A stretch of DNA of 64,000 nucleotides from Nitrosomonas sp. HPC101. Its GTDB lineage: Bacteria; Pseudomonadota; Gammaproteobacteria; Burkholderiales; Nitrosomonadaceae. The notes beneath the pieces were generated by a model that searched no databases, was not told the origin of the DNA, and saw only the letters and a program-made list of their open reading frames with translations. Of this stretch, positions 1 to 64,000 are shown in pieces; the stretch's first letter is position 1, and the number at the start of each line of letters is the position of its first letter. A program made the translations under genes and the position numbers. The stretch lies in NCBI RefSeq assembly GCF_009833125.1, contig NZ_QRCC01000004.1, positions 1 through 64,000 on the forward strand, written 5' to 3'.

Positions 1-90
1 CCAATTGCGATGACTGAAGGGTTGCGTTTTGCTATCCGTGAGGGGGGGCGTACCGTTGGCGCCGGCGTCGTCGCTAAAGTGATTGAATAA
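1..90 (+). CDS. tuf: Elongation factor Tu, C-terminal end (partial)
   Basis: The first 29 codons in frame 1 read as the C-terminus of EF-Tu, with the diagnostic run FAIREGGRTVGAGVV followed by a TAA stop. The rest of the gene lies before the window. EF-Tu delivers aminoacyl-tRNA to the ribosome as a GTP complex. Its position directly upstream of rpsJ matches the common str-S10 gene order, so this is the tuf copy that closes the str operon. Only domain 3 residues are visible. Confidence 0.95.
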   Translation, partial: PIAMTEGLRFAIREGGRTVGAGVVAKVIE

Positions 91-159
91 ACCATAAGGC
101 TACGGTTGGTAGCTGTCATTTAAAATGAGCTCCGTACAATATATAATTTAGAGTGTTTT

Positions 160-468
160 ATGCAAAATCAGAAAATTCGTATACGCTTGAAAGCCTTTGA
201 CTATCGTTTAATAGATAAGTCAGCTGTTGAAATAGTGGAGACAGCCAAGCGAACGGGAGCGGTAGTTAAGGGGCCAGTTCCATTACCGACGCGTATTGAA
301 CGATTTGATGTATTGCGATCACCGCATGTAAATAAGACTTCGCGTGATCAATTTGAAATTAGAACACATTTAAGATTAATGGATATCATCGATCCTACAG
401 ATAAAACGGTAGATGCACTGATGAAACTTGATTTGCCTGCTGGTGTTGATGTTGAAATCAAGTTGTGA
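160..468 (+). CDS. rpsJ: 30S ribosomal protein S10
   Basis: The 102-residue product has the standard S10 length and the conserved segments [10 protein letters not shown] and [23 protein letters not shown]10 is a 30S head protein and also serves as NusE in transcription antitermination. It is the first gene of the S10 operon and sits 69 bases after tuf; I see no strong terminator in that gap, so read-through from tuf is possible. The ATG start is the only sensible one for the family. Confidence 0.97.
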
Positions 469-514
469 TTTATTTTGTTGGCTATAGAAGGCAAAACCAA
501 AGTAGAGGAAACAA

Positions 515-1165
515 ATGAAATTAGGGCTGATCGGTAAAAAAATAGGAATGACCAGAATCTTTACCGAATCGGGGAGTAGCATACCTGTTACTGTCCTTGA
601 TGTATCAAAAAATCGTGTGGTGCAAATCAAAACAGTTGAAAAAGATGGATATTCAGCGATTCAATTAACGCAAGGATATCGAAGAAAAAACCGAATGACT
701 AAAGCACTGTCTGGGCATTTTGCGCAAGCGGGTGTAGAGGCTGGAAAAGTAGTAAAAGAATTTAAGGTAGAGCCTGCCATCAATAGCGATATAAGATTAG
801 GGGCTGAAATAAACGTCGAGATTTTTCAAATAGGATCAAAAGTAGATGTAAGTGGTGTATCTATAGGTAAAGGTTACGCGGGGACCATAAAGCGTCACAA
901 TTTTTCTTCAAGTAGGGCCAGTCATGGTAATTCAAGATCACATAAAGTTCCTGGTTCGATTGGTATGGCGCAAGATCCAGGTCGGGTTTTTCCGGGAAAG
1001 AAAATGACAGGTCGGCTAGGAGGAGTAAACAGCACAATACAAAATATTGAAATTGTGCGTGTTGATACTGATCGCAGTTTGATTTTTTTAAAGGGGTCGG
1101 TTCCGGGTCCAAAGGGCAATGGAGTTTTTATACGTCCGAGTGTGAAACATACAATTAAACAATAA
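515..1165 (+). CDS. rplC: 50S ribosomal protein L3
   Basis: A 216-residue L3 that starts [14 protein letters not shown] and carries the central loop [18 protein letters not shown]3 binds 23S rRNA early in 50S assembly and reaches toward the peptidyl transferase centre. The glutamine in SIGMAQDPG (about residue 153) aligns with E. coli Gln150, the residue methylated by PrmB, and a prmB gene is present in this window at 20290-21216. An AGAGGA ribosome-binding site precedes the ATG. It is the second gene of the S10 operon. Confidence 0.97.
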
Positions 1166-1182
1166 CTGATAAGTGTAAGCGA

Positions 1183-1803
1183 ATGGTTAAAATTCCTTGT
1201 AGAAACGAAAATGGACAAATTGTGAGTATGGATGTATCAGATTCTGTTTTTGACAGGGTTTATAACGAGGCACTTGTTCATCAAATAATCACATCATATT
1301 TATCGAATGCTAGAAGTGGCACCCGAGCTCAAAAGGGACGATCAGAAGTGGCTGGTTCTACACGCAAGCAGTGGAGACAAAAAGGAACCGGAAGAGCAAG
1401 AACTGGTGCTGCATCAAATCCGTTGTGGAGCGGAGGAGGGAAAATATTTCCTAATAAGCCAACAGAAAATTTCACCAAAAAGATAAATCGAAAAATGTAT
1501 CGCGCAGGGATATGCACTATATTTTCTCAATTATTAAGAAATAATAAATTAGTGGCGATAGATGAATTTCAGGTTGAAACGACAAAGACAAAAAAATTTT
1601 TGCAGAAATTAAAAAGTTATCAACTTGAAAATGTAATGATCATTACTGATGAAATAGATGAAAATTTATATCTGGCTTCCAGAAACGTACCAAATATAAA
1701 AATAGTTGAGGTCAGTTTAATAGATCCTGTAAGTTTACTGTCTTATGATAATGTTGTTATTACTCGTGAAGCAGTAAGTAAAATTGAAAACATACTGCAA
1801 TGA
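1183..1803 (+). CDS. rplD: 50S ribosomal protein L4
   Basis: A 206-residue L4 with the conserved tunnel-loop region [20 protein letters not shown] and [18 protein letters not shown]4 lines the nascent-peptide exit tunnel, and in enterobacteria it also represses the S10 operon through a leader hairpin; I did not identify such a leader here. The last codon and stop overlap the start of rplW by four bases (ATGA), which suggests translational coupling. Confidence 0.96.
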
Positions 1804-2135
1804 AAATTATCAATATAGGTAGTGAAAGAGCATTGGAGATAATAAAAGCTCCACAAATCTCCGAGAAGGCAACTTTTTTGGCTGAGAAAGCTCGGCAGAT
1901 CATATTTTATGTTTCACGCGATGCCAGTAAAATTGAAATCAAATTAGCTATTGAGAAGATTTGGAAAACGCAGAATATCGAAGTAAATCGTGTGCAAATA
2001 ATAAACGTAAAGGGAAAGAAAAAAAGATTTGGTCGATATATAGGACAAAAATCTAATTGGAAGAAAGCGATTGTAAGTTTAAAAGATGACCGTGAGATAG
2101 ATTTTACCGATGTAAGGTTGTTTGAGGATAAATAA
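1800..2135 (+). CDS. rplW: 50S ribosomal protein L23
   Basis: An L23 family protein of 111 residues with the typical [11 protein letters not shown] start and the basic [22 protein letters not shown] segment. L23 forms the docking site near the tunnel exit for trigger factor and SRP. Both ends overlap neighbours: ATGA with rplD and TAATG with rplB. The N-terminus is about a dozen residues longer than many L23 proteins; a later start is not supported by an internal ATG before the conserved part. Confidence 0.95.
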
Positions 2136-2968
2136 TGACACTTAAAAAATCAAAGCCTACCTCTCCAGGTCAAAGAGCAGTAGTTAAATCTGTTAGTGAT
2201 TTTTTGTATAAAGGGAATCCGCTTTCCACCTTAACAGAAAAGAAGAAGAAAAGTGCTGGTAGAAATAATTCTGGAAAAATAACGGTACGCCATATTGGCG
2301 GGGGACATAAGCATCACTATCGAGTTGTTGATTTTCGTAGAAATAAAGATGATGTTCCAGCGAAGGTTGAGCGTATTGAATATGATCCTAACAGAAGTGC
2401 GCATTTAGCATTGCTTTGTTATGCTGATGGGGAGAGAAGATATATTATTGCGGCGAAAGATGTAGGAGTAGGCGCATGTTTGGTTAACGGATCAAGCTCT
2501 CCTGTTAAAGCTGGCAACACATTGCCTATTCGTAACATACCGGTCGGAAGTGTTATTCATTGTATCGAGTTGAAGCCAGGCAAGGGTGCGCAATTGGCGC
2601 GTTCTGCTGGATCTTCTGCACAGCTTATGGCACGTGAAGGCGATTATTCGCAGATCAGATTGAGATCAGGTGAAATAAGAAAGGTGCATATAAACTGTAG
2701 GGCAACAATTGGTGAGGTGGGTAATTCAGAGCATAATTTGCAATCAATAGGCAAAGCTGGAGCTGTGAGATGGCGGGGGATTCGTCCAACAGTTCGAGGT
2801 GTTGCTATGAATCCTGTTGATCATCCTCATGGTGGAGGGGAGGGTAAAACAGCGGCAGGAAGACATCCTGTAAGTCCTTGGGGTACTCCTGCAAAGGGAT
2901 CTCGCACAAGAAGAAACAAGAGGACAGTTGGCATGATTGTTCGAAGCAGATATTCTAAGAAAGGTTAA
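2135..2968 (+). CDS. rplB: 50S ribosomal protein L2
   Basis: A 277-residue L2, the usual length, with the signature [15 protein letters not shown] near residue 50 and the C-terminal [16 protein letters not shown] motif that contains the conserved histidine of the peptidyl transferase region. L2 is needed for subunit association and catalysis. Its start overlaps the rplW stop by one base. Nothing unusual was seen. Confidence 0.97.
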
Positions 2969-2972
2969 AGGT

Positions 2973-3254
2973 ATGAGTCGATCCGTTTCAAAAGGTCCTT
3001 TTGTTGATCTACATCTAATCAATAAAGTTATGAATGTTCGTAAAAATAATGACAAGAGGCCTATAAAAACTTGGTCACGAAGATCGACTATTCTTCCGGA
3101 TTTTATTGGATTGACTATTTCTGTTCACAACGGACGGCAGCATATCCCCATTTTTATAACAGAAAATATGGTTGGTCATAAACTTGGTGAATTTTCTCAT
3201 ACTAGAACATTTAAAGGCCATGCTGGTGATAAAAAGGCAGGTTCCAAGCGATAG
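2973..3254 (+). CDS. rpsS: 30S ribosomal protein S19
   Basis: The ATG at 2973 gives a 93-residue S19 starting [12 protein letters not shown], which is the family start; an in-frame upstream ATG at 2937 would add 12 residues from within rplB and is rejected. The ribosome-binding site is TAAAGG just before the ATG. Conserved features include [11 protein letters not shown] and [21 protein letters not shown]19 sits in the 30S head and contacts the A-site finger. Confidence 0.96.
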
Positions 3255-3262
3255 GATGATAT

Positions 3263-3595
3263 ATGGAAACATCTGTAGTTTTACGTAGCGTAAGATTGTC
3301 TGCGCAAAAGGGGCGTTTAGTGGTAAATCAGATTCGAGGATTACGGGTCGATCAGGCTATTAAACTATTGACATTTAGCCCCAAAAAAGGTGCGGTAATT
3401 ATTCTGAAGCTGCTTGAGTCAGCGGTAGCAAATGCAGAGCATAATGAGGGTGCTGATATCGATGAATTAAAAGTGACTCGTGTTTTTGTGGGGCAAGGAC
3501 CTTCACTAAAGCGTGTTAGTCCACGCGCGAAGGGGAGAGGAAATCGTATATCAAAACCAACGTGTAATATTTTTCTGACCGTCTGCAATAGATAG
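3263..3595 (+). CDS. rplV: 50S ribosomal protein L22
   Basis: A 110-residue L22 with the conserved start [15 protein letters not shown] and the beta-hairpin region [21 protein letters not shown] that reaches into the exit tunnel. Binds 23S rRNA. It lies eight bases after rpsS and 37 before rpsC in the S10 operon. No irregularity in length or conserved residues. Confidence 0.96.
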
Positions 3596-3632
3596 AAGTT
3601 TATTAAGTTAATATAAAAAGGATAAATAATTC

Positions 3633-4280
3633 GTGGGTCAAAAAATTAATCCGACAGGATTTAGACTTTCAGTTTTGAAGAATTGGTCTTCTCGTTGGTA
3701 TGCAAATACAAAAAAATTCTCAATTTTTTTAAACGAAGATATTAACGTAAGACGATATCTTCAGAATAAGTTAGCACATGCTTCTGTGGGCGGCATCGTT
3801 ATCGAAAGGCCATCAAAAAATGCAAAAATTACAATACATACCTCGAGGCCAGGTGTTGTAATTGGTAAAAAAGGTGAAGATATTGAGATTCTTCGTAAAA
3901 ACGTTGAGAAACTCATGAATGTTCCTGTGCATATTAATATAGAAGAGATACGCAAGCCAGAGATTGATGCTCAGCTCATTGCAGCCAGTATTACTCAACA
4001 GCTTGAAAAAAGAATAATGTTTAGAAGAGCTATGAAAAGGGCAATACAAAACGCTATGAGGCTGGGAGCACAGGGAATTAAGATAATGAGCTCCGGGAGG
4101 CTAAATGGTATAGAAATAGCTCGAACTGAGTGGTATCGGGAAGGAAGAGTGCCTCTTCATACGTTAAGAGCCGAAGTCGATTACGGAACTTCAGAGGCTA
4201 AAACAACCTATGGTGTAATTGGTGTTAAAGTCTGGGTCTTTAAGGGAGAACAGCTTAGTGTAAGGGATCGTCAGAACTAG
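3633..4280 (+). CDS. rpsC: 30S ribosomal protein S3
   Basis: A 215-residue S3 that begins with a GTG codon ([14 protein letters not shown]) placed eight bases after an AAGGA ribosome-binding site. A KH domain is visible at about residues 38-110, with the GKKGEDIE loop near residue 77. S3 helps form the mRNA entry pore and has helicase activity in known ribosomes. The protein is at the short end for the family: the C-terminus stops at LSVRDRQN without the long basic tail seen in some relatives. Confidence 0.96.
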
Positions 4281-4366
4281 GCAAAATATTAATCCTTCTG
4301 AGATTTTGTTCAACAAATTAAGTTTGTAACTATAATTAAAATAGTTCGAAAGTAAGGAATTTAGTA

Positions 4367-4783
4367 ATGTTACAACCAGCCAGAACCAAGTTTCGTAAGC
4401 AGCATAAAGGTCGTAATACCGGTATGGCAACCAGGGGCGCAAAAGTTAGTTTTGGAGAATTTGGGCTTAAAGCTGTTGGCCGCGGAAGATTGACTTCGAG
4501 ACAGATTGAAGCAGCTCGACGTGCAATGACAAGGCATATCAAACGTGGTGGTCGTATTTGGATAAGAGTTTTTCCAGACAAACCTGTTTCTCAAAAACCT
4601 GCTGAAGTTAGAATGGGAAAGGGTAAAGGAAACCCTGAGTACTATGTTGCTGAAATTCAGCCCGGAAAAGTACTTTACGAAATGGATGGTGTTGATGAGC
4701 TGCTTGCACGTGAAGCTTTTAGACTGGCTGCTGCAAAGCTACCAATGCAGACGGTATTTGTGATAAGGCATTTAGGGAATTGA
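4367..4783 (+). CDS. rplP: 50S ribosomal protein L16
   Basis: A 138-residue L16 with [16 protein letters not shown] at the start and [15 protein letters not shown] in the middle. L16 shapes the A site and the tRNA corridor of the 50S subunit. The 86-base gap from rpsC is one of the longer gaps in the operon and holds no obvious gene. The ATG start is preceded by AAGGAA. Confidence 0.96.
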
Positions 4784-4789
4784 TTTTTA

Positions 4790-5002
4790 ATGAAAATAAC
4801 AGAATTAAGAGAAAAAACATTGTCAGATTTGGATAAAAGTCTGTTGTCATTAAGAAAAGTCCAATTTGGATTAAGGTTTCAGTTAAAAACACAACAGCTT
4901 ACAGACACGTCCCAGATTAAGAAAGTGCGTAAGGATATAGCGCGTATTAAAACCATTATTCAAGAGAAAGAGGGTGGCGATGAATTTAGACAATCAAAGT
5001 AA
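4790..5002 (+). CDS. rpmC: 50S ribosomal protein L29
   Basis: A 70-residue L29: two-helix protein that starts [18 protein letters not shown] and has the [20 protein letters not shown] second helix. It sits at the tunnel exit near L23. It starts seven bases after rplP and overlaps the start of rpsQ, so the two are probably translationally coupled. Slightly longer at the C-terminus than the 63-residue E. coli protein. Confidence 0.94.
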
Positions 5003-5234
5003 ATATCTGATTGGACAAATCATAAGTGATAAAAGAGATAAAACCGTAACTGTAAGGATTGACAGAAAAGTAAAGCATCCTCTCTATAATAAAATTATCA
5101 CACGTTCAAAAAAATATCATGCTCATGATGAACATAATCAATATAAAGTGGGTGAAATGGTGGCTATAAGTGAAACACGTCCTATATCCAAAACTAAATC
5201 TTGGAAAGTAATCAGAGTGGTAAAGATTAATTGA
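4980..5234 (+). CDS. rpsQ: 30S ribosomal protein S17
   Basis: An S17 of 84 residues with [19 protein letters not shown] and the [19 protein letters not shown] segment. The ATG at 4980 is chosen over an in-frame GTG at 4974 because AGAGGG lies six bases before the ATG but touches the GTG. S17 binds 16S rRNA early in 30S assembly. It overlaps the end of rpmC by 23 bases and closes the S10 operon. Confidence 0.94.
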
Positions 5235-5310
5235 AATAAATCTTGATATAAAGATATATCCATATTGTTTTATATAAAGTCAGAGTTGATTATTAACAGG
5301 AAGCATAGAT

Positions 5311-5679
5311 ATGATTCAAATGCAATCTTTACTCAAGGTGGCTGATAACACGGGAGCTCGCACCGTAATGTGTATCAAGGTTCTCGGAGGATCAAAGCGA
5401 AGATTCGCTGGAATCGGTGATGTTATAAAGGTTGCTGTGAAAGATGCTGTGCCTCGTGGTCGAATAAAAAAAGGGGAGGTATATAATGCAGTTATTGTTC
5501 GAACAGCAAAAGGGATTCGCAGATCTGATGGCTCTTTAGTGAAATTCGATACGAATGCAGCAGTAATTTTGAATAATAAATTAGAGCCCATGGGTACCAG
5601 AATTTTTGGTCCAGTAACGCGTGAGCTTCGTACAGCCAAGTTCATGAAAATAGTGTCTCTGGCTCCCGAAGTAATATAA
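5311..5679 (+). CDS. rplN: 50S ribosomal protein L14
   Basis: A 122-residue L14, exactly the usual length, with [17 protein letters not shown] at the start and [13 protein letters not shown] near the end. It is the first gene of the spc operon; the 76-base gap before it is the natural place for an operon promoter or read-through, though I could not pick a convincing -35/-10 pair. L14 forms part of the intersubunit bridge. Confidence 0.97.
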
Positions 5680-5697
5680 AACAAAGAACTTGTAATC

Positions 5698-6015
5698 ATG
5701 AAGAAGATTAGAAAGGGTGATAACGTAATTATATTATCGGGTAAGGATAGAGGTAAGCAATCAACGATAATCAGATTTGTAAATGCAGAGAAAGTGGTGG
5801 TTAGAGATGTAAATAGAGTTAAATCGCACGTTAAGCCTAATCCCAGTAAAAATATTATTGGTGGAATTGTTGAAATAGAGAAGCCAATTCACATTTCAAA
5901 TGTTGCGATTTTTAATATTGATAAAAATAAAGCAGACAGAGTTGGTTTTAGATTTGATGAATCAGGTAGCAAGGTGCGATATTTTAAATCGGATGGTACT
6001 TTGATTGATTCATAA
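5698..6015 (+). CDS. rplX: 50S ribosomal protein L24
   Basis: A 105-residue L24 with the KOW motif at its N-terminus ([18 protein letters not shown]) followed by [10 protein letters not shown] and [18 protein letters not shown]24 starts 50S assembly by binding the 5' part of 23S rRNA. It lies 18 bases after rplN and two before the region leading into rplE. Confidence 0.96.
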
Positions 6016-6026
6016 GGATGAAAAAA

Positions 6027-6566
6027 ATGGCTCGATTACTTGATCATTACAAAAATATAGTTGTAAAGGACTTAGTGCAGCAGTTTAATTATAAAACTGT
6101 AATGCAGGTGCCTAAAATAACGAAAATAACTTTAAATATGGGTGTCGGTGAGGCAGCTGTTGATAAAAAAATAATCGAAAATGCTGTTAGCGATTTGGAG
6201 AAAATTTCGGCGCAAAAACCTGTAATTACAAAAGCAAAAAAATCTGTTGCGACCTTTAAAATACGGCAGGGTTATCCGGTTGGTTGTATGGTAACTTTGC
6301 GTGGAGTAAAGATGTACGAGTTCTTAGATCGTCTCGTAAGTATTGCTATTCCTCGTATACGTGATTTTAGGGGGGTGGGAGGAAAGGGTTTTGATGGTCA
6401 TGGCAATTTTAATATGGGGATTAAAGAGCAGATTATTTTTCCTGAAATAGACTATGACAAAATTGATAAATTGCGTGGTATGAACGTAACTGTAACCACA
6501 ACAGCGAAAACTGATATGGAAGCGAAGGCTCTGCTTTCTGCTTTTAAGTTTCCATTTAAAAATTAA
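6027..6566 (+). CDS. rplE: 50S ribosomal protein L5
   Basis: The ATG at 6027 gives a 179-residue L5 starting [10 protein letters not shown], the form seen in relatives. An in-frame ATG at 6018 adds only MKK and has AAGG touching it, while the same AAGGA is well spaced for 6027. Conserved parts are [26 protein letters not shown] and [17 protein letters not shown]5 binds 5S rRNA and contacts the P-site tRNA. Confidence 0.95.
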
Positions 6567-6576
6567 GGAAAAGTGT

Positions 6577-6882
6577 GTGGCTAAGAAATCAATAATAAAT
6601 CGTAATATAAAGAGGATAAGAACAGTAAATAAATATGCGACACGTCGTTCAGAATTAATTGCTATCTTAAAGAATACAAAATCAGATTTTGAGCAAAAGG
6701 CGACAGCGCGCAGTCTTCTTCAGGAACTTCCAAGAAACTCTAGTCCTGTAAGAATTCGCCAGCGATGTGTCTTGACAGGCAGGCCGAGAGGAGTTTATAA
6801 AAAGTTTGGTTTGGGTCGGACTAAACTGCGAGAAATAGCTATGCGTGGTGAAATTCCAGGCATTATTAAAGCAAGCTGGTAA
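6577..6882 (+). CDS. rpsN: 30S ribosomal protein S14 (zinc-free form)
   Basis: A 101-residue S14 starting from GTG ([10 protein letters not shown]) with AAGGAA upstream. The C-terminal [21 protein letters not shown] carries a single cysteine rather than the two CxxC pairs of the zinc form, so this is the longer zinc-independent type normal for proteobacteria. It sits in the 30S head. Located between rplE and rpsH as expected. Confidence 0.96.
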
Positions 6883-6958
6883 AGCTAAGTTTCGGTTTTG
6901 AAAAAAAATGTGGCAAATGGAATTATTTTGCTGATGTCAAAGATTAATTGGTGTATAT

Positions 6959-7354
6959 ATGTGCATGACTGATCCAATAGCTGATATGCTTACGCGTATA
7001 AGAAATGCGCAAGCTGCAGAAAAGAAAGAAGTGAAAATACCTTCATCAAATTTAAAAAAGGCAATCCTTAAAATCTTGAAGGATGAAGGATATATCGATA
7101 GCTATCAGGAAATAAGCAGTGATGGGAAGCTATACGTAGAGATATGTTTAAAATATTTTAATGGCGGCCCAGTCATCAGTTCGCTTGCCAAGATAAGTAA
7201 GCCAGGATTAAGAAGATATTCATCACGAAATAATTTGCCGAAAGTAATGTATGGATTGGGAGTGGCGATTGTATCAACTTCCAAAGGTGTTATGACTGAG
7301 CGATCGGCGAGAGCTGCTGGGGTCGGTGGTGAGTTATTATGTATAGTTGCGTGA
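6959..7354 (+). CDS. rpsH: 30S ribosomal protein S8
   Basis: A 131-residue S8 starting [18 protein letters not shown], which matches the M-x-M-x-DPIADM start of the family, so the first of two nearby ATGs is used. The C-terminal [19 protein letters not shown] segment is conserved. S8 organises the central 16S domain and in enterobacteria represses the spc operon. A 76-base gap precedes it. Its stop overlaps possible upstream starts of rplF. Confidence 0.95.
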
Positions 7355-7367
7355 GGTAATACAGATA

Positions 7368-7907
7368 ATGTCTATCTACATAACAACAAAGTCAATCGAA
7401 ATACCAGAGTCGGTAGAGATTCAGTTAACAGAGTTGGGTGTGGCTATAAAGGGGCCATTGGGAAGTTTGTTTCAATCTATTGATACGCATAATGCTAAAG
7501 TTGAAATAAATTCAACTTATTTGGTGGTTCAAGCGTTGAATTCTTCAAAGCAAGCGAGATCTCTGGTTGGAACACTTAAGGCTTTGATATCAAATATGAT
7601 GAAAGGTGTGACAAGTGGATTTGAGAAAAAGCTACTTGTTATAGGTGTTGGATATAAGGCCCAGGTCGTTGGCAATATCTTAAATTTGAATCTTGGATTT
7701 TCGCATCCCGTATCTTATTCTATTCCGGAAAATATTAAGATGGAAACACCGAATCCAGCTGAAATTCTAATCAAAGGAATCGATAAACAAAAAGTTGGTC
7801 AAGTGGCAGCAGAGGTTAGATCATATCGGTGTCCTGAACCATATAAAGGAAAGGGAATTCGGTACTCTGATGAAAAAGTTGTGATTAAAGAGACTAAGAA
7901 AAAGTAA
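7368..7907 (+). CDS. rplF: 50S ribosomal protein L6
   Basis: The ATG at 7368 gives a 179-residue L6. An in-frame TTG at 7347 inside rpsH is rejected because it adds seven unconserved residues. The conserved C-terminal part EVRSYRCPEPYKGKGIRYSDE is intact. The N-terminal half is rather divergent from enterobacterial L6 but keeps VEIQLTELGVAIKGPLG. L6 lies near the factor-binding centre of the 50S subunit. Confidence 0.94.
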   Translation: MSIYITTKSIEIPESVEIQLTELGVAIKGPLGSLFQSIDTHNAKVEINSTYLVVQALNSSKQARSLVGTLKALISNMMKGVTSGFEKKLLVIGVGYKAQVVGNILNLNLGFSHPVSYSIPENIKMETPNPAEILIKGIDKQKVGQVAAEVRSYRCPEPYKGKGIRYSDEKVVIKETKKK

Positions 7908-7921
7908 TATAAGGATAACGA

Positions 7922-8284
7922 ATGTTGCTAAATACAACTAAACTAGCTCGCTTGAGGCGGGCTAAAGCAACTAGAATCAGAATCAGTAATTCGAGGCGTT
8001 TTAGACTATTGGTTCATAAAAGTAATAATCATATTTATGCACAGATTATAGATCCCACGTCTAATTATGTGATTGTTAGCGCTTCTACGGTTGAGGCGGA
8101 GGTGAAAAAACAATATTCGAATGGTGGAACAATTGAGGCCGCAAAATATATTGGCCAGCTGGTGGCTAAAAAATCTCTGGAATCACAGATTAGCGAGGTT
8201 GCCTTTGATAGATCAGGATTTAAGTATCATGGACGAGTGAAGGCACTTGCTGACGCAGCTAGATCAGCTGGGATGAAGTTCTAA
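7922..8284 (+). CDS. rplR: 50S ribosomal protein L18
   Basis: A 120-residue L18 with a basic N-terminus ([13 protein letters not shown]) and the typical C-terminal [22 protein letters not shown]. It binds 5S rRNA with L5. AAGGATAACG precedes the ATG. It lies 14 bases after rplF and 14 before rpsE. Confidence 0.96.
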
Positions 8285-8298
8285 TAAGGGTAATTACG

Positions 8299-8832
8299 GT
8301 GACTAAAACGACGAAATACGTTGGTGCAAAAACCCAAGACGAAATGAAATCTGATGGATTGAAAGAAAAAATGATTTCTGTCAATCGTGTTACTAAGGTT
8401 GTGAAAGGTGGTAGAATTCTTGGTTTCGCCGCTTTGACGGTGGTTGGTGACGGAAAAGGTGGCATTGGCATGGGTAAAGGAAAGTCCAGGGAGGTCCCCT
8501 TGGCCGTGCAGAAGGCTATGGATGAAGCCCGTCGTCGGATGGTCAAGATTAACCTTGTGAATGGCACGCTTCATCATCCCGTGATTGGTCAGCATGGTGC
8601 TGCCAGGGTGTACATGCAACCGGCTTCAGAAGGGACGGGGATTATTGCTGGCGGTCCTATGCGTGCTGTTTTTGAAGTAATGGGAGTGCATAACATTTTG
8701 GCAAAGTGCTTGGGTTCTACAAATCCATATAATATAGTTCGAGCTACCCTGAACGGTTTAGGTAAAATTCAAACGCCTTCAATGATTGCTGCAAAGAGAG
8801 GTAAAAGTATAGATGAAATTACTGAGGTCTAA
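8299..8832 (+). CDS. rpsE: 30S ribosomal protein S5
   Basis: A 177-residue S5 starting from GTG. It shows the double-stranded RNA-binding-like N-domain ([20 protein letters not shown]) and the second domain with [15 protein letters not shown] and [17 protein letters not shown]5 affects decoding fidelity and mRNA entry. The N-terminus is slightly longer and less conserved than the E. coli protein. Base composition here is closer to the genome average than in neighbouring ribosomal genes. Confidence 0.96.
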
Positions 8833-8838
8833 TTTTAA

Positions 8839-9024
8839 ATGGAAAAGTTAAAATCAATAAAAGTTACCTTAGTGAGAAGTTTAATTGGTTCAAAAAAAAA
8901 GCACCGATTGATAGTGAGGAGTATGGGGTTAAAAAAAGTTAATCATGTTGTTTTTTTGCCAGATTTGCCTTCGACTAGAGGTATGCTTAATAAAGCTTCA
9001 TATCTATTGAAGGTAGAGGAATAA
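8839..9024 (+). CDS. rpmD: 50S ribosomal protein L30
   Basis: A 61-residue L30, normal length, with [24 protein letters not shown]. It packs on the 50S subunit surface. It lies six bases after rpsE and two before rplO. Confidence 0.95.
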
Positions 9025-9026
9025 AA

Positions 9027-9488
9027 ATGAAGCTCAATACTATAAAACCTGGAGTGGGTTCAATAAAACCCAAAAAAAGAGTAGGACGAGGAATTGGGTC
9101 CGGATTGGGTAAAACGTGTGGAAGAGGACATAAAGGCCAGAAATCGCGTGCAGGTGGTTTTCACAAGGTTGGGTTTGAAGGCGGTCAGATGCCATTGCAA
9201 CGTAGGCTACCTAAGCGAGGTTTTGTGGTCTATGGAAAAAAGCGAACACAAGAGATTAAGTTGTCTGTCTTGTTGTCAACTGACCGAAATGAATTTGATT
9301 CATCTGTATTGTATGAATTTGATTTTATAAAATCGAAAAATGATCCTGTGAAGATTATTTCAGATTCTCAGGTTTGTACGCGTGCTATAAAGCTAAAGGA
9401 TTTGGCGGTAACTTGTGGCGCGAAAGATTTGATAGAGCGTGCAGGCGGCCAGGTTGAACTAACTATAGAAAATGTAAATGGTGTCTAA
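9027..9488 (+). CDS. rplO: 50S ribosomal protein L15
   Basis: A 153-residue L15 with the glycine-rich basic region [20 protein letters not shown] and [23 protein letters not shown]. It is a late-assembly 50S protein. The end overlaps secY by 11 bases, which implies coupled translation. It is slightly longer than the usual 144-147 residues because of a short insertion in the C-terminal half. Confidence 0.95.
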
Positions 9489-10800
9489 ATCAAAAGCCGC
9501 ACTGACTGATAGATTTTATGAGCTAAAAAGGCGGTTGTGGTTCTTGCTGCTTGCTTTGATTGTGTACCGTATTGGTACGCATGTTCCTGTTCCGGGAATT
9601 GATTCGGTTGTATTGAAAGATCTTTTTAACTCCCAGGAAAACGGAATACTGGGAATGTTTGACATGTTCTCGGGAGGAGCACTTTCAAGATTTTCTATAT
9701 TTGCGCTTGGAATTATGCCATATATATCGGCATCTATTATCATGCAGCTTGGAACAGTAGCTGTTCCATATTTGGAATCCTTGAAAAAAGAAGGTGAGTC
9801 TGGAAGAAAAAAGATAACGCAATATACTCGTTACGGTACGCTATTACTTTCTACATTACAAAGCTACGGTATTTCTTTTGCTTTGCAATCTCAGCCCGGG
9901 TTGGTAGTGGAACCTGGCATGCATTTTATATTTACAACCATTATTACGCTTGTGACTGGATCCATATTCCTTATGTGGCTTGGTGAGCAGATTACTGAGC
10001 GTGGAATTGGCAACGGGATCTCTCTGATAATTTTTGCCGGGATAGCAGCAGGACTTCCGAGCGCTATCGGAGGAACGCTTGAGCTGGTAAATACGGGTGC
10101 AATGCATTTTTTTACTGCCCTGCTGATTTTTGTTGCAGCCATAGCTATTACAGCATTTGTTGTCTTTATAGAGCGTGGACAGCGGAAGATTTTAGTTAAC
10201 TATGCAAAGAGGCAAGTGGGTAAGCAGATGATGGGCGGTCAATCATCACATTTGCCTTTAAAATTGAATATGTCCGGGGTTATACCTCCGATATTTGCCT
10301 CTAGTATTATTTTGTTTCCTGCAACGTTGGCTGGTTGGTTTTCTGACAGTTTGTCCCTGAATTGGTTAAAGGATTTTAGTAGTACATTAGCTCCGGGACA
10401 GCCTGTCTATGTTGCTTTGTATGCTGCATTGATCATATTTTTTTGTTTTTTCTATACTGCGCTCGTATTTAACCCAAAGGAAACGGCGGATAATCTGAAA
10501 AAAAGTGGGGCTTTTATACCTGGGATACGTCCGGGCGATCAAACAACACGATATATAGAACGTATTATGTTAAGACTAACGCTAATAGGTTCAATTTATG
10601 TGACGTTAGTCTGTTTATTACCTGAATTTTTGATTCTGAAGTGGAACGTTCCATTTTATTTTGGAGGGACTTCTTTGCTAATAATCGTTGTGGTTACCAT
10701 GGATTTTATGGCTCAGGTTCAATCTCATGTGATGTCAGGTCAATATGAGAGTTTGTTGAAAAAAGCGAACTTTAAACCCAGTGGTAATTTTTTACGATAA
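9478..10800 (+). CDS. secY: Preprotein translocase subunit SecY
   Basis: A 440-residue SecY with ten hydrophobic segments. Conserved landmarks are the N-terminal [21 protein letters not shown], the plug region [22 protein letters not shown], and the cytoplasmic loop EKRG-type stretch [19 protein letters not shown]. SecY forms the channel that moves secreted and membrane proteins across the inner membrane with SecE and SecG. The ATG at 9478 lies within rplO; a GTG one codon later is a possible alternative. Confidence 0.97.
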
Positions 10801-10806
10801 GTTGTG

Positions 10807-11025
10807 ATGGCGAAAGAAGAAACCATTCAAATGCAAGGTGAAGTTATTGAAACGCTTCCGAATGCGACATTCAGAATAAAATTGGAAAATGGTCATATTG
10901 TACTAGGGCATATTTCAGGAAAAATGAGAATGAATTATATTCGTATTTTGCCTGGTGATAAAGTTACGGTTGATCTGACACCCTATGATTTAACTAGAGC
11001 GCGAATAACTTTCCGCACTAAGTAG
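10807..11025 (+). CDS. infA: Translation initiation factor IF-1
   Basis: The ATG at 10807 gives the standard 72-residue IF-1 ([13 protein letters not shown]). A GTG at 10804 would only add one methionine. The S1/OB-fold residues [12 protein letters not shown] and [18 protein letters not shown] are intact. IF-1 binds the 30S A site during initiation. It sits between secY and rpmJ, a frequent order in beta- and some other proteobacteria. Confidence 0.96.
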
Positions 11026-11066
11026 TTATATTTGTTGTATTACATAAATATTATCGTGGATTTATT

Positions 11067-11180
11067 ATGAAAGTACGAGCATCGATTAAAAGAATATGCA
11101 GAAATTGTAAAATAATAAAACGTCATGGAGTTATTCGTGTTATTTGTGTCGATGCAAGGCACAAACAACGTCAAGGTTAA
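11067..11180 (+). CDS. rpmJ: 50S ribosomal protein L36
   Basis: A 37-codon gene that is easy to overlook because of its size. The product starts [20 protein letters not shown] and ends RHKQRQG, the classic L36 ending. The zinc ligands Cys11, Cys14, Cys27 and His32 are all present, so this is the zinc-binding form. L36 is a small 50S protein near the L7/L12 base. It closes the spc block just before rpsM. Confidence 0.95.
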
Positions 11181-11202
11181 TTTTTTTAATATAGGTTAAA
11201 AA

Positions 11203-11562
11203 ATGGCTCGTATAGCAGGTGTCAACTTGCCTAGTAATAAGCACGTTAATATAGCTTTGACGGCTATTTACGGTATAGGAAATTCGACGGCACGTAAAAT
11301 TTGTACGGATCTAGATATTCCGCCTTTTATTAAACTTAAAGAATTGACGGACGGCAAGTTGGAGGAGTTGAGGGATTCTATTGCAAAACTACTGATTGAA
11401 GGGGATTTGCGTCGAGAAGTCTCAATGAATATCAAAAGATTGATTGATCTTGGTAGTTATCGTGGATTACGACATCGTAGAGGTTTGCCAGTAAGAGGTC
11501 AGCGCACGAAAACTAATGCCAGAACAAGAAAAGGTCCGCGTAAAGCGATACGTGCTAAGTAA
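11203..11562 (+). CDS. rpsM: 30S ribosomal protein S13
   Basis: A 119-residue S13 with [20 protein letters not shown] at the start, the helix-two-turn-helix [11 protein letters not shown] and the basic tail [19 protein letters not shown]13 contacts the P-site tRNA and the 50S A-site finger. It opens the alpha operon. A weak AT-rich ribosome-binding site precedes the ATG. Confidence 0.96.
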
Positions 11563-11600
11563 TTTTTTATTTGTTTAATTTAAAAATAGATTAGAAATTA

Positions 11601-11990
11601 ATGATAAAGCCTCCATTAAAAAGTCGTAAAAAAATAAAAAAAAATATTGTTGAAGGGGTCGCACATATACATGCATCTTTTAACAATACAATTGTAACAA
11701 TATCTGATCGCCAGGGAAATGCACTGTCTTGGGCTACATCAGGAGGGGTCGGATTTAAAGGATCGCGTAAGAGTACCCCTTTTGCAGCACAAGTTGCTGC
11801 GGAACATGCAGGTAAAGCCGCTTTGGAGTATGGCGTCAAAAATTTGGAGATTAGAGTTAAAGGACCTGGGCCTGGCCGTGATTCAGCTGTAAGAGCACTT
11901 AATGCTACGGGTTTTAAAATTACAAGTATCACCGATGTGACACCTGTGCCTCATAATGGATGTAGGCCACCCAAGAAGCGTCGTATCTAA
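11601..11990 (+). CDS. rpsK: 30S ribosomal protein S11
   Basis: A 129-residue S11 with [36 protein letters not shown] and the C-terminal [18 protein letters not shown]11 lines the 30S platform near the E site. Length and motifs are standard. It lies 38 bases after rpsM. Confidence 0.96.
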
Positions 11991-12002
11991 GGAGAAAAGT
12001 CT

Positions 12003-12629
12003 GTGGCCAGAAATATAAACCCGAAATGTCGTCAATGTCGCCGAGAAGGGGAAAAGCTATTCCTGAAAGGTGACAAATGTTTTAGTGATAAGTGTCCTAT
12101 AGAACGAAGAAATTATCCGCCTGGACAACACGGCCAGAGAAAAACAAGACTATCTGATTATGCTGTGCAGCTGAGAGAAAAACAAAAAATCAGAAGAATC
12201 TATGGTTTGCTGGAGAATCAATTCCGGAACGTGTATAAGCGGGCTGATAGACAAAAAGGCGTTACAGGTGAAAATCTGTTGACTCTTTTAGAAAGTCGTT
12301 TAGATAATGTTGCATATAACATGGGATTTGGTGCTTCAAGAGCCGAGGCGCGTCAAATAATTAGACACGATTGTATTCTTTTAAATGGTAAGAAAGCCAA
12401 TATACCTTCTCAATTGGTAGGGCCGGGAGATCAAATAGAAGTGGCCGAGCATGCAAAGAGCTATTTGCGGATTAAATCTTCAATTGAAGTGGCTAAGCGC
12501 CGTAGCGTGCCATCTTGGCTGGAAGTCGATTTTGATAGTCTTAAAGGCTTTTATAAGAATAAGCCCGATCGCAGTGATTTATCTTCAACGATTAATGAAT
12601 CTCTTGTGGTTGAGCTTTATTCCAAATAG
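12003..12629 (+). CDS. rpsD: 30S ribosomal protein S4 (zinc-binding form)
   Basis: A 208-residue S4 starting from GTG with AAGGAGA upstream. The N-terminus reads [10 protein letters not shown] and then KCFSDKC, giving four cysteines (about residues 9, 12, 26, 31), the arrangement of the zinc-binding S4 type known from Thermus and many Gram-positives; E. coli S4 lacks this finger. The S4 RNA-binding domain ([23 protein letters not shown]) follows at about residue 98. S4 nucleates 30S assembly and in enterobacteria represses the alpha operon. Confidence 0.96.
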
Positions 12630-12655
12630 TCAATTTTTCTTATATTGGCACGTAT

Positions 12656-13663
12656 ATGTCATCAAATAGTTTTCTCATACCCAGGATCATAGAGGTACAT
12701 AATCTCTCACCTTTACGCGCTAAGGTTGTAATGGAGCCGTTTGAACGAGGTTTTGGTTATACTTTAGGTAACGCGTTGCGTCGTGTTTTATTATCCTCTA
12801 TTCCTGGTTGTGCTCCTACTAAAGTCAGTATTAGCGGGGTTGTGCATGAATATTCAACGATTGATGGTTTACAGGAAGATATCGTTGATCTGATATTAAA
12901 CCTGAAGGGAGTTGTACTCAAGCTTCATGGCAAGAGTTCCACGATTCTTACCTTAAAGAAAGATACGGAAGGTATTGTTACAGCTGGCGATATCGAATCT
13001 TCTCATGATGTGGAAATAATCAACCCAGAGCATGTGATTGCCCATATTACTAGTGGAGGTCGTATTGAAGCGCAGATTACGGTGGAAAAAGGAAGAGGAT
13101 ATTTTCCTTCTGTTAATCGAAGTAGAGAAGATAAGAGTTTATCTTCTATCGGAGATATACTGCTGGATGCCTCATTTAGCCCGATCAAGCGCGTTAGCTA
13201 CACGATAGAAAATGCACGTGTGGAGCAAAGAACGGATCTTGATAAGCTGATTATTGATATTGAAACGAATGGTTCTGTTGATCCTGAAGAAGCGATTCGT
13301 TATGCAGCGAAGGTGCTGGTTGAACAATTTTCCTTCTTTGCGGATTTGGAAAGCACACCGTTACCTACCGAACAACCGAGAGCTCCTGTCATTGATCCCA
13401 TTTTGTTGCGACCAGTTGATGATTTAGAGCTTACTGTTCGTTCTGCAAATTGTTTGAAAGTTGAAAATATATTTTATATTGGTGATTTAATTCAAAGAAC
13501 TGAAGCTGAGCTTCTTCGTACGCCTAATTTGGGTAGAAAATCATTAAATGAGATTAAAGAAGTACTCGCTTCACGTGATTTATCACTGGGTATGAAATTA
13601 GAGAATTGGCCACCAGCTAACTTAGAAAATTATGTAAAGGAACCGGGACATGCGTCATCGTAA
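12656..13663 (+). CDS. rpoA: RNA polymerase alpha subunit
   Basis: A 335-residue alpha subunit. The N-terminal dimerisation domain (to about residue 230) contains [20 protein letters not shown]; the C-terminal domain (about 250-320) contains the DNA- and activator-contacting surface [13 protein letters not shown] and [16 protein letters not shown]. The C-terminus overlaps the start of rplQ by 14 bases. Standard place in the alpha operon after rpsD. Confidence 0.97.
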
Positions 13664-14042
13664 TGGGTTGCGAAAATTAAACCGAACCTCTAGCCATCGT
13701 TTAGCTATGTTTAGAAATCTAACTAATTCTTTACTTGAACATGAAATTATTAGAACTACGCTTCCTAAGGCCAAAGAGCTTCGTCGTGTAGTAGAACCGG
13801 TAATTACGTTGGGTAAAAATCCATCGTTGGCTAGCCAACGATTGGCATTTGATAGATTGAGAAACAGAGAGAATGTTGTAAAAGTTTTTTCTGAATTAGG
13901 GCCACGTTACCAGAATCGGAAGGGTGGCTATTTGAGGATTCTAAAATGTGGTTTTAGAAAAGGGGATAATGCCCCAATGGCTATTGTTGAGTTGCTGGAT
14001 AGATCTGAGACTGCTGACGATGTTATAAATACTGCGGAGTAA
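13650..14042 (+). CDS. rplQ: 50S ribosomal protein L17
   Basis: A 130-residue L17 starting [17 protein letters not shown], the invariant start of the family, with [17 protein letters not shown] further on. It lies near the tunnel exit. It is the last gene of the 14-kb ribosomal block. A short stem CTGAG/CTCAG follows the stop, but without a T-run it is not a convincing terminator. Confidence 0.96.
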
Positions 14043-14110
14043 ACAACTCTGAGTCTCTGCTCAGATTTAGTCCATCCTCCATTCTTGTGACGTTATGCTT
14101 GTTTCACGAA

Positions 14111-14186
14111 GCCGCAGTAACTCAGTTGGTAGAGTAGCTGATTCGTAATCAGCAAGTCGGAGGTTCGACTCCTCTCTGCGGCACCA
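14111..14186 (+). tRNA. tRNA-Thr (anticodon CGT)
   Basis: A 76-base cloverleaf including an encoded CCA end. The acceptor stem GCCGCAG pairs with CTGCGGC, the anticodon stem GCTGA/TCAGC encloses the loop TTCGTAA with anticodon CGT, and the T-loop is TTCGACT. It reads ACG threonine codons. It stands alone between rplQ and the convergent rnfH-like gene. Confidence 0.96.
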
Positions 14187-14243
14187 TAATTCTGCTATTT
14201 GACTTCCTTTTGCCCACTGAGAATCTGTATTCTAATTCCAGCT

Positions 14244-14540
14244 TTATTTTGATTTGATTTTTAGTTTGCGTTTTTCTTTGGGATCGACGATCAAAGGCCT
14301 ATATATTTCAATCCGGTCATTCTGATGAAGTATAGTTTCTGGGTGGACAATTTTTCCATGAATGCCTATTTTCAAGGTTGACCAATTAATCACAGGATAA
14401 AATTCTTTTATCTCTGAAAATTTGATTGCTTGCTTAATCATAGTTCCTTCTGGAACTTGAAGGCGCTTGGTGAAATGTCGCCCAGTTAATGCAGCGACTA
14501 TCTCTATACTAATAAAGCCGTTCCTAAGTGCTAGGCCCAT
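14244..14540 (-). CDS. RnfH/RatB family ubiquitin-like protein
   Basis: A protein of 98 residues if it starts at MGLALRNGFISIEIVAAL (14540); an ATG at 14576 would add 12 residues from within ratA. It belongs to the RnfH (UPF0125) family, a beta-grasp fold; family residues visible are GTMIKQAIKFS and WSTLKIGIHGKIV, ending in the basic tail KEKRKLKIKSK. It overlaps the end of ratA, the usual pairing. The exact function is unsettled in the family. Confidence 0.85.
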   Translation of the reverse strand: MGLALRNGFISIEIVAALTGRHFTKRLQVPEGTMIKQAIKFSEIKEFYPVINWSTLKIGIHGKIVHPETILHQNDRIEIYRPLIVDPKEKRKLKIKSK

Positions 14541-14967
14541 AAATCCTTTCCGCTCGTTCCACGAATGCTTCCACAAAACTGTTGGCTATTATATAAAATA
14601 CCGGTCCAATCAGCTTTTCTAAAAGCTTGTGAGAAAATGTGTAATGTAATTTAAATTCAATCTTACAGGCGGTCTCGGTTAAAGGAATAAAACGCCAGTA
14701 GCCGTTAAGTTTTTCGAAAGGCCCCTCAAGCAATTCTATTTCAATTAGATTGGGTGGATGGCGTTTGTTCTTGGTAGTAAAGCTGTGTTTGATGTGATGG
14801 TAATCGATGTTTACTGTTGCATGCGCAATTTCATTATCATCCATGAGTTCCATCGATGCCCCTGAGCACCAGGGTAGAAACTCAGAATAGTTCTCCACGG
14901 TATCTACTAAATGAAACATTTGGGCGGATGAATATCCTACCAATACTGTCTTTTCTATTTCAGTCAT
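14524..14967 (-). CDS. ratA: RatA-type SRPBCC/START domain protein
   Basis: The start at MTEIEKTVLVGYS gives 147 residues; an ATG at 14985 would add six residues. It is a polyketide-cyclase/START-like lipid-binding fold related to E. coli RatA, which inhibits 70S formation, and to Coq10. Visible family features are VENYSEFLPWCSGA and LEGPFEKLNGYWRFIPL. It is divergent from smpB, a very common arrangement. Whether it acts as a toxin or a ubiquinone-binding protein cannot be read from the sequence. Confidence 0.88.
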   Translation of the reverse strand: MTEIEKTVLVGYSSAQMFHLVDTVENYSEFLPWCSGASMELMDDNEIAHATVNIDYHHIKHSFTTKNKRHPPNLIEIELLEGPFEKLNGYWRFIPLTETACKIEFKLHYTFSHKLLEKLIGPVFYIIANSFVEAFVERAERIYGPST

Positions 14968-15063
14968 AATGCTATATTCCCACATTCGAGTGTAAAGATG
15001 CTAAAAACTGATACACTAATTGAAAATTTTTTGTATACATATATTTTTTCCCAGTTGTTTTGA

Positions 15064-15513
15064 ATGAGCATTGCGCAAAACAAAAAAGCTTTCCACGATT
15101 ACTTCATCGAAGAAAAATATGAAGCTGGTATTGTGCTGGAAGGGTGGGAGGTTAAGGCAATACGTGCTGGTCGAGTTCAGTTGAAAGAAGCTTACGTGGT
15201 TATCCGTAAGGGCGAGCTATTTCTTATAGGATGCCATATTAGCCCGCTGTCGACAGCATCAACACATGTTAATCCTGACCCTGTAAAAACACGTAAACTA
15301 CTATTCCATGCTTTTCAGATCAAGGAACTCATCGGCAAAGTAGAACGTGCGGGCTATACTCTGGTGCCGTTGGATATGCATTATAAAGCAGGTAAAATCA
15401 AACTGGAAATTGGTCTTGCAAAAGGAAAAAAACAATACGACAAACGTGAAAGTGAAAAACGTAAGGAATGGGAGCGCGACAAACAGCGCCTGTTACGTAT
15501 GCGTCATTCTTGA
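15064..15513 (+). CDS. smpB: SsrA-binding protein SmpB
   Basis: A 149-residue SmpB with [19 protein letters not shown] at the N-terminus, [16 protein letters not shown], and the C-terminal [16 protein letters not shown] tail that enters the decoding centre. It brings tmRNA to stalled ribosomes. No ssrA gene is in the window. The gene is divergent from ratA and nine bases before ctaA. Confidence 0.96.
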
Positions 15514-15522
15514 TTAATAGCT

Positions 15523-16593
15523 ATGCAGACAAGTTCATTTAATACGGTTACTCCTGAAATTCCTGATAAATCTGCTCAACATCATATGCCCATCGCGATC
15601 TGGTTACTGATTTGCTGTGCGCTGGTATTTGCCATGGTTGTTGTTGGCGGGGTAACGCGTCTGACTGGCTCCGGATTATCAATTGTTGAGTGGCAGCCTA
15701 TAGTTGGAAGTGTTCCGCCTATTAGTCAGGAAGATTGGGAGGTGTTGCTGGAAAAGTACCGCCAAATACCTCAATATGAGCAAGTGAATAAAGGTATGAC
15801 ACTGGATGCATTCAAGGGAATATTCTGGTGGGAATATTTTCACCGTTTGCTTGGTCGTCTGATTGGTCTTGTTTATTTCGTGCCCTTTGTCTATTTTATG
15901 GTGCGCAAGCGGGTTGATCGTGTACTCGGTGTGAAGTTGCTGGGTATCTTTGTGCTTGGTGCTCTGCAGGGTTTAATGGGCTGGTATATGGTTATGAGTG
16001 GCTTGGCAGATAATATTTATGTCAGTCAGTACCGACTGACTGCGCACCTTGGTCTTGCTTTCATTATTTATGCCGCTATGTTCTGGGTGGCCACTGGATT
16101 GATTTCACCTGCTAATACGCATTTATCAGATCCACTATCCATACATAAGCTTAAAAGATTTGCTCAGGTGTTGACCGGGCTGATATTTATTATGGTGCTA
16201 TCTGGTGGCTTGGTGGCAGGTATCCATGCTGGGAGGGCATATAATACGTTCCCTCTGATGGATGGTTTTCTGATTCCTCCCGCCATGTTCGTGCTGGAAC
16301 CCTGGTATCGAAATTTCTTTGATAACATCACGACGGTACAGTTTGATCACCGTTTGATTGCCTGGCTATTGATTTTTTCTATCCCATGGTTCTGGGTCAG
16401 AGCGAAACGACTATCGTTGTCGTGGTCTGGTCGCCTGGCTTGCCATCTCTTGCTGTTGATGTTGTTTATTCAAGTAGGGCTCGGGATTACGACATTGCTA
16501 TTATCAGTTCCACTAACGTTTGCTGCTGCACACCAGGCGGGAGCTGTATTGCTATTTACCGCCGCATTGTGGGTTTGTCGTAAGCTATCCTGA
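15523..16593 (+). CDS. ctaA: Heme A synthase (COX15/CtaA family)
   Basis: A 356-residue membrane protein with about eight hydrophobic segments. It carries the signature [19 protein letters not shown] near residue 42 and histidines placed for heme binding in [23 protein letters not shown] and AAHQAGA. The family converts heme O to heme A for cytochrome aa3 oxidase, in the inner membrane. The gene follows smpB closely, so co-transcription is likely. No oxidase genes are nearby. Confidence 0.92.
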
Positions 16594-16690
16594 TAATTAA
16601 TTAAATCTGTGTTTTTCTAATGGTGGTACGTTTTTTATGGCATATGAAATCCCCGGGAAAAATGGATGCTCAACACAAAGGAGCACGTTG

Positions 16691-17104
16691 ATGGAAGGAT
16701 CGATACCAGGGTTTTGGCGTCGTATGCTGGCATTGGCTTACGAATTTTTGCTGCTACTGGGTGTATGGTTCATCGCCGCTTTTCTGTTTCACCTTATTTT
16801 CCGGGATACATCAGCCGAATACTTTAGGCCTTTATTTCAATTTTATTTATTGTTTATCGGTGGTATCTACTTTATCTGGTTCTGGACGCATGGTGGCCAA
16901 ACGCTGGCCATGCAGACCTGGAAATTACAGCTTGTTTCTGCCAATGGCGGAAAAGTTACCACGCAACAAGCGATGGTGCGCTACCTTATGGCTGTAATAG
17001 GCATTAGTTTTCTGGGACTCGGGCTGCTATGGGCCTTGTTTAATCGTAATCGCCAATTTCTGCATGATAAGTTGGCCGGTACACGTATCATAAGACTCAG
17101 CTAA
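16691..17104 (+). CDS. RDD family membrane protein
   Basis: The ATG at 16691 is preferred because AGGAG lies seven to eight bases upstream; an in-frame ATG at 16637 has a poorer site and would add 18 polar residues. The 137-residue product has the RDD hallmarks FWRRMLALAYEF, three hydrophobic segments, THGGQTLAMQTWKLQL and the end NRNRQFLHDKLAGTRII. The substrate is not known; RDD proteins are sometimes linked to ion transport. Confidence 0.88.
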   Translation: MEGSIPGFWRRMLALAYEFLLLLGVWFIAAFLFHLIFRDTSAEYFRPLFQFYLLFIGGIYFIWFWTHGGQTLAMQTWKLQLVSANGGKVTTQQAMVRYLMAVIGISFLGLGLLWALFNRNRQFLHDKLAGTRIIRLS

Positions 17105-17284
17105 GTTAGAAGGCATCGGCGGATTTCTCCTGGAAGGTTTTTGTATCCAGCTATTACGTTAGTCTGTTTCTGTAAAATTCTTGATGGCGAGTTATTGTCG
17201 TTGCAGTCTCGGTGTTGTTCTGTTTTTTGTATGGCTCGCAAAACACACTATATTCAGGCGCCCTCTTAGAGTAGAATAGTGCGC

Positions 17285-17380
17285 GGCGGGCCTCCCCGCA
17301 TTGTAAAGTAGTGAATCTGGTCAGATCCGGAAGGAAGCAGCCACAGCTATTTTTTACAAGTGCCGGGGGTTCGGCTCGCC
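17285..17380 (+). ncRNA. ffs: Signal recognition particle 4.5S RNA
   Basis: The segment contains the SRP core GGTCAGATCCGGAAGGAAGC and the opposing CCACAG strand that form the Ffh-binding internal loop. The ends GGCGGGCC and GGCTCGCC pair over eight positions with one G-U, giving the long hairpin of the small bacterial SRP RNA. A -10-like TAGAAT lies at 17272-17277 with no clear -35. The position just before dnaX is common in proteobacteria. Confidence 0.95.
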
Positions 17381-17465
17381 ACCTGTCTTTACACAGATTT
17401 CAGGATCTGTTTCTTTGCAGCTTCATGATATTCGAATTGTAATAATCTCTTTTTGATAGAAAACC

Positions 17466-19055
17466 TTGGCGGATTCTCAGGCACTTGCCCGTAAATGGCG
17501 CCCCAAAGACTTTATGGGCCTGGTTGGACAAGAACATGTTGTTAGAGCGCTGGTCAACTCAATGGAGCAGAATCGGTTGCATCATGCATACCTGTTTACA
17601 GGTACACGTGGGGTTGGCAAGACAACAGTAGCCAGGATTTTGGCAAAGGCGCTGAATTGCGAGCGGGGAATTACTGCCACACCCTGTGGAAAGTGTACAG
17701 CCTGCTTGGCAATTGATCAGGGAAGTTTTGTCGATTTGATTGAACTGGATGCGGCATCCAATACTCAGGTGGATGCCATGCGCGAACTGCTGGATAACGC
17801 TCAATATGCACCGGTTGCGGCGCGCTACAAGGTTTATTTAATTGATGAGGTGCACATGCTTTCCAGGTCAGCATTCAATGCAATGCTCAAAACGCTGGAA
17901 GAGCCACCAGAACACGTTAAATTTATTCTTGCCACCACGGATCCCCAGAAAATTCCTGTGACTGTGTTATCTCGCTGTCTTCAGTTCAATCTGAAGCAAA
18001 TACCGTCATCCCTGATGGAGATGCGCCTGACCGAGATTCTCTCCGCGGAGGGAATTTCTGCGGATACAGCTGCCTTGAAATTGCTGGCAAAAGCAGCAAA
18101 GGGGAGTCTGCGAGATGCGCTTAGTCTGCTTGATCAGGCCATTGCGTTCAGTAATGCTGCAATAGATGAAACCAGTACTCGTGAGATGCTGGGAGCGTTA
18201 GATCAGAATCATTTGTTTGCACTGTTGGAAGCCTTGGCGGAGCGGGATGGAGCAGCAATGTTGGCTATTGCAGATCAACTGGAAGTGGCAAGCGTATTAT
18301 TTGATCAGGTCTTGCAGGATCTGGCAGCGTTATTGCACCGGCTGGCAACCGCTCAGATCATTCCGCAGATACTTGATGAAGAACAGCCGGAAGTTGACAG
18401 ATTACTTGCCTTGATAAAACACTTCACGCCTGAAGATATTCAACTGTTTTACGAAATTGCATTACACGGACGTGCTGATCTGAGTCAGGCTCCAGATGAA
18501 TACAGTGGTTTTACCATGACGTTAATGCGGATGCTGGTCTTTATGCCTTCTTGTTCTCAACAAGCAGCTGATCGTGTTGTACATGCGGGTATCAGTGCTG
18601 ATACTCCTCCGGAGGTAAAATCTGGGTTGTCCACGGATTCCGGGGGACAAGAAAAATCAATAGTGATTGATTCTCCAAATGAGGCTTGGCTTGCGCTGGT
18701 AGACCAGCTGAAATTGCATGGGATGACACGGATGCTGGCGCAATACAGTGAAGCAAAACATTTTTCCGCAAGCAGAATAGAATTATGTGTAGCAGAAATG
18801 CACAAACATCTGCTGGAGAAAGTCTATCAGGACAAGCTGAAATCTCAACTGAAAATCCATCTTGGGAAAGCGGTTGAGGTAATTTTTTCGCTGGAGCGTA
18901 TTACGGGTGTTACTCCAGCGGTATTGCGGGATCGTGACAAACTCGCGAAGCAATCCCAGGCGATTGAAGCGATTGAATCTGATCCCTATGTCCAGGGACT
19001 GGTTAAGGAATTCGACGCCAAATTGAATGTTTCTTCCATTAAACCGATTCATTAA
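17466..19055 (+). CDS. dnaX: DNA polymerase III subunits gamma and tau
   Basis: A 529-residue clamp-loader ATPase starting from TTG (MADSQALARKWRPKDF). Walker A is GTRGVGKT at residues 46-53, four zinc-binding cysteines follow at about 65, 74, 77 and 80, Walker B is VYLIDEVHML, and the SRC sensor is VLSRCLQF. The region after about residue 370 is the variable linker and tau-specific tail. I saw no clear A-rich slippery site, so whether a shorter gamma form is made is open. The TTG start has a weak ribosome-binding site. Confidence 0.95.
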   Translation: MADSQALARKWRPKDFMGLVGQEHVVRALVNSMEQNRLHHAYLFTGTRGVGKTTVARILAKALNCERGITATPCGKCTACLAIDQGSFVDLIELDAASNTQVDAMRELLDNAQYAPVAARYKVYLIDEVHMLSRSAFNAMLKTLEEPPEHVKFILATTDPQKIPVTVLSRCLQFNLKQIPSSLMEMRLTEILSAEGISADTAALKLLAKAAKGSLRDALSLLDQAIAFSNAAIDETSTREMLGALDQNHLFALLEALAERDGAAMLAIADQLEVASVLFDQVLQDLAALLHRLATAQIIPQILDEEQPEVDRLLALIKHFTPEDIQLFYEIALHGRADLSQAPDEYSGFTMTLMRMLVFMPSCSQQAADRVVHAGISADTPPEVKSGLSTDSGGQEKSIVIDSPNEAWLALVDQLKLHGMTRMLAQYSEAKHFSASRIELCVAEMHKHLLEKVYQDKLKSQLKIHLGKAVEVIFSLERITGVTPAVLRDRDKLAKQSQAIEAIESDPYVQGLVKEFDAKLNVSSIKPIH

Positions 19056-19071
19056 CGGAGATTGAAAATTG

Positions 19072-19395
19072 ATGAAAGCCAATTTAGGCAACTTGATGAA
19101 GCAGGCCCAGCAAATGCAGGAAAACATGAAGGCTATGCAGGAAAAGCTGGCAACAATTGAGGTTGAAGGCCAGGCGGGAGCGGGCATGGTCAAGGTTACC
19201 ATGACCTGCCGCCATGACGTGAAGCGGGTCAGTATCGATAGCAGTTTGATCGGTGACGACAAGGAAATGCTGGAAGATCTGGTGGCGGCCGCGATGAATG
19301 ATGCGGTGCGCCGGGTCGAGGCTGCAACACAGGAACATATGGCGGGTGTGACCAGCGGCCTGGGATTGCCTGCGGGAATGAAATTTCCCTTCTAA
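19072..19395 (+). CDS. ebfC: YbaB/EbfC family nucleoid-associated protein
   Basis: A 107-residue protein with [16 protein letters not shown] at the N-terminus and the conserved [12 protein letters not shown] at the C-terminus. The family forms DNA-binding dimers with a tweezer-like shape. It follows dnaX by 16 bases, the standard pairing; recR, often next in other genomes, is absent and a pseudouridine synthase gene follows. Confidence 0.93.
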
Positions 19396-19448
19396 ATGAT
19401 CTGTTGATATATTTTTGACAGACCGACTACAACACAGGATTTATATTC

Positions 19449-20267
19449 ATGTCGGTTAACCGGCTGAAACATCGGGAATCCAGGCGTACACGCAGGCGAT
19501 CTCCTGTTGCAGAAGGCGCCAGCGTTACGTCTGCTGCGGCATCTGACAGATTACAGAAACTGCTGGCGCGCACTGGCTTAGGTTCCCGGCGGGAAATCGA
19601 AGCCATGATTGCTGCTGGTCGTGTGAGTATCAATAATGTGGTAGCAAAACTCGGTGATCGAGCCGGGTTTGAGGACAAAATACGGATTGATGGAAAAATT
19701 ATCCGGCTCAGGATGCCTGCGCTGTCACCGCGTATTATTATTTACCATAAGCCGGAGGGAGAAATTGTCAGTGTGCGTGATCCACAAGGACGACCATCGG
19801 TATTCGATAAACTGCCGTACGTACGATCTTCCAAATGGATAGCAATAGGCAGGTTGGATTTCAATACCAGCGGGCTGCTTATTTTCACAACTGACGGTAC
19901 TTTGGCCAATCGTCTGATGCATCCGCGTTATCAGATGGAGCGGGAATATGCAGTTCGCATCGTTGGGGAATTATCCCGGGAACAAATTACTCGTTTGACT
20001 ACGTGCATTGAGCTGGAAGATGGTCCGGCAAAATTTGATCAGTTGTTCGACGAAGGTGGACAAGGAACAAATCATTGGTACCGCGTTATACTGAAAGAAG
20101 GTAGAAATCGTGAAGTGCGCCGGATGTTTGAAGCATTGGGGGTAACAGTCAGCCGTCTGATGCGCATCAGGTTCGGTCCTGTTAATCTTCCACCCAGACT
20201 GAAGCGTGGTATGTGGCTGGAGCTGGTCGATACAGAAGTAGAAAGACTATTGGCATTAGTCAATTAA
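19449..20267 (+). CDS. rluB: Pseudouridine synthase, RluB/RsuA family
   Basis: A 272-residue protein with an S4 RNA-binding domain (LQKLLARTGLGSRREIEAMI, about residues 35-85) and the RsuA-type catalytic domain containing GRLDFNTSGLLIFTTDG, whose aspartate is the catalytic residue. The ending fits RluB, which makes pseudouridine 2605 in 23S rRNA, rather than RsuA. The N-terminal 30 residues are basic and low-complexity. Confidence 0.88.
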   Translation: MSVNRLKHRESRRTRRRSPVAEGASVTSAAASDRLQKLLARTGLGSRREIEAMIAAGRVSINNVVAKLGDRAGFEDKIRIDGKIIRLRMPALSPRIIIYHKPEGEIVSVRDPQGRPSVFDKLPYVRSSKWIAIGRLDFNTSGLLIFTTDGTLANRLMHPRYQMEREYAVRIVGELSREQITRLTTCIELEDGPAKFDQLFDEGGQGTNHWYRVILKEGRNREVRRMFEALGVTVSRLMRIRFGPVNLPPRLKRGMWLELVDTEVERLLALVN

Positions 20268-20289
20268 TCTACCTTTAGTAAATTCCTTG

Positions 20290-21216
20290 TTACGTTGGCA
20301 GGTCGCAGCGTCTGATCATTAGAACAAACTGGCTGCCTGCACTGGTTTCCAGCCAAGTACAGGGCAGCTGGGGAAATGCTTGTTCTATTTCGGACTGATT
20401 ATGGCCGATTTCCATGATCAGCAAGCCATCTTCGGTCAGATGATCTGCGGCTTCCTTGAGAATCTGGTGAACAACATCCAGCCCATCAAGTCCTCCCGCC
20501 AGGGCGATAGCAGGCTCATGACGATATTCTTCGGGAAGCATGGCCATGGATGTGGCATTGACGTAAGGGGGGTTGCTGATGAGCAGATCATATCGTTTTC
20601 CTTGAAGTGTGGTGAAAAGATCCGAGTGAATCAGATTGATCCGGCTTGTCAGATCGTAATTTCTGATGTTTATGGAGGCAACATCCAATGCATCGGAAGA
20701 AATATCCACAGCATCGATTTGTGCCTGCTCAAAGCTGTGTGCCAATAGAATGGCGAGACAACCGGAGCCGGTGCATAGATCAAGTGCTGAATTGACATCA
20801 TACGGATCTGCTACCCAGGGGGATAGGCGATCTTGCAGCAGCTCAGCAATGAATGAACGCGGTATGATGACGCGTTCATCAACATAGAAATTGAAATCAC
20901 CCAGCCAGGCTTCATGTGTCAGATAGGCAACCGGCATTTTTTCACTGACACGTCGCTCAATGATGCGGAGAACCTGATCACGTTCACTGCCTGTAAGTGT
21001 GGCATCCATAAAAAGATCCAGCTGATCGGAACTCAGATGCAGTGTGTGCATGATCAGAAACGCAGCTTCATCATAGATACTCGGTAGACCATGCCCCAGG
21101 AAAAGGTCGGACCGGTTGAAATAGCTTATTGCAAAACGCAGCAAATCGCGCAAGGTGCGCAATTCTTCTCCTGCTTGGAGGATAGTGGGGTTGTTAGGCT
21201 GCCTAGTATGAGTCAT
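20290..21216 (-). CDS. prmB: Ribosomal protein L3 glutamine methyltransferase
   Basis: A 308-residue SAM-dependent methyltransferase with the HemK/PrmB layout: an N-terminal helical domain, the SAM site ALDLCTGSGCLAILLAHSF and the catalytic NPPY motif in LLISNPPYVN. The N-terminus (LRDLLRFAISYFNRSDLFLGHG) fits PrmB better than PrmC. PrmB methylates a glutamine of L3, and that glutamine is kept in the L3 encoded at 515-1165. It is convergent with rluB and divergent from tadA. Confidence 0.92.
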   Translation of the reverse strand: MTHTRQPNNPTILQAGEELRTLRDLLRFAISYFNRSDLFLGHGLPSIYDEAAFLIMHTLHLSSDQLDLFMDATLTGSERDQVLRIIERRVSEKMPVAYLTHEAWLGDFNFYVDERVIIPRSFIAELLQDRLSPWVADPYDVNSALDLCTGSGCLAILLAHSFEQAQIDAVDISSDALDVASINIRNYDLTSRINLIHSDLFTTLQGKRYDLLISNPPYVNATSMAMLPEEYRHEPAIALAGGLDGLDVVHQILKEAADHLTEDGLLIMEIGHNQSEIEQAFPQLPCTWLETSAGSQFVLMIRRCDLPT

Positions 21217-21218
21217 GA

Positions 21219-22243
<1,025 letters not shown>

Positions 22244-22309
22244 CTACTGCACCTTTTGGGGCACGATCAAGAGCGTGCTGGTATCCAGTTTCCTGACCAG
22301 GAAAATATC

Positions 22310-23920
22310 ATGAAATCACTACGTGGCAAAATATTGCTGAACGACCCGGTACAGAATAAATCCACTGCTTTTACCCGGGAAGAGCGTGAACGTTACGGCT
22401 TGCAAGGATTACTGCCATACGGTGTGACCGATATTCAAAAACAGCAGCAGCGGGTGCTGGCCAATCTGCGCAGTAAAAGCAGCAATATCGAAAAATACAT
22501 TTATTTGAATGACTTGCTCGAACGCAACCAGAGGCTGTTTTATCGTATTCTGATTGATCATATCGATGAAATTATGCCGTTGGTTTATACACCGACTGTG
22601 GGCGAAGCCTGTGTGAAACTTTCGCATATTTTCAGAAAGCCACAAGGGTTTTACATTACTCCGGAAGACCGAGGGAAGATTGTATCCTGCCTTGAAAACT
22701 GGCCGGAAACCAGTGTGAAAATTATCGTTGTTACAGACGGAGAGCGTATTCTCGGTCTGGGTGATCTGGGTGCAAATGGCATGGGAATACCCGTTGGTAA
22801 AACTTCTTTGTATGTGGCTTGTGCTGGTATTGATCCAGGTCGATGCATGCCAGTCATGCTAGATGTGGGAACGGGTAATCAGGCATTGCGAGAAGATCCG
22901 CTTTATCTGGGCTATCCCTATCCCCGGCTGACTGGACAGGATTATTTATCACTGGTGGATGAGTTTGTAGCAGCGGTACGGCATCAGTTTCCGGATGCAT
23001 TGATCCAGTTTGAGGATTTCAGCAGTCAGAATGCATTTGCCCTGTTGGATCGCTATGCCGGGCAGGTTCGATGTTTCAATGACGACATCCAGGGTACGGC
23101 CGCGGTGACGCTGGCAGGTATCTATGCTTCCTGCCGAATTACGCACAAATCGTTTGCTGATTTGAAAATCATGTTACTGGGAACGGGATCAGCCGCAACC
23201 GGCGTTGCCGAGCTGCTGCTGCCGGCATTCAAGGCGGTCGGATTGAGTGAAGCCGAGGCACGCTCCAGGATCAGTTTTGTGGACAGACAGGGTCTGGTAA
23301 CAGTTGCACGTGAACAGATCAAGCCGCGTATCCGGCCGTTTGCCCAGGAGCGGGCACCAGTTGATTTCATCGATGCGATTGCTGCCATCCGGCCGGATGT
23401 GTTAATTGGCGCGACAGGTACAGCAGGCGCATTCAGTGAAGCAGCCATCCGTGAGATGGCTCGCTGCCAGGAACACCCCGTGATTATTGCGCTTTCCAAT
23501 CCGACTTCGCATACGGAATGTACCGCTGAACAGGCTTACCGGTGGAGTGAGGGGCGGGCTGTTTTTGCCAGTGGCAGTCCGTTTTCACCCGTAATGCTGG
23601 GTGAACGTGTCTATTATTCGGCGCAAGGGAATAACGTGTACATCTATCCCGGGATTGGACTGGGTATGATCGTGAGTCGCGCACGTCTGGTGGTTGAACG
23701 TATGTTTCTGGCAGCTGCCGAAGAGTTGGCGAACCGTGTATCTCCTGCAGAAATCGAGCGTGGATTGATTTATCCGGATATTGCCCGGGTACGCGATATT
23801 TCTCAGGGCATTGCCGTCAGGGTTTGTCAGATAGCCCGGCAGGATGGTCTGACGGGTGAGGATTTATCTGCGGATCTGGAGGTGAATGTGCAGGCTCTGA
23901 TGTATGAACCTGGCTATTGA
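22310..23920 (+). CDS. maeA: NAD-dependent malic enzyme
   Basis: The ATG at 22310 has AGGAAAA upstream and gives 536 residues; an upstream in-frame start at 22256 adds 18 residues and lacks support. Conserved parts are PLVYTPTVGEAC, the catalytic region GLGDLGANGMGIPVGK, FEDFSSQNAFALL, FNDDIQGTAAVTLAG and the Rossmann LLGTGSAATGVAELL. It decarboxylates malate to pyruvate. It resembles E. coli MaeA (SfcA) in overall layout. NAD versus NADP use is inferred from family only. Confidence 0.92.
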   Translation: MKSLRGKILLNDPVQNKSTAFTREERERYGLQGLLPYGVTDIQKQQQRVLANLRSKSSNIEKYIYLNDLLERNQRLFYRILIDHIDEIMPLVYTPTVGEACVKLSHIFRKPQGFYITPEDRGKIVSCLENWPETSVKIIVVTDGERILGLGDLGANGMGIPVGKTSLYVACAGIDPGRCMPVMLDVGTGNQALREDPLYLGYPYPRLTGQDYLSLVDEFVAAVRHQFPDALIQFEDFSSQNAFALLDRYAGQVRCFNDDIQGTAAVTLAGIYASCRITHKSFADLKIMLLGTGSAATGVAELLLPAFKAVGLSEAEARSRISFVDRQGLVTVAREQIKPRIRPFAQERAPVDFIDAIAAIRPDVLIGATGTAGAFSEAAIREMARCQEHPVIIALSNPTSHTECTAEQAYRWSEGRAVFASGSPFSPVMLGERVYYSAQGNNVYIYPGIGLGMIVSRARLVVERMFLAAAEELANRVSPAEIERGLIYPDIARVRDISQGIAVRVCQIARQDGLTGEDLSADLEVNVQALMYEPGY

Positions 23921-24049
23921 ACCTGGAAACCGCAGTTGATTGCTTATCAACCTCTGGAAGCTCTGATGAATTATTGGGGTGTATGCCGACCTGGTGGGCG
24001 GAACAAAGCCACCCACTTCGGGCACGGCATATTGCAGGAACAGGTCAGA

Positions 24050-24886
24050 TTACTCAAACAAGTTGAGAATGCCATCGAGGCCGACGTGATCAAGAGAAAA
24101 AGTCGCTTTTTCCTTTAGTATGGGTTTTGCGTGAAAGGCAATGCCAACGCCGGATTCTTCCAGCATTTTCAGATCATTGGCACCATCTCCAACAGCAATG
24201 ACCTGATCTTTCCTAAGCCCAAGTTCATCCCGTATCCGCTTCAGAATTTCTCCCTTGCCGGATGCGCCGATAATATTGCCCAGCACTCGCCCCGTTAGTT
24301 TTCCATCCTGAACCTCAAAAGTATTGGCAAACGCGTAATCCAATCCAAGTCGGTCTTTGACTTGATCGGTAAAAAAAGTGTAGCCACCTGAGATCACCAT
24401 GGTTTTAATACCAACAGATTGCATGCGCTGAAGCATTTTTTCAGCGCCGGGGCTCAACCGCACACGCTCGTCATAAACTTGTTGCAATGCTTCTTGTGGA
24501 AGCCCCTTAAGCAGGGCGGTACGCCGCGTGAGGCTTTCGGCGAAGCTGATATCTCCACGCATAGTGCTTTGGGTGATTGCGGAAACTTGTGGTTTAACAT
24601 TATGCATATCAGCAATTTCGTCGATGGATTCGATTGCAAGCAATGTCGAGTCCATATCCATTGCGATCAAACCAAAATCGGTCAGTTTTTTACCTGGGGG
24701 GACGAAGGCGTGATCCAGGCTGACTTCCTCGCAATAATCCGGGATATCAGGATGCGGTTGGGCATTCATCATCCGGAAAGCTTCCCCGGTAATGCGATCA
24801 ATCTGGCTGGCCTGTGCAAGTTTGGCAATGGCCCGCAAATCGTTGTTCTGGATATCTGTTCCTTGAATAATAAGATTCATGAGCAT
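24050..24886 (-). CDS. serB: Phosphoserine phosphatase
   Basis: A 278-residue HAD phosphatase. The catalytic motif I is AMDMDSTLLAIESIDEIADM, motif II is VISGGYTFFT and motif III is VIAVGDGANDLKMLEESGVG. The N-terminal 80 residues form the regulatory region typical of proteobacterial SerB. It performs the last step of serine synthesis. Two ATGs lie six bases apart at 24886 and 24880. It is convergent with maeA; the 130-base gap between them has no recognisable gene. Confidence 0.94.
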   Translation of the reverse strand: MLMNLIIQGTDIQNNDLRAIAKLAQASQIDRITGEAFRMMNAQPHPDIPDYCEEVSLDHAFVPPGKKLTDFGLIAMDMDSTLLAIESIDEIADMHNVKPQVSAITQSTMRGDISFAESLTRRTALLKGLPQEALQQVYDERVRLSPGAEKMLQRMQSVGIKTMVISGGYTFFTDQVKDRLGLDYAFANTFEVQDGKLTGRVLGNIIGASGKGEILKRIRDELGLRKDQVIAVGDGANDLKMLEESGVGIAFHAKPILKEKATFSLDHVGLDGILNLFE

Positions 24887-24919
24887 TATTTTAATTTGGT
24901 TAAGTGACGAATGCGGGCA

Positions 24920-25763
24920 CTATACATGGAATGTCGTGCCATATAAATATCGGTCGGGTAGGCGCGCTCGGGTTTTAAAGGGTGAAGTCAGCGAAGGATT
25001 TCGTTCAATAATCCGGTTACGCCCCATGTATTTGGCGGATCTGGTCAGGAATGGCTTTGACTACAGCAACCAATATACCATCCCCGCCAATATGCCCATA
25101 GGTATCGTTAAAGGTTTTGTAGTTATCAATATCAATTATTGCCAGGGAAAAGGTGATCTCTGTTGAATTGAGCGCTGAAATTCACTCCGGAACGCCTCAT
25201 CGCAATTGGCGCGATTGTGTGCGCCGATCAGGCCGTTATGCTGGATTTTATCTTTAAGTTCGCGCACTGTGATCATAGCTTAACATTGTCAGTAGTTCTC
25301 TGACTTCGGTGATGATCTTGTTAAGATGAGCCGGATTCAGGATGGTGATTTCGAACAGTTTTTCTACATGATGCAGATTGTTCTGCATGACTTCCAGAAG
25401 GGCGTTGTGGTCTGCTGCCAGCGAAAAACTGGTAGGTAATCTTCAGGCACGAGCGCGTGGAAGGCAAGAATGTTAATGTCTTGTAGTAGGTCCGCCAGCG
25501 AGAAGGGCAATGCGATTGCAATTACACCGTATGTTCCGAGGACATTGATTGATATTGTTGATCAGATATCTGGATTTGTACAGCGGGGCATTGGCTGTCT
25601 TGATAATTTTGACGGCAAGTGCAGGATCAGGCGAGATATAATGACTAATTTGGGTAAGACTGGTATCTGTCTTGCCGGCCAGGTCAATAATTGTGAGCGC
25701 GACGGAAGGCAGGCTGGGCAAGTTTGTGCAGAGCCACAATTGCTTGAGCAAATTTTCTTTCAT
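24920..25763 (-). pseudogene. Decayed HDOD-GGDEF signalling gene
   Basis: Translation in several frames gives ordered pieces of one protein. From 25763 an HDOD N-terminus reads NLPSLPSVALTIIDLAG and ISPDPALAVKIIKTANAPLY; a shifted frame continues VLGTYGVIAIALPFSLA; another gives VRELKDKIQHNGLIGAHNRA; then [23 protein letters not shown]; and finally [14 protein letters not shown], the end of a GGDEF domain. The RGGDEF active-site loop itself appears to be deleted. The gene has at least three frameshifts and internal stops, so it is non-functional as written. Confidence 0.82.
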
Positions 25764-26018
25764 ATTTTATTACCAGAGATGTGAACAAGGCATCTGCTTA
25801 CTCATTCCGGGTTTACGGGAAAAATGATTTCACCCGATAGAGTTCCATAAAAACTCTGGAAAAGAGTTATTAAGCGAACCTGTTTGTGCTGAATACCACA
25901 AGCACGATTCTGGGAATTATGGCGGGGAGTCCGTTTTTTCTGATTCGGGATCAGAGACGTAGCCATGATCCGATTCGTATTCATTATCAGGAATAAACAA
26001 ATAAAACAGGAGTAAAGC

Positions 26019-27512
26019 ATGGATTTCGTAATCCAATCCGGTCGCCTGGAGAAATACCATGGTGACTGTATCGTGGCAGGCGTGTTTGAAACCCGTAAAT
26101 TGACCGGGGCAGCCAAAACGCTGGATGAAGTGTGTAAAGGTTATCTGGCCGGAGTAGTTGACCAGGGAGATATGGATGGCCGGGCAAATACAACGCTGCT
26201 GTTACATAACGTTCCGGGTATCGGGAGCAAGCGCGTGTTGCTGGTCGGATTGGGTAAGGAAGAAGAATACGCTGAAAAGGAGTTTCTGGGAGCCATTCGT
26301 GCAGTTTTTAAAGCGCTGCAGCAGACGGGAGTCAAGAATGCTGGTTTGTGTGTGGCGGATTTGATTGTAGAAGGAAGAGGGATTGCCTGGGCCCTATTGC
26401 AGTCGATTCTCCTGGCAGAAGAAAGTGTGTATCGCTTTGATAGACTTAAAAGCAAACGCGAGGAGCGTCAGTTATCTCTGCAGAAAATTACCTTTCTCAT
26501 TGGGGATGAATCTGCAACAGCAGACGCGAAAAAGGCATTGCAGCAGGGGGTGGCGATTGCGCGCGGTATAAATGTAACAAAGGATCTGGGTAATCTTGCG
26601 CCCAATATTTGTACTCCGACCTATCTGGCTGAACAAGCTGGTGAAATGGCCCGTACTTACTCGCTTAAACTTTCCGTGCTGGAAGAAAAAGATATGGAAA
26701 AGCTGGGTATGGGTGCGTTGCTGGCGGTAGCGCGCGGCAGTCATCAGCCGGCAAAATTGATCGTGATGGAATACCGTGGTCGGAAAAGTACCAAAAAACC
26801 AGTTGTACTGGTTGGCAAAGGGGTAACGTTTGATACCGGGGGTATTTCGCTGAAACCGGCTGCCGAAATGGACGAGATGAAGTACGACATGGGTGGAGCG
26901 GCGAGTGTTTTCGGTACACTGACTGCTGTGGCGGAAATGAAGTTGCCTGTTAATGTAACAGGTATCATTCCAGCAACCGAAAATATGCCGGGTGGTAATG
27001 CAACCAAACCGGGAGACGTTGTTACCAGCCTGTCCGGCCAGACAATCGAGATATTGAATACTGATGCGGAAGGGCGGTTGATTCTGTGTGATGCGCTGGC
27101 ATATGCTGAGCGTTACAAACCGGAGGTGGTGATTGATATTGCCACATTGACAGGGGCCTGCGTGGTCGCCCTGGGGCATGTGGTCAGCGGTCTGATGGGT
27201 ACCGATGAACAGCTGGTTCAGGAACTGCGTCAGGCCGGGGAGAAGGCATCTGATCGTGCCTGGCAGCTGCCACTGGGAAAAGAATACCAAGAACTGCTCA
27301 AAAGCAATTTTGCCGATATGGCCAATATCGGTGGTCGTTGGGGAGGCGCGATTACGGCAGCCTGCTTCCTTTCCCGTTTTACCGGGAAATACCGTTGGGC
27401 GCATCTTGATATTGCCGGAACAGCCTGGAAATCCGGCAAGGAAAAGGAAGCGACCGGGCGTCCCGTGCCATTACTGACACAATTTCTGATTGACCGTGCC
27501 GATCCGCATTAA
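26019..27512 (+). CDS. pepA: Leucyl aminopeptidase (M17)
   Basis: A 497-residue cytosolic aminopeptidase. The metal and catalytic motifs are LVGKGVTFDTGGISLKPAAE, KYDMGGAASVFGT and the family signature NTDAEGRLILCDALAYAE. It removes N-terminal residues from peptides; E. coli PepA also binds DNA. AGGAG precedes the ATG by seven bases. In many proteobacteria lptF lies divergently upstream; here the neighbour is a decayed gene. It is followed closely by holC, a classic order. Confidence 0.95.
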   Translation: MDFVIQSGRLEKYHGDCIVAGVFETRKLTGAAKTLDEVCKGYLAGVVDQGDMDGRANTTLLLHNVPGIGSKRVLLVGLGKEEEYAEKEFLGAIRAVFKALQQTGVKNAGLCVADLIVEGRGIAWALLQSILLAEESVYRFDRLKSKREERQLSLQKITFLIGDESATADAKKALQQGVAIARGINVTKDLGNLAPNICTPTYLAEQAGEMARTYSLKLSVLEEKDMEKLGMGALLAVARGSHQPAKLIVMEYRGRKSTKKPVVLVGKGVTFDTGGISLKPAAEMDEMKYDMGGAASVFGTLTAVAEMKLPVNVTGIIPATENMPGGNATKPGDVVTSLSGQTIEILNTDAEGRLILCDALAYAERYKPEVVIDIATLTGACVVALGHVVSGLMGTDEQLVQELRQAGEKASDRAWQLPLGKEYQELLKSNFADMANIGGRWGGAITAACFLSRFTGKYRWAHLDIAGTAWKSGKEKEATGRPVPLLTQFLIDRADPH

Positions 27513-27547
27513 TCTTAGTCGATACTCGTTCATCCCTGCGGGTGGGT

Positions 27548-27973
27548 GTGACACAGATTGATTTTTACACAGGAGCAACAGACAGGCTGCTGATTACCTG
27601 TCGCTTGTGCACAAAAGCGGTACAGCAAGGGTTGAGAACGCTGATCCATGTCCCGGATGAAGCGCTGGCGGATCGGCTTGACAAGGTGCTCTGGACGTTT
27701 TCATCTAACAGTTTTGTCCCGCACTGTCGGATAGGTGACAGGCTGGCAGGAGTGACGTCGGTGATATTAAATAATCGGCCGGAGCTGCTGGAAACAGCTG
27801 GCTTTAATGTATTGCTTAATCTGGCTGAAACAATTCCGTCTGGATTTGAGCATTTTCAACGAATAGTCGAAGTCGTTGATGAAATGGAGGACAACAAGCG
27901 GTATGCACGCAAACGGTATCGGCGCTACCAGGATTTGGGGCACGATGTTCGCCATCATCGGCTTGAGGGGTAA
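27548..27973 (+). CDS. holC: DNA polymerase III subunit chi
   Basis: A 141-residue HolC from the GTG at 27548 (MTQIDFYTGATDRLL), with a GTG two codons earlier as an alternative. Family residues include CRLCTKAVQQGLRTLIHV, LWTFSSNSFVPHC and LLNLAETIPSGFEHF. Chi links the clamp loader to SSB. The placement between pepA and valS is widespread in proteobacteria and supports the call. Confidence 0.93.
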   Translation: MTQIDFYTGATDRLLITCRLCTKAVQQGLRTLIHVPDEALADRLDKVLWTFSSNSFVPHCRIGDRLAGVTSVILNNRPELLETAGFNVLLNLAETIPSGFEHFQRIVEVVDEMEDNKRYARKRYRRYQDLGHDVRHHRLEG

Positions 27974-28055
27974 CTAACGGATTCCAAACGATGCGGGAGT
28001 TTCCCTGTTATGCCCTCAGTTTTGAGTTTCTTGCCTGATCAGGAGCAATCTGGCA

Positions 28056-28463
28056 ATGGATAATTCGCCCGATATACTTGCAGATCTGGAAGGTTTGATC
28101 CTGCTGAATAAAGTGGATTCGATGTTACGCAGACATCGGCAGGAGCAAGCCTCTCTCATACAACCTGTGGAGCAGCAGGTTGTTACAAATCCGCCTGGTT
28201 CCATGGAACAGTCTTTTTTTAGATTTGGCGAATTATCCGGAGAGCTTACTGAGACACAGCCTGGCATTGACGGTATTCCTGTTTTGACTGACCAGGTGGC
28301 GTTGACGATGAGTATAAATGAATGGTCATCCCAAACGGAAATTTCTGAGCTATTGTGTTTTGCATTTGATGCAGCATTAAGGGAAGCATGCATCAATCTG
28401 AATCCCGCTGAGCGGCTGACCCTAATACACGCGTTGGGAAAACGGCTGCCCAGAAATCTTTAG
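28056..28463 (+). CDS. Conserved hypothetical protein between holC and valS
   Basis: A 135-residue protein that I do not recognise. The ATG is preceded by CAGGAGCAA. The first half is acidic (DILADLEGLILLNKVDSMLRRH), the middle is proline- and glutamine-rich, and the second half looks helical (LLCFAFDAALREACINL). No signal peptide, membrane segment or known catalytic motif is visible. Its position in the holC-valS operon suggests co-expression, which is weak evidence for any role. Confidence 0.7.
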   Translation: MDNSPDILADLEGLILLNKVDSMLRRHRQEQASLIQPVEQQVVTNPPGSMEQSFFRFGELSGELTETQPGIDGIPVLTDQVALTMSINEWSSQTEISELLCFAFDAALREACINLNPAERLTLIHALGKRLPRNL

Positions 28464-28587
28464 CCATCCATTCCACCCGCATTGGTTATAATGACCGGTT
28501 TTATTCTACCGGTTCGCCTTGAGAGATAATTGTGCTTGGCCACGTCTTGTCTGATGCTCTTTTTTTAGCATTTTCCCCGATTGCCTG

Positions 28588-31350
28588 ATGACCATGGAAC
28601 TCACAAAAAGCTTCGATCCAAAGGATATAGAAACCCGCTGGTATTCGGCCTGGGAAGCCGCTGGTTATTTCAGCCCGACCGGTTCTGGGGGAGCGAATGC
28701 CTACTGCATCATGCTGCCACCGCCTAATGTTACTGGCACACTGCATATGGGGCATGCTTTCCAGCACACCTTGATGGATACGTTGATCCGCTACCATCGC
28801 ATGTTGGGCGACAACACATTGTGGCAGCCGGGTACGGATCATGCCGGCATTGCCACACAAATCGTAGTTGAACGGCAACTGGATCAGGAAGGCAAAAATC
28901 GACGTCAGATGGGGCGTGAAGCTTTTCTCGAGCGCGTCTGGCAATGGAAGGAGGAATCAGGTTCCACGATTACCCGCCAGATGCGGCGTATGGGGGCTTC
29001 CTGTGACTGGTCACGCGAACGCTTCACGATGGATGAAGTGCTTTCCCGTGCAGTGACAGAAGTATTCGTGCGCCTTTACCGGGAAGGGTTGATTTATCGC
29101 GGCAAACGACTGGTCAACTGGGATCCGGTGCTGCAGACAGCGGTCTCTGATCTGGAAGTGATTTCGGCTGAAGAGCAGGGATCGCTCTGGCACATCCTTT
29201 ACCCATTCGAACAATCGGAAGGAAATAACGAGAACAAGGGACTGGTTGTTGCCACCACCCGTCCGGAAACCATGCTGGGAGATATGGCGGTGGCGGTTCA
29301 TCCGGAAGATGAGCGTTATCGTCATCTGATCGGACGTCATTTGCGTTTGCCGTTATCTGAACGCACGATTCCGATCATCGCGGACAGTTATGTGGATCCT
29401 ACTTTTGGTACCGGTTGCGTAAAAATTACCCCGGCACATGATTTCAACGACTATCAGGTCGGGCAGCGGCACAAACTGATTCCACTCAATATTTTCACAC
29501 TGGATGGCAGAATCAATGACAATGCCCCAGCTGAATTTCAGGGGCTGGATCGTTTCGATGCCAGAAAAAAAGTGATTGCTGATCTTCAGACACAGGGACT
29601 GCTGGTTGAGACTCGCCCGCATAAACTGATGGTTCCGCGTGGAGATCGCACCAATACCGTTATTGAACCGATGTTGACGGATCAGTGGTATCTGGCGATG
29701 GAAGGTCTGGCTGAACAGGGCCTGGCAGCAGTTGCAAGTGGCAAGGTGCGGTTTGTGCCGGAGAACTGGACGCATGTCTACAATCAGTGGCTGGAAAATA
29801 TCCAGGACTGGTGTATTTCGCGGCAATTGTGGTGGGGGCACAGGATACCAGCCTGGTACGATGAGGATGGTAACGTGACCGTTGCGTATGATCTGGAAGA
29901 AGCCAGAAAACTATCCGGCAAGCAAACCCTGCAGCAGGATGAGGATGTGCTCGATACCTGGTTTTCTTCGGCACTATGGCCTTTCTCGACACTGGGCTGG
30001 CCGGAACAGACCCCCGAGCTCAAAACCTTTTTGCCTGGATCCGTGTTGGTAACCGGGTTTGACATCATTTTCTTCTGGGTGGCGCGTATGGTGATGATGA
30101 CCCTGCATTTCACCGGAGAGGTCCCTTTCCGGGAGGTATACATTACCGGTCTGATTCGCGATGCGGAAGGCCATAAAATGAGCAAATCCAAGGGGAATGT
30201 GCTTGATCCGCTCGATCTGATCGATGGTGTTTCACTGACGGAGCTGATCAGAAAGCGTACCACCGGCCTGATGAACCCTAAACAGGCGGAATCCATTGAA
30301 AAAGCTACCCGCAAACAGTTTCCGCAAGGGATTCCTGCGTTCGGGACCGATGCGTTGCGCTTTACGTTTGCCAGCCTGGCTTCGCATGGACGTGACATCA
30401 AGTTTGATCTGCAACGTTGTGAAGGCTATCGCAATTTCTGCAATAAGCTGTGGAATGCCACCCGTTTTGTGCTGATGAACTGCGAGAGCAAAGACACCGG
30501 TCTGGATGAAACCTTGCCGCTGAATTTTTCGCAAGCGGATAAATGGATCGTCAGTCGTCTGCAGCAGGCTGAACAGGGCGTGGCACAGGCTTTCAATGAA
30601 TACCGTTTTGACCTTGCTGCGCGCGAGATATACGAATTTGTCTGGGATGAATACTGCGACTGGTATGTAGAACTGGCAAAAGTACAGTTGAGCAGTGCAG
30701 ATGAAGCATGTCAGCGTGCTACCCGGCGTACACTGGTGCGCGTACTGGAAACAGTGTTGCGGTTGGCACATCCGGTTATTCCATTCATTACCGAGGAGCT
30801 CTGGCAGGCGGTTGCACCGCTTGCTGGCAGAACCGGCGCCAGTATCATGTGCCAGGCTTATCCTCAGTCTGATCAGACACATATCGACGAACAGGCTGTT
30901 GCCGATATCCGGTTGCTCAAGGAGATTGTCAATGCCTGCCGCACGTTGCGCGGGGAAATGAAGCTGTCACCGGCAGAGCGTATACCGCTGCTGATAGAAG
31001 GTGATCGCACCCGATTGATGGATTTTTTAGGTTATTTACAGGCACTTGCCAGGTTGTCCGAAGTGACTGTTCTGCCAGACAGATTGCCGGATACCGATGC
31101 GCCGGTTGCTGTTGTGGGTGAATTCAGGTTGATGCTGAAAATCGAGATCGATATTAAGGCAGAACGTGAGCGCCTCAACAAGGAAATACAGCGGTTGGCG
31201 CTTGAAATTGGCAAAGCCAGAACGAAGCTGGATAATCCCGATTTTCTTCAGCGTGCTCCGGAGAAAGTGGTCCGACAGGAAAAGGAACGTCTGGCTACAT
31301 TCAGCACAACACTGGAAAAACTGGATGAACAGCTGCAAAAACTGAATTGA
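28588..31350 (+). CDS. valS: Valyl-tRNA synthetase
   Basis: A 920-residue class I synthetase. The HIGH motif is [10 protein letters not shown] near residue 50 and the KMSKS motif is [14 protein letters not shown] near residue 530. The CP1 editing domain is visible with [22 protein letters not shown]. The C-terminal coiled coil runs from about residue 850 and contains [20 protein letters not shown]. It charges tRNA-Val and removes mischarged threonine. Starts at 28588 or two codons later are both possible. Confidence 0.97.
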
Positions 31351-31438
31351 TCATTGAATGATGATAGAAGAATGGTTACGTATGGTTTTATTCTTACGTT
31401 AGTTTATAAACCCTTTTGAGATTGAATCTATATTGATA

Positions 31439-32503
31439 ATGACCAGACTGGAAAATGATACTTTTATTCGCGCACTGCTGCGGCAGCCTGTGGACTATAC
31501 CCCTGTCTGGATGATGCGCCAGGCCGGTCGCTACCTGCCGGAATACAACCAGACACGGGCACATGCAGGTGATTTCCTTTCACTGTGCAAGAATCCTGCG
31601 CTTGCAACGGAAGTAACCTTGCAGCCATTGGCCAGATTTCCGCTGGATGCGGCTATTTTGTTTTCCGATATTCTGACTATTCCGGATGCAATGGGATTGG
31701 GGCTGTATTTTGCGGCAGGAGAGGGGCCTCGCTTCGAGCATCCATTACGTGAGGAGCGGGAGATCCGTTCATTGATCGTGCCCGATCCTGATGTCCACTT
31801 ACGCTATGTACTGGATGCCGTTACAGAAATCCGTAAAGCACTGAACAATCGGGTGCCACTGATTGGATTCTCTGGCAGCCCGTTTACGCTGGCATGCTAT
31901 ATGGTGGAAGGTGCGGGCAGTAGTGATTTTCGCCAGATCAAGACCATGCTGTACGCGCGTCCGGATCTGCTGCACCATATTCTGGATGTGACCACGCAAG
32001 CGGTGATCACTTACCTGAATGCCCAGATTGAAGCGGGTGCACAGGCGGTGATGATTTTCGACAGTTGGGGTGGGGCATTATCCCACGCGGCTTACCAGGA
32101 GTTTTCCCTGCACTACATGAACCAGATTCTGGCTGGTCTGAAACGCGAGCATGAGGGTGTACGCATCCCCAATATCGTGTTTACCAAGGGTGGCGGGTTG
32201 TGGCTGGAATCCATCATGGCCAGTGGTTGCGATGCAATCGGACTGGATTGGACAATCGATATCGGCGAAGCCCGCCAGCGTACCCAAGATAAAGTAGCTT
32301 TACAGGGGAATCTGGATCCGGCCGTGCTATTTTCCTCACCGGAAGTGATTGCTGCTGAAACTGGAAAAATACTGGCAAGTTATGGTCACGGCCATGGTCA
32401 CGTATTCAATCTGGGGCATGGCATTTCACAGTTCACTCCGCCTGAGAATGCACTGGCACTGATTGAAACAGTTCATGCACAAAGTGTGCGTTACCATAAA
32501 TAA
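31439..32503 (+). CDS. hemE: Uroporphyrinogen decarboxylase
   Basis: A 354-residue HemE from the ATG at 31439. The N-terminal signature is [19 protein letters not shown] with the catalytic arginines, and the second is [18 protein letters not shown]. The enzyme converts uroporphyrinogen III to coproporphyrinogen III in heme synthesis. Heme demand is high in ammonia oxidisers. It is convergent with the Tag-like gene and follows valS by 88 bases. Confidence 0.96.
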
Positions 32504-32580
32504 AACTACCACGCGGGTTGTCGAGAGCCGATGACTCGCGCTACTTCCGTCGTTCATTCAAAAGCGACAGCTCTAAATCA

Positions 32581-33264
32581 TTAAAATCTCGGATGAATAC
32601 TCAACGACAGCATCGCAGATAGCTGGCACAGCGACTTTCCTGAGTTCTGCTGTAATTGGTTGAAAGCATTCTGTATGGTTTGCCTATCACGCTGAGTGGT
32701 GGGCTCATGGTCAATAATGCCTGCGGCGATCAGACGTGCTGTTACATCGCTGGTCAATAAAAAAGTATCTTTCCCGACCAAACGTAAAAATCCAGCAGCT
32801 GAGCGTCCACCCAAGCGAGCACCACGTTTGGCCAGTAAACGCCATAAGCCAATAATATTAGAACTTGGCCAGTCAGCGATAAACTCGCCAAAACTGCAAC
32901 CCTGTTCCTGGCGAATATCCAGAATAAACTGGGCATTCCGGGGAATAGTTTGCAGTTTGGTATAGTGACGAATGATACTGCTGTTTTTCATATAACCCTC
33001 GATCTGTTCTGGGCTGAGCAACACCATTGTTTCAGGTACAAAGCCCCAGAAGGCTTCTTCAAAGGCAGGCCATTTGGCATTGACCACCGAGTGCTGCATA
33101 CCGGCTTGAAATACCCGCTGGCTCATGGCAGAAAGATAGCGATCATCTCTCTTCTGTTTTAATGCTTCAGGCGTGAGCGCTTTGGGTAAGAAGGCCTCCA
33201 TCGCTTCATCCGATTCAAAACGCTTGCGTACTGTGTCGTAAAGCCAGCGGTAGTTAAGGGTCAT
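32581..33264 (-). CDS. DNA-3-methyladenine glycosylase I (Tag) family protein
   Basis: A protein of 227 residues from MTLNYRWLYDTV, with AGAGAAG upstream of this start; an ATG at 33291 would add nine residues. It has Tag-like segments MSQRVFQAGMQHSVVNAKW, NAKWPAFEEAFWGF and SNIIGLWRLLAKRGARLGG. Tag enzymes excise alkylated adenine. The usual N-terminal CxW zinc motif of E. coli Tag is not evident, so the protein may be a divergent family member with a different substrate. Confidence 0.75.
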   Translation of the reverse strand: MTLNYRWLYDTVRKRFESDEAMEAFLPKALTPEALKQKRDDRYLSAMSQRVFQAGMQHSVVNAKWPAFEEAFWGFVPETMVLLSPEQIEGYMKNSSIIRHYTKLQTIPRNAQFILDIRQEQGCSFGEFIADWPSSNIIGLWRLLAKRGARLGGRSAAGFLRLVGKDTFLLTSDVTARLIAAGIIDHEPTTQRDRQTIQNAFNQLQQNSGKSLCQLSAMLSLSIHPRF

Positions 33265-33516
33265 GCTTCTCTCGTATTGTTTTAGAATCAAATCATCAAA
33301 AAAGTGGATGCCTCATTGGTGTCATTGAGCGATTGCTGTTGACTTTATCGGCGCTTCTGATCATTGATTACACGAGTCGCTTCACCTGGTGCGCGTGCAA
33401 CGGGATACGAAGCATCTGCAAACGGATGCAGGAAGTTGAAAAGGCTGGTTTTGCCTGGAAGCTGGAATGATGATGCGGGTAGGGTAGTACTCGCATCAGG
33501 ATGATGTACTGTCCGG

Positions 33517-33720
33517 TCAGCGAACCGTATTGAGTATTTCTTCACCGTATTTTCTTTGTGCCAGTTCACGCAAGGCAATGACGATCGGTTTGTCGCGCTC
33601 GGGATCGATCATCGGTGTGGAACCGACCGAAATCTGTCTTGCCCGTACAGTCGCTGCCAGTGTCATATTAAAGCGGTTTGGAATTACTTCCAGACAATCT
33701 TCTACGGTAATACGTGCCAT
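33517..33720 (-). CDS. rpoZ: RNA polymerase omega subunit
   Basis: A 67-residue omega subunit starting [19 protein letters not shown] with [19 protein letters not shown] and [17 protein letters not shown]. It helps fold the beta-prime subunit and forms part of the ppGpp site. It lies 51 bases after gmk, the usual pair. A spoT gene, which often follows, is absent; the 250 bases downstream show no gene I can support. Confidence 0.95.
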
Positions 33721-33771
33721 GATAGATTACTCCAGTAAAAATTTATAAAAACATGCAGAAACAAAGGTCGA

Positions 33772-34377
33772 TCAGGAAAACTCGGCAAGTAGTGTGTGTT
33801 GTTTAACGAGCTGACGTATTGTTTTTAGTCGTTCAGCCTGAATAATGCAGGAGATTTCCTGTGCCGCTGTTGTCAGTTCGTGATTAACAACTACGTAATC
33901 GAATCTGTTCAGGTGACTGATCTCGCTGCATGCAGCCAGAAGTCGTCGTTCTATGGTCCTGCTTTCATCCAGACCACGCTGCTCCAGACGATTTTTTAAT
34001 GTTTCCATGGATGGAGGCAGAATAAATATAGAAGTAGCTTTCGGATAGAGTTTGCGCACTTGTTGCGCCCCCTGGCAATCTATTTCCAGTAGAACATCCT
34101 GTTCCGCTGCCATGGTTTCTTCTATCCATGTGCGTGAGGTGCCATAAAAATTGCCGTATACCTCGGCGCTTTCCAGAAATTCGTCATGTGCCTGCATTTC
34201 CTTGAAAGTTGCATGATCCACAAAAAAATAGTCACGGCCGTTCTCCTCATTCCGTCTGGGTGAACGTGTAGTATAGGAGATCGAGAGGGTGATATTGATA
34301 TCCATCTGCAACAGGGTGCGGATCACGCTGGTTTTACCGGCACCGGAGGGTGCACTGATGACGAACAGGCAACTCAT
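33772..34377 (-). CDS. gmk: Guanylate kinase
   Basis: A 201-residue enzyme with the P-loop SAPSGAGKTSVIRTLL, the GMP-binding region SYTTRSPRRNEENGRDYFFVD and the downstream LLEIDCQGAQQVRK. It phosphorylates GMP to GDP. It is followed by rpoZ and is divergent from tRNA-Val. Confidence 0.96.
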   Translation of the reverse strand: MSCLFVISAPSGAGKTSVIRTLLQMDINITLSISYTTRSPRRNEENGRDYFFVDHATFKEMQAHDEFLESAEVYGNFYGTSRTWIEETMAAEQDVLLEIDCQGAQQVRKLYPKATSIFILPPSMETLKNRLEQRGLDESRTIERRLLAACSEISHLNRFDYVVVNHELTTAAQEISCIIQAERLKTIRQLVKQHTLLAEFS

Positions 34378-34471
34378 AACATTTTATTCTATTGAAATCG
34401 TGGCGTATTTTAACAGGGAAATACCTGGAAATTTCCGGGATTATTATTGACACCGGGATTCGTGAATAAAT

Positions 34472-34500
34472 TTGAAGCGGATCGTTGTTTCGGTTAAAAT
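34472..34500 (+). promoter_or_regulatory. Sigma-70 type promoter for tRNA-Val
   Basis: TTGAAG (34472-34477) and TAAAAT (34495-34500) are separated by exactly 17 bases. The predicted start of transcription falls about six bases before the tRNA 5' end. This is a sequence match only. Confidence 0.6.
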
Positions 34501-34512
34501 CCTTTCTTCTTC

Positions 34513-34589
34513 AGGCGCGTAGCTCAGCTGGTTAGAGCACCACCTTGACATGGTGGGGGTCGTTGGTTCGAGTCCAATCGCGCCTACCA
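34513..34589 (+). tRNA. tRNA-Val (anticodon GAC)
   Basis: A 77-base cloverleaf with encoded CCA. The acceptor AGGCGCG pairs with CGCGCCT, the anticodon stem CCACC/GGTGG encloses TTGACAT with anticodon GAC, and the T-arm is GTTGG-TTCGAGT-CCAAT. It reads GUC and GUU codons. It stands alone between gmk and nudB. Confidence 0.96.
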
Positions 34590-34673
34590 GAGGACAGTCA
34601 GGTTCTGGTACCTGTTTCTCTTGGGCGTTTCAGCCACATTCCAGCTTTTTATACTTTGTCTTGCGCTCTTCTG

Positions 34674-35132
34674 TTACCCGGGAATCGAGTGTTTCCGTTT
34701 ATTTGCGAGCCTGCGGATAGACTGCGCATTACTGGGAGAAAAAACTTTATTAGCAGCTTCCTGCCACGGCAGCCAGATATATCCCAAGTGCTCGCGCGGT
34801 GAAATGGTCACCGGGGTCGTTTCCGATAGCTCCAGTCCAAACACATGCTCAGTATTATGCGTGACTCCTGGCGGGTAGCGCCAACGCCATTCTTCATAAA
34901 GCTCATAGCGGTTTTGTATTTCCCAGCTGGTCAGGATGTAGTTGTGAGTGTCCAGGCCAGTTTCTTCTCTAACTTCACGTGTAGCAGTCTGCTGCAGTGT
35001 TTCCCCGGGATTCTGACTGCCTGTAACAGATTGCCAGTAACCGGGGTGATCAGCGCGCTCCAGCAGCAGCACTTGGAGATCGGGCGTGTAGATAATGACC
35101 AGAACAGATACAGGTATTTTGTAGGCTTGCAA
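34674..35132 (-). CDS. nudB: Dihydroneopterin triphosphate diphosphatase (Nudix)
   Basis: A 152-residue Nudix protein. The Nudix box is complete: a GSQNPGE start, seven residues, then REVREETGLD. The N-terminus YKIPVSVLVIIYTPDLQVLLLER and WQSVTGSQ fit NudB, which removes pyrophosphate in folate synthesis. It follows aspS by 12 bases, the conserved aspS-nudB order that supports the specific name. Confidence 0.9.
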   Translation of the reverse strand: MQAYKIPVSVLVIIYTPDLQVLLLERADHPGYWQSVTGSQNPGETLQQTATREVREETGLDTHNYILTSWEIQNRYELYEEWRWRYPPGVTHNTEHVFGLELSETTPVTISPREHLGYIWLPWQEAANKVFSPSNAQSIRRLANKRKHSIPG

Positions 35133-35144
35133 CAGGAGATCCAG

Positions 35145-36926
35145 TCAATTGGCGGTGACATCAGTCTTGCGCAGGCGGATATGCAGCTCCCGCAACTGTT
35201 TTTCCTCGACGATGCCAGGTGCTTGTGTCAACAAACATTGAGCACGTTGTGTTTTGGGGAAGGCAATCACATCGCGGATGGAATCCGCTCCGGTCATCAT
35301 GGCAACGATACGATCTAGACCAAAAGCAATACCTCCGTGCGGTGGCGCACCATATTGCAGAGCATCCAGCAGAAAACCAAATTTCAGTTTTGCTTCGTCG
35401 TCCGATATGTTCAGTGCCTGGAATACCTTGCTTTGTATATCCTGCCGATGAATGCGAATTGAACCGCCACCGATCTCCATTCCGTTCAGAACCATGTCAT
35501 ACGCTCTGGAGAGTGCCTTGCCAGGATCGCTCGCCAGAAAATCTTCATGTCCCTGGCTGGGAGAGGTAAAGGGATGATGCAGGGCCTGCCAGCGTTTTTC
35601 TTCCTCATCCCATTCGAACATCGGAAAACCCACAACCCACAGGGGTTTCCAGGAGCCTGTGGCCAGGCCGCGCTCATGCCCGATCTTGGCCCGTAATGCC
35701 CCCAGTGCATCATTGACGACTTTGGTTTTGTCGGCCCCAAAGAATACCAGATCGCCGTTTTGAGCCTGAGTGCGTTCGAGTATCGACTGTACGACGGATT
35801 CAGGCAGGAACTTCAGAATGGGGGACTGCAAACCTTCCATTCCTTTGGTCAGGTCATTGATCTTGATATAGGCCAGCCCCTTTGCTCCGTAAATACCCAC
35901 AAACAGGGTGTATTCATCGATTTCCTTACGGGACAGTTCTCCACCGCCAGGAACGCGCAGAGCGGCCACTCGTCCGCCTGCCTTCTGTGCAGCATCGCGG
36001 AATACCTGGAAAGGTACATCCTGCATCAGGTCAGTCAGTTCCGTCAGAACCAGCGGTACACGCAAATCGGGTTTGTCCGATCCATAAAGGAACATAGCAT
36101 CAGTATAGCTGAGGCGAGGAAAGGGGTCGGGCAGACTGACATTCAGCACGCTTGCGAACAGACGGCGGATCATGTCCTCCATCATGCCCATGATTTCATT
36201 TTCTGTGAGGAAAGAGGTTTCGATGTCAATCTGGGTGAATTCCGGTTGGCGGTCGGCACGCAGATCCTCATCCCGGAAGCAGCGAGTGATCTGATAATAT
36301 CGGTCGAAACCGGAGATCATCAGCAGTTGTTTGAACAATTGCGGGGATTGCGGCAGTGCAAAGAAATGGCCGGCATTGACACGTGAAGGCACCAGATAGT
36401 CGCGTGCACCTTCCGGGGTGGATTTGGTCAGCATCGGCGTTTCGATATCGATAAACCCCTGTTGATCAAGGAATGTGCGTACTGCCATGGTGACCTGGTG
36501 TCGCAGGCGGATGTTGTGCTGCATCGCCGGGCGGCGTAAATCCAGATAGCGGTATTCCAGCCGTATTGCTTCACTCAGATTGTCGTCATCTATCTGGAAA
36601 GGAGGCGTGAGTGAAGGATTCAGGATTGCGATGGTACTGACCAGCACCTCGATTTCGCCGCTGAGAATGCCACGATTGACTGTTCCTTCCGGACGGTGGC
36701 GCACCGTACCCGTAATTTCCAGCACGAATTCATTGCGGATTTTTTCTGCAATCGAGAAAGCAGCAACATTATCGGGGTCGCAAACAATCTGAACGATTCC
36801 CTCGCGATCCCGCAGGTCAATAAAAATAACCCCGCCGTGATCACGCCGGCGATGCACCCAGCCGCATAAGGTAATTGTTCTATCCAGATGGCGTGTGTTA
36901 ATGGCGCCGCAATAGTCAGTACGCAT
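35145..36926 (-). CDS. aspS: Aspartyl-tRNA synthetase
   Basis: A 593-residue bacterial-type class II synthetase. An N-terminal OB-fold ([20 protein letters not shown]) binds the anticodon; the catalytic core has [38 protein letters not shown] and the C-terminal [15 protein letters not shown]; the bacterial GAD insertion domain lies in the middle. Whether it also charges tRNA-Asn was not determined; no gatCAB genes are in the window. It is the first of an aspS-nudB pair, preceded by fmdB. Confidence 0.96.
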
Positions 36927-36968
36927 AGTGACGTTAATGTTAATTAAATGAAAAAACGATTGAAAATA

Positions 36969-37313
36969 TTACTGATCTGTAGTGGAAGCAGAAGGAGCAG
37001 CGGCTGATGTCGACGTTGTGGCCGCAGTCGCAGTCGTTGCGCTGTCAGTCGGAGTATTTGCAGCTGTTTTATCAGTACTGGTAGTCTCCTTGCCGGACTC
37101 TTCTTTGGGCTTCGAATCGGATCGGGTGTTTCTATTTCTGAAATCGGTTACATACCAGCCAGTTCCCTTTAGCTGGAAAGCCGCAGCAGATACTTTTTTG
37201 ACATAGTCGCTGCTGCCGCAGGCCGGGCACTGCGTGATCGGGGCGTCATTCATTTTCTGCAGATGTTCCTTTTCCAATCCACATGCATGGCAGGCATACT
37301 CATAGATCGGCAT
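36969..37313 (-). CDS. FmdB family zinc-ribbon protein
   Basis: A 114-residue protein with a zinc ribbon at the N-terminus: MPIYEYACHACGLEKEHLQK then ITQCPACGS, giving two CxxC pairs. The remainder, from about residue 65, is a low-complexity tail rich in Thr, Ala and Ser. FmdB-type proteins are putative regulators with unclear targets. A strong AGGAGG site precedes the start. It is often found next to aspS in betaproteobacteria. Confidence 0.88.
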   Translation of the reverse strand: MPIYEYACHACGLEKEHLQKMNDAPITQCPACGSSDYVKKVSAAAFQLKGTGWYVTDFRNRNTRSDSKPKEESGKETTSTDKTAANTPTDSATTATAATTSTSAAAPSASTTDQ

Positions 37314-37420
37314 GTTTTCCTCCTTGGATAAAATCTTGAAAACCGTATTATACTTGACTGTCAGCGCAATTTCCCGGGCAGTTCTATCTGATTACGGGTG
37401 GTATCAATCCGGTATGCTAA

Positions 37421-37559
37421 GGAACCTTTGAGAAACTACCTACGTTGTTATTTCTGCGTTAAAAGTCGGCTCAAAATGCTCATTTATTACGTATAAACTC
37501 CGCTTTTTCGCCGGCTTTGCCTTGAACTGACTACCTCGCTGACGTTTTTCAGAAGTTCC
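37421..37559. repeat. Small inverted-repeat element (MITE-like), 139 bp
   Basis: The left end GGAACCTTTGAGAAA and the inverse of the right end GGAACTTCTGAAAAA match at 11-12 of 15 positions and share GGAACYTYTGA. The interior has no coding capacity. The element abuts the manC stop codon, so it may have inserted there and could act in transcription ending. A single similar end (GGAACCTCTGATTAA on the - strand) lies at about 40306-40320. Confidence 0.6.
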
Positions 37560-39011
37560 CTAACCTTTTTTTCGGCCATATTTATCTTCAAACCGAACGA
37601 TATCATCCTCTCCCAGATAGGAACCGGACTGAACTTCGATCATCTCCAGCGGCACCCGTCCCGGGTTTTCCAGCCGATGGGGCGTCCCCAGCGGGATGAA
37701 GGTGGATTCGTTTTCGCTGACCAGAAAAGTCTTGTCTGCCCGGGTAACCTGGGCGGTACCTCGCACTACAATCCAGTGTTCGGCGCGGTGGTGGTGCATT
37801 TGCAATGACAGCGCCGCGCCAGGGTTGACAACAATCCGTTTGACCTGAAAACGCTCGCCTCTGTCGACTGAATCGTACCAGCCCCATGGACGGTATATTT
37901 TTCGGTGCGAGCGGATTTCAGGGCGGTTGCGTTGTTTCAGCATATCGACGATGTGTTTGACTTCTTGCGTTTTATCCTGATGTGCCACCAGAACGGCGTC
38001 GGATGTTTCCACAATCACCACGTTTTCCACACCGATGCATGCAACCAACCGATGTTCGGAAAATGCCAGGGTATCGTGGCATGCGTGCAGCAATACATCG
38101 CCACGCGCCACATTACCTGATTCATCCTTTGGTAACGTGCGCCACAATGCATCCCATGTCCCGATATCCGACCATCCGGCAGAAAGCGGAATGATGGCAC
38201 CTGGTGGCAATGTGTCCGGGTGTGCGGAAAGTGTTTCCATGACTGCATAATCGATCGAGTCACTTGGACAAGCGGCAAACGCGGTCTTGTCGATACGGTG
38301 AAAATCTCCATCGATCGAGCCGGATTGCCAGGCAGTACGACAGGCTTCCAGAATATCCTGACGGCAAATGCCGATGGCGGCAAGCCAGATCGATGCACGC
38401 ATCATGAACATGCCGCTATTCCACAGATAGGTGCCCTCTTCCAGATAATTTTGTGCAGTGACCAGGTCCGGTTTTTCGACAAAGCGGGCAATCCGGAAAG
38501 CGTCTGGCTCATGCAGTGCTGTACCGTACTGGACATAGCCATAACCGGTTTCGGGAGCGTTCGGTGTGATACCGAACGTGACCAGCATACCGCTTTCAGC
38601 GAGCGCCATTCCTTTGTGAATGGCTGCCTGGAAAGCTGCAACATCTGTTATGACATGATCGGATGGTGTGACCAGCAGAATCGGATCATCCTTGTCCTGC
38701 GTGGCTGCCAGTGCGGCTATCGTCAACGCGGGAGCAGTGTTGCGTCCACAAGGTTCGAGAATGATCCTGCCGGTTTTACCCAGAACCCGTAGCTGTTCCG
38801 CAATTACAAAGCGGTATTCTTCGTTGCTGACGATGATGGAAGGTCGGACGATGATATCTTCCAATCCATCCAGACGTTGTACAGTTTCTTGCAGTAGAGA
38901 ATAGCGGTTGACCAGTGATAGCAATTGTTTGGGGTACTGCTGGCGTGAAAGTGGCCACAGACGTGTGCCCGAGCCACCGGAGAGAATGATGGGGATGAGC
39001 GTGTGTTTCAT
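37560..39011 (-). CDS. manC: Mannose-1-phosphate guanylyltransferase / mannose-6-phosphate isomerase
   Basis: A 483-residue bifunctional type II PMI-GMP. The nucleotidyltransferase half starts IPIILSGGSGTRLWPLSRQ and has QYPKQLLSL; the C-terminal cupin (from about residue 370) contains RPWGWYDSVDRGERFQVKRI and LSLQMHHHRAEHWIVVRG. It makes GDP-mannose for exopolysaccharide or LPS. It is followed by the inverted-repeat element and preceded by wecB, suggesting surface glycan synthesis. Confidence 0.93.
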   Translation of the reverse strand: MKHTLIPIILSGGSGTRLWPLSRQQYPKQLLSLVNRYSLLQETVQRLDGLEDIIVRPSIIVSNEEYRFVIAEQLRVLGKTGRIILEPCGRNTAPALTIAALAATQDKDDPILLVTPSDHVITDVAAFQAAIHKGMALAESGMLVTFGITPNAPETGYGYVQYGTALHEPDAFRIARFVEKPDLVTAQNYLEEGTYLWNSGMFMMRASIWLAAIGICRQDILEACRTAWQSGSIDGDFHRIDKTAFAACPSDSIDYAVMETLSAHPDTLPPGAIIPLSAGWSDIGTWDALWRTLPKDESGNVARGDVLLHACHDTLAFSEHRLVACIGVENVVIVETSDAVLVAHQDKTQEVKHIVDMLKQRNRPEIRSHRKIYRPWGWYDSVDRGERFQVKRIVVNPGAALSLQMHHHRAEHWIVVRGTAQVTRADKTFLVSENESTFIPLGTPHRLENPGRVPLEMIEVQSGSYLGEDDIVRFEDKYGRKKG

Positions 39012-39074
39012 ATATACATTGGTTTGATCAGAAAGAAAGGTACAGTTTCTGCTGGATTATCTGACATCCTGATT

Positions 39075-40184
39075 TCAGGGATGCAGCTCTCTGGCGAGTA
39101 TCTCCACAATACGGCGCGCAGCGTTGCCATCCCATAAATGCGGTCGGCGCCCCTGTTTGCCGCGTCCTTGCAGAATAGTATCCACTGCGGTCAGTATCTG
39201 TGCCGGATCGGTACCTGCCAATGTGTTCGTGCCTTCTTCTACTGTGACTGGCCGTTCGGTATTTTCCCGGATTGTGATACAGGGCACCCCCAGGGCAGTG
39301 GTTTCTTCCTGCAGTCCGCCGCTATCGGTCAGAACGAGCGTGGCATCTTTCCATAGATGAAGAAAGGGCATATAAGCCTGCGGACCTATCAGGGTGATAT
39401 CCGGCCCGAGATCGATATTGAATTTCTTCAGGTTATTTTGTGTGCGTGGATGAGCCGGAAAGATGAGCGGAAGCTGTCTGGCAATTTGTTTCAGGGCCTG
39501 ACTGATACGTTGCAGAACATCAGGATTATCTACATTACTCGGTCGGTGTAATGTGATAACACCATACGGGTGATTTCCCAGTGACGTTTTGAGCGGGCCG
39601 GTTTCAAAATCGGCGGTGTTTGCCTGGGCAAGTTGTTTCACCTGGTAAAGCAGGTTATCCACCATAACATGACCAACGTAATGAATGGCTGATGCCGGTT
39701 TCCCTTCCTGCAGCAGATGCTGTTGTCCACTCGGTTCGGTTACGAAAAACCAATTGGTGATGCTATCGGTCACCAGGCGGTTGATTTCTTCCGGCATGCA
39801 CATATCACCACTGCGCAATCCTGCTTCGACATGAGCAACCGGAATATGCAGCTTCCTGGCCACGATGGAGCAGGCCAGCGTTGAGTTGACATCACCCACA
39901 ACCAGCACCGCATCCGGTGGTTCCGTTTGGCAGTACTCCTCGAAGGCAACCATGATTTTTGCGGTCTGCTGCGAGTGACTGCCTCCTCCGGCCGCCATGA
40001 AGATATCCGGCTGTGGGATACCCAGCTCCTCGAAAAAAACATCGTTCATTTCCCGGTCGTAATGCTGGCCGGTATGCACAATTTTATAGGCCAGCCTGTC
40101 CTGTTGCTGTAAAGCGCGAACAATGGGCGCAATTTTCATGAAATTGGGCCGTGCACCGGCGATGAGGTGAATTTTTTTCTGCAT
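39075..40184 (-). CDS. wecB: UDP-N-acetylglucosamine 2-epimerase (non-hydrolysing)
   Basis: The start at 40184 gives 369 residues beginning MQKKIHLIAGARPNFMKIAP, the family start; an upstream ATG at 40328 would add 48 unconserved residues. Other motifs are VVGDVNSTLACSIVARKL, HVEAGLRSGDMCMPEEINR and LTDSGGLQEETTALGVP. It makes UDP-ManNAc for surface polysaccharides. It reads toward manC with 63 bases between, so an operon is likely. Confidence 0.93.
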   Translation of the reverse strand: MQKKIHLIAGARPNFMKIAPIVRALQQQDRLAYKIVHTGQHYDREMNDVFFEELGIPQPDIFMAAGGGSHSQQTAKIMVAFEEYCQTEPPDAVLVVGDVNSTLACSIVARKLHIPVAHVEAGLRSGDMCMPEEINRLVTDSITNWFFVTEPSGQQHLLQEGKPASAIHYVGHVMVDNLLYQVKQLAQANTADFETGPLKTSLGNHPYGVITLHRPSNVDNPDVLQRISQALKQIARQLPLIFPAHPRTQNNLKKFNIDLGPDITLIGPQAYMPFLHLWKDATLVLTDSGGLQEETTALGVPCITIRENTERPVTVEEGTNTLAGTDPAQILTAVDTILQGRGKQGRRPHLWDGNAARRIVEILARELHP

Positions 40185-40396
40185 GATTTTCTCGCGAGAT
40201 AGTGGGCAGGATTGTAAGCTTTCGAGACTGCCCCGGTTTCCTTGTCTGCTAAAAGGCTTGCTCCATGCTACCAGTTTTCCTGCAATGTGGCTCATGGAGG
40301 ATTTAATCAGAGGTTCCTTAGTAGGCAATGCTGGAAAAATCCCTGAAAAACGCTGTATTTTGCCATGATTGATGTGTGATGATTGTCAGGCAGGTT

Positions 40397-40410
40397 TTGA
40401 TCATGATCCG
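40397..40410 (+). promoter_or_regulatory. Possible FNR/NnrR-type box upstream of the NO module
   Basis: TTGATCATGATCCG resembles TTGAT-N4-ATCAA with two mismatches in the right half. It lies 74 bases before the truncated haemoglobin gene. Such boxes control nitric-oxide and oxygen-responsive genes. This is a weak match. Confidence 0.3.
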
Positions 40411-40483
40411 GCTTGCTGAAGTGCTAAAATAGAAAATGTGCTTAAAATCAATCTTATGAATATTCTGCTCAGGAGAAGTATCC

Positions 40484-40888
40484 ATGCCTGATCCAACGTT
40501 GTGTACTGAAGAAGATATCACACACTTAATCCATGCTTTCTACGCCCGGGTACGGGAGGATAAGGCGCTTGGTTTCATTTTCGATGCGCATATTGATGAC
40601 TGGAACCGCCACCTGGCCAGAATGGTAGATTTCTGGTCATCTATTTTACGCGGTACCGATCGTTTTAGCGGTACGCCAATGCCCAGGCATGTGGCCCTGC
40701 CTGATCTGAACGCCGAATTGTTTCAGCGATGGCTCAAACTGTTCCACCAAACAGCTGCCGAACAATCCAATCAAGCCATGGCGGAACAGGCTTGCATCAT
40801 GGCTGATCGCATTGCCCGCAGTTTGTGGATGGGTTATCAGATCAACCACCATCCCGGTGTCATGCCTGTGGGGCTGTCTCATGGCTGA
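40484..40888 (+). CDS. Group III truncated haemoglobin
   Basis: A 134-residue globin of the 2-on-2 type. It shows EEDITHLIHAFYARVREDKAL, WNRHLARMVDFWSSILRG and MPRHVALPDLNAELFQRWL, the segment that normally carries the proximal histidine. Group III members are proposed to bind or detoxify nitric oxide or oxygen. AGGAGAAG precedes the ATG. The stop overlaps the start of nnrS, which supports a shared NO-related role. Confidence 0.88.
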   Translation: MPDPTLCTEEDITHLIHAFYARVREDKALGFIFDAHIDDWNRHLARMVDFWSSILRGTDRFSGTPMPRHVALPDLNAELFQRWLKLFHQTAAEQSNQAMAEQACIMADRIARSLWMGYQINHHPGVMPVGLSHG

Positions 40889-42104
40889 GTCGGTGCAGAT
40901 CGGAAAACAGCAATTGGCACCGCAATGGGCGGCCTTTCTTAGTCTGGGCTTCCGGCCACTGTATATTGCAGGTTGTTCCTGGGCTGCGATTTCAGTCGCA
41001 CTGTGGATATATGCTCCACAATGGCTGACGGGCATGTTGACCGGTATGTTCTGGCATGCACACGAGATGTTGTGGGGGTTTGTTGCCACTATCGCGGTAG
41101 GATTCCTGTTTACCGCCAGCGCAAACTGGACGGGTCTCAATCCGCTGCATGGCCGTGCTTTAGGTGGGATGGCACTGTTGTGGATCGTGGCACGGGCAGG
41201 TTTTCTTATACCAGGATCAGCGGCATTTGCTATTGCCGCATTCTGTGAGCTGTTGTTCTTCAGTGTGGCGGCACTGGCATTGGGTCGGGTAATTTATCGG
41301 AAACGCAGCCAGCGTAACTACGGTATTCCCCTGCTTGTGCTGGGGCTGGGTGTTGCTGATAGCCTGTTTTTGTGGTTTGTACAAACGGGTGATTACGCTT
41401 TGTTAATGGAGAGCTTTCATGCCGGCTTGCTATGCATGGCAGTAATCGCACTGCTGATTGCACGGCGAGTGATCCCGTTTTTCGCCATGCGGGCAGTACA
41501 GGGCCTGATAATTCCGATGCTTACCAGCAGCGGTCAGTGGCAGCTTGTGGCAAGTATTTTTGCCATTGTATTTCTGTTGCTCGGGTGGGATCTGGTAGCC
41601 GCAGCAGCATTGGCGATAGCCGGAGCTCTTGCGCTGTGGCAGCTGGTTGCCTGGAAGCCGTGGGCTGTTCGGCAAGTGCCATTGCTATGGATTCTTTATG
41701 CCGGATATACCGGGCTGGGTGCCGGATTATGGGTTGCTGCCGCCTATTCGGCAGGCTGGATTTCCCGTGCCGCATGGCCGGCACATACGATCGGTGTGGC
41801 GGGTTTTTCGGTACTGATTATCGGCATGGTCACCCGTACTGCGCTGGGTCATCTGGGGCGACCATTACGTGCTGATCATAGTATGGTTATTTTGTATATA
41901 TTGATTATTACAGCTGCTGTATTACGTCTGGCAGCGTTGCTGCCAACTGCTTATGTGTTGGGTTTGCTGCACGCTTCGGCTGCAATCTGGATATTGGCTT
42001 TTGTGCTCTACCTCTGGCGTTTTTTTCCGATGCTGATCCGTCCGCGCGCAGATCAGTCGCCTCCAGTCGTCAAGCCGGGAAACATTCCGATACAGCCACG
42101 CTGA
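40881..42104 (+). CDS. nnrS: NnrS family membrane protein
   Basis: A protein of 407 residues from the ATG at 40881, with about twelve hydrophobic segments. NnrS hallmarks include LGFRPLYIAGCSWAAISV, FWHAHEMLWGFVATIAVGF and MVTRTALGHLGRPL. The family is a heme- and copper-containing membrane protein that relieves nitric oxide stress. It overlaps the truncated haemoglobin gene by eight bases, so the two are almost certainly co-translated. Confidence 0.92.
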   Translation: MAESVQIGKQQLAPQWAAFLSLGFRPLYIAGCSWAAISVALWIYAPQWLTGMLTGMFWHAHEMLWGFVATIAVGFLFTASANWTGLNPLHGRALGGMALLWIVARAGFLIPGSAAFAIAAFCELLFFSVAALALGRVIYRKRSQRNYGIPLLVLGLGVADSLFLWFVQTGDYALLMESFHAGLLCMAVIALLIARRVIPFFAMRAVQGLIIPMLTSSGQWQLVASIFAIVFLLLGWDLVAAAALAIAGALALWQLVAWKPWAVRQVPLLWILYAGYTGLGAGLWVAAAYSAGWISRAAWPAHTIGVAGFSVLIIGMVTRTALGHLGRPLRADHSMVILYILIITAAVLRLAALLPTAYVLGLLHASAAIWILAFVLYLWRFFPMLIRPRADQSPPVVKPGNIPIQPR

Positions 42105-42206
42105 CGCTATGAATGGAAGATGGGCAGTCTGTCTCTTGCCAATCAGATTGGGTGATGCCAGTGCTGCTGGACAACGTATGAGTATTCAACTAGGAGGATT
42201 CATACA

Positions 42207-42647
42207 ATGAGTTATGGCTTACTGATAACGTTGCATTTGCTGGCTGCAGTCGCTTTTGCGGGCACAGTATTTTTTGAAGTCGTGATGCTTGAAGGTATAC
42301 GCAAACATCTGCCGCGTGAAATCATGCGCGAGGTTGAACGCGCCATAGGTAACCGTGCTGTCAGAATCATGCCTTGGGTACTTTTGGTGCTGTATTCTGC
42401 CGGGATAGGGATGGCGTGGCAGCATCAGGCAGCCTTGGCGCAACCCTTGGCAAGCAGTTTCGGGTTGTTGCTGGGTATCAAGATCATTCTGGCAATTAGC
42501 GTTTTTGGCCATTTTGTGACAGCCATGCTATGGCGGAAGCGCGGTTTGTTAAACAGACAGCGCTCACAACGCCTGCACTTGAGTATATTTTGCCACGTAC
42601 TGGCAATCATCATCCTGGCGAAAGCCATGTTTTATCTGCATTGGTAA
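42207..42647 (+). CDS. CopD-like small membrane protein
   Basis: A 146-residue protein with four hydrophobic segments and AGGAGG upstream of the ATG. The pattern LLITLHLLAAVAFAGTVFFE and the later KIILAISVFGHFVTAMLW with histidines in the first and last helices resembles CopD-like or cytochrome-like membrane proteins that accompany NnrS. The exact family is uncertain. It probably belongs to the same NO-related operon, 102 bases downstream. Confidence 0.65.
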   Translation: MSYGLLITLHLLAAVAFAGTVFFEVVMLEGIRKHLPREIMREVERAIGNRAVRIMPWVLLVLYSAGIGMAWQHQAALAQPLASSFGLLLGIKIILAISVFGHFVTAMLWRKRGLLNRQRSQRLHLSIFCHVLAIIILAKAMFYLHW

Positions 42648-42752
42648 TTCCCCGTGACCTGCATCACTGCCAACCGGTGCTCCCTATTTCGCTGAAGCAG
42701 GTTACAGGGCTTATAATGGCAGTATTCAACCTTATTTTGATCAGGAAAAATC

Positions 42753-43238
42753 ATGCCTTCATTTGATATCGTTTCTGAAGTTGATAAACAGGAAATACGC
42801 AACGCGGTTGATCAACTGAACAAAGAGGTTTCTGCCCGTTTCGATTTTAAGGGCTCGGATGCGCGCGCCGAGCAGACTGACTACGAACTTTATCTCTTTG
42901 CGGATGATGAATTCAAGCTTGACCAGGTGACGGATATTCTGATAGCCAGATTCACCAAGCGAGAGATTGATGTACGTTGTCTGGAAAGGGGGCAGATCGA
43001 AAAAATCAGTGGCAACAAGGTAAAACAGAAGGTGACGGTTAAGACCGGAGTGGAAAGTGATCTCGCTAAAAAGATCGTTAAACTGATCAAGGACAGCAAA
43101 CTTAAAGTCCAGGCGAGCATTCAGGGTGAGATAGTGCGGATAACCGGCGCCAAGCGCGATGTTCTGCAAGAAGCTATTCAATTAGTAAAAAGCCGCATCA
43201 CTGAACTGCCACTGCAGTTTCGCAACTTTAGGGATTGA
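42753..43238 (+). CDS. YajQ family nucleotide-binding protein
   Basis: A 161-residue YajQ/UPF0234 protein with [33 protein letters not shown] and the C-terminal [19 protein letters not shown]. In Xanthomonas a homologue binds cyclic di-GMP. AGGAAAAATC precedes the ATG. It stands alone; no c-di-GMP enzyme is adjacent. Confidence 0.92.
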
Positions 43239-43261
43239 ACGGTAATGAATCGGATGCAGGG

Positions 43262-43363
43262 CTGGATTGCCACGTCAGCCTGTGTCTTCTCGCAAAGATG
43301 AAGTTGGAAGGGATCGTAACCTCCGTCGTCTTTGTGGATGCCATCAGGCATGAAGTAATCCAG
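43262..43363. repeat. Dispersed intergenic repeat with CTGGATTRC ends
   Basis: The segment starts CTGGATTGC and ends GTAATCCAG, an inverted pair with one difference, and contains CTTCTCGCAAAGATGAAG. It resembles the widespread bacterial intergenic repeat built around CTGGATTGC and TCGCAATGAC. The right end GAAGTAATCCAGT recurs exactly at 50716-50728. It lies in the 400-base gap between yajQ and pyrF, which has no gene I can support. Confidence 0.5.
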
Positions 43364-43423
43364 TCATTCCACTGTCATTCTATGCTTGAACTCTTATCTG
43401 GAACAGATGTGTTTTAGTGGTAG

Positions 43424-43440
43424 GGTGCACCATGTGCACC
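43424..43440. repeat. Short perfect hairpin GGTGCAC-CAT-GTGCACC
   Basis: The two seven-base arms pair perfectly around a three-base loop, without a T-run, so it is probably part of a repeat rather than a terminator. It is in the same gene-free gap as the preceding repeat. Confidence 0.5.
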
Positions 43441-43641
43441 AACCAACAACGATAGCAAGGCCGGATGTGATATTCATGCGTCACCATGGTGAAAGAAATA
43501 CGGGCTGTGGCCACTCGAACAGTAAATGTGGTGCACTACAAGCAATGTTTCCTCTCGATGACCCCTGACCTCCCTGGGGGAATTGTCGTGGCGATTGATT
43601 TATGCGTGAAATGGAAATGGAATCAGAGATCGTCCACTCCA

Positions 43642-44379
43642 CTATTGCTCAAATAAAACCGCGATGCGTTTTTGAATTTCTTGCGCTGTTTTCCTGGGGT
43701 TGGCAGCATTTCTGATTGGCCTGCCCATGACGATATAATCAGCACCATTTCTAAAAGCTTCTTCCACATCAACCGTTCTTTTCTGATCGTCAACCCTATC
43801 GTTATCAACTGGGCGGATGCCTGGCGTTACAACAATAAAATTGTCTCCCAGATCCGAACGCAGTGCAGAGACTTCCAATCCCGAAGAAATAACGCCGTCA
43901 CAGCCAATCTGAAATGCGTTTCTGGCTCTGGAAAGCACGAGTTTCTGAACATCGCAATCAAATCCCAGTTCTGCTAAGTCGTGCCGGTCAAGGCTGGTTA
44001 AAACAGTTACGGCCAAGACTTTAATATCTTTTTTTTCTCTGACGGCTGCCTTCAGCATGTTGTCATTGCCGTGAACCGTAACGAAGGAAATATTACGATT
44101 ATTCAGCTGTCTGACAGCTGCAGCAACTGTTTCCGGCACATCAAAAAATTTCAGATCAACAAAAACTTTTTTGTTGCGTTCGATCAGCCAGTCAATCAGT
44201 TCAAAATACCCGCCCGCCATAAATAGCTCCAGACCCAGCTTATAGAAGATAACGGTTTCTCCCAGCGTATCAACAATTTCTCTGGCTTTATCACTGGTTG
44301 GGACATCTAAAGCTACAATTAACCGTTCTGATACCGGGATATTTTTCGCGGGCGTTGTTGGATTCTGATCATTGCTCAT
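43642..44379 (-). CDS. pyrF: Orotidine 5'-phosphate decarboxylase
   Basis: A 245-residue PyrF with the catalytic motif VFVDLKFFDVPETVAAAV, RLIVALDVPT near the start and VTPGIRPVDNDRVDDQKR and DYIVMGRPI near the end. It makes UMP in pyrimidine synthesis. Monocistronic by position. The N-terminal 15 residues are an unconserved extension. Confidence 0.95.
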   Translation of the reverse strand: MSNDQNPTTPAKNIPVSERLIVALDVPTSDKAREIVDTLGETVIFYKLGLELFMAGGYFELIDWLIERNKKVFVDLKFFDVPETVAAAVRQLNNRNISFVTVHGNDNMLKAAVREKKDIKVLAVTVLTSLDRHDLAELGFDCDVQKLVLSRARNAFQIGCDGVISSGLEVSALRSDLGDNFIVVTPGIRPVDNDRVDDQKRTVDVEEAFRNGADYIVMGRPIRNAANPRKTAQEIQKRIAVLFEQ

Positions 44380-44496
44380 ATTAGTGTGGAATCAGCTGTG
44401 GGTTGCATGGGATATGTAGAACTAAAGAGCCTTTTCTATATTAATCGGCAGCGCAGTCGGGGGCAGGGAGTCTTGAATGAATTGGAGCTGTATACT

Positions 44497-44703
44497 CTTA
44501 TCCTGTAATTATAGCAAATTAGCCAGACTTCCCAAATGCCCCGAACAGAAGCGCAGATTGACCACGGTTGCGGGCTACCCAGCTACAACAAACAGGCGAT
44601 TAAACAGGCGAATGTGGGAATATTTGTGTTGCTGCCAGGCGCATAACAACAAGACATCAAGGCGGCACTTGCTCTGATTGAAGCTGCATATTCAGATTTC
44701 TAA
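44497..44703 (+). pseudogene. Possible gene remnant of unknown origin
   Basis: From about 44513 one frame reads QISQTSQMPRTEAQIDHGCG and NKQAIKQANVGIFVLLPGA, then a stop, and in the same frame QQDIKAALALIEAAYSDF before a second stop. The protein-like composition across an internal stop suggests the tail of a decayed gene, but I cannot name the family. The remainder of the 44380-44856 gap shows nothing I can support. Confidence 0.25.
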
Positions 44704-44856
44704 TTAGGCGATCCTGAGAAACTCATCAGCTCATTGATTTTAATGAGTATGCTGATCAGTTCGATCGGGAATGATAAAATTGAAGTTATTTTTCTGGTCG
44801 AAATAGTGATTATTGATACTCACGCCAGGTAAAACTTCTCATCAGCCCGATTTATT

Positions 44857-45639
44857 TCAACGGCAATGACTGGAATGTGCCTGTTTTGCCTGCTGTCCTC
44901 TCACTTCCAGCCAGGACTGGATATCTTCTGCAATGGTTTGGTAAAGCGGGCGAAAAACTGGGCGCATATTGCTGATGGTACTGCTGATTTCTACCATGGA
45001 TGGGAAACGCAGGCCATGATGTTCAACGGGTGCGCCGATGGGTTCCAGCTGAGCACCCAGTCTGCTGAAGTGGCTGACTAGCCGTTCCTCGGTTAGCATG
45101 AAAAGTACCTTAATATTATGTATGCGTGCCAGTTCGACTGTTCCTATGTAAAGGCCGAGTGGGATATAAGGAAAACGCGTCATCAGACCTGTGCCGAAAT
45201 CCTCTTCAGAAATATTGATGGGATGATTCTTCTCGCCCTTTCTTCGCCGAAAGGAGGCAATGACGGCAAGACGGGAAACCTCACCAATTTTATCAGCTGG
45301 TAGTCTGGATGGATCTATGATGGAACGATCGAGTGTCTGGGCACAGGTTTTCTCGAAAGGCAGGCGTCTGTCGTTATTATTCAATGGTGGACGGATAATT
45401 CGGGTGCAGCCGATAAATGTATCATTGCTGACATTGCGAATCAGAAGATGTAACGAATGCGCATCATGCTCATCCGTCTCAAACCTATCAGGTCGTGAAA
45501 ATTCGAACTGTAGGTCTTCACAATAAACAGAGTGACGGATACGATAGGCCTCGCGCTTCAATTCTTCGGTTAATGCTGGCACGATTTTGAAATATTGCCT
45601 GAAAGAAGTGCCTAAATGGCTGTTTTCCTGGGTCAACAC
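44857..45639 (-). CDS. PEP-CTERM/exosortase system-associated acyltransferase
   Basis: A 260-residue protein starting from GTG. It resembles the LuxI-related acyltransferase family that occurs only in bacteria with exosortase systems (the TIGR03694 type). Visible features are REAYRIRHSVYCEDLQFE at residues 29-46, an arginine-rich core GCTRIIRPP, and the strand KIGEVSRLAVIASFRRR typical of acyl-ACP or acyl-CoA N-acyltransferases. The product is unknown. It faces away from the LolA-like gene's partners but shares their region. Confidence 0.85.
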   Translation of the reverse strand: MLTQENSHLGTSFRQYFKIVPALTEELKREAYRIRHSVYCEDLQFEFSRPDRFETDEHDAHSLHLLIRNVSNDTFIGCTRIIRPPLNNNDRRLPFEKTCAQTLDRSIIDPSRLPADKIGEVSRLAVIASFRRRKGEKNHPINISEEDFGTGLMTRFPYIPLGLYIGTVELARIHNIKVLFMLTEERLVSHFSRLGAQLEPIGAPVEHHGLRFPSMVEISSTISNMRPVFRPLYQTIAEDIQSWLEVRGQQAKQAHSSHCR

Positions 45640-45772
45640 GATCGTGTCCGTTTAGTAGGTTATTGAAAGTTTTTTAGAGGTTTGTGGCAGTAAAACAATC
45701 AGGCAGGAAAACTTTCTGGCTGTGCCGTCAATAACTCCATTCGCTATTATTGGGTTCGATTAGTTTGTCGGA

Positions 45773-46558
45773 TTATTCGAGTCTTTTCAGATAGTCCTTG
45801 GTAAAAATTTTATCCGGCAGATCACGCAACTTCATATCCGAGTAATCAAGCACCGAAACTTCACCTGACTTCAGAGCATCTTCCATAATGATGCGGGTCG
45901 GACGTTCTTCTCCAAGAATGGTATTAAAATTTTCGTAATGGCTGGTCTTGAGTAAACGGCCCGAAACAGAGTAGAACTCTGCTTTAAACGGCCTGAAACT
46001 GGATTGATTAACCCATAACAGTACTTTCTGGTAGGTAACCGAGCGATCTACACCTGTCAGTTCAAGTACATAAAAATCTTCGCCATCAATTGATTCATTA
46101 CGTAACAGCTGTGGGTGATAGTCGCCGGTAAAATTAGCGCGAGCAATGTCGCCATTGGCAACCTGGCCTGTTAAACGCTGGGAAAGGGCCAGTCGTATTG
46201 GTTGTGAAACACTGGGCATAAAAATCCACAGATCGCGTCCTTTCATGAGGATGGTCTGTCCACGTTCGGAAGCCGGTTCAATAATTCTGATAATGCTGTT
46301 TTCATTCCCCTTGGAAAGTACCTGATAACGGTACATGTCTTCAGAATGATCAGGAGTCGTGGTACGGATAACGACATCGACCTGGAAGCTCTCTCGTGGG
46401 AAGCGAATTTCATCCGCCCTTTCCAGTATACTTTCAGCCGTAATATCAGTTTTTACAGCAGCCTTTTCAATCTCTATTGAAGTTGCCAATGCGATTTGCC
46501 CCTGGATCAATAAAATAAAATTGACAATCAGTGCAAACCATAGCGGGCGTAAATTCAT
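45773..46558 (-). CDS. LolA-like outer membrane lipoprotein-sorting protein
   Basis: A 261-residue protein with a signal peptide (hydrophobic LWFALIVNFILLIQGQIALA). The mature part fits the LolA-like family found beside MacB/LolCDE-type transporters: DQMLxRAD-type start SILERADEIRFPRESFQVDV, MKGRDLWIFMPSVSQPIR and RNESIDGEDFYVLEL. These proteins are thought to carry lipids or lipoproteins through the periplasm. It is divergent from the ABC ATPase with 71 bases between. Confidence 0.82.
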   Translation of the reverse strand: MNLRPLWFALIVNFILLIQGQIALATSIEIEKAAVKTDITAESILERADEIRFPRESFQVDVVIRTTTPDHSEDMYRYQVLSKGNENSIIRIIEPASERGQTILMKGRDLWIFMPSVSQPIRLALSQRLTGQVANGDIARANFTGDYHPQLLRNESIDGEDFYVLELTGVDRSVTYQKVLLWVNQSSFRPFKAEFYSVSGRLLKTSHYENFNTILGEERPTRIIMEDALKSGEVSVLDYSDMKLRDLPDKIFTKDYLKRLE

Positions 46559-46629
46559 ATTTAATCTCCATAAGCAGCTCGTACAATTTATTCAGACTGT
46601 TTTAAGTATATTCATTCAGGATCAGGTAA

Positions 46630-47322
46630 ATGAATGTTGTCCATTTTGAAAATGTATTCAAGGAATATACCTTAGGTGACAGCCAGGTTCACGCACTGAA
46701 AAATATCAATCTAAAAATCGAGGATGGTGAATTTCTCGCTATTGCCGGTCCTTCAGGCAGTGGAAAATCTACTTTGCTTAATTTGATCGGTTGTATCGAT
46801 ACGCCTTCTTCCGGGAAGATTTATATCAACGGTCAGGATACGAGCGGACAAACACCTGATCAGTTATCAGAACTCAGAGCTAGAACCATAGGCTTTATTT
46901 TTCAAACGTTTAATCTTTTTTCAGTTCTGTCAGCTGAAGAAAATATTGAATATCCTTTGCTGCAATTCAAGGAATTGGACACCGCGAAACGTTGTGAACG
47001 GATTGTAAGATTTCTTGACATTGTCGGATTGAAAGCGTTCGCTCGCCATCGTCCTAACCAGCTTAGTGGTGGTCAGCGCCAGCGCGTTGCCATTGCCCGG
47101 GCACTTGCCACTGAGCCTAAAATTATTCTGGCAGATGAGCCGACAGCCAATCTGGATCATAAGACTGGTGAAGGTATTCTACAACTGATGAAGGAAATCA
47201 ACCGTAGCAGTCATACAACTTTTATTTTCTCAACCCATGATACTAGGGTCATGGCGGTGGCAGATCGCCTGGTGCATATTGAAGACGGACAGCTTATCGA
47301 AGGGAGTATTGCTTCTGTCTGA
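46630..47322 (+). CDS. ABC transporter ATP-binding protein (LolD/MacB type)
   Basis: A 230-residue ATPase with Walker A GPSGSGKSTLLN, Q-loop IFQTFNLFSVLSAEEN, signature LSGGQRQRVAIARALATEP, Walker B IILADEPTANLDHKTG and the switch histidine STHD. Sequence and length place it in the LolD/MacB/FtsE group that pairs with FtsX-type permeases, two of which are nearby at 48938-50149 and 50800-52032. It likely powers export of a lipid or lipoprotein-like substrate. Confidence 0.9.
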   Translation: MNVVHFENVFKEYTLGDSQVHALKNINLKIEDGEFLAIAGPSGSGKSTLLNLIGCIDTPSSGKIYINGQDTSGQTPDQLSELRARTIGFIFQTFNLFSVLSAEENIEYPLLQFKELDTAKRCERIVRFLDIVGLKAFARHRPNQLSGGQRQRVAIARALATEPKIILADEPTANLDHKTGEGILQLMKEINRSSHTTFIFSTHDTRVMAVADRLVHIEDGQLIEGSIASV

Positions 47323-47459
47323 CTAAGGCAAGGTCATGTCCAGATTGTTTTATTCTTTGGATTGTTTCATACCAGATAAGATGATGTTCGCAAAAACAAA
47401 TTTATTGTCTTTGAGGCTTGCGCATAAGCAGCTCATTGAATCTAAAAAAGATTTTCTGC

Positions 47460-48911
47460 ATGGTTTTGAACAAAAAAGATAGCCCAATGACTGTTCCGAG
47501 TAGCGTTGTTGCAGTTCTGGCATCGTTGCTGCTGATGTTATGGGGAACGATGCCAGAATGCGATGCTGCTGATATGGATTCCGGTAAAAGACTGCCATCC
47601 TTTATGGGGAACCAGGCAGATGTCAATCAGGTGGCACAGGCTTTCACGTTGGACGATCTGTTTGAGGAAAACAGTGTGGATAGCAGTAAGCCACAACAAC
47701 CGTTCCATCCAACTGCTTCATGGCGTGGATTTTCACAACTGGAATTTGCTGAAACGATTGCTAATCCAAAGCATGCTTCCAAATTACGCCTGCGTTCAGA
47801 ATTGTCAAATCTTGGTCAATTGAGTCCGAATATAAAATGGAAGCTCAGCGCCCGTGTTGATTATGACGCAATTCACGATATATCGGATTTTTATCCGCGA
47901 CAGGTGCGTGGAGATCATCGGTTCGAGTTTTTTCTGCGAGAGAACTATCTGGATGTATCTGCTGCTGATTTCGATTTTCGTATTGGGCGTCAGCATATCG
48001 TCTGGGGGGAAATGGTCGGACTGTTCTTTGCGGATGTCGTATCTGCCAAAGATATGCGTGAATTTGTACTGCCTGATTTCGATATCATGCGTATTCCGCA
48101 GTGGGCTGTTCGTGCCGAGTACACGAAAAATGACTTTCATGCCGACCTGATCTGGATTCCATTTGCCAGCCTGGACGAGGTCGGTCGGCCCGGCGGTGAT
48201 TTTTACCCGTTCAAATTGCCGTTTACAGCGCCCGTCAGTTTTCTCAAAGAAGATCGATCCGGGCGTAATATCAGCAATTCAAACTATGGGATTCGCCTGT
48301 CGCAATTGATAAATGGCTGGGATGTTTCAGCATTCTATTATCACAGCCTGGATGCGACACCCACTTTTCACCAGATCAGTCAGCCCTGGGAACCACTGTT
48401 ATTTCAGGCACAGCATAATGAAATTGACCAGGCAGGCGGAACTGTTACTAAAGATCTTGGGCCAGCCGTGCTTAAAGGCGAGTTCGTCTATACCCATGGG
48501 CGTCGTTTTAACGTCGCCCGTCTGGCGCCGCCGGAGGGCCTGGTACAGCAGGATACAATCGACTATGCGCTGGGGCTTGATTTTACTTTGCCGCTGGATG
48601 TGCGAATGAATCTGCAGTTTTTCCAGCGAGCTTATCTGAATTATGATCGTGACATTTTTCAGGATCGATTGGAAAGTGGCGGCAGTATTTTCCTGCAGGG
48701 TGATTTATGGCGCAATTTTCAGGGGCAAATATTGTTGATTCACAGTTTTAATCGCGATGAATGGATGTTGCGTCCGCGCCTGACCTGGAATTTTTCAAAA
48801 AATTGGAAACTGGCAGCCGGTGCCGATATTTTCAATGGCCCGGCAACTGGATTATTGGGTCGATTTAACCAAAGTGATCGGGTCTACACCGAGCTGCGTT
48901 TCTCTTTTTAG
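47460..48911 (+). CDS. Outer-membrane beta-barrel protein (DUF1302-like)
   Basis: From the ATG at 47460 the product has 483 residues; starts at 47418 (TTG) and 47487 (ATG) are possible. A signal peptide with the core VVAVLASLLLMLWG is followed by a long beta-rich region with alternating hydrophobic strands, FDFRIGRQHIVWGEMVGLFF, and a C-terminal phenylalanine (YTELRFSF) as in outer-membrane barrels. It resembles DUF1302-type porins that accompany LolA-like proteins and exporters. Predicted role: outer-membrane exit for the exported product. Confidence 0.75.
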   Translation: MVLNKKDSPMTVPSSVVAVLASLLLMLWGTMPECDAADMDSGKRLPSFMGNQADVNQVAQAFTLDDLFEENSVDSSKPQQPFHPTASWRGFSQLEFAETIANPKHASKLRLRSELSNLGQLSPNIKWKLSARVDYDAIHDISDFYPRQVRGDHRFEFFLRENYLDVSAADFDFRIGRQHIVWGEMVGLFFADVVSAKDMREFVLPDFDIMRIPQWAVRAEYTKNDFHADLIWIPFASLDEVGRPGGDFYPFKLPFTAPVSFLKEDRSGRNISNSNYGIRLSQLINGWDVSAFYYHSLDATPTFHQISQPWEPLLFQAQHNEIDQAGGTVTKDLGPAVLKGEFVYTHGRRFNVARLAPPEGLVQQDTIDYALGLDFTLPLDVRMNLQFFQRAYLNYDRDIFQDRLESGGSIFLQGDLWRNFQGQILLIHSFNRDEWMLRPRLTWNFSKNWKLAAGADIFNGPATGLLGRFNQSDRVYTELRFSF

Positions 48912-48937
48912 AAAGAATGTGTCGAAAAAATTTACAC

Positions 48938-50149
48938 TTAAATAGTCTGCCGTAATGCGTCGACGACCGGTATACGTGAGACGTGCCTGGCAGGCAGAAT
49001 CGCCGCCAGTACGGTAGCAGTAAAACCGATAATCAATGCGAGCAGCAGAACAGAAGGTACGATCTGAATGTGCGCTGTATAACCCATATCCGCATTAGGT
49101 GGAGGTGGCATTGGAACTCCGATTGCAGAGATAACCAAAGCCAGCAATATACCCACCCCCACGCCCAGACTGCCGCCGATTAGCCCGAGCAGCAAATTCT
49201 CGCTGATGATCAACTGGAATACCTGACTGCTGCGATTACCTAAAGCCATCATCGTTCCGAATTCGCCCACACGTTCGAAAATACTCATATTGACGCTGTT
49301 GGCGACACTGAGCAGTACCATGACCAGGATAATGATCTGCAGCACACCGAACTGACCTTTGTACAGCTCCACTGTTTTTTTATAAAAATCGTTTAACTCT
49401 ACCCAGGTTTTAATTTCCATACCGGATGAAGCCAATGTCTGTTTCAGTTTTGTGGTGACTGCATCTGTTGTTTCAGTTCTCTGTAGTAAAACTACCAGCG
49501 CATTCACACCATCTGTACCCAGTAATTCTTGCGCCGCAGCCAGCGGAATGCGGATGGCACGCGCATCAAAATCATTGGAAAAACTCTGAAAAATACCAGT
49601 AACTTCAAAATCCAGACTGTTGAGCGCACCATCCAGTGTATTGACCAGCAGCGTTACCGGATCGCCCGGCTGTAGCTGCAGCGCCTGTGCGACGCCCTTT
49701 CCCAATAAAATACCGAATGTATCCTTATCTGCCAGCTGCTGCCCCCTGACAATCCGGACTGAACTGCCCAGTTTTGCTTCCGGATCAGGCTCTACGCCCT
49801 CACCAATAATAGGCAGATCACTTTTGCCGTTGTTGAGTAATCCAGAAAAATTGAGCCGTGCCATGACTTGCTCAACCCCTTCTTCACTGGCAATGCTTTG
49901 TTGTAAGGATTGTGGAGATTCAATCAGATATTTTTCTGGTGAACGTGAGCCGGCGGCAAAATAGCCTTGGCGATATACCTGCAGATGTCCGCTTTGCGAG
50001 TGGATAAGCGCCTCCCCGAGCTGGGTATAAATATCATGCACCCATCCGCCTGCCAGAATAATGCCAGCAACTCCGGCAATGATTGCCGCCAGCGTCATCA
50101 GCGTATGAATTTTCTGGCGGAAAATATTGCGTAGTGCGAGTTTGAACAT
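48938..50149 (-). CDS. ABC transporter permease, FtsX/MacB (LolCE) type, copy 1
   Basis: The start MFKLALRNIFRQKIHTLMT at 50149 gives 403 residues; an ATG at 50188 adds 13. One N-terminal hydrophobic segment, a large periplasmic MacB_PCD domain, and three C-terminal segments form the FtsX layout. The region PMPPPPNADMGYTAHIQI and the end RIPVVDALRQTI closely parallel the second permease at 50800-52032, so the two are paralogues that may form a LolCE-like heterodimer. It is convergent with the barrel gene. Confidence 0.88.
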   Translation of the reverse strand: MFKLALRNIFRQKIHTLMTLAAIIAGVAGIILAGGWVHDIYTQLGEALIHSQSGHLQVYRQGYFAAGSRSPEKYLIESPQSLQQSIASEEGVEQVMARLNFSGLLNNGKSDLPIIGEGVEPDPEAKLGSSVRIVRGQQLADKDTFGILLGKGVAQALQLQPGDPVTLLVNTLDGALNSLDFEVTGIFQSFSNDFDARAIRIPLAAAQELLGTDGVNALVVLLQRTETTDAVTTKLKQTLASSGMEIKTWVELNDFYKKTVELYKGQFGVLQIIILVMVLLSVANSVNMSIFERVGEFGTMMALGNRSSQVFQLIISENLLLGLIGGSLGVGVGILLALVISAIGVPMPPPPNADMGYTAHIQIVPSVLLLALIIGFTATVLAAILPARHVSRIPVVDALRQTI

Positions 50150-50327
50150 GGCTTTCCGAAATATGTAAGGTTGTAAAAAACTGTGCAAACTAGCCTATAT
50201 TTTAGTTACTGCGGATAAGCGGCTGGAATCAAATTGATTTATGGTAATCAGAGTTTGACATAATGTACCAGTTAAGAATGACTTGTATAACTTCCATGGT
50301 TCCACCGATATACCCAGCGCGATCATT

Positions 50328-50655
50328 ATGAAACAGCTGATATTAAACGTGATGCTTTCGTCTATTCTCTGCAGACTCAAACCAGACTGACTGGCAATTT
50401 ATGCCTTCGGTAGCCATATTCAAGGCATAGCCAGGTTGGATAGTGATCTGGATCTGGCTGTACTGGTAGGGGGCTATGCTGATCCCTTGACCCTGTTTGA
50501 AGTCGGGAATGAACTGGCAGATGTGGCAAGGTTATGCAGTTGATCTGCTCAATCTGCGAGCTGCTTTCACCGTAATGCGGTACCAGATTATTACCACTGG
50601 CAGTACTTCAGGCGGCTGTTCTATTTCAATAACAGAAGAGTTGTCTTGTGATTAA
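50328..50655 (+). pseudogene. Decayed MNT-type nucleotidyltransferase (antitoxin-like)
   Basis: Starting at the ATG at 50328 the frame reads MKQLILNVMLSSILCRLKPD, an in-frame TGA, then LAIYAFGSHIQGIARLDSDL and DLAVLVGGYADPLTLFEVG, and after a frameshift VDLLNLRAAFTVMRYQIITTG. These are the GSxxxG and SDxDLAV motifs of MNT-domain nucleotidyltransferases, such as MntA of HEPN-MNT toxin-antitoxin pairs. The stop and frameshift show it is inactive. No HEPN partner was seen nearby. Confidence 0.8.
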
Positions 50656-50659
50656 AACG

Positions 50660-50728
50660 TCGCAAATGATGGACGATCCGGCTCTATTTTTCGTCGTTGC
50701 GAAATCCATGGGATTGAAGTAATCCAGT
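50660..50728. repeat. Second partial copy of the intergenic repeat
   Basis: The segment contains TTCGTCGTTGCGAAATCCATG and ends GAAGTAATCCAGT, identical over 13 bases to the right end of the repeat at 43262-43363. The left end is degraded. It lies between the decayed MNT gene and the second permease. Confidence 0.45.
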
Positions 50729-50799
50729 AGTAATAATAATGGATGCATTGCATTCACTCGATCAGATCTATTTCCTTCTGAAAATGCACAGCATATATT

Positions 50800-52032
50800 T
50801 TACCGGTTATGCCTTAACGCATCGACAATCTGCATACGGGATGCTTTCCATGCCGGATAAACGCTGGCGATCAACGTCACAAAAACAGCCAGCGTCAATG
50901 CCTCTAATACCATGTTCGGCTGGATAAGAATTTCTCCAATATAGCCGCGCGCCATACCGGGCGGTGGTGGCATCGGAATGCCGATCTCAGAAATAACCGC
51001 CGCCAGCAGCAGGCCAATTAGCACGCCCAGCGTACCGCCTATGCACCCAATCAGCATACCTTCCCACAGGAACTGCCGCAAAATATTGATTTTCTTTACG
51101 CCCAATGCCATAGCCGTCCCGATTTCACCCGTACGCTCCATCACATTCATCGTCATGGTGTTGGAAATACCCAGCAGAATAATAATAGCGATGATCAATT
51201 TGATCGCCTGCACCTGCTTCGTGAATAGCACCGTCGTTTTATTGTAAAAATCAGCCAACTGATACCAGGGAACGATTTCAAAACGCTCCGATGGTAATTT
51301 GTCACGTAACGCCGCCAGTACAACATCCGTCTGGTTTGTATCGTTTAGCAACACCACCCAGCTGTGCGTGCCCTCGGTGCGTAATAATTTTCTGGCTGTA
51401 TTAATTGGCAGACGTAGCGCGCTATCATCATAGGATTTGGTCACCGTGGTAAATAACCCGCCCACCGTCATTTCTACCGCATTGATCCCGCCGGTTGCGG
51501 TATTGGCCAACAACACAACGGTATCGCCAGCTACTACACCGAGATTGCGCGCCAGCCCAGCACCCATAATCAATTGATTTGGATAATCGGCAGCTAAATG
51601 CTTTCCAGCTACAATCTGCAATGCATCGCTGAAATATATTTTCTCTTCAGGATCTACCCCTTCGCCAATAAACGACAATGTTGCCTCATTGTGACTGATC
51701 AGACCGTTGAAGCTCAGGCGCGGTACGATAGCCTTAATTGGCATGTCCCCATCATCAAATGTAAAATTTTTCGACAGTTTTTGCGCCAAATCATCCGAAA
51801 ACAGAAAATGATACGGATCAGCTTTGCCGGTCGCAAAATAACCGGGTTTAACGATTTGCAGATGGCCCAGTTGAGAATGAATGGTTGTTTCGCGAAAATC
51901 TTGAAGAATCCACTGAATGAAGCCACCTGCAAGCAGCAGTGCGATCATGCCAAAAGCAACCGTACCAACGGATACAGCACTACGGCGTGTATGGCGAGAC
52001 AGATTGCGGAAGGCCAATTTAAGCTGGGACAT
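50800..52032 (-). CDS. ABC transporter permease, FtsX/MacB (LolCE) type, copy 2
   Basis: A 410-residue permease with the same layout as copy 1: LKLAFRNLSRHTRRSAVSVG at the N-terminus, a periplasmic domain with HLQIVKPGYFATG, and three C-terminal membrane segments with GIPMPPPPGMARGYIG. It ends MQIVDALRHNR. The paralogues are separated by a decayed gene and a repeat, so an original tandem pair was probably split by insertions. Likely partner of the ATPase at 46630-47322. Confidence 0.88.
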   Translation of the reverse strand: MSQLKLAFRNLSRHTRRSAVSVGTVAFGMIALLLAGGFIQWILQDFRETTIHSQLGHLQIVKPGYFATGKADPYHFLFSDDLAQKLSKNFTFDDGDMPIKAIVPRLSFNGLISHNEATLSFIGEGVDPEEKIYFSDALQIVAGKHLAADYPNQLIMGAGLARNLGVVAGDTVVLLANTATGGINAVEMTVGGLFTTVTKSYDDSALRLPINTARKLLRTEGTHSWVVLLNDTNQTDVVLAALRDKLPSERFEIVPWYQLADFYNKTTVLFTKQVQAIKLIIAIIILLGISNTMTMNVMERTGEIGTAMALGVKKINILRQFLWEGMLIGCIGGTLGVLIGLLLAAVISEIGIPMPPPPGMARGYIGEILIQPNMVLEALTLAVFVTLIASVYPAWKASRMQIVDALRHNR

Positions 52033-52129
52033 AAATTTAGCTTGAAGTTATTTACATTAAAACGGCAGTGTACAAATGATTCACTGTAAATCAATCCGGA
52101 AAACCAGATAAAACAGGTGAGTAACCGGT

Positions 52130-52210
52130 ATGAAAACATATATGACTGATACTTGTGAAATAGATGAATTTCTTTACCAAATAAAATATTTTCAGAGTTG
52201 TGATAAATAA
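52130..52210 (+). CDS. 26-residue ORF upstream of the E1-like gene (possible leader or precursor peptide)
   Basis: An ATG with AGGTGA nine bases upstream opens a 26-codon frame that starts MKTYMTDTCEIDEFLYQ and ends QSCDK before TAA. It contains two cysteines and is acidic and aromatic. It ends 14 bases before the ThiF-like gene and is in a different frame. It could be a leader peptide, a peptide substrate of the adenylating enzyme, or chance. There is no homology evidence. Confidence 0.3.
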   Translation: MKTYMTDTCEIDEFLYQIKYFQSCDK

Positions 52211-52224
52211 CCAGGTTGGAAATA

Positions 52225-53100
52225 ATGAACTATTTTGATTATAAAGCCGCATTTTCACGCAATATTGGCTGGGTAACCGAAGCCGAGCAAATATCATTAC
52301 AAGGTAAACGTATTGCCATTGCCGGGATGGGCGGTGTTGGAGGAGGACACTTATTGACTTTGGCGCGTCTGGGTATTGGCGCATTCAATATTGCCGATTT
52401 TGACACATTCGAAATTGGCAACTTCAACCGGCAAGCAGGCGCAACTGTATCTGCCCTGGAAAAACCCAAAGTCGAAGTGCTAGCCGACATGGCGCTGGAC
52501 ATCAACCCTGATCTTGCTATCCGGCAATTCAAGGAAGGTGTGAATGAGACTAACATCGATAATTTCCTCAAAGATGTTGATCTGTATGTGGATGGATTGG
52601 ATTTTTTTGCTGTTTCTGCCCGTCGGGCAACCTTCGCTGCATGTCAGCGCTTGGGGATTCCAGCTGTTACTGCTGCACCATTAGGAATGGGGGCCGCTAT
52701 TCTTGTTTTTTTGCCAAAAAAAATGTCTTTTGAAGAATATTTTTGTCTGGAAGGGTGTGATGAACAGGAAATGCTGATTCGCTTCCTGATTGGTTTATCT
52801 CCAGCAATGTTGCAGATGGGTTATCTGGTTGATCCATCTCGCGTTGACTTTTTGAGGCATAAAGGTCCATCAACCATAATGGCATGCCAGCTTTGCAGTG
52901 GATTGGCTGCAACTGAAGCGCTAAAAATACTGCTTAATCGTGGAAAAACAATAGTCGCCCCCCATGGTTATCATTTTGATATTTACCGGAACAGATTTGT
53001 GAGAACTTGGCGACCGGGAGGAAACCGTAATATTCTTCAACGAATTACGTTGAGAGTGGCCCGTAAAATACTTTCACGCACGGACGCTTATGGAGAATGA
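52225..53100 (+). CDS. ThiF/MoeB (E1-like) adenylyltransferase family protein
   Basis: A 291-residue E1-like enzyme. The ATP site is GMGGVGG at residues 34-40, acidic residues ADFD follow near 57-60, and the arginine finger region is GNFNRQ near 65-70. One CxxC (MACQLCSG) is seen near residue 228; a full pair of CxxC zinc motifs was not found. Such enzymes adenylate a carboxylate on a protein, peptide or small molecule. The gene is directly followed by a nitroreductase, an arrangement fused in mycobacterial MoeY. Confidence 0.85.
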   Translation: MNYFDYKAAFSRNIGWVTEAEQISLQGKRIAIAGMGGVGGGHLLTLARLGIGAFNIADFDTFEIGNFNRQAGATVSALEKPKVEVLADMALDINPDLAIRQFKEGVNETNIDNFLKDVDLYVDGLDFFAVSARRATFAACQRLGIPAVTAAPLGMGAAILVFLPKKMSFEEYFCLEGCDEQEMLIRFLIGLSPAMLQMGYLVDPSRVDFLRHKGPSTIMACQLCSGLAATEALKILLNRGKTIVAPHGYHFDIYRNRFVRTWRPGGNRNILQRITLRVARKILSRTDAYGE

Positions 53101-53101
53101 C

Positions 53102-54178
53102 ATGCCTGACTACGATATATTACATAAGATTCTTGATCTGGCACGCTGGGCTCCCAGTGGGGATAACACCCAGCCATGGCGGTTCGAGATTATCGATCAT
53201 AATCATGTTGCGATACATGGCCATGATACACGTGACTGGTGTCTGTATGATTTTGAAGGACGAGCCAGCTATATGGCACATGGTGCATTACTTGAAACGA
53301 TACGAATTGCAGCAACCGGGTATGGTTTAAAAGCTGTTTGGGTGCTCCGAGCGGAGACATCAGCTACTGCACCAATTTATGATGTTGAATTTGAACCGGA
53401 TTCAACACTCATGCGTGATCCATTATATCCATTCATTGAGGTGCGTACTGTTCAGAGGCGGCCAATGAGGACCACTCCACTGACTGCAAATCAACGTACT
53501 GCTATACAGATTGCAGCAGGTGAAGATTACACCGTACAGTTTTTTGAAACGCTGGCAGATCGATATGAAGTAGCGAAGCTGCTCTGGCAGAATGCACATA
53601 TCCGGTTGACTTGCCCGGAAGCCTATGTGGTACATAAGCAAATCATTGAATGGGGAGTAACTGTAAGCCAGGATCGTATACCGGAGCGTGCTGTGGGAGT
53701 AGATCCCTTAACAGCTTGCTTGATGCGCTGGGTCATGCAAAGTTGGGATCGCTTGGATTTTTTTAACCGTTATCTGTTTGGAACAATTGCACCACGTATT
53801 CAACTTGATTTTCTGCCAGCAGTATTTTGTGCTGCTCATCTGACTATTAAAACAGTGAAGGTACCGGAGACATTGATTGATTTTGTTTCAGCAGGTATGG
53901 TGATGCAGCGTGTGTGGCTGACTTGTACAGCCAACGGATTGTTTCTACAGCCTGAGATGACTCCTGTCATTTTTAACTGGTATTCCTCTCGAAAAATAAA
54001 GATATCTCGTTTGGATGCGGTCAATCAGGAAGTGGATAAGCTGGCGAAAAAATTTCATGCATTTTCAGGATCCAGAACAGAGCAGAACGTTTTTATGTGT
54101 CGTATCGGAATCTCATCACACCCAAGCTCACGTTCAGCGCGTCTATCATTGAGCGATCTGATGTGGAGACTTGAATAA
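53102..54178 (+). CDS. Nitroreductase family protein, partner of the E1-like enzyme
   Basis: The ATG at 53102 has GGAG seven bases upstream, within the end of the ThiF-like gene, and gives 358 residues. The FMN-binding signature RWAPSGDNTQPWRFEI is at residues 15-30. The protein is longer than a simple nitroreductase and carries a C-terminal extension ending SLSDLMWRLE. In natural-product systems such FMN enzymes oxidise azolines or other adducts; the substrate here is unknown. Spacing shows it is co-transcribed with the ThiF-like gene. Confidence 0.85.
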   Translation: MPDYDILHKILDLARWAPSGDNTQPWRFEIIDHNHVAIHGHDTRDWCLYDFEGRASYMAHGALLETIRIAATGYGLKAVWVLRAETSATAPIYDVEFEPDSTLMRDPLYPFIEVRTVQRRPMRTTPLTANQRTAIQIAAGEDYTVQFFETLADRYEVAKLLWQNAHIRLTCPEAYVVHKQIIEWGVTVSQDRIPERAVGVDPLTACLMRWVMQSWDRLDFFNRYLFGTIAPRIQLDFLPAVFCAAHLTIKTVKVPETLIDFVSAGMVMQRVWLTCTANGLFLQPEMTPVIFNWYSSRKIKISRLDAVNQEVDKLAKKFHAFSGSRTEQNVFMCRIGISSHPSSRSARLSLSDLMWRLE

Positions 54179-54248
54179 ACGTCGGTTTTTTTTACACGCC
54201 GAGAAAAATAAATACATTTTATGCGCTAAGTATATGATTGTTAATGCA

Positions 54249-54265
54249 TGGCATGAGTTGTGCTT
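54249..54265 (+). promoter_or_regulatory. Sigma-54 promoter for the PEP-CTERM gene
   Basis: TGGCATGAGTTGTGCTT has the GG and GC elements separated by exactly ten bases, matching TGGCAY-N5-TTGCW with one difference. It lies 45 bases before the ATG of the PEP-CTERM gene. Exosortase systems commonly encode a sigma-54-dependent regulator, which makes this site plausible. Confidence 0.65.
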
Positions 54266-54309
54266 ATATATGACTGGGAGTGCCCGTAAATTAATTTCTG
54301 GAGATAAAA

Positions 54310-55134
54310 ATGGAATTTAGAAAAATAGCATTAGCGGCGGTGCTGACAGGTTCTGCTGCACTGGCGAGTGTTCCGGCCCAAGCAGGTTGGGAAATTTTGG
54401 ATGCATGGCAGATGAATCTTTCAGGGGGAAATAATAATAATATCGGTCATCTGGTCGTAGGTGGGGGGTTTAGTACGGTTACCCAAGAGCTGGATGCAGC
54501 AGGTGAAGTTTTTGTTGGCGCAAAATTTACCAACCTCGGAGGGTTATTCTCTATCACTTACTCAAGTGAAAATGTCCCAGGAAGTGGTGATTTTGGGCCA
54601 CTATCAGTGTTGACTAATCAAATCCAGTATAGTTTTTCTGGTTTAGCTGGTACGGTCACTGGTATTAGCTCGACTGGTGAAATTAGTTTTTCATACACTC
54701 CTGGAGTTGGTAGCATTACTCTTCAAGAACTTGGTGGGCCGACTATAGCTACTCTTTCCATAGCTGATCCTTCTGGCGGAAAGATAGGTAGCTTTATCGG
54801 GACGACGGACGTAAGCGGAACATCAAATATAACTGCTGAGTTATCAACTGAGACCTATGCTAATCTATTTCAGGATATTTCCGGGAAAAACCTGTTGCCT
54901 GGGGAGATAAGATTTGCACTTGATACTACAAATAAGTATCGGCCGGGAAGTCCACTAGCTGTTGCTTATGGTTGTGATTTTAGTGCTGCTGGTTTATGTG
55001 CTGATATTAGTCTAACGCAAGAAGGTAGTGTGAATGCATTGGTCAGAACCTCTAATGTACCGGAACCTGCCACGCTGGCTTTGCTGGCCTTGGGCATTTT
55101 GGGGATGGGTGCTGTAACGCGTAGAAGAAGCTGA
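54310..55134 (+). CDS. PEP-CTERM sorting domain protein
   Basis: A 274-residue secreted protein. A signal peptide (IALAAVLTGSAALASVPAQA) is followed by a Gly/Ser/Thr-rich beta-type region and, at about residue 250, the PEP-CTERM signal VPEPATLALLALGILGMG ending in RRRS. The exosortase cleaves this signal and the protein is likely exported to the surface or biofilm matrix. The exosortase gene is not in the window. GGAGA precedes the ATG, and a sigma-54 promoter lies upstream. Confidence 0.95.
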   Translation: MEFRKIALAAVLTGSAALASVPAQAGWEILDAWQMNLSGGNNNNIGHLVVGGGFSTVTQELDAAGEVFVGAKFTNLGGLFSITYSSENVPGSGDFGPLSVLTNQIQYSFSGLAGTVTGISSTGEISFSYTPGVGSITLQELGGPTIATLSIADPSGGKIGSFIGTTDVSGTSNITAELSTETYANLFQDISGKNLLPGEIRFALDTTNKYRPGSPLAVAYGCDFSAAGLCADISLTQEGSVNALVRTSNVPEPATLALLALGILGMGAVTRRRS

Positions 55135-55150
55135 TATTAGTTTTGTTATG

Positions 55151-55185
55151 AATTAAAAAGCCCCGATAAACGGGGCTTTTTAATT
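55151..55185. terminator. Bidirectional rho-independent terminator
   Basis: A perfect 15-base inverted repeat AATTAAAAAGCCCCG / CGGGGCTTTTTAATT around ATAAA, with T-runs on both strands. It lies between the convergent PEP-CTERM and desaturase genes and serves both. Confidence 0.92.
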
Positions 55186-55202
55186 CTCGTGTTCTGGTGC
55201 GT

Positions 55203-56183
55203 TTAATTGCTGAGAGTAATAGCTGTTTGTATCTTCGTGCCACGATTTTGCAGATATTTCAGGTATGGCAGATAACCGTGGAACACTGCATCCTCATTGA
55301 TCAGATTCTCGCGCTTAAAGATTTCATGAACTTTGGGCAGGTTACACCAAGCAACTCCTGGAAAATAATGATGATAAGCATGCAACGTAAAATTCAGATT
55401 AGGCAAGATCAGCTTCTCCCACCACCGTAAAATGATCAGTGGAGATGATTCAATAATACTTGCCGCCGGTTTTCCATAAATATGCTCACAGACCGCACCC
55501 AGTCGCACAATTAAAGGAGTGAAGGCAGCAAGTGGCAGCACCCAGTAAATCAGAAATATCGGCCAGATTGCAAAGTAAGTCAGTAACGCAGCAGCTGTTA
55601 TATAAAAAACGGGTTGTAACCATTCGGGGGCAGGGTGTAATCGCTTATAAACAGTCTTATTTTCAAGTCGCTTGCCTTTCAGGATTTTATAGAGACTGAT
55701 TCCGCACAGATCGCTCAGGCATAGTTTGATCAAATGCCGGGTAGGCATCGGAAATGTCCAATCTGGACCGGACTTGCGCAAGAAATCCGGATCATCTTCA
55801 GTGAAATAGTATTTGTGATGTGACAGATGGACCCTGGCATAATCTTCTACTGTAATTCCTATCGGGTAAGCAGCCAGAATATTGGTCAGAATGTCGCCAT
55901 AACGCCCTCGTAAACCGAGTTGATGCACCTGTTCATGCGCCAGTAATCCCAAAATATTGAATCGTGTGGCGATGATTGGGATGGCTAAAATGGTCATCCA
56001 GATGTTATCAACGTGGATTGACAGCACAATAACCGCGATGATTACGCACCAGGCGCTGATAATTTGCGCAAAAAATACCAGTGGCCGTGCACCACTTAAC
56101 ATTTGAATTTCTTTGCGCGCCTGATCGGATAAAGCAGTTTTATCGGCAGATAAGGCTGGCAGAAGATAAGCTGGTTTATTCAT
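55203..56183 (-). CDS. Membrane fatty acid desaturase
   Basis: The start MNKPAYLLPALS at 56183 has GAGG upstream and gives 326 residues; an ATG at 56219 adds 12. Three histidine boxes are present: HEQVH at 83-87, HLSHH at 119-123 and HAYHH at 268-272, with hydrophobic segments between. The family inserts double bonds or hydroxyl groups in lipid chains. The substrate is unknown. Its place beside an N-acyltransferase suggests it may act on the acyl chain made in this region. Confidence 0.88.
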   Translation of the reverse strand: MNKPAYLLPALSADKTALSDQARKEIQMLSGARPLVFFAQIISAWCVIIAVIVLSIHVDNIWMTILAIPIIATRFNILGLLAHEQVHQLGLRGRYGDILTNILAAYPIGITVEDYARVHLSHHKYYFTEDDPDFLRKSGPDWTFPMPTRHLIKLCLSDLCGISLYKILKGKRLENKTVYKRLHPAPEWLQPVFYITAAALLTYFAIWPIFLIYWVLPLAAFTPLIVRLGAVCEHIYGKPAASIIESSPLIILRWWEKLILPNLNFTLHAYHHYFPGVAWCNLPKVHEIFKRENLINEDAVFHGYLPYLKYLQNRGTKIQTAITLSN

Positions 56184-56349
56184 AATCTCTACCTCGTTGA
56201 TTTCTTCGTGAGTTTCCAAAAGGCAGATGTAACTCCGTCTCTGGTACTCATTTACAACGGCACGATTATGAATAAGCTAAATGAGTTTGTAGTACTTTCA
56301 GAAAATTTGGATGATAACCTCAAATCTGATGATGGCTGAGATCCATTCT

Positions 56350-57210
56350 TTATATAGAAGAGATAGGGTTAGCTTGTCTTTCTTGAATAATATGGATAAT
56401 TTCTTTTTCTTTATTCTTGGAAACGAAGTACGGATAAATACTTCTGCTTTTGTATTCAGTCCGTTCAGCTAACGCAGCTATTTGTTCTTTCATATATTCC
56501 ATATTCAGCTGGAGTAATACTGCGGGCGCATCGACGCGCGGACAGGTACGCAGCTCCCCGATCTGCTTAAAGCCCAGCATGCGTTTATAAAAAACAGCGT
56601 GGCGTGGGTTGATCTCAACAACAGCGTCGCTGGCATCGTGCAGATAGTGACCTAAAATGTGAGCTGTGTGAAATATGCAAGCAAATATCTCTTTTGAGCT
56701 GGTTTCCGGGCTAAATGCGAGTTTTGAAACTTCAAAAAGTTTGCGGCCCTGTTTGCGAAATTGGTCTAATTCTTTTTTATACAACGTATCAGCCAGCAAC
56801 CCGTCATCTGAATCAATGGTTAACGTTAGTGTGCCGATAAGCTGCCGCGATCGACGTGCTTCTAAAGTGTATTGATTGGAGGATGTTGAAAAAACAGAGG
56901 TATTTTCAGTCTGGTAACCACGTGAGGCATACATGCGTTTGATGAGTGTACTAGCTTTGATGCGCTGCTTGAGCGAGTTGACCAGGTGAATACTGTAGCC
57001 GTTACGTTGCAGTAGGCAGTCTGTTTCAGTTATGCGATTCGGATTATTGCTGTTTGGGTGCTTGAAGGTTTGGTATTTTCGGGGGCGGGGGAATTGCTGA
57101 TAGGTATTGTTAGGTGAGAGAGAATCGGGTTGGTGAAAGTGAAGCGGAATATGTGCTGGCTGAATGTTTTGTGCTGTGATCCCTGGTTGAAGATGATGCG
57201 CAGTTTGCAT
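56350..57210 (-). CDS. FeeM-like N-acyl amino acid synthase / acyltransferase
   Basis: A 286-residue GNAT-like protein. The first 70 residues are polar and unconserved; the catalytic part starts about residue 75 with SIHLVNSLKQRIKASTLIKR and includes RQLIGTLTLTIDSDDGLLAD, LFEVSKLAFSPE and HAVFYKRMLGFKQIGELR. This pattern matches the FeeM group, which transfers fatty acyl chains from ACP to amino acids. A sigma-54-type promoter lies 115 bases upstream on the same strand. Confidence 0.8.
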   Translation of the reverse strand: MQTAHHLQPGITAQNIQPAHIPLHFHQPDSLSPNNTYQQFPRPRKYQTFKHPNSNNPNRITETDCLLQRNGYSIHLVNSLKQRIKASTLIKRMYASRGYQTENTSVFSTSSNQYTLEARRSRQLIGTLTLTIDSDDGLLADTLYKKELDQFRKQGRKLFEVSKLAFSPETSSKEIFACIFHTAHILGHYLHDASDAVVEINPRHAVFYKRMLGFKQIGELRTCPRVDAPAVLLQLNMEYMKEQIAALAERTEYKSRSIYPYFVSKNKEKEIIHIIQERQANPISSI

Positions 57211-57324
57211 GAACGGTATGCCTCGTAAGTTATTTTCTGGACTGAATAGGTATGATGCGATGATGAAATTGGCTTGATAAAAATGAGTAAATCGCTGAAT
57301 GCTAAGTTGTCACTTAATCAATGA

Positions 57325-57341
57325 AAGCAAAATTCATGCCT
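57325..57341 (-). promoter_or_regulatory. Sigma-54 promoter for the FeeM-like gene
   Basis: On the - strand the site reads AGGCATGAATTTTGCTT, with GG and GC separated by ten bases and TTGCT intact. It is 115 bases before the ATG at 57210. It is the second of three such sites near this region. Confidence 0.6.
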
Positions 57342-57629
57342 GTTTAAATAAATATTATTAATCAGTTGGTTATAAATTTATGCGCATTCTTATGCAGCGA
57401 AAACTGTCTCCATAACTCATGCCGGGAATCATTTGCATATCTAACTAATTGTATTTGTTGTATTTTATTTGTCTCTGATTTGAGACGAACATTTTGTATG
57501 GCTTGTGGCTATGCCAGATATCACGTTGTCGGAATTGTTGCGCCGTTGCTTTTTGGCGATCTGTGGTTCTTGGAGGTGCCTGTGGGGAAGCCATAGTTCC
57601 TTGGTGTGCCTGTTATATGATGTCTTCAA

Positions 57630-57932
57630 ATGACATTGAAGAAAAATAGTGAAATGGCAATAGCTGAAGAAGATATCGCGATTATTCAAGATCGGATTAC
57701 GAAAGCATTGTTTGAAAGATCGGAACTGGGCTGGCGGATATGCGCCACGAGCTTGAGCTGAGAGAGCAAATCGTAGATCAAAGAAGAGCTGAAACACCGA
57801 CGTGCACTGACGTTTGAAGGCTTCAAGCAGATAGATAAGCGGTTTGAACAGGAGGACAAACGGTTTGAGCAAATAGAGAGGCGCTTTGAGATGCTGACTG
57901 TCTGTATCAATCATTTTATGTGTAGTAGTTGA
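57630..57932 (+). pseudogene. Decayed coiled-coil gene (DUF3782-like)
   Basis: The first frame reads MAIAEEDIAIIQDRITKAL, a second gives LADMRHELELREQIVD, and a third gives KEELKHRRALTFEGFKQIDK followed by repeats of the RFEQ-type heptad (KRFEQEDKRFEQIERRFE) before a stop. This coiled-coil start with KRFE repeats is typical of DUF3782-type proteins whose C-terminal nuclease-like domain is missing here. Two frameshifts and the truncation make it a remnant. Confidence 0.7.
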
Positions 57933-58121
57933 GACCCGGTCTGCCTTCTTTATCTTCGGGAAGAAAGGAGGCATCCTGCTTTTTAGTGTTTGCTTATCTG
58001 AAAAAACTTGTACTATATTAGTAGTTTGTTACAGTGTCGCTGTACAACTTCTTTTTGCCCGGATCCGGGCATTTCAAATTCTTGATTACAGCTTTCCAAT
58101 TTATCTCGGATATCAGTAAAA

Positions 58122-59684
58122 GTGTTTTTTGAATGGGTGACCGATCCTGCTGCGTGGGCGGGACTGGCAACGCTGGTTATTCTGGAAATCGTACTTGGAA
58201 TCGATAACCTCGTTTTTATTGCGATACTGGCAGACAAGCTGCCGCCGGATCAGCGTAAAAAAGCGCGTATTGTTGGTCTGTCTCTGGCGCTGATTATGCG
58301 CCTTATTCTGCTGGCATCCATTTCCTGGGTGGTTACGCTGACTACGCCGCTGGTGACGGTTCTGGGTATCGATTTATCCTGGCGAAATATTATTCTTCTG
58401 TTCGGAGGCGTATTCCTGCTTTTCAAGGGAACAATGGAGTTGCATGAGCGACTGGAGGGCCATTCCGGACAGCAAGAAGGCAAGAATGTACACGCCGTAT
58501 TTTGGCAGGTCATCGTCCAGATTGTTGTGCTGGATGCGGTTTTCTCGCTGGACAGCATGATCACGGCGGTGGGCATGGTGGATCATCTCGCGGTAATGAT
58601 GATTGCTGTCATCATTGCAGTGGGTGTCATGATGGCATCTTCCGGACCGCTGATGACATTCGTCTCGAAACATCCTACGGTTGTAGTCCTGTGTCTGGGT
58701 TTTTTGATGATGATCGGCTTCTCGCTTGTGATAGAGGGTTTTAATTATCATGTCCCCAAAGGGTATCTCTACGCGGCAATCAGTTTCTCGATCCTGATTG
58801 AGGCATTTAATCAGATCGCCAGGCATAACAAGGAAAAATTCATCACGACCGGGGATTTGCGTGATCGTACAGCAGAGGCTGTATTGCGATTGCTGGGCGG
58901 GAAAAGGGGTGAGATCGGGTTGGGCGAGACTGCGGAAGTGATTGCGCAGCAGGTGGCCAAAAATGATCTGTTTGCCCGGGAGGAAAAGGAGATGATTGAA
59001 GGTGTGCTGACGCTGGCTGAGCGTCCTGCCATGTCCATCATGACGCCACGCACTGATATCGATTGGCTGGATTTGGAAGATACCAATGAAATGATCAGGT
59101 TAAAAATAATCGACAGCGGTCATTCACGTTTTCTGTTGTCACACGGCAGTGTGGATGAGTTTGTCGGCGCTGCATTTGCCAAGGATCTGTTGCGCGATAT
59201 TCTGGAAGAAGGGAAGATTAATCTGGAAAAATCACTGCGTCATCCGATTGTGGTGCATGAGCGAGTGCCCGTGATCAAGCTGATGGAGCAGCTTCGTGAT
59301 CAGTCGTTACAGTTGGCAGTAATTGTTGAGGAATATGGATCAGTTGAAGGTATTGTTACTCCGGCGGATATTCTGGAAGCGATTGCCGGCGAATTTCTGG
59401 ATGCGGGAGAAGAAAAACTGGTGGCCGAGCAGCAGGCGGATGGTTCATGGCTGATGGATGGATGGATCAGCATTCGCAAGGTATCCAATTTATTGGAGCT
59501 TGATCTGGTAGATGATGCGGAACGCTACTCTACGCTTGGGGGGTATCTGCTCTGGCAGCTGGGTTATATTCCAGTCGCAGGGGAGCAGATTACAGTTAAT
59601 GGCCTGATTTTCGAAATTGTTTCAGTCAACAGGCATAATATCGGCAAGGTACGTGTATACCGCATACAACCTGAAAATGAGTAA
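58122..59684 (+). CDS. TerC/CBS/CorC-domain membrane protein
   Basis: A 520-residue protein starting from GTG. Residues 1-240 form a TerC-type membrane domain with [20 protein letters not shown] and [19 protein letters not shown], whose acidic residues are conserved. Two CBS motifs follow at about 300-420 ([20 protein letters not shown] and [20 protein letters not shown]), and a CorC_HlyC domain ends the protein. Related E. coli proteins are YegH and YoaE. A role in metal ion homeostasis is inferred from family only. Confidence 0.9.
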
Positions 59685-59890
59685 GAAGAGCACGCAGAGG
59701 ATGTTTGGAAGATCGTTTTGACCGCTGCGGGTTGAAAAGAAAACCGGCTTTTCACTGAATTTATATCTGTCGAGTTTTTTTACACGCTTTGCAGAGCTAT
59801 TTTCCTTGCTATTATTTTGGCAAAGGCGGATTTGAGAATTTCTATCTGTTACAGGGGATTATCCTGGAGGGTAGAGCATTTTTCATTTCA

Positions 59891-59907
59891 TGGCATAATT
59901 TTTGCTT
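59891..59907 (+). promoter_or_regulatory. Sigma-54 promoter for the lytic transglycosylase
   Basis: TGGCATAATTTTTGCTT matches TGGCAY-N5-TTGCT fully, with GG and GC ten bases apart. It lies 50 bases before the ATG at 59957. This is the best of the three sigma-54 sites. Confidence 0.7.
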
Positions 59908-59956
59908 GTTGTTTATTAATAAAACCAAGCCTTAATTATCCGGATAGAAAAGAAAT

Positions 59957-60862
59957 ATGCGCACCTACCAGAAGTGGCAGTGGATTGTGCTGAGTTTTTT
60001 AGCTCTGCATGCTGCTGTTGTTTTCAGCAGTGGATCTGCTTCCCAAGGAAAGTCCGGTAGTGCTGCAAATAATACTGAAATACTGGTGCAGCAGGCTCGT
60101 CAGTATGAACATGGCGAGGGTGTGCCGCAGGACAAGGAAAAAGCAGTGGAGTTGTATTGCCAGGCTGCCAGATTGGGCTCGGCAGAAGGACAGTATGCGC
60201 TGGGATGGATGTATGCCAATGGGCGCGGTGTTGAACGCAATGACAAGATTGCTGCCAGTCTGTTTGAAATGGCCGCCGCCCGGGGGCATGCCTATGCGCA
60301 AAAAATGCTGCAGCTCATGTCTTTGCCTGCCAATCAAAAGATACAGTTACCCGATTGCCTGAACGGAAATAATCATGCTCGTGTAAACACAGCGCCAGGT
60401 AAGTATTACATTGACCAGTCTGTATCTGCGCTTGTCAAGAAACTTGCCCCGCAATATGAGATTGATCCCGGCTTGGTGCTGGCAATTATTTCGGTTGAAT
60501 CCGGCTTCAATATACAGGCGATTTCACCTAAGAATGCGCAAGGACTGATGCAGCTTATCCCGGAGACCGCCGAACGGTTTCAGGTCAAGGATATCTTTGA
60601 TCCGGAAGATAATATCAAGGGAGGCATGGCCTATCTGAGATGGCTGCTTGCTTTCTTCAAAGGAGATGTGTCACTGGTTGCGGCAGCCTATAATGCGGGT
60701 GAAGGTGCGGTCGAGAAGTATCGCGGGATTCCACCTTATCCAGAAACCGTAAAATATGTCGACAAAATTTTGTCGCGTTACAGCAAAGTCACCCATCCAT
60801 TCCAACCGGGTGTGGTCAACAGAACTTCTTTTATTTTCACCTCGGCTGCGGCTGGACAATGA
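59957..60862 (+). CDS. Sel1-repeat lytic transglycosylase
   Basis: A 301-residue secreted protein. A signal peptide (WIVLSFLALHAAVVFSSGSA) is followed by two Sel1-type repeats (about residues 45-115: ARQYEHGEGVPQDKEKAVEL and YALGWMYANGRGVERN) and a SLT catalytic domain with AIISVESGFNIQAISPKNAQ, where the glutamate is catalytic, and GLMQLIPETAERF and AAYNAGEGAV. It cleaves peptidoglycan. The sigma-54 promoter upstream suggests link to surface or motility-related expression. Confidence 0.9.
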   Translation: MRTYQKWQWIVLSFLALHAAVVFSSGSASQGKSGSAANNTEILVQQARQYEHGEGVPQDKEKAVELYCQAARLGSAEGQYALGWMYANGRGVERNDKIAASLFEMAAARGHAYAQKMLQLMSLPANQKIQLPDCLNGNNHARVNTAPGKYYIDQSVSALVKKLAPQYEIDPGLVLAIISVESGFNIQAISPKNAQGLMQLIPETAERFQVKDIFDPEDNIKGGMAYLRWLLAFFKGDVSLVAAAYNAGEGAVEKYRGIPPYPETVKYVDKILSRYSKVTHPFQPGVVNRTSFIFTSAAAGQ

Positions 60863-61035
60863 GAGCACCGGATAAGTACTGCTGTACGAACCGATACACG
60901 ATCACTGCCAGCAAGTATTGTCGATAAATTTTACATGGCCTGCGCGGCAGGATGTAGTTCGTGCCTCATACATTCTACTGGACTGAATTGTCACGTCGCA
61001 ATGACTGGGTGAAGTTCAGCGGTGCACAGTGCAGT

Positions 61036-61695
61036 TTACAAATCAGGTGGGACGACAGTTTCGGCCAGGTTTTTCTCCTTAAATTCACATAAATCCACAA
61101 TCAGGCATTGCTGGCATAGAGGTTTTCTGGCCTTGCAGATGTAGCGTCCGTGCAGGATCAGCCAGTGGTGGGCGTCATGACGGAATTCATCCGGCACCAC
61201 TTTCAGCAGCTTGCGTTCCACTTCCACAACGTTTTTACCTGGCGCGATACCGGTACGGTTGGCCACGCGGAAGATATGTGTATCCACGGCGATGGTGGGT
61301 TCGCCAAAGGCAGTATTTAGAACTACGTTGGCGGTTTTGCGGCCAACGCCTGGCAGCTTTTCCAGTTCTTCCCGAGTACGAGGGATTTCGTTGTGATGCT
61401 GTTCGATCAATAATCGGCAGGTGGCGAGGATATTTCTGGTTTTGGTACGATACAGGCCGATGCGCTGAATGAACGAGCTGAGGCCGGTTTCTCCCAGTTG
61501 CAGAATTTGCTCTGGGGTATCTGCTACCGGAAATAGCTTGCGTGTAGCCAGATTGACGCTTTTATCCGTAGCCTGTGCTGAGAGGATGACGGCCACCAGC
61601 AATTGAAAAGGAGTGCTGTATTCCAGTTCAGTTGTTGGGTGTGGATTGGCTTCCCTGAAACGGATGAATATCTCGCGGCGTTGAGTAGCATTCAT
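61036..61695 (-). CDS. nth: Endonuclease III
   Basis: A 219-residue DNA glycosylase/AP lyase. The helix-hairpin-helix is [20 protein letters not shown] with the catalytic lysine, the catalytic aspartate is in [13 protein letters not shown], and the 4Fe-4S cluster cysteines are in [17 protein letters not shown], in the family spacing C-x6-C-x2-C-x5-C. It repairs oxidised pyrimidines. It overlaps rnfB by four bases, an arrangement widely seen in proteobacteria. Confidence 0.96.
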
Positions 61696-62345
61696 TTTTT
61701 GAATGGAATGTTGGAACGTGCGAGTGCTGCGCGAGCGCGTTCCATAGCTGCCTGGATGGCGGCCTGCTTTGTGGCGGCTGCTTGCTGTAGAGTGGGGGCC
61801 GTGTCTGCTCCGGGTTTGTTCCGTTCCGGTTTACGGGTTTGCTGCTGGTTGCGCGCCAGCCTGAGTTGTCTGAGATGATAGCGTTCACGTGCGCCATTCG
61901 CCAGTTGCTGTTGGATTTCAGGCGTAGCCGGGCTGGGGATGGGCACCATGCTGATGCAATCCATCGGGCAGGGAGCGATACAGCGTTCACAGCCGGTGCA
62001 TAGTTCGGTCAAGACAGTATGCATGCATTTGGCTGCTCCGATGATGGCATCCACCGGACAGGCGCGCAGGCAGAAGGTGCAGCCGATACATTGTGCTTCA
62101 TCGATGAAGGCGACTGAGGGCGGTTTGGGGTGACCGTAAGCCGTATTCAACGGTTTCGGAGCGATGTGGAGGATAGCAGCAATGGTTGCGACGCCGGCAT
62201 CACCGCCAGGCGGGCATTGATCAATATCTGCCTGGCCCTCGACAATGGCTCTGGCATAGGGCTTGCATCCATCAAATCCGCACTGACCGCACTGGGTTTG
62301 TGGTAACGCAGCATCAATCTGTTCGATCAGTTTGTTTTTATCCAT
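61692..62345 (-). CDS. rnfB: RnfB/RsxB-type electron transport ferredoxin
   Basis: The start at 62345 ([14 protein letters not shown]) gives 217 residues; an upstream start in pyrD would add 19. Cluster motifs are [16 protein letters not shown] near residue 18, then two 4Fe-4S sets, [16 protein letters not shown] and [16 protein letters not shown]. The N-terminal membrane helix usual in RnfB is absent. The last 60 residues are a Gln/Ala-rich tail. No other rnf genes are adjacent. Its role as Rnf subunit or as a stand-alone ferredoxin is open. Confidence 0.85.
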
Positions 62346-63366
62346 TATCAGTGGAACGGGCACAAAGTAATGAAACTGTCTCCGTAACCAGATTCGGGCC
62401 ACGGTAAATCAATCCGGAATAAACTTGTACCAGACTGGCGCCAGCATCTATTTTGGCTTGTGCGTCTGGCGCTGACATAATGCCCCCCGCCCCGATAATG
62501 GGAATGGCTTGTTGGAGGTGATCGGCAAGCTGGCGGATAACTGCATTGCTGCGAACTGTTAATGGCGCCCCGCTCAACCCACCTTGTTCGTCGCCGTAGG
62601 GTAAATGTTCTGTGCCATATCGCGCGATGGTGGTATTGGTTGCAATAACTGCATCCATGCGGTGTTTAAGCAACAGTGATGCAATCGCGGCAATCTGTTC
62701 GGGTTCCAGGTCCGGTGCAATTTTAACTGCCAGCGGGGTATAGCGGCCATGCTGATCACTGAGTCGGGTCTGCTCTGTCTTAAGTGCGCTCAGCAGCTGT
62801 TCCAGCTCGATTTCATTTTGCAGTTGCCTGAGCTGTTTGGTATTGGGAGAGGAAATGTTGACGGTGACATAACTGGCATACGGGTACACTTTACGTAAAC
62901 CAATCAGATAGTCATCGACTGCATTCTGTAGAGGAGTATCTGCATTTTTACCGATGTTGATGCCCAGTATGCCGCGGTAACCGGATTGCTGGACATTTTC
63001 TATCAGCTTATCTACGCCCGCGTTGTTGAATCCCATCCGATTGATAATCGCTTTGGCACGTGGAATGCGGAACAGCCGTGGCCGAGGGTTGCCGGCCTGT
63101 GGGCGCGGGGTGACGGTTCCCACTTCAATAAAACCAAATCCCAGGGAGGCCAGTGCATCGATATAGGCTCCGTTCTTGTCGAGACCGGCAGCCAGTCCAA
63201 CGGGATTGGGAAAATCCAACCCCATGATGTGAACAGGTGCGCACTGGATGGCGCAACTGGGCAGCAGGCTGGCTTTCTTCAACAGGCCGAGGGCATCCAG
63301 GGTAAGAGTGTGAACTTTTTCGGCATCAAGCATAAACAGCAGCGGGCGTAACAGGTTGTATATCAT
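62338..63366 (-). CDS. pyrD: Dihydroorotate dehydrogenase (quinone, class 2)
   Basis: A 342-residue class 2 PyrD. It starts [19 protein letters not shown], the membrane-associating helix region, and has [38 protein letters not shown] with the catalytic serine, and [20 protein letters not shown]. It feeds electrons to quinone in pyrimidine synthesis. It overlaps bpt by four bases and ends within the start of rnfB. Confidence 0.95.
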
Positions 63367-64000
63367 TCAGGTTGTTGTACAGGTTTCTGATATTGCCACT
63401 GGTTGTCAATCAGGAGCTGGAGTGGTTGGAAATTGGTTTTATAGCGCATTTTTCGGCTGTTTTTGATCCAGTAACCCAGATAAAGATAAGGTAGTCGGTC
63501 ATGATGGCATTGTGCTATTTGCCACAAGATATTAAAGGTGCCATAGCTGGCTCCGGCGATATCCGGATCAAAAAAGGTATATACCGAAGAGAATCCATCC
63601 GGCAGCTGGTCGATGATACTGATCATGCGCAGCTGTTGATTTTCGTGAAATGTTACCAGAAAGGAGTCGACCGTACTTTTCAGGAGGAAATTACAATACT
63701 GTTCATGCCCGTTTTGATCATCAAGATCCATGCCGCCACCGGGATGACGCGATTTCTGGTAACGCTGGTAGAGATCAAAGTGTGCAGGGTTGAAATGAAG
63801 GGGATGCCGGTCAGTCTGCAAATGCTGATATCGCTTCCATATTCTGCGTTGGGTGCGGCTGGGGGTGAACAGCGCCACCGGGATGCGCACGGGGATGCAG
63901 GCGTGACATAGCTCGCAATCCGGACGGTAGATGAGATCACCGCTGCGGCGATACCCTCGCCGGATCAATTGGGCGTAGATATCGCGATCCGGGATGTTCT
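63363..64000 (-). CDS. bpt: Aspartate/glutamate leucyltransferase (partial)
   Basis: The frame stays open to the window edge, so the N-terminus lies outside. Visible parts include [20 protein letters not shown], then Cx[36 protein letters not shown] and [20 protein letters not shown], which identify the arginyl/leucyl transferase family. Bacterial members (Bpt) add leucine to proteins as an N-degron. It overlaps pyrD by four bases. The missing part is about 30-50 residues. Confidence 0.93.

What the first reader, a model, noticed from the sequence alone, without database searches (positions are those of the whole stretch)
44857..57210. Candidate pathway for an acylated amino-acid or peptide metabolite with its own export machinery
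Seen in the sequence: within 12.4 kb lie two different GNAT-like N-acyltransferases, a LolA-like periplasmic protein, a LolD/MacB-type ATPase, a DUF1302-like outer-membrane barrel, two FtsX-type permeases, an E1-like adenylating enzyme, a nitroreductase, a PEP-CTERM protein and a fatty-acid desaturase. Family knowledge: FeeM-type enzymes make N-acyl amino acids; LolCDE/MacB-type ATPases and permeases move lipids, lipoproteins or metabolites outward; E1-like plus FMN enzymes modify carboxylates and heterocycles. Inference: the locus makes and exports an acylated product linked to the exosortase system.
Basis: partly seen in the sequence, partly recalled or inferred. Interest (0 to 1): 0.78.

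Follow-up and report, generated by a model that had tools for sequence, protein, structure and literature searches.

The report
Lipid-making genes with own exporter
This stretch of what is probably an ammonia-oxidising bacterium's DNA holds a conserved gene set that most likely joins a fatty acid to an amino acid, closes the product into a reactive ring and carries it out through both membranes; the chemistry resembles a recently described lipid pathway, while its tie to a dedicated exporter appears to be new.

Summary
The grouping is real. Of 300 genomes of the order, 23 carry both the E1 gene and the paired-permease type, and in all 23 the two lie on one contig within 12.7 kb, in 13 genera. 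Twenty control stretches from 20 of those genomes held no synthase, E1, oxidase, permease, LolA, barrel or MMPL match.

The enzymes match the acyl-oxazolone pathway type (OxzAB, TyzACB, TrzAS): N-acyl amino acid synthase, ThiF-type cyclase, Acg-like flavin oxidase. The three window proteins match successive parts of one fused family. The other half is a trans-envelope pump: LolA-like carrier, DUF1302 outer-membrane barrel, and a LolCDE-like ABC transporter that is not LolCDE. In other relatives an MMPL/RND pump replaces the ABC part, never both in 100 loci. Many relatives lie in exosortase-A regions, but 24 of 52 sampled loci show no pump nearby.

Best reading: synthesis and export of an N-acyl (dehydro)amino acid or its oxazolone. 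The chemistry is known; the coupled, swappable exporter is the new part. No expression or metabolite evidence exists here.

The parts
44857..45639 (-). N-acyl amino acid synthase of the PEP-CTERM/exosortase-associated family (TIGR03694)
   Evidence: 283 bits against a cut-off of 112; a second copy in this genome at G000:C1:37591
45773..46558 (-). LolA-like periplasmic carrier
   Evidence: PF17131 175 bits; PDB 3BUU, 'Uncharacterized LolA superfamily protein NE2245', E 5e-133 over residues 35-261
46630..47322 (+). ABC ATPase of the LolD/MacB type, not LolD itself
   Evidence: ABC_tran 124 bits; 222 bits to LolD against a cut-off of 308, true LolD on contig C2
47487..48911 (+). DUF1302 outer-membrane beta-barrel (ORF from 47418; 47487 is the likelier start)
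   Evidence: PF06980 46 bits; AlphaFold2 model with mean pLDDT 75, mostly strands; nearest solved folds porins and AlgE
48938..50149 (-). FtsX/MacB-type permease 1 (ORF up to 50188)
   Evidence: FtsX 61 bits, MacB_PCD 70 bits; 95 bits to LolCE against a cut-off of 362
50800..52032 (-). FtsX/MacB-type permease 2
   Evidence: FtsX 73 bits, MacB_PCD 58 bits; 113 bits to LolCE against a cut-off of 362
52216..53100 (+). ThiF/E1-type adenylating enzyme, predicted oxazolone cyclase
   Evidence: PF00899 141 bits; PRK08223 447 bits and E1 part of PRK14851, PRK14852 and Rv1355c families; ATP-site residues shared with ThiF 1ZFN and conserved in 21 rows
53090..54178 (+). Acg-like flavin-dependent oxidase, predicted amino-acid alpha-beta desaturase
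   Evidence: Whole-length match to the oxidase half of Rv1355c/TrzS, 111 bits; model pLDDT 86, best solved match 2YMV; only PF00881 match found in this genome
54310..55134 (+). PEP-CTERM protein (exosortase substrate)
   Evidence: TIGR02595 25 bits against 16; one of four PEP-CTERM matches found in the genome
55203..56219 (-). Membrane FA_desaturase-fold protein, desaturase or hydroxylase
   Evidence: PF00487 121 bits; next to FeeM, E1 and oxidase on one strand in L101
56350..57210 (-). FeeM-type N-acyl amino acid synthase
   Evidence: PF21926 172 bits; FeeM structure 2G0B E 1.5e-12; N-terminal part of PRK14852

Best explanation
The locus encodes synthesis and trans-envelope export of an N-acyl amino acid lipid of the oxazolone / dehydroamino acid type. 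(1) One of two N-acyl amino acid synthases (TIGR03694 or FeeM type) joins an acyl chain to an amino acid (inferred from family). (2) The ThiF-type enzyme spends ATP on the carboxylate and closes the ring to an oxazolone (inferred from TyzB, OxzB and TrzS; nucleotide-binding residues shown here). (3) The Acg-like flavin oxidase removes two hydrogens next to the carboxyl carbon with O2 (inferred from TyzC and TrzS). (4) The membrane FA_desaturase-fold enzyme adds a double bond or hydroxyl (guess). (5) ABC ATPase and two FtsX-type permeases lift the amphiphile out of the inner membrane, the LolA-like protein ferries it across the periplasm, and the DUF1302 barrel passes it into or through the outer membrane (inferred from anatomy and conserved linkage). 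In relatives an MMPL/RND pump does the inner-membrane step. The setting in exosortase-A/PEP-CTERM regions suggests that the product acts at the cell surface or in the extracellular matrix.
For: Fused families: FeeM, ThiF and oxidase of the window match positions 81-229, 313-588 and 610-778 of the 989-position PRK14852 (57, 256 and 34 bits), the last two also PRK14851 and Rv1355c = TrzS. Chemistry of TrzS, TyzACB and OxzAB from papers. ATP-site residues. Oxidase model nearest to Acg homologue 2YMV. Linkage E1-permease 23 of 23 genomes within 12,649 bases. Synthase in 46 of 52 and oxidase in 42 of 52 E1 loci of the order sample. One-strand runs that join enzymes and pump: L058, L111, L101, L128. 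ABC and MMPL never together in 100 loci; the barrel of MMPL loci is homologous to the window's (hhalign probability 99.6, 375 columns). Pump kept beside a synthase in 6 of 8 fetched loci without E1. Controls 0 of 20.
Against: No product has been seen. Related producers with synthase, ThiF and nitroreductase yielded only open-chain dehydrotyrosines, no oxazolone. Tyrazolone was found in cell pellets and tryptazolones mostly inside cells, which does not look like export of the ring form. 24 of 52 order-sample loci have no ABC or MMPL pump in the fetched stretch, 14 of them in full 19.9-kb stretches. Oxidase absent in 10 of 52 and not found in the Nitrosospira locus L036. Pump without any synthase in L135 and L136. 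Patchy in the genus: 3 of 37 genomes strongly positive. The five strand groups in the window need several promoters, and the promoter scan gave no more sites than shuffles.
Confidence: 0.58

Rival explanations
1. Enzymes and pump are linked, but the pump carries another cargo of the exosortase-A system (a lipid, lipoprotein or exopolysaccharide part). The N-acyl amino acid is made for the same matrix and leaves by itself.
For: XrtA-cluster genes in 30 of 52 E1 loci; pump with XrtA-cluster gene but no synthase in L135 and L136; 24 of 52 E1 loci without a pump nearby; acyl-tryptophan accumulates in supernatants of actinobacteria that lack this pump type as far as the paper says.
Against: The pump lies beside a synthase in 6 of 8 loci without E1 and in one-strand runs with synthase and E1.
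Confidence: 0.27
2. The end product is the open-chain N-acyl dehydroamino acid (kyonggic, thalassotalic or stieleriacine type); the ThiF ring is only a passing intermediate that makes desaturation easier.
For: No oxazolone seen in those producers although they carry ThiF and nitroreductase genes; in TrzS cyclisation comes before desaturation.
Against: Acid and alcohol extraction destroys oxazolones, so they may have been missed; this is a sub-case of the best explanation and leaves the export claim untouched.
Confidence: 0.45
3. The ABC part with the LolA-like protein is a second copy of the lipoprotein-sorting Lol system.
For: Best family matches are LolC/E, LolD and a LolA-like family.
Against: 95, 113 and 222 bits against cut-offs of 362, 362 and 308; true LolCE (517 bits) and LolD (330 bits) lie on contig C2; conserved company of synthase, E1 and a dedicated barrel.
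Confidence: 0.05
4. The genes stand together by chance.
For: Alternating strands, and a decayed foreign fragment between the two permeases at 50391-50543.
Against: Linkage in 23 of 23 genomes of 13 genera; 0 of 20 controls.
Confidence: 0.01

Closest known systems
Acyl-oxazolone pathways OxzAB (Pseudoalteromonas rubra), TyzACB and TrzAS (Mycobacterium tuberculosis)
   Same: N-acyltransferase + ThiF-type cyclase + flavin-dependent oxidase of the nitroreductase superfamily, adjacent or fused; tyz lies beside mmpL9, an RND/MMPL gene
   Different: Here with a LolA-like carrier, an outer-membrane barrel and an ABC exporter, a second synthase, a desaturase-fold enzyme and a PEP-CTERM gene; product unknown
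Synthase + ThiF + nitroreductase clusters of kyonggic acid, thalassotalic acid and stieleriacine producers (PMC12479983, section read)
   Same: Same three enzyme types in Pseudomonadota and Planctomycetota; a PEP-CTERM gene inside the Stieleria maiorica cluster
   Different: The passages read describe no exporter; only genes putatively involved in biosynthesis are shown there
PEP-CTERM/exosortase-linked N-acyl amino acid synthases (Craig et al. 2011; not held, seen cited)
   Same: TIGR03694 synthase near PEP-CTERM genes
   Different: Here coupled to ThiF, oxidase and pump; whether that paper mentions them I could not check
AmeABCD of Castellaniella defragrans (PMC6394551, passages read)
   Same: DUF1302 outer-membrane protein + LolA-superfamily periplasmic protein + inner-membrane pump for hydrophobic molecules
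   Different: RND (HAE3) pump and a second periplasmic protein AmeC; LolA part is DUF1329; monoterpene setting. The MMPL form of the present module is the closer analogue
LolCDE / LolA
   Same: ATPase, two FtsX-type permeases, LolA-fold carrier
   Different: Scores far under the family cut-offs, true LolCE and LolD elsewhere in the genome, dedicated barrel

Membership tests
Acyl-oxazolone biosynthesis (Oxz/Tyz/Trz) | N-acyl amino acid synthase beside ThiF | tested here: met
   Two synthases; a synthase in 46 of 52 E1 loci of the order sample
Acyl-oxazolone biosynthesis (Oxz/Tyz/Trz) | ThiF-type cyclase with intact ATP site | tested here: met
   Glycine loop, NxNRQ, Lys85, Asp126/129 aligned with ThiF 1ZFN and conserved in 21 rows
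Acyl-oxazolone biosynthesis (Oxz/Tyz/Trz) | Flavin oxidase of the Acg/FDO kind, adjacent or fused to ThiF | tested here: met
   11-base overlap; Rv1355c/TrzS family match over the whole length; fold nearest 2YMV
Acyl-oxazolone biosynthesis (Oxz/Tyz/Trz) | FDO-A subcluster and TyzB/TrzS subcluster placement; catalytic Asp217/Arg540 of TrzS | not tested
   No TyzB, TyzC, TrzS or OxzB sequence was fetched
Acyl-oxazolone biosynthesis (Oxz/Tyz/Trz) | Makes an oxazolone | not testable with these tools
   Needs mass spectrometry
LolCDE lipoprotein release | Permeases and ATPase above the LolCE and LolD family cut-offs | tested here: not met
   113, 95 and 222 bits against 362, 362 and 308
AmeABCD-type export cassette | DUF1302 barrel and LolA-superfamily periplasmic protein | tested here: met
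   PF06980 and PF17131
AmeABCD-type export cassette | HAE3-type RND pump | tested here: not met
   ABC transporter instead in the window; MMPL/HAE3-like pump in 17 of 100 relatives' loci
Exosortase-associated acyltransferase TIGR03694 | Family cut-off, and an exosortase in the genome | tested here: met
   283 bits against 112; XrtA at G000:C5, 346 bits; four PEP-CTERM matches

The most novel reading that the evidence does not exclude
The exported oxazolone is a ready-activated acyl donor: ATP is spent in the cytoplasm to make a reactive lipid ring, the pump carries it to the ATP-free cell surface, and there amines or hydroxyls of exosortase-processed proteins or of the exopolysaccharide open the ring and become lipid-anchored. 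This would explain why an ATP-dependent cyclase, a trans-envelope pump and the exosortase-A system travel together. Only the linkage and the known opening of the ring by alcohols and acid speak for it; the acceptor is speculation.
Probability: 0.1. Interest if true: 0.92.

Novelty: new variant of a known kind. Interest (0 to 1): 0.62.

Why it matters
Acyl-oxazolones and N-acyl dehydroamino acids are newly described bacterial lipids whose fate and role their discoverers call open. This locus offers a conserved, exchangeable export route from the enzymes to the outer membrane, in organisms that are probably harmless environmental bacteria. It gives a candidate cargo to the uncharacterised LolA-like structure 3BUU and to DUF1302 barrels, parallels the tyz-mmpL9 neighbourhood in another phylum, and ties the pathway to the exosortase-A system. 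Each step can be tested by single gene removals and mass spectrometry.

Tried and rejected
Rejected: LolCDE copy (scores under cut-offs, true set elsewhere). Rejected: RiPP of the azoline (TOMM) kind, which E1 plus a flavin enzyme first suggested: none of the 10 proteins matched a YcaO family, and the E1 and oxidase fit the oxazolone families; no separate YcaO or precursor-peptide search was run. Rejected: general nitroreductase; the oxidase is the only PF00881 match found in the genome and matches TrzS over its length.

Led nowhere: promoter scan, 23 sites against a mean of 26.2 in shuffles; terminator-like sites 18 against 11.8, sd 3.6. Barrel fold search gave generic porins and AlgE. The DNA of the gap between the permeases has no second copy in the genome.

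Limits. L079 was dropped from the named set because only an end fragment matched. The 48 named loci hold at most 10 kb on each side of E1, so absent genes there mean little: L049 counts as pumpless while the same record as L081 shows the permease pair. The permease threshold (best hit E<=1e-85) was set, and that search scored at most 6 candidates a genome. Three further genomes with E1 and a weaker single permease (G111, G191, G305) are not linked. G141 has one permease beside E1 and the other 0.88 Mb away. The PEP-CTERM counts use a pattern of my own. The E1 tree is a quick one with SH-aLRT support only and long branches. On MMPL loci: the first barrel scanned gave no Pfam match at E<=1e-5 (L064); of 8 such barrels 4 match DUF1302 at E<=0.1, and homology to the window barrel rests on the profile comparison.

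Literature: searches in the held open-access library listed no paper that joins this pathway to a LolA/barrel/ABC or MMPL exporter, apart from the mmpL9 neighbourhood discussed in PMC10404671. Only that library was searched, and Craig et al. 2011 and the OxzAB paper are not held or were not read.
Full report
What is there. The genome is 2.52 Mb in 31 contigs. It is probably a Nitrosomonas: the carrier protein nearly equals PDB 3BUU, protein NE2245 (NE tags are those of N. europaea, recalled), and the best named E1 relative is a Nitrosomonas eutropha MAG at 80%. All eleven genes of the finding are intact at the stated places. They form five alternating-strand groups: synthase and LolA-like (-); ATPase and barrel (+); two permeases (-); E1, oxidase and PEP-CTERM (+); desaturase-like and FeeM (-). 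The E1 and oxidase frames overlap by 11 bases.

The enzymes. NCBIfam PRK14852 is a 989-position fused family: the window's FeeM matches positions 81-229 (57 bits), its ThiF 313-588 (256 bits), its oxidase 610-778 (34 bits). PRK14851 fuses the last two. Genes that are separate here and one protein elsewhere are strong evidence for one pathway. The oxidase also matches the oxidase half of the Rv1355c family over its length (111 bits) and the ThiF the E1 half (70 bits). Rv1355c is TrzS, shown to cyclise and desaturate N-acyl-tryptophan with ATP and O2 (PMC12856293: abstract and two Results sections read). TyzACB and OxzAB work alike (PMC10404671: abstract, first part of Results, Discussion and passages read). 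The ThiF keeps the glycine loop, NxNRQ, lysine and aspartates that align with ThiF 1ZFN; they are invariant or nearly so in 21 rows. The oxidase model (mean pLDDT 86) has 2YMV, an Acg homologue, as best solved match (E 7e-13), the structure that the TrzS authors also name as closest. It is the only PF00881 match found in this genome. FeeM matches the FeeM structure 2G0B.

The pump. The LolA-like protein has a structural-genomics relative, 3BUU; one paper of the library mentions it, in passing. Permeases and ATPase resemble LolC/E and LolD but score 113, 95 and 222 bits against cut-offs of 362, 362 and 308; the true LolCE and LolD of this genome lie on contig C2 with 517 and 330 bits. The DUF1302 protein is predicted as a beta-barrel (mean pLDDT 75) whose nearest solved folds are porins and AlgE. 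A precedent for a DUF1302 protein with a LolA-superfamily protein and an RND pump is AmeABCD (PMC6394551, passages read).

Linkage. Of 300 genomes of the order, 53 carry the E1 (E<=1e-40) and 51 any permease match (E<=1e-30). With a best permease hit of E<=1e-85, 32 genomes qualify (counted by me) and 23 of them have the E1. In all 23 the two genes lie on one contig, 89 to 12,649 bases apart, in 13 genera and 11 families (counted from the codes). In G141 the second permease lies 0.88 Mb away. Shared genomes expected by chance are 5.7; hypergeometric 4e-13, not corrected for kinship. Three more E1 genomes with a weaker single permease are not linked. Nine qualifying genomes lack the E1; one of them (G035) has its contig end at the permease. 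The other 8 were fetched: all 8 hold LolA, ATPase, barrel and both permeases, and 6 hold a synthase. So the pump tends to follow the synthase even where the E1 is absent.

Neighbourhoods. 52 E1 loci of the order sample besides the window were labelled with profiles. Synthase in 46 of 52, oxidase 42, permease pair 21, full ABC set with ATPase, LolA, barrel and pair 18, MMPL 6, MMPL with LolA and barrel 5, XrtA-cluster genes 30, desaturase-like gene 4. One more locus (L080) has a single permease, so 28 of 52 show a pump and 24 do not, 14 of these in full 19.9-kb stretches. In the 48 named loci: synthase 36, oxidase 35, permease pair 10, full ABC set 3, MMPL 11, MMPL with LolA and barrel 10, XrtA genes 20. 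None of the 100 loci has both pump types. One-strand runs: L058 (Thioalkalivibrio) synthase, E1, LolA, barrel, MMPL; L111 synthase, LolA, barrel, MMPL, fused E1/oxidase; L101 ATPase, barrel, FeeM, desaturase, E1, oxidase; L128 E1, LolA, barrel, MMPL. The barrel of MMPL loci is homologous to the window's (hhalign probability 99.6, E 1e-24, 375 columns), although only 4 of 8 match DUF1302. Twenty control stretches from 20 of the same genomes gave no synthase, E1, oxidase, FtsX, LolA, barrel, MMPL or PEP-CTERM match, only three ABC ATPases and one acyl-CoA ligase. PEP-CTERM proteins by my pattern: 28 of 52 order-sample loci, 14 of 48 named, 5 of 8 without E1, 0 of 20 controls.

Pump swapping. On a quick tree of 85 E1 sequences the ABC and MMPL labels need at least six changes, and one well-supported sister pair differs (L127 ABC, L128 MMPL; SH-aLRT 99). 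The window E1 groups with G141 and Nitrosospira (82 and 87), while that of G034, same genus and nearly the same gene set, groups with three loci of another family (L102-L104; 100). This points to transfer between lineages. In one search only 3 of 37 genomes of the genus have a strong E1 match (one search adds G141), so the trait is patchy.

Exosortase. One exosortase was found in this genome, XrtA on contig C5, beside chain-length and kinase genes. A second TIGR03694 synthase lies on C1 beside a PEP-CTERM-box response regulator and exosortase-A ligase and decarboxylase genes. Many relatives have the module near XrtA-cluster genes. The link of such synthases to PEP-CTERM genes is published (Craig et al. 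2011: not held, seen cited).

Judgement. The enzyme half is a new member of the acyl-oxazolone / N-acyl dehydroamino acid pathways. Its conserved union with a full, exchangeable trans-envelope pump in exosortase-A settings is, as far as the nine listed searches show, not described. Chemistry is missing: no product has been seen, related producers gave only open-chain dehydrotyrosines, and tyrazolones and tryptazolones were found mainly with cells.

Noticed in passing
window 50150-50799, frame 50391-50543 (+): A 650-base gap between the two permeases, which abut in many relatives, holds a short frame with a nucleotidyltransferase-like GSxxxG...DSDLDL motif (motif recalled), probably a decayed foreign antitoxin-type gene. 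No second copy in the genome.
   Followed up: partly
L106 6877-8087 (G034): The second permease of the same-genus relative G034 appears as two separate frames, so it is broken or misassembled there.
   Followed up: no
L101 15337-16410: A second oxidase-like gene (190 bits) follows the oxidase on the same strand in G234.
   Followed up: no
G000:C1:37591 (L142 9484-10383): A second TIGR03694 synthase lies beside exosortase-A-associated ligase and decarboxylase genes and a PEP-CTERM-box response regulator, far from the pump genes.
   Followed up: partly
G141:C1 431937-436047 and about 1309956-1318088: In the close relative G141 the module is split: E1, oxidase and permease 2 at 0.43 Mb, permease 1 and a TIGR03694 synthase at 1.31 Mb.
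   Followed up: no
window 40484-42647: By eye, genes that look like a truncated haemoglobin, an NnrS-type membrane protein and a CopD-like protein, fitting nitric-oxide handling in an ammonia oxidiser; no family search was run.
   Followed up: no
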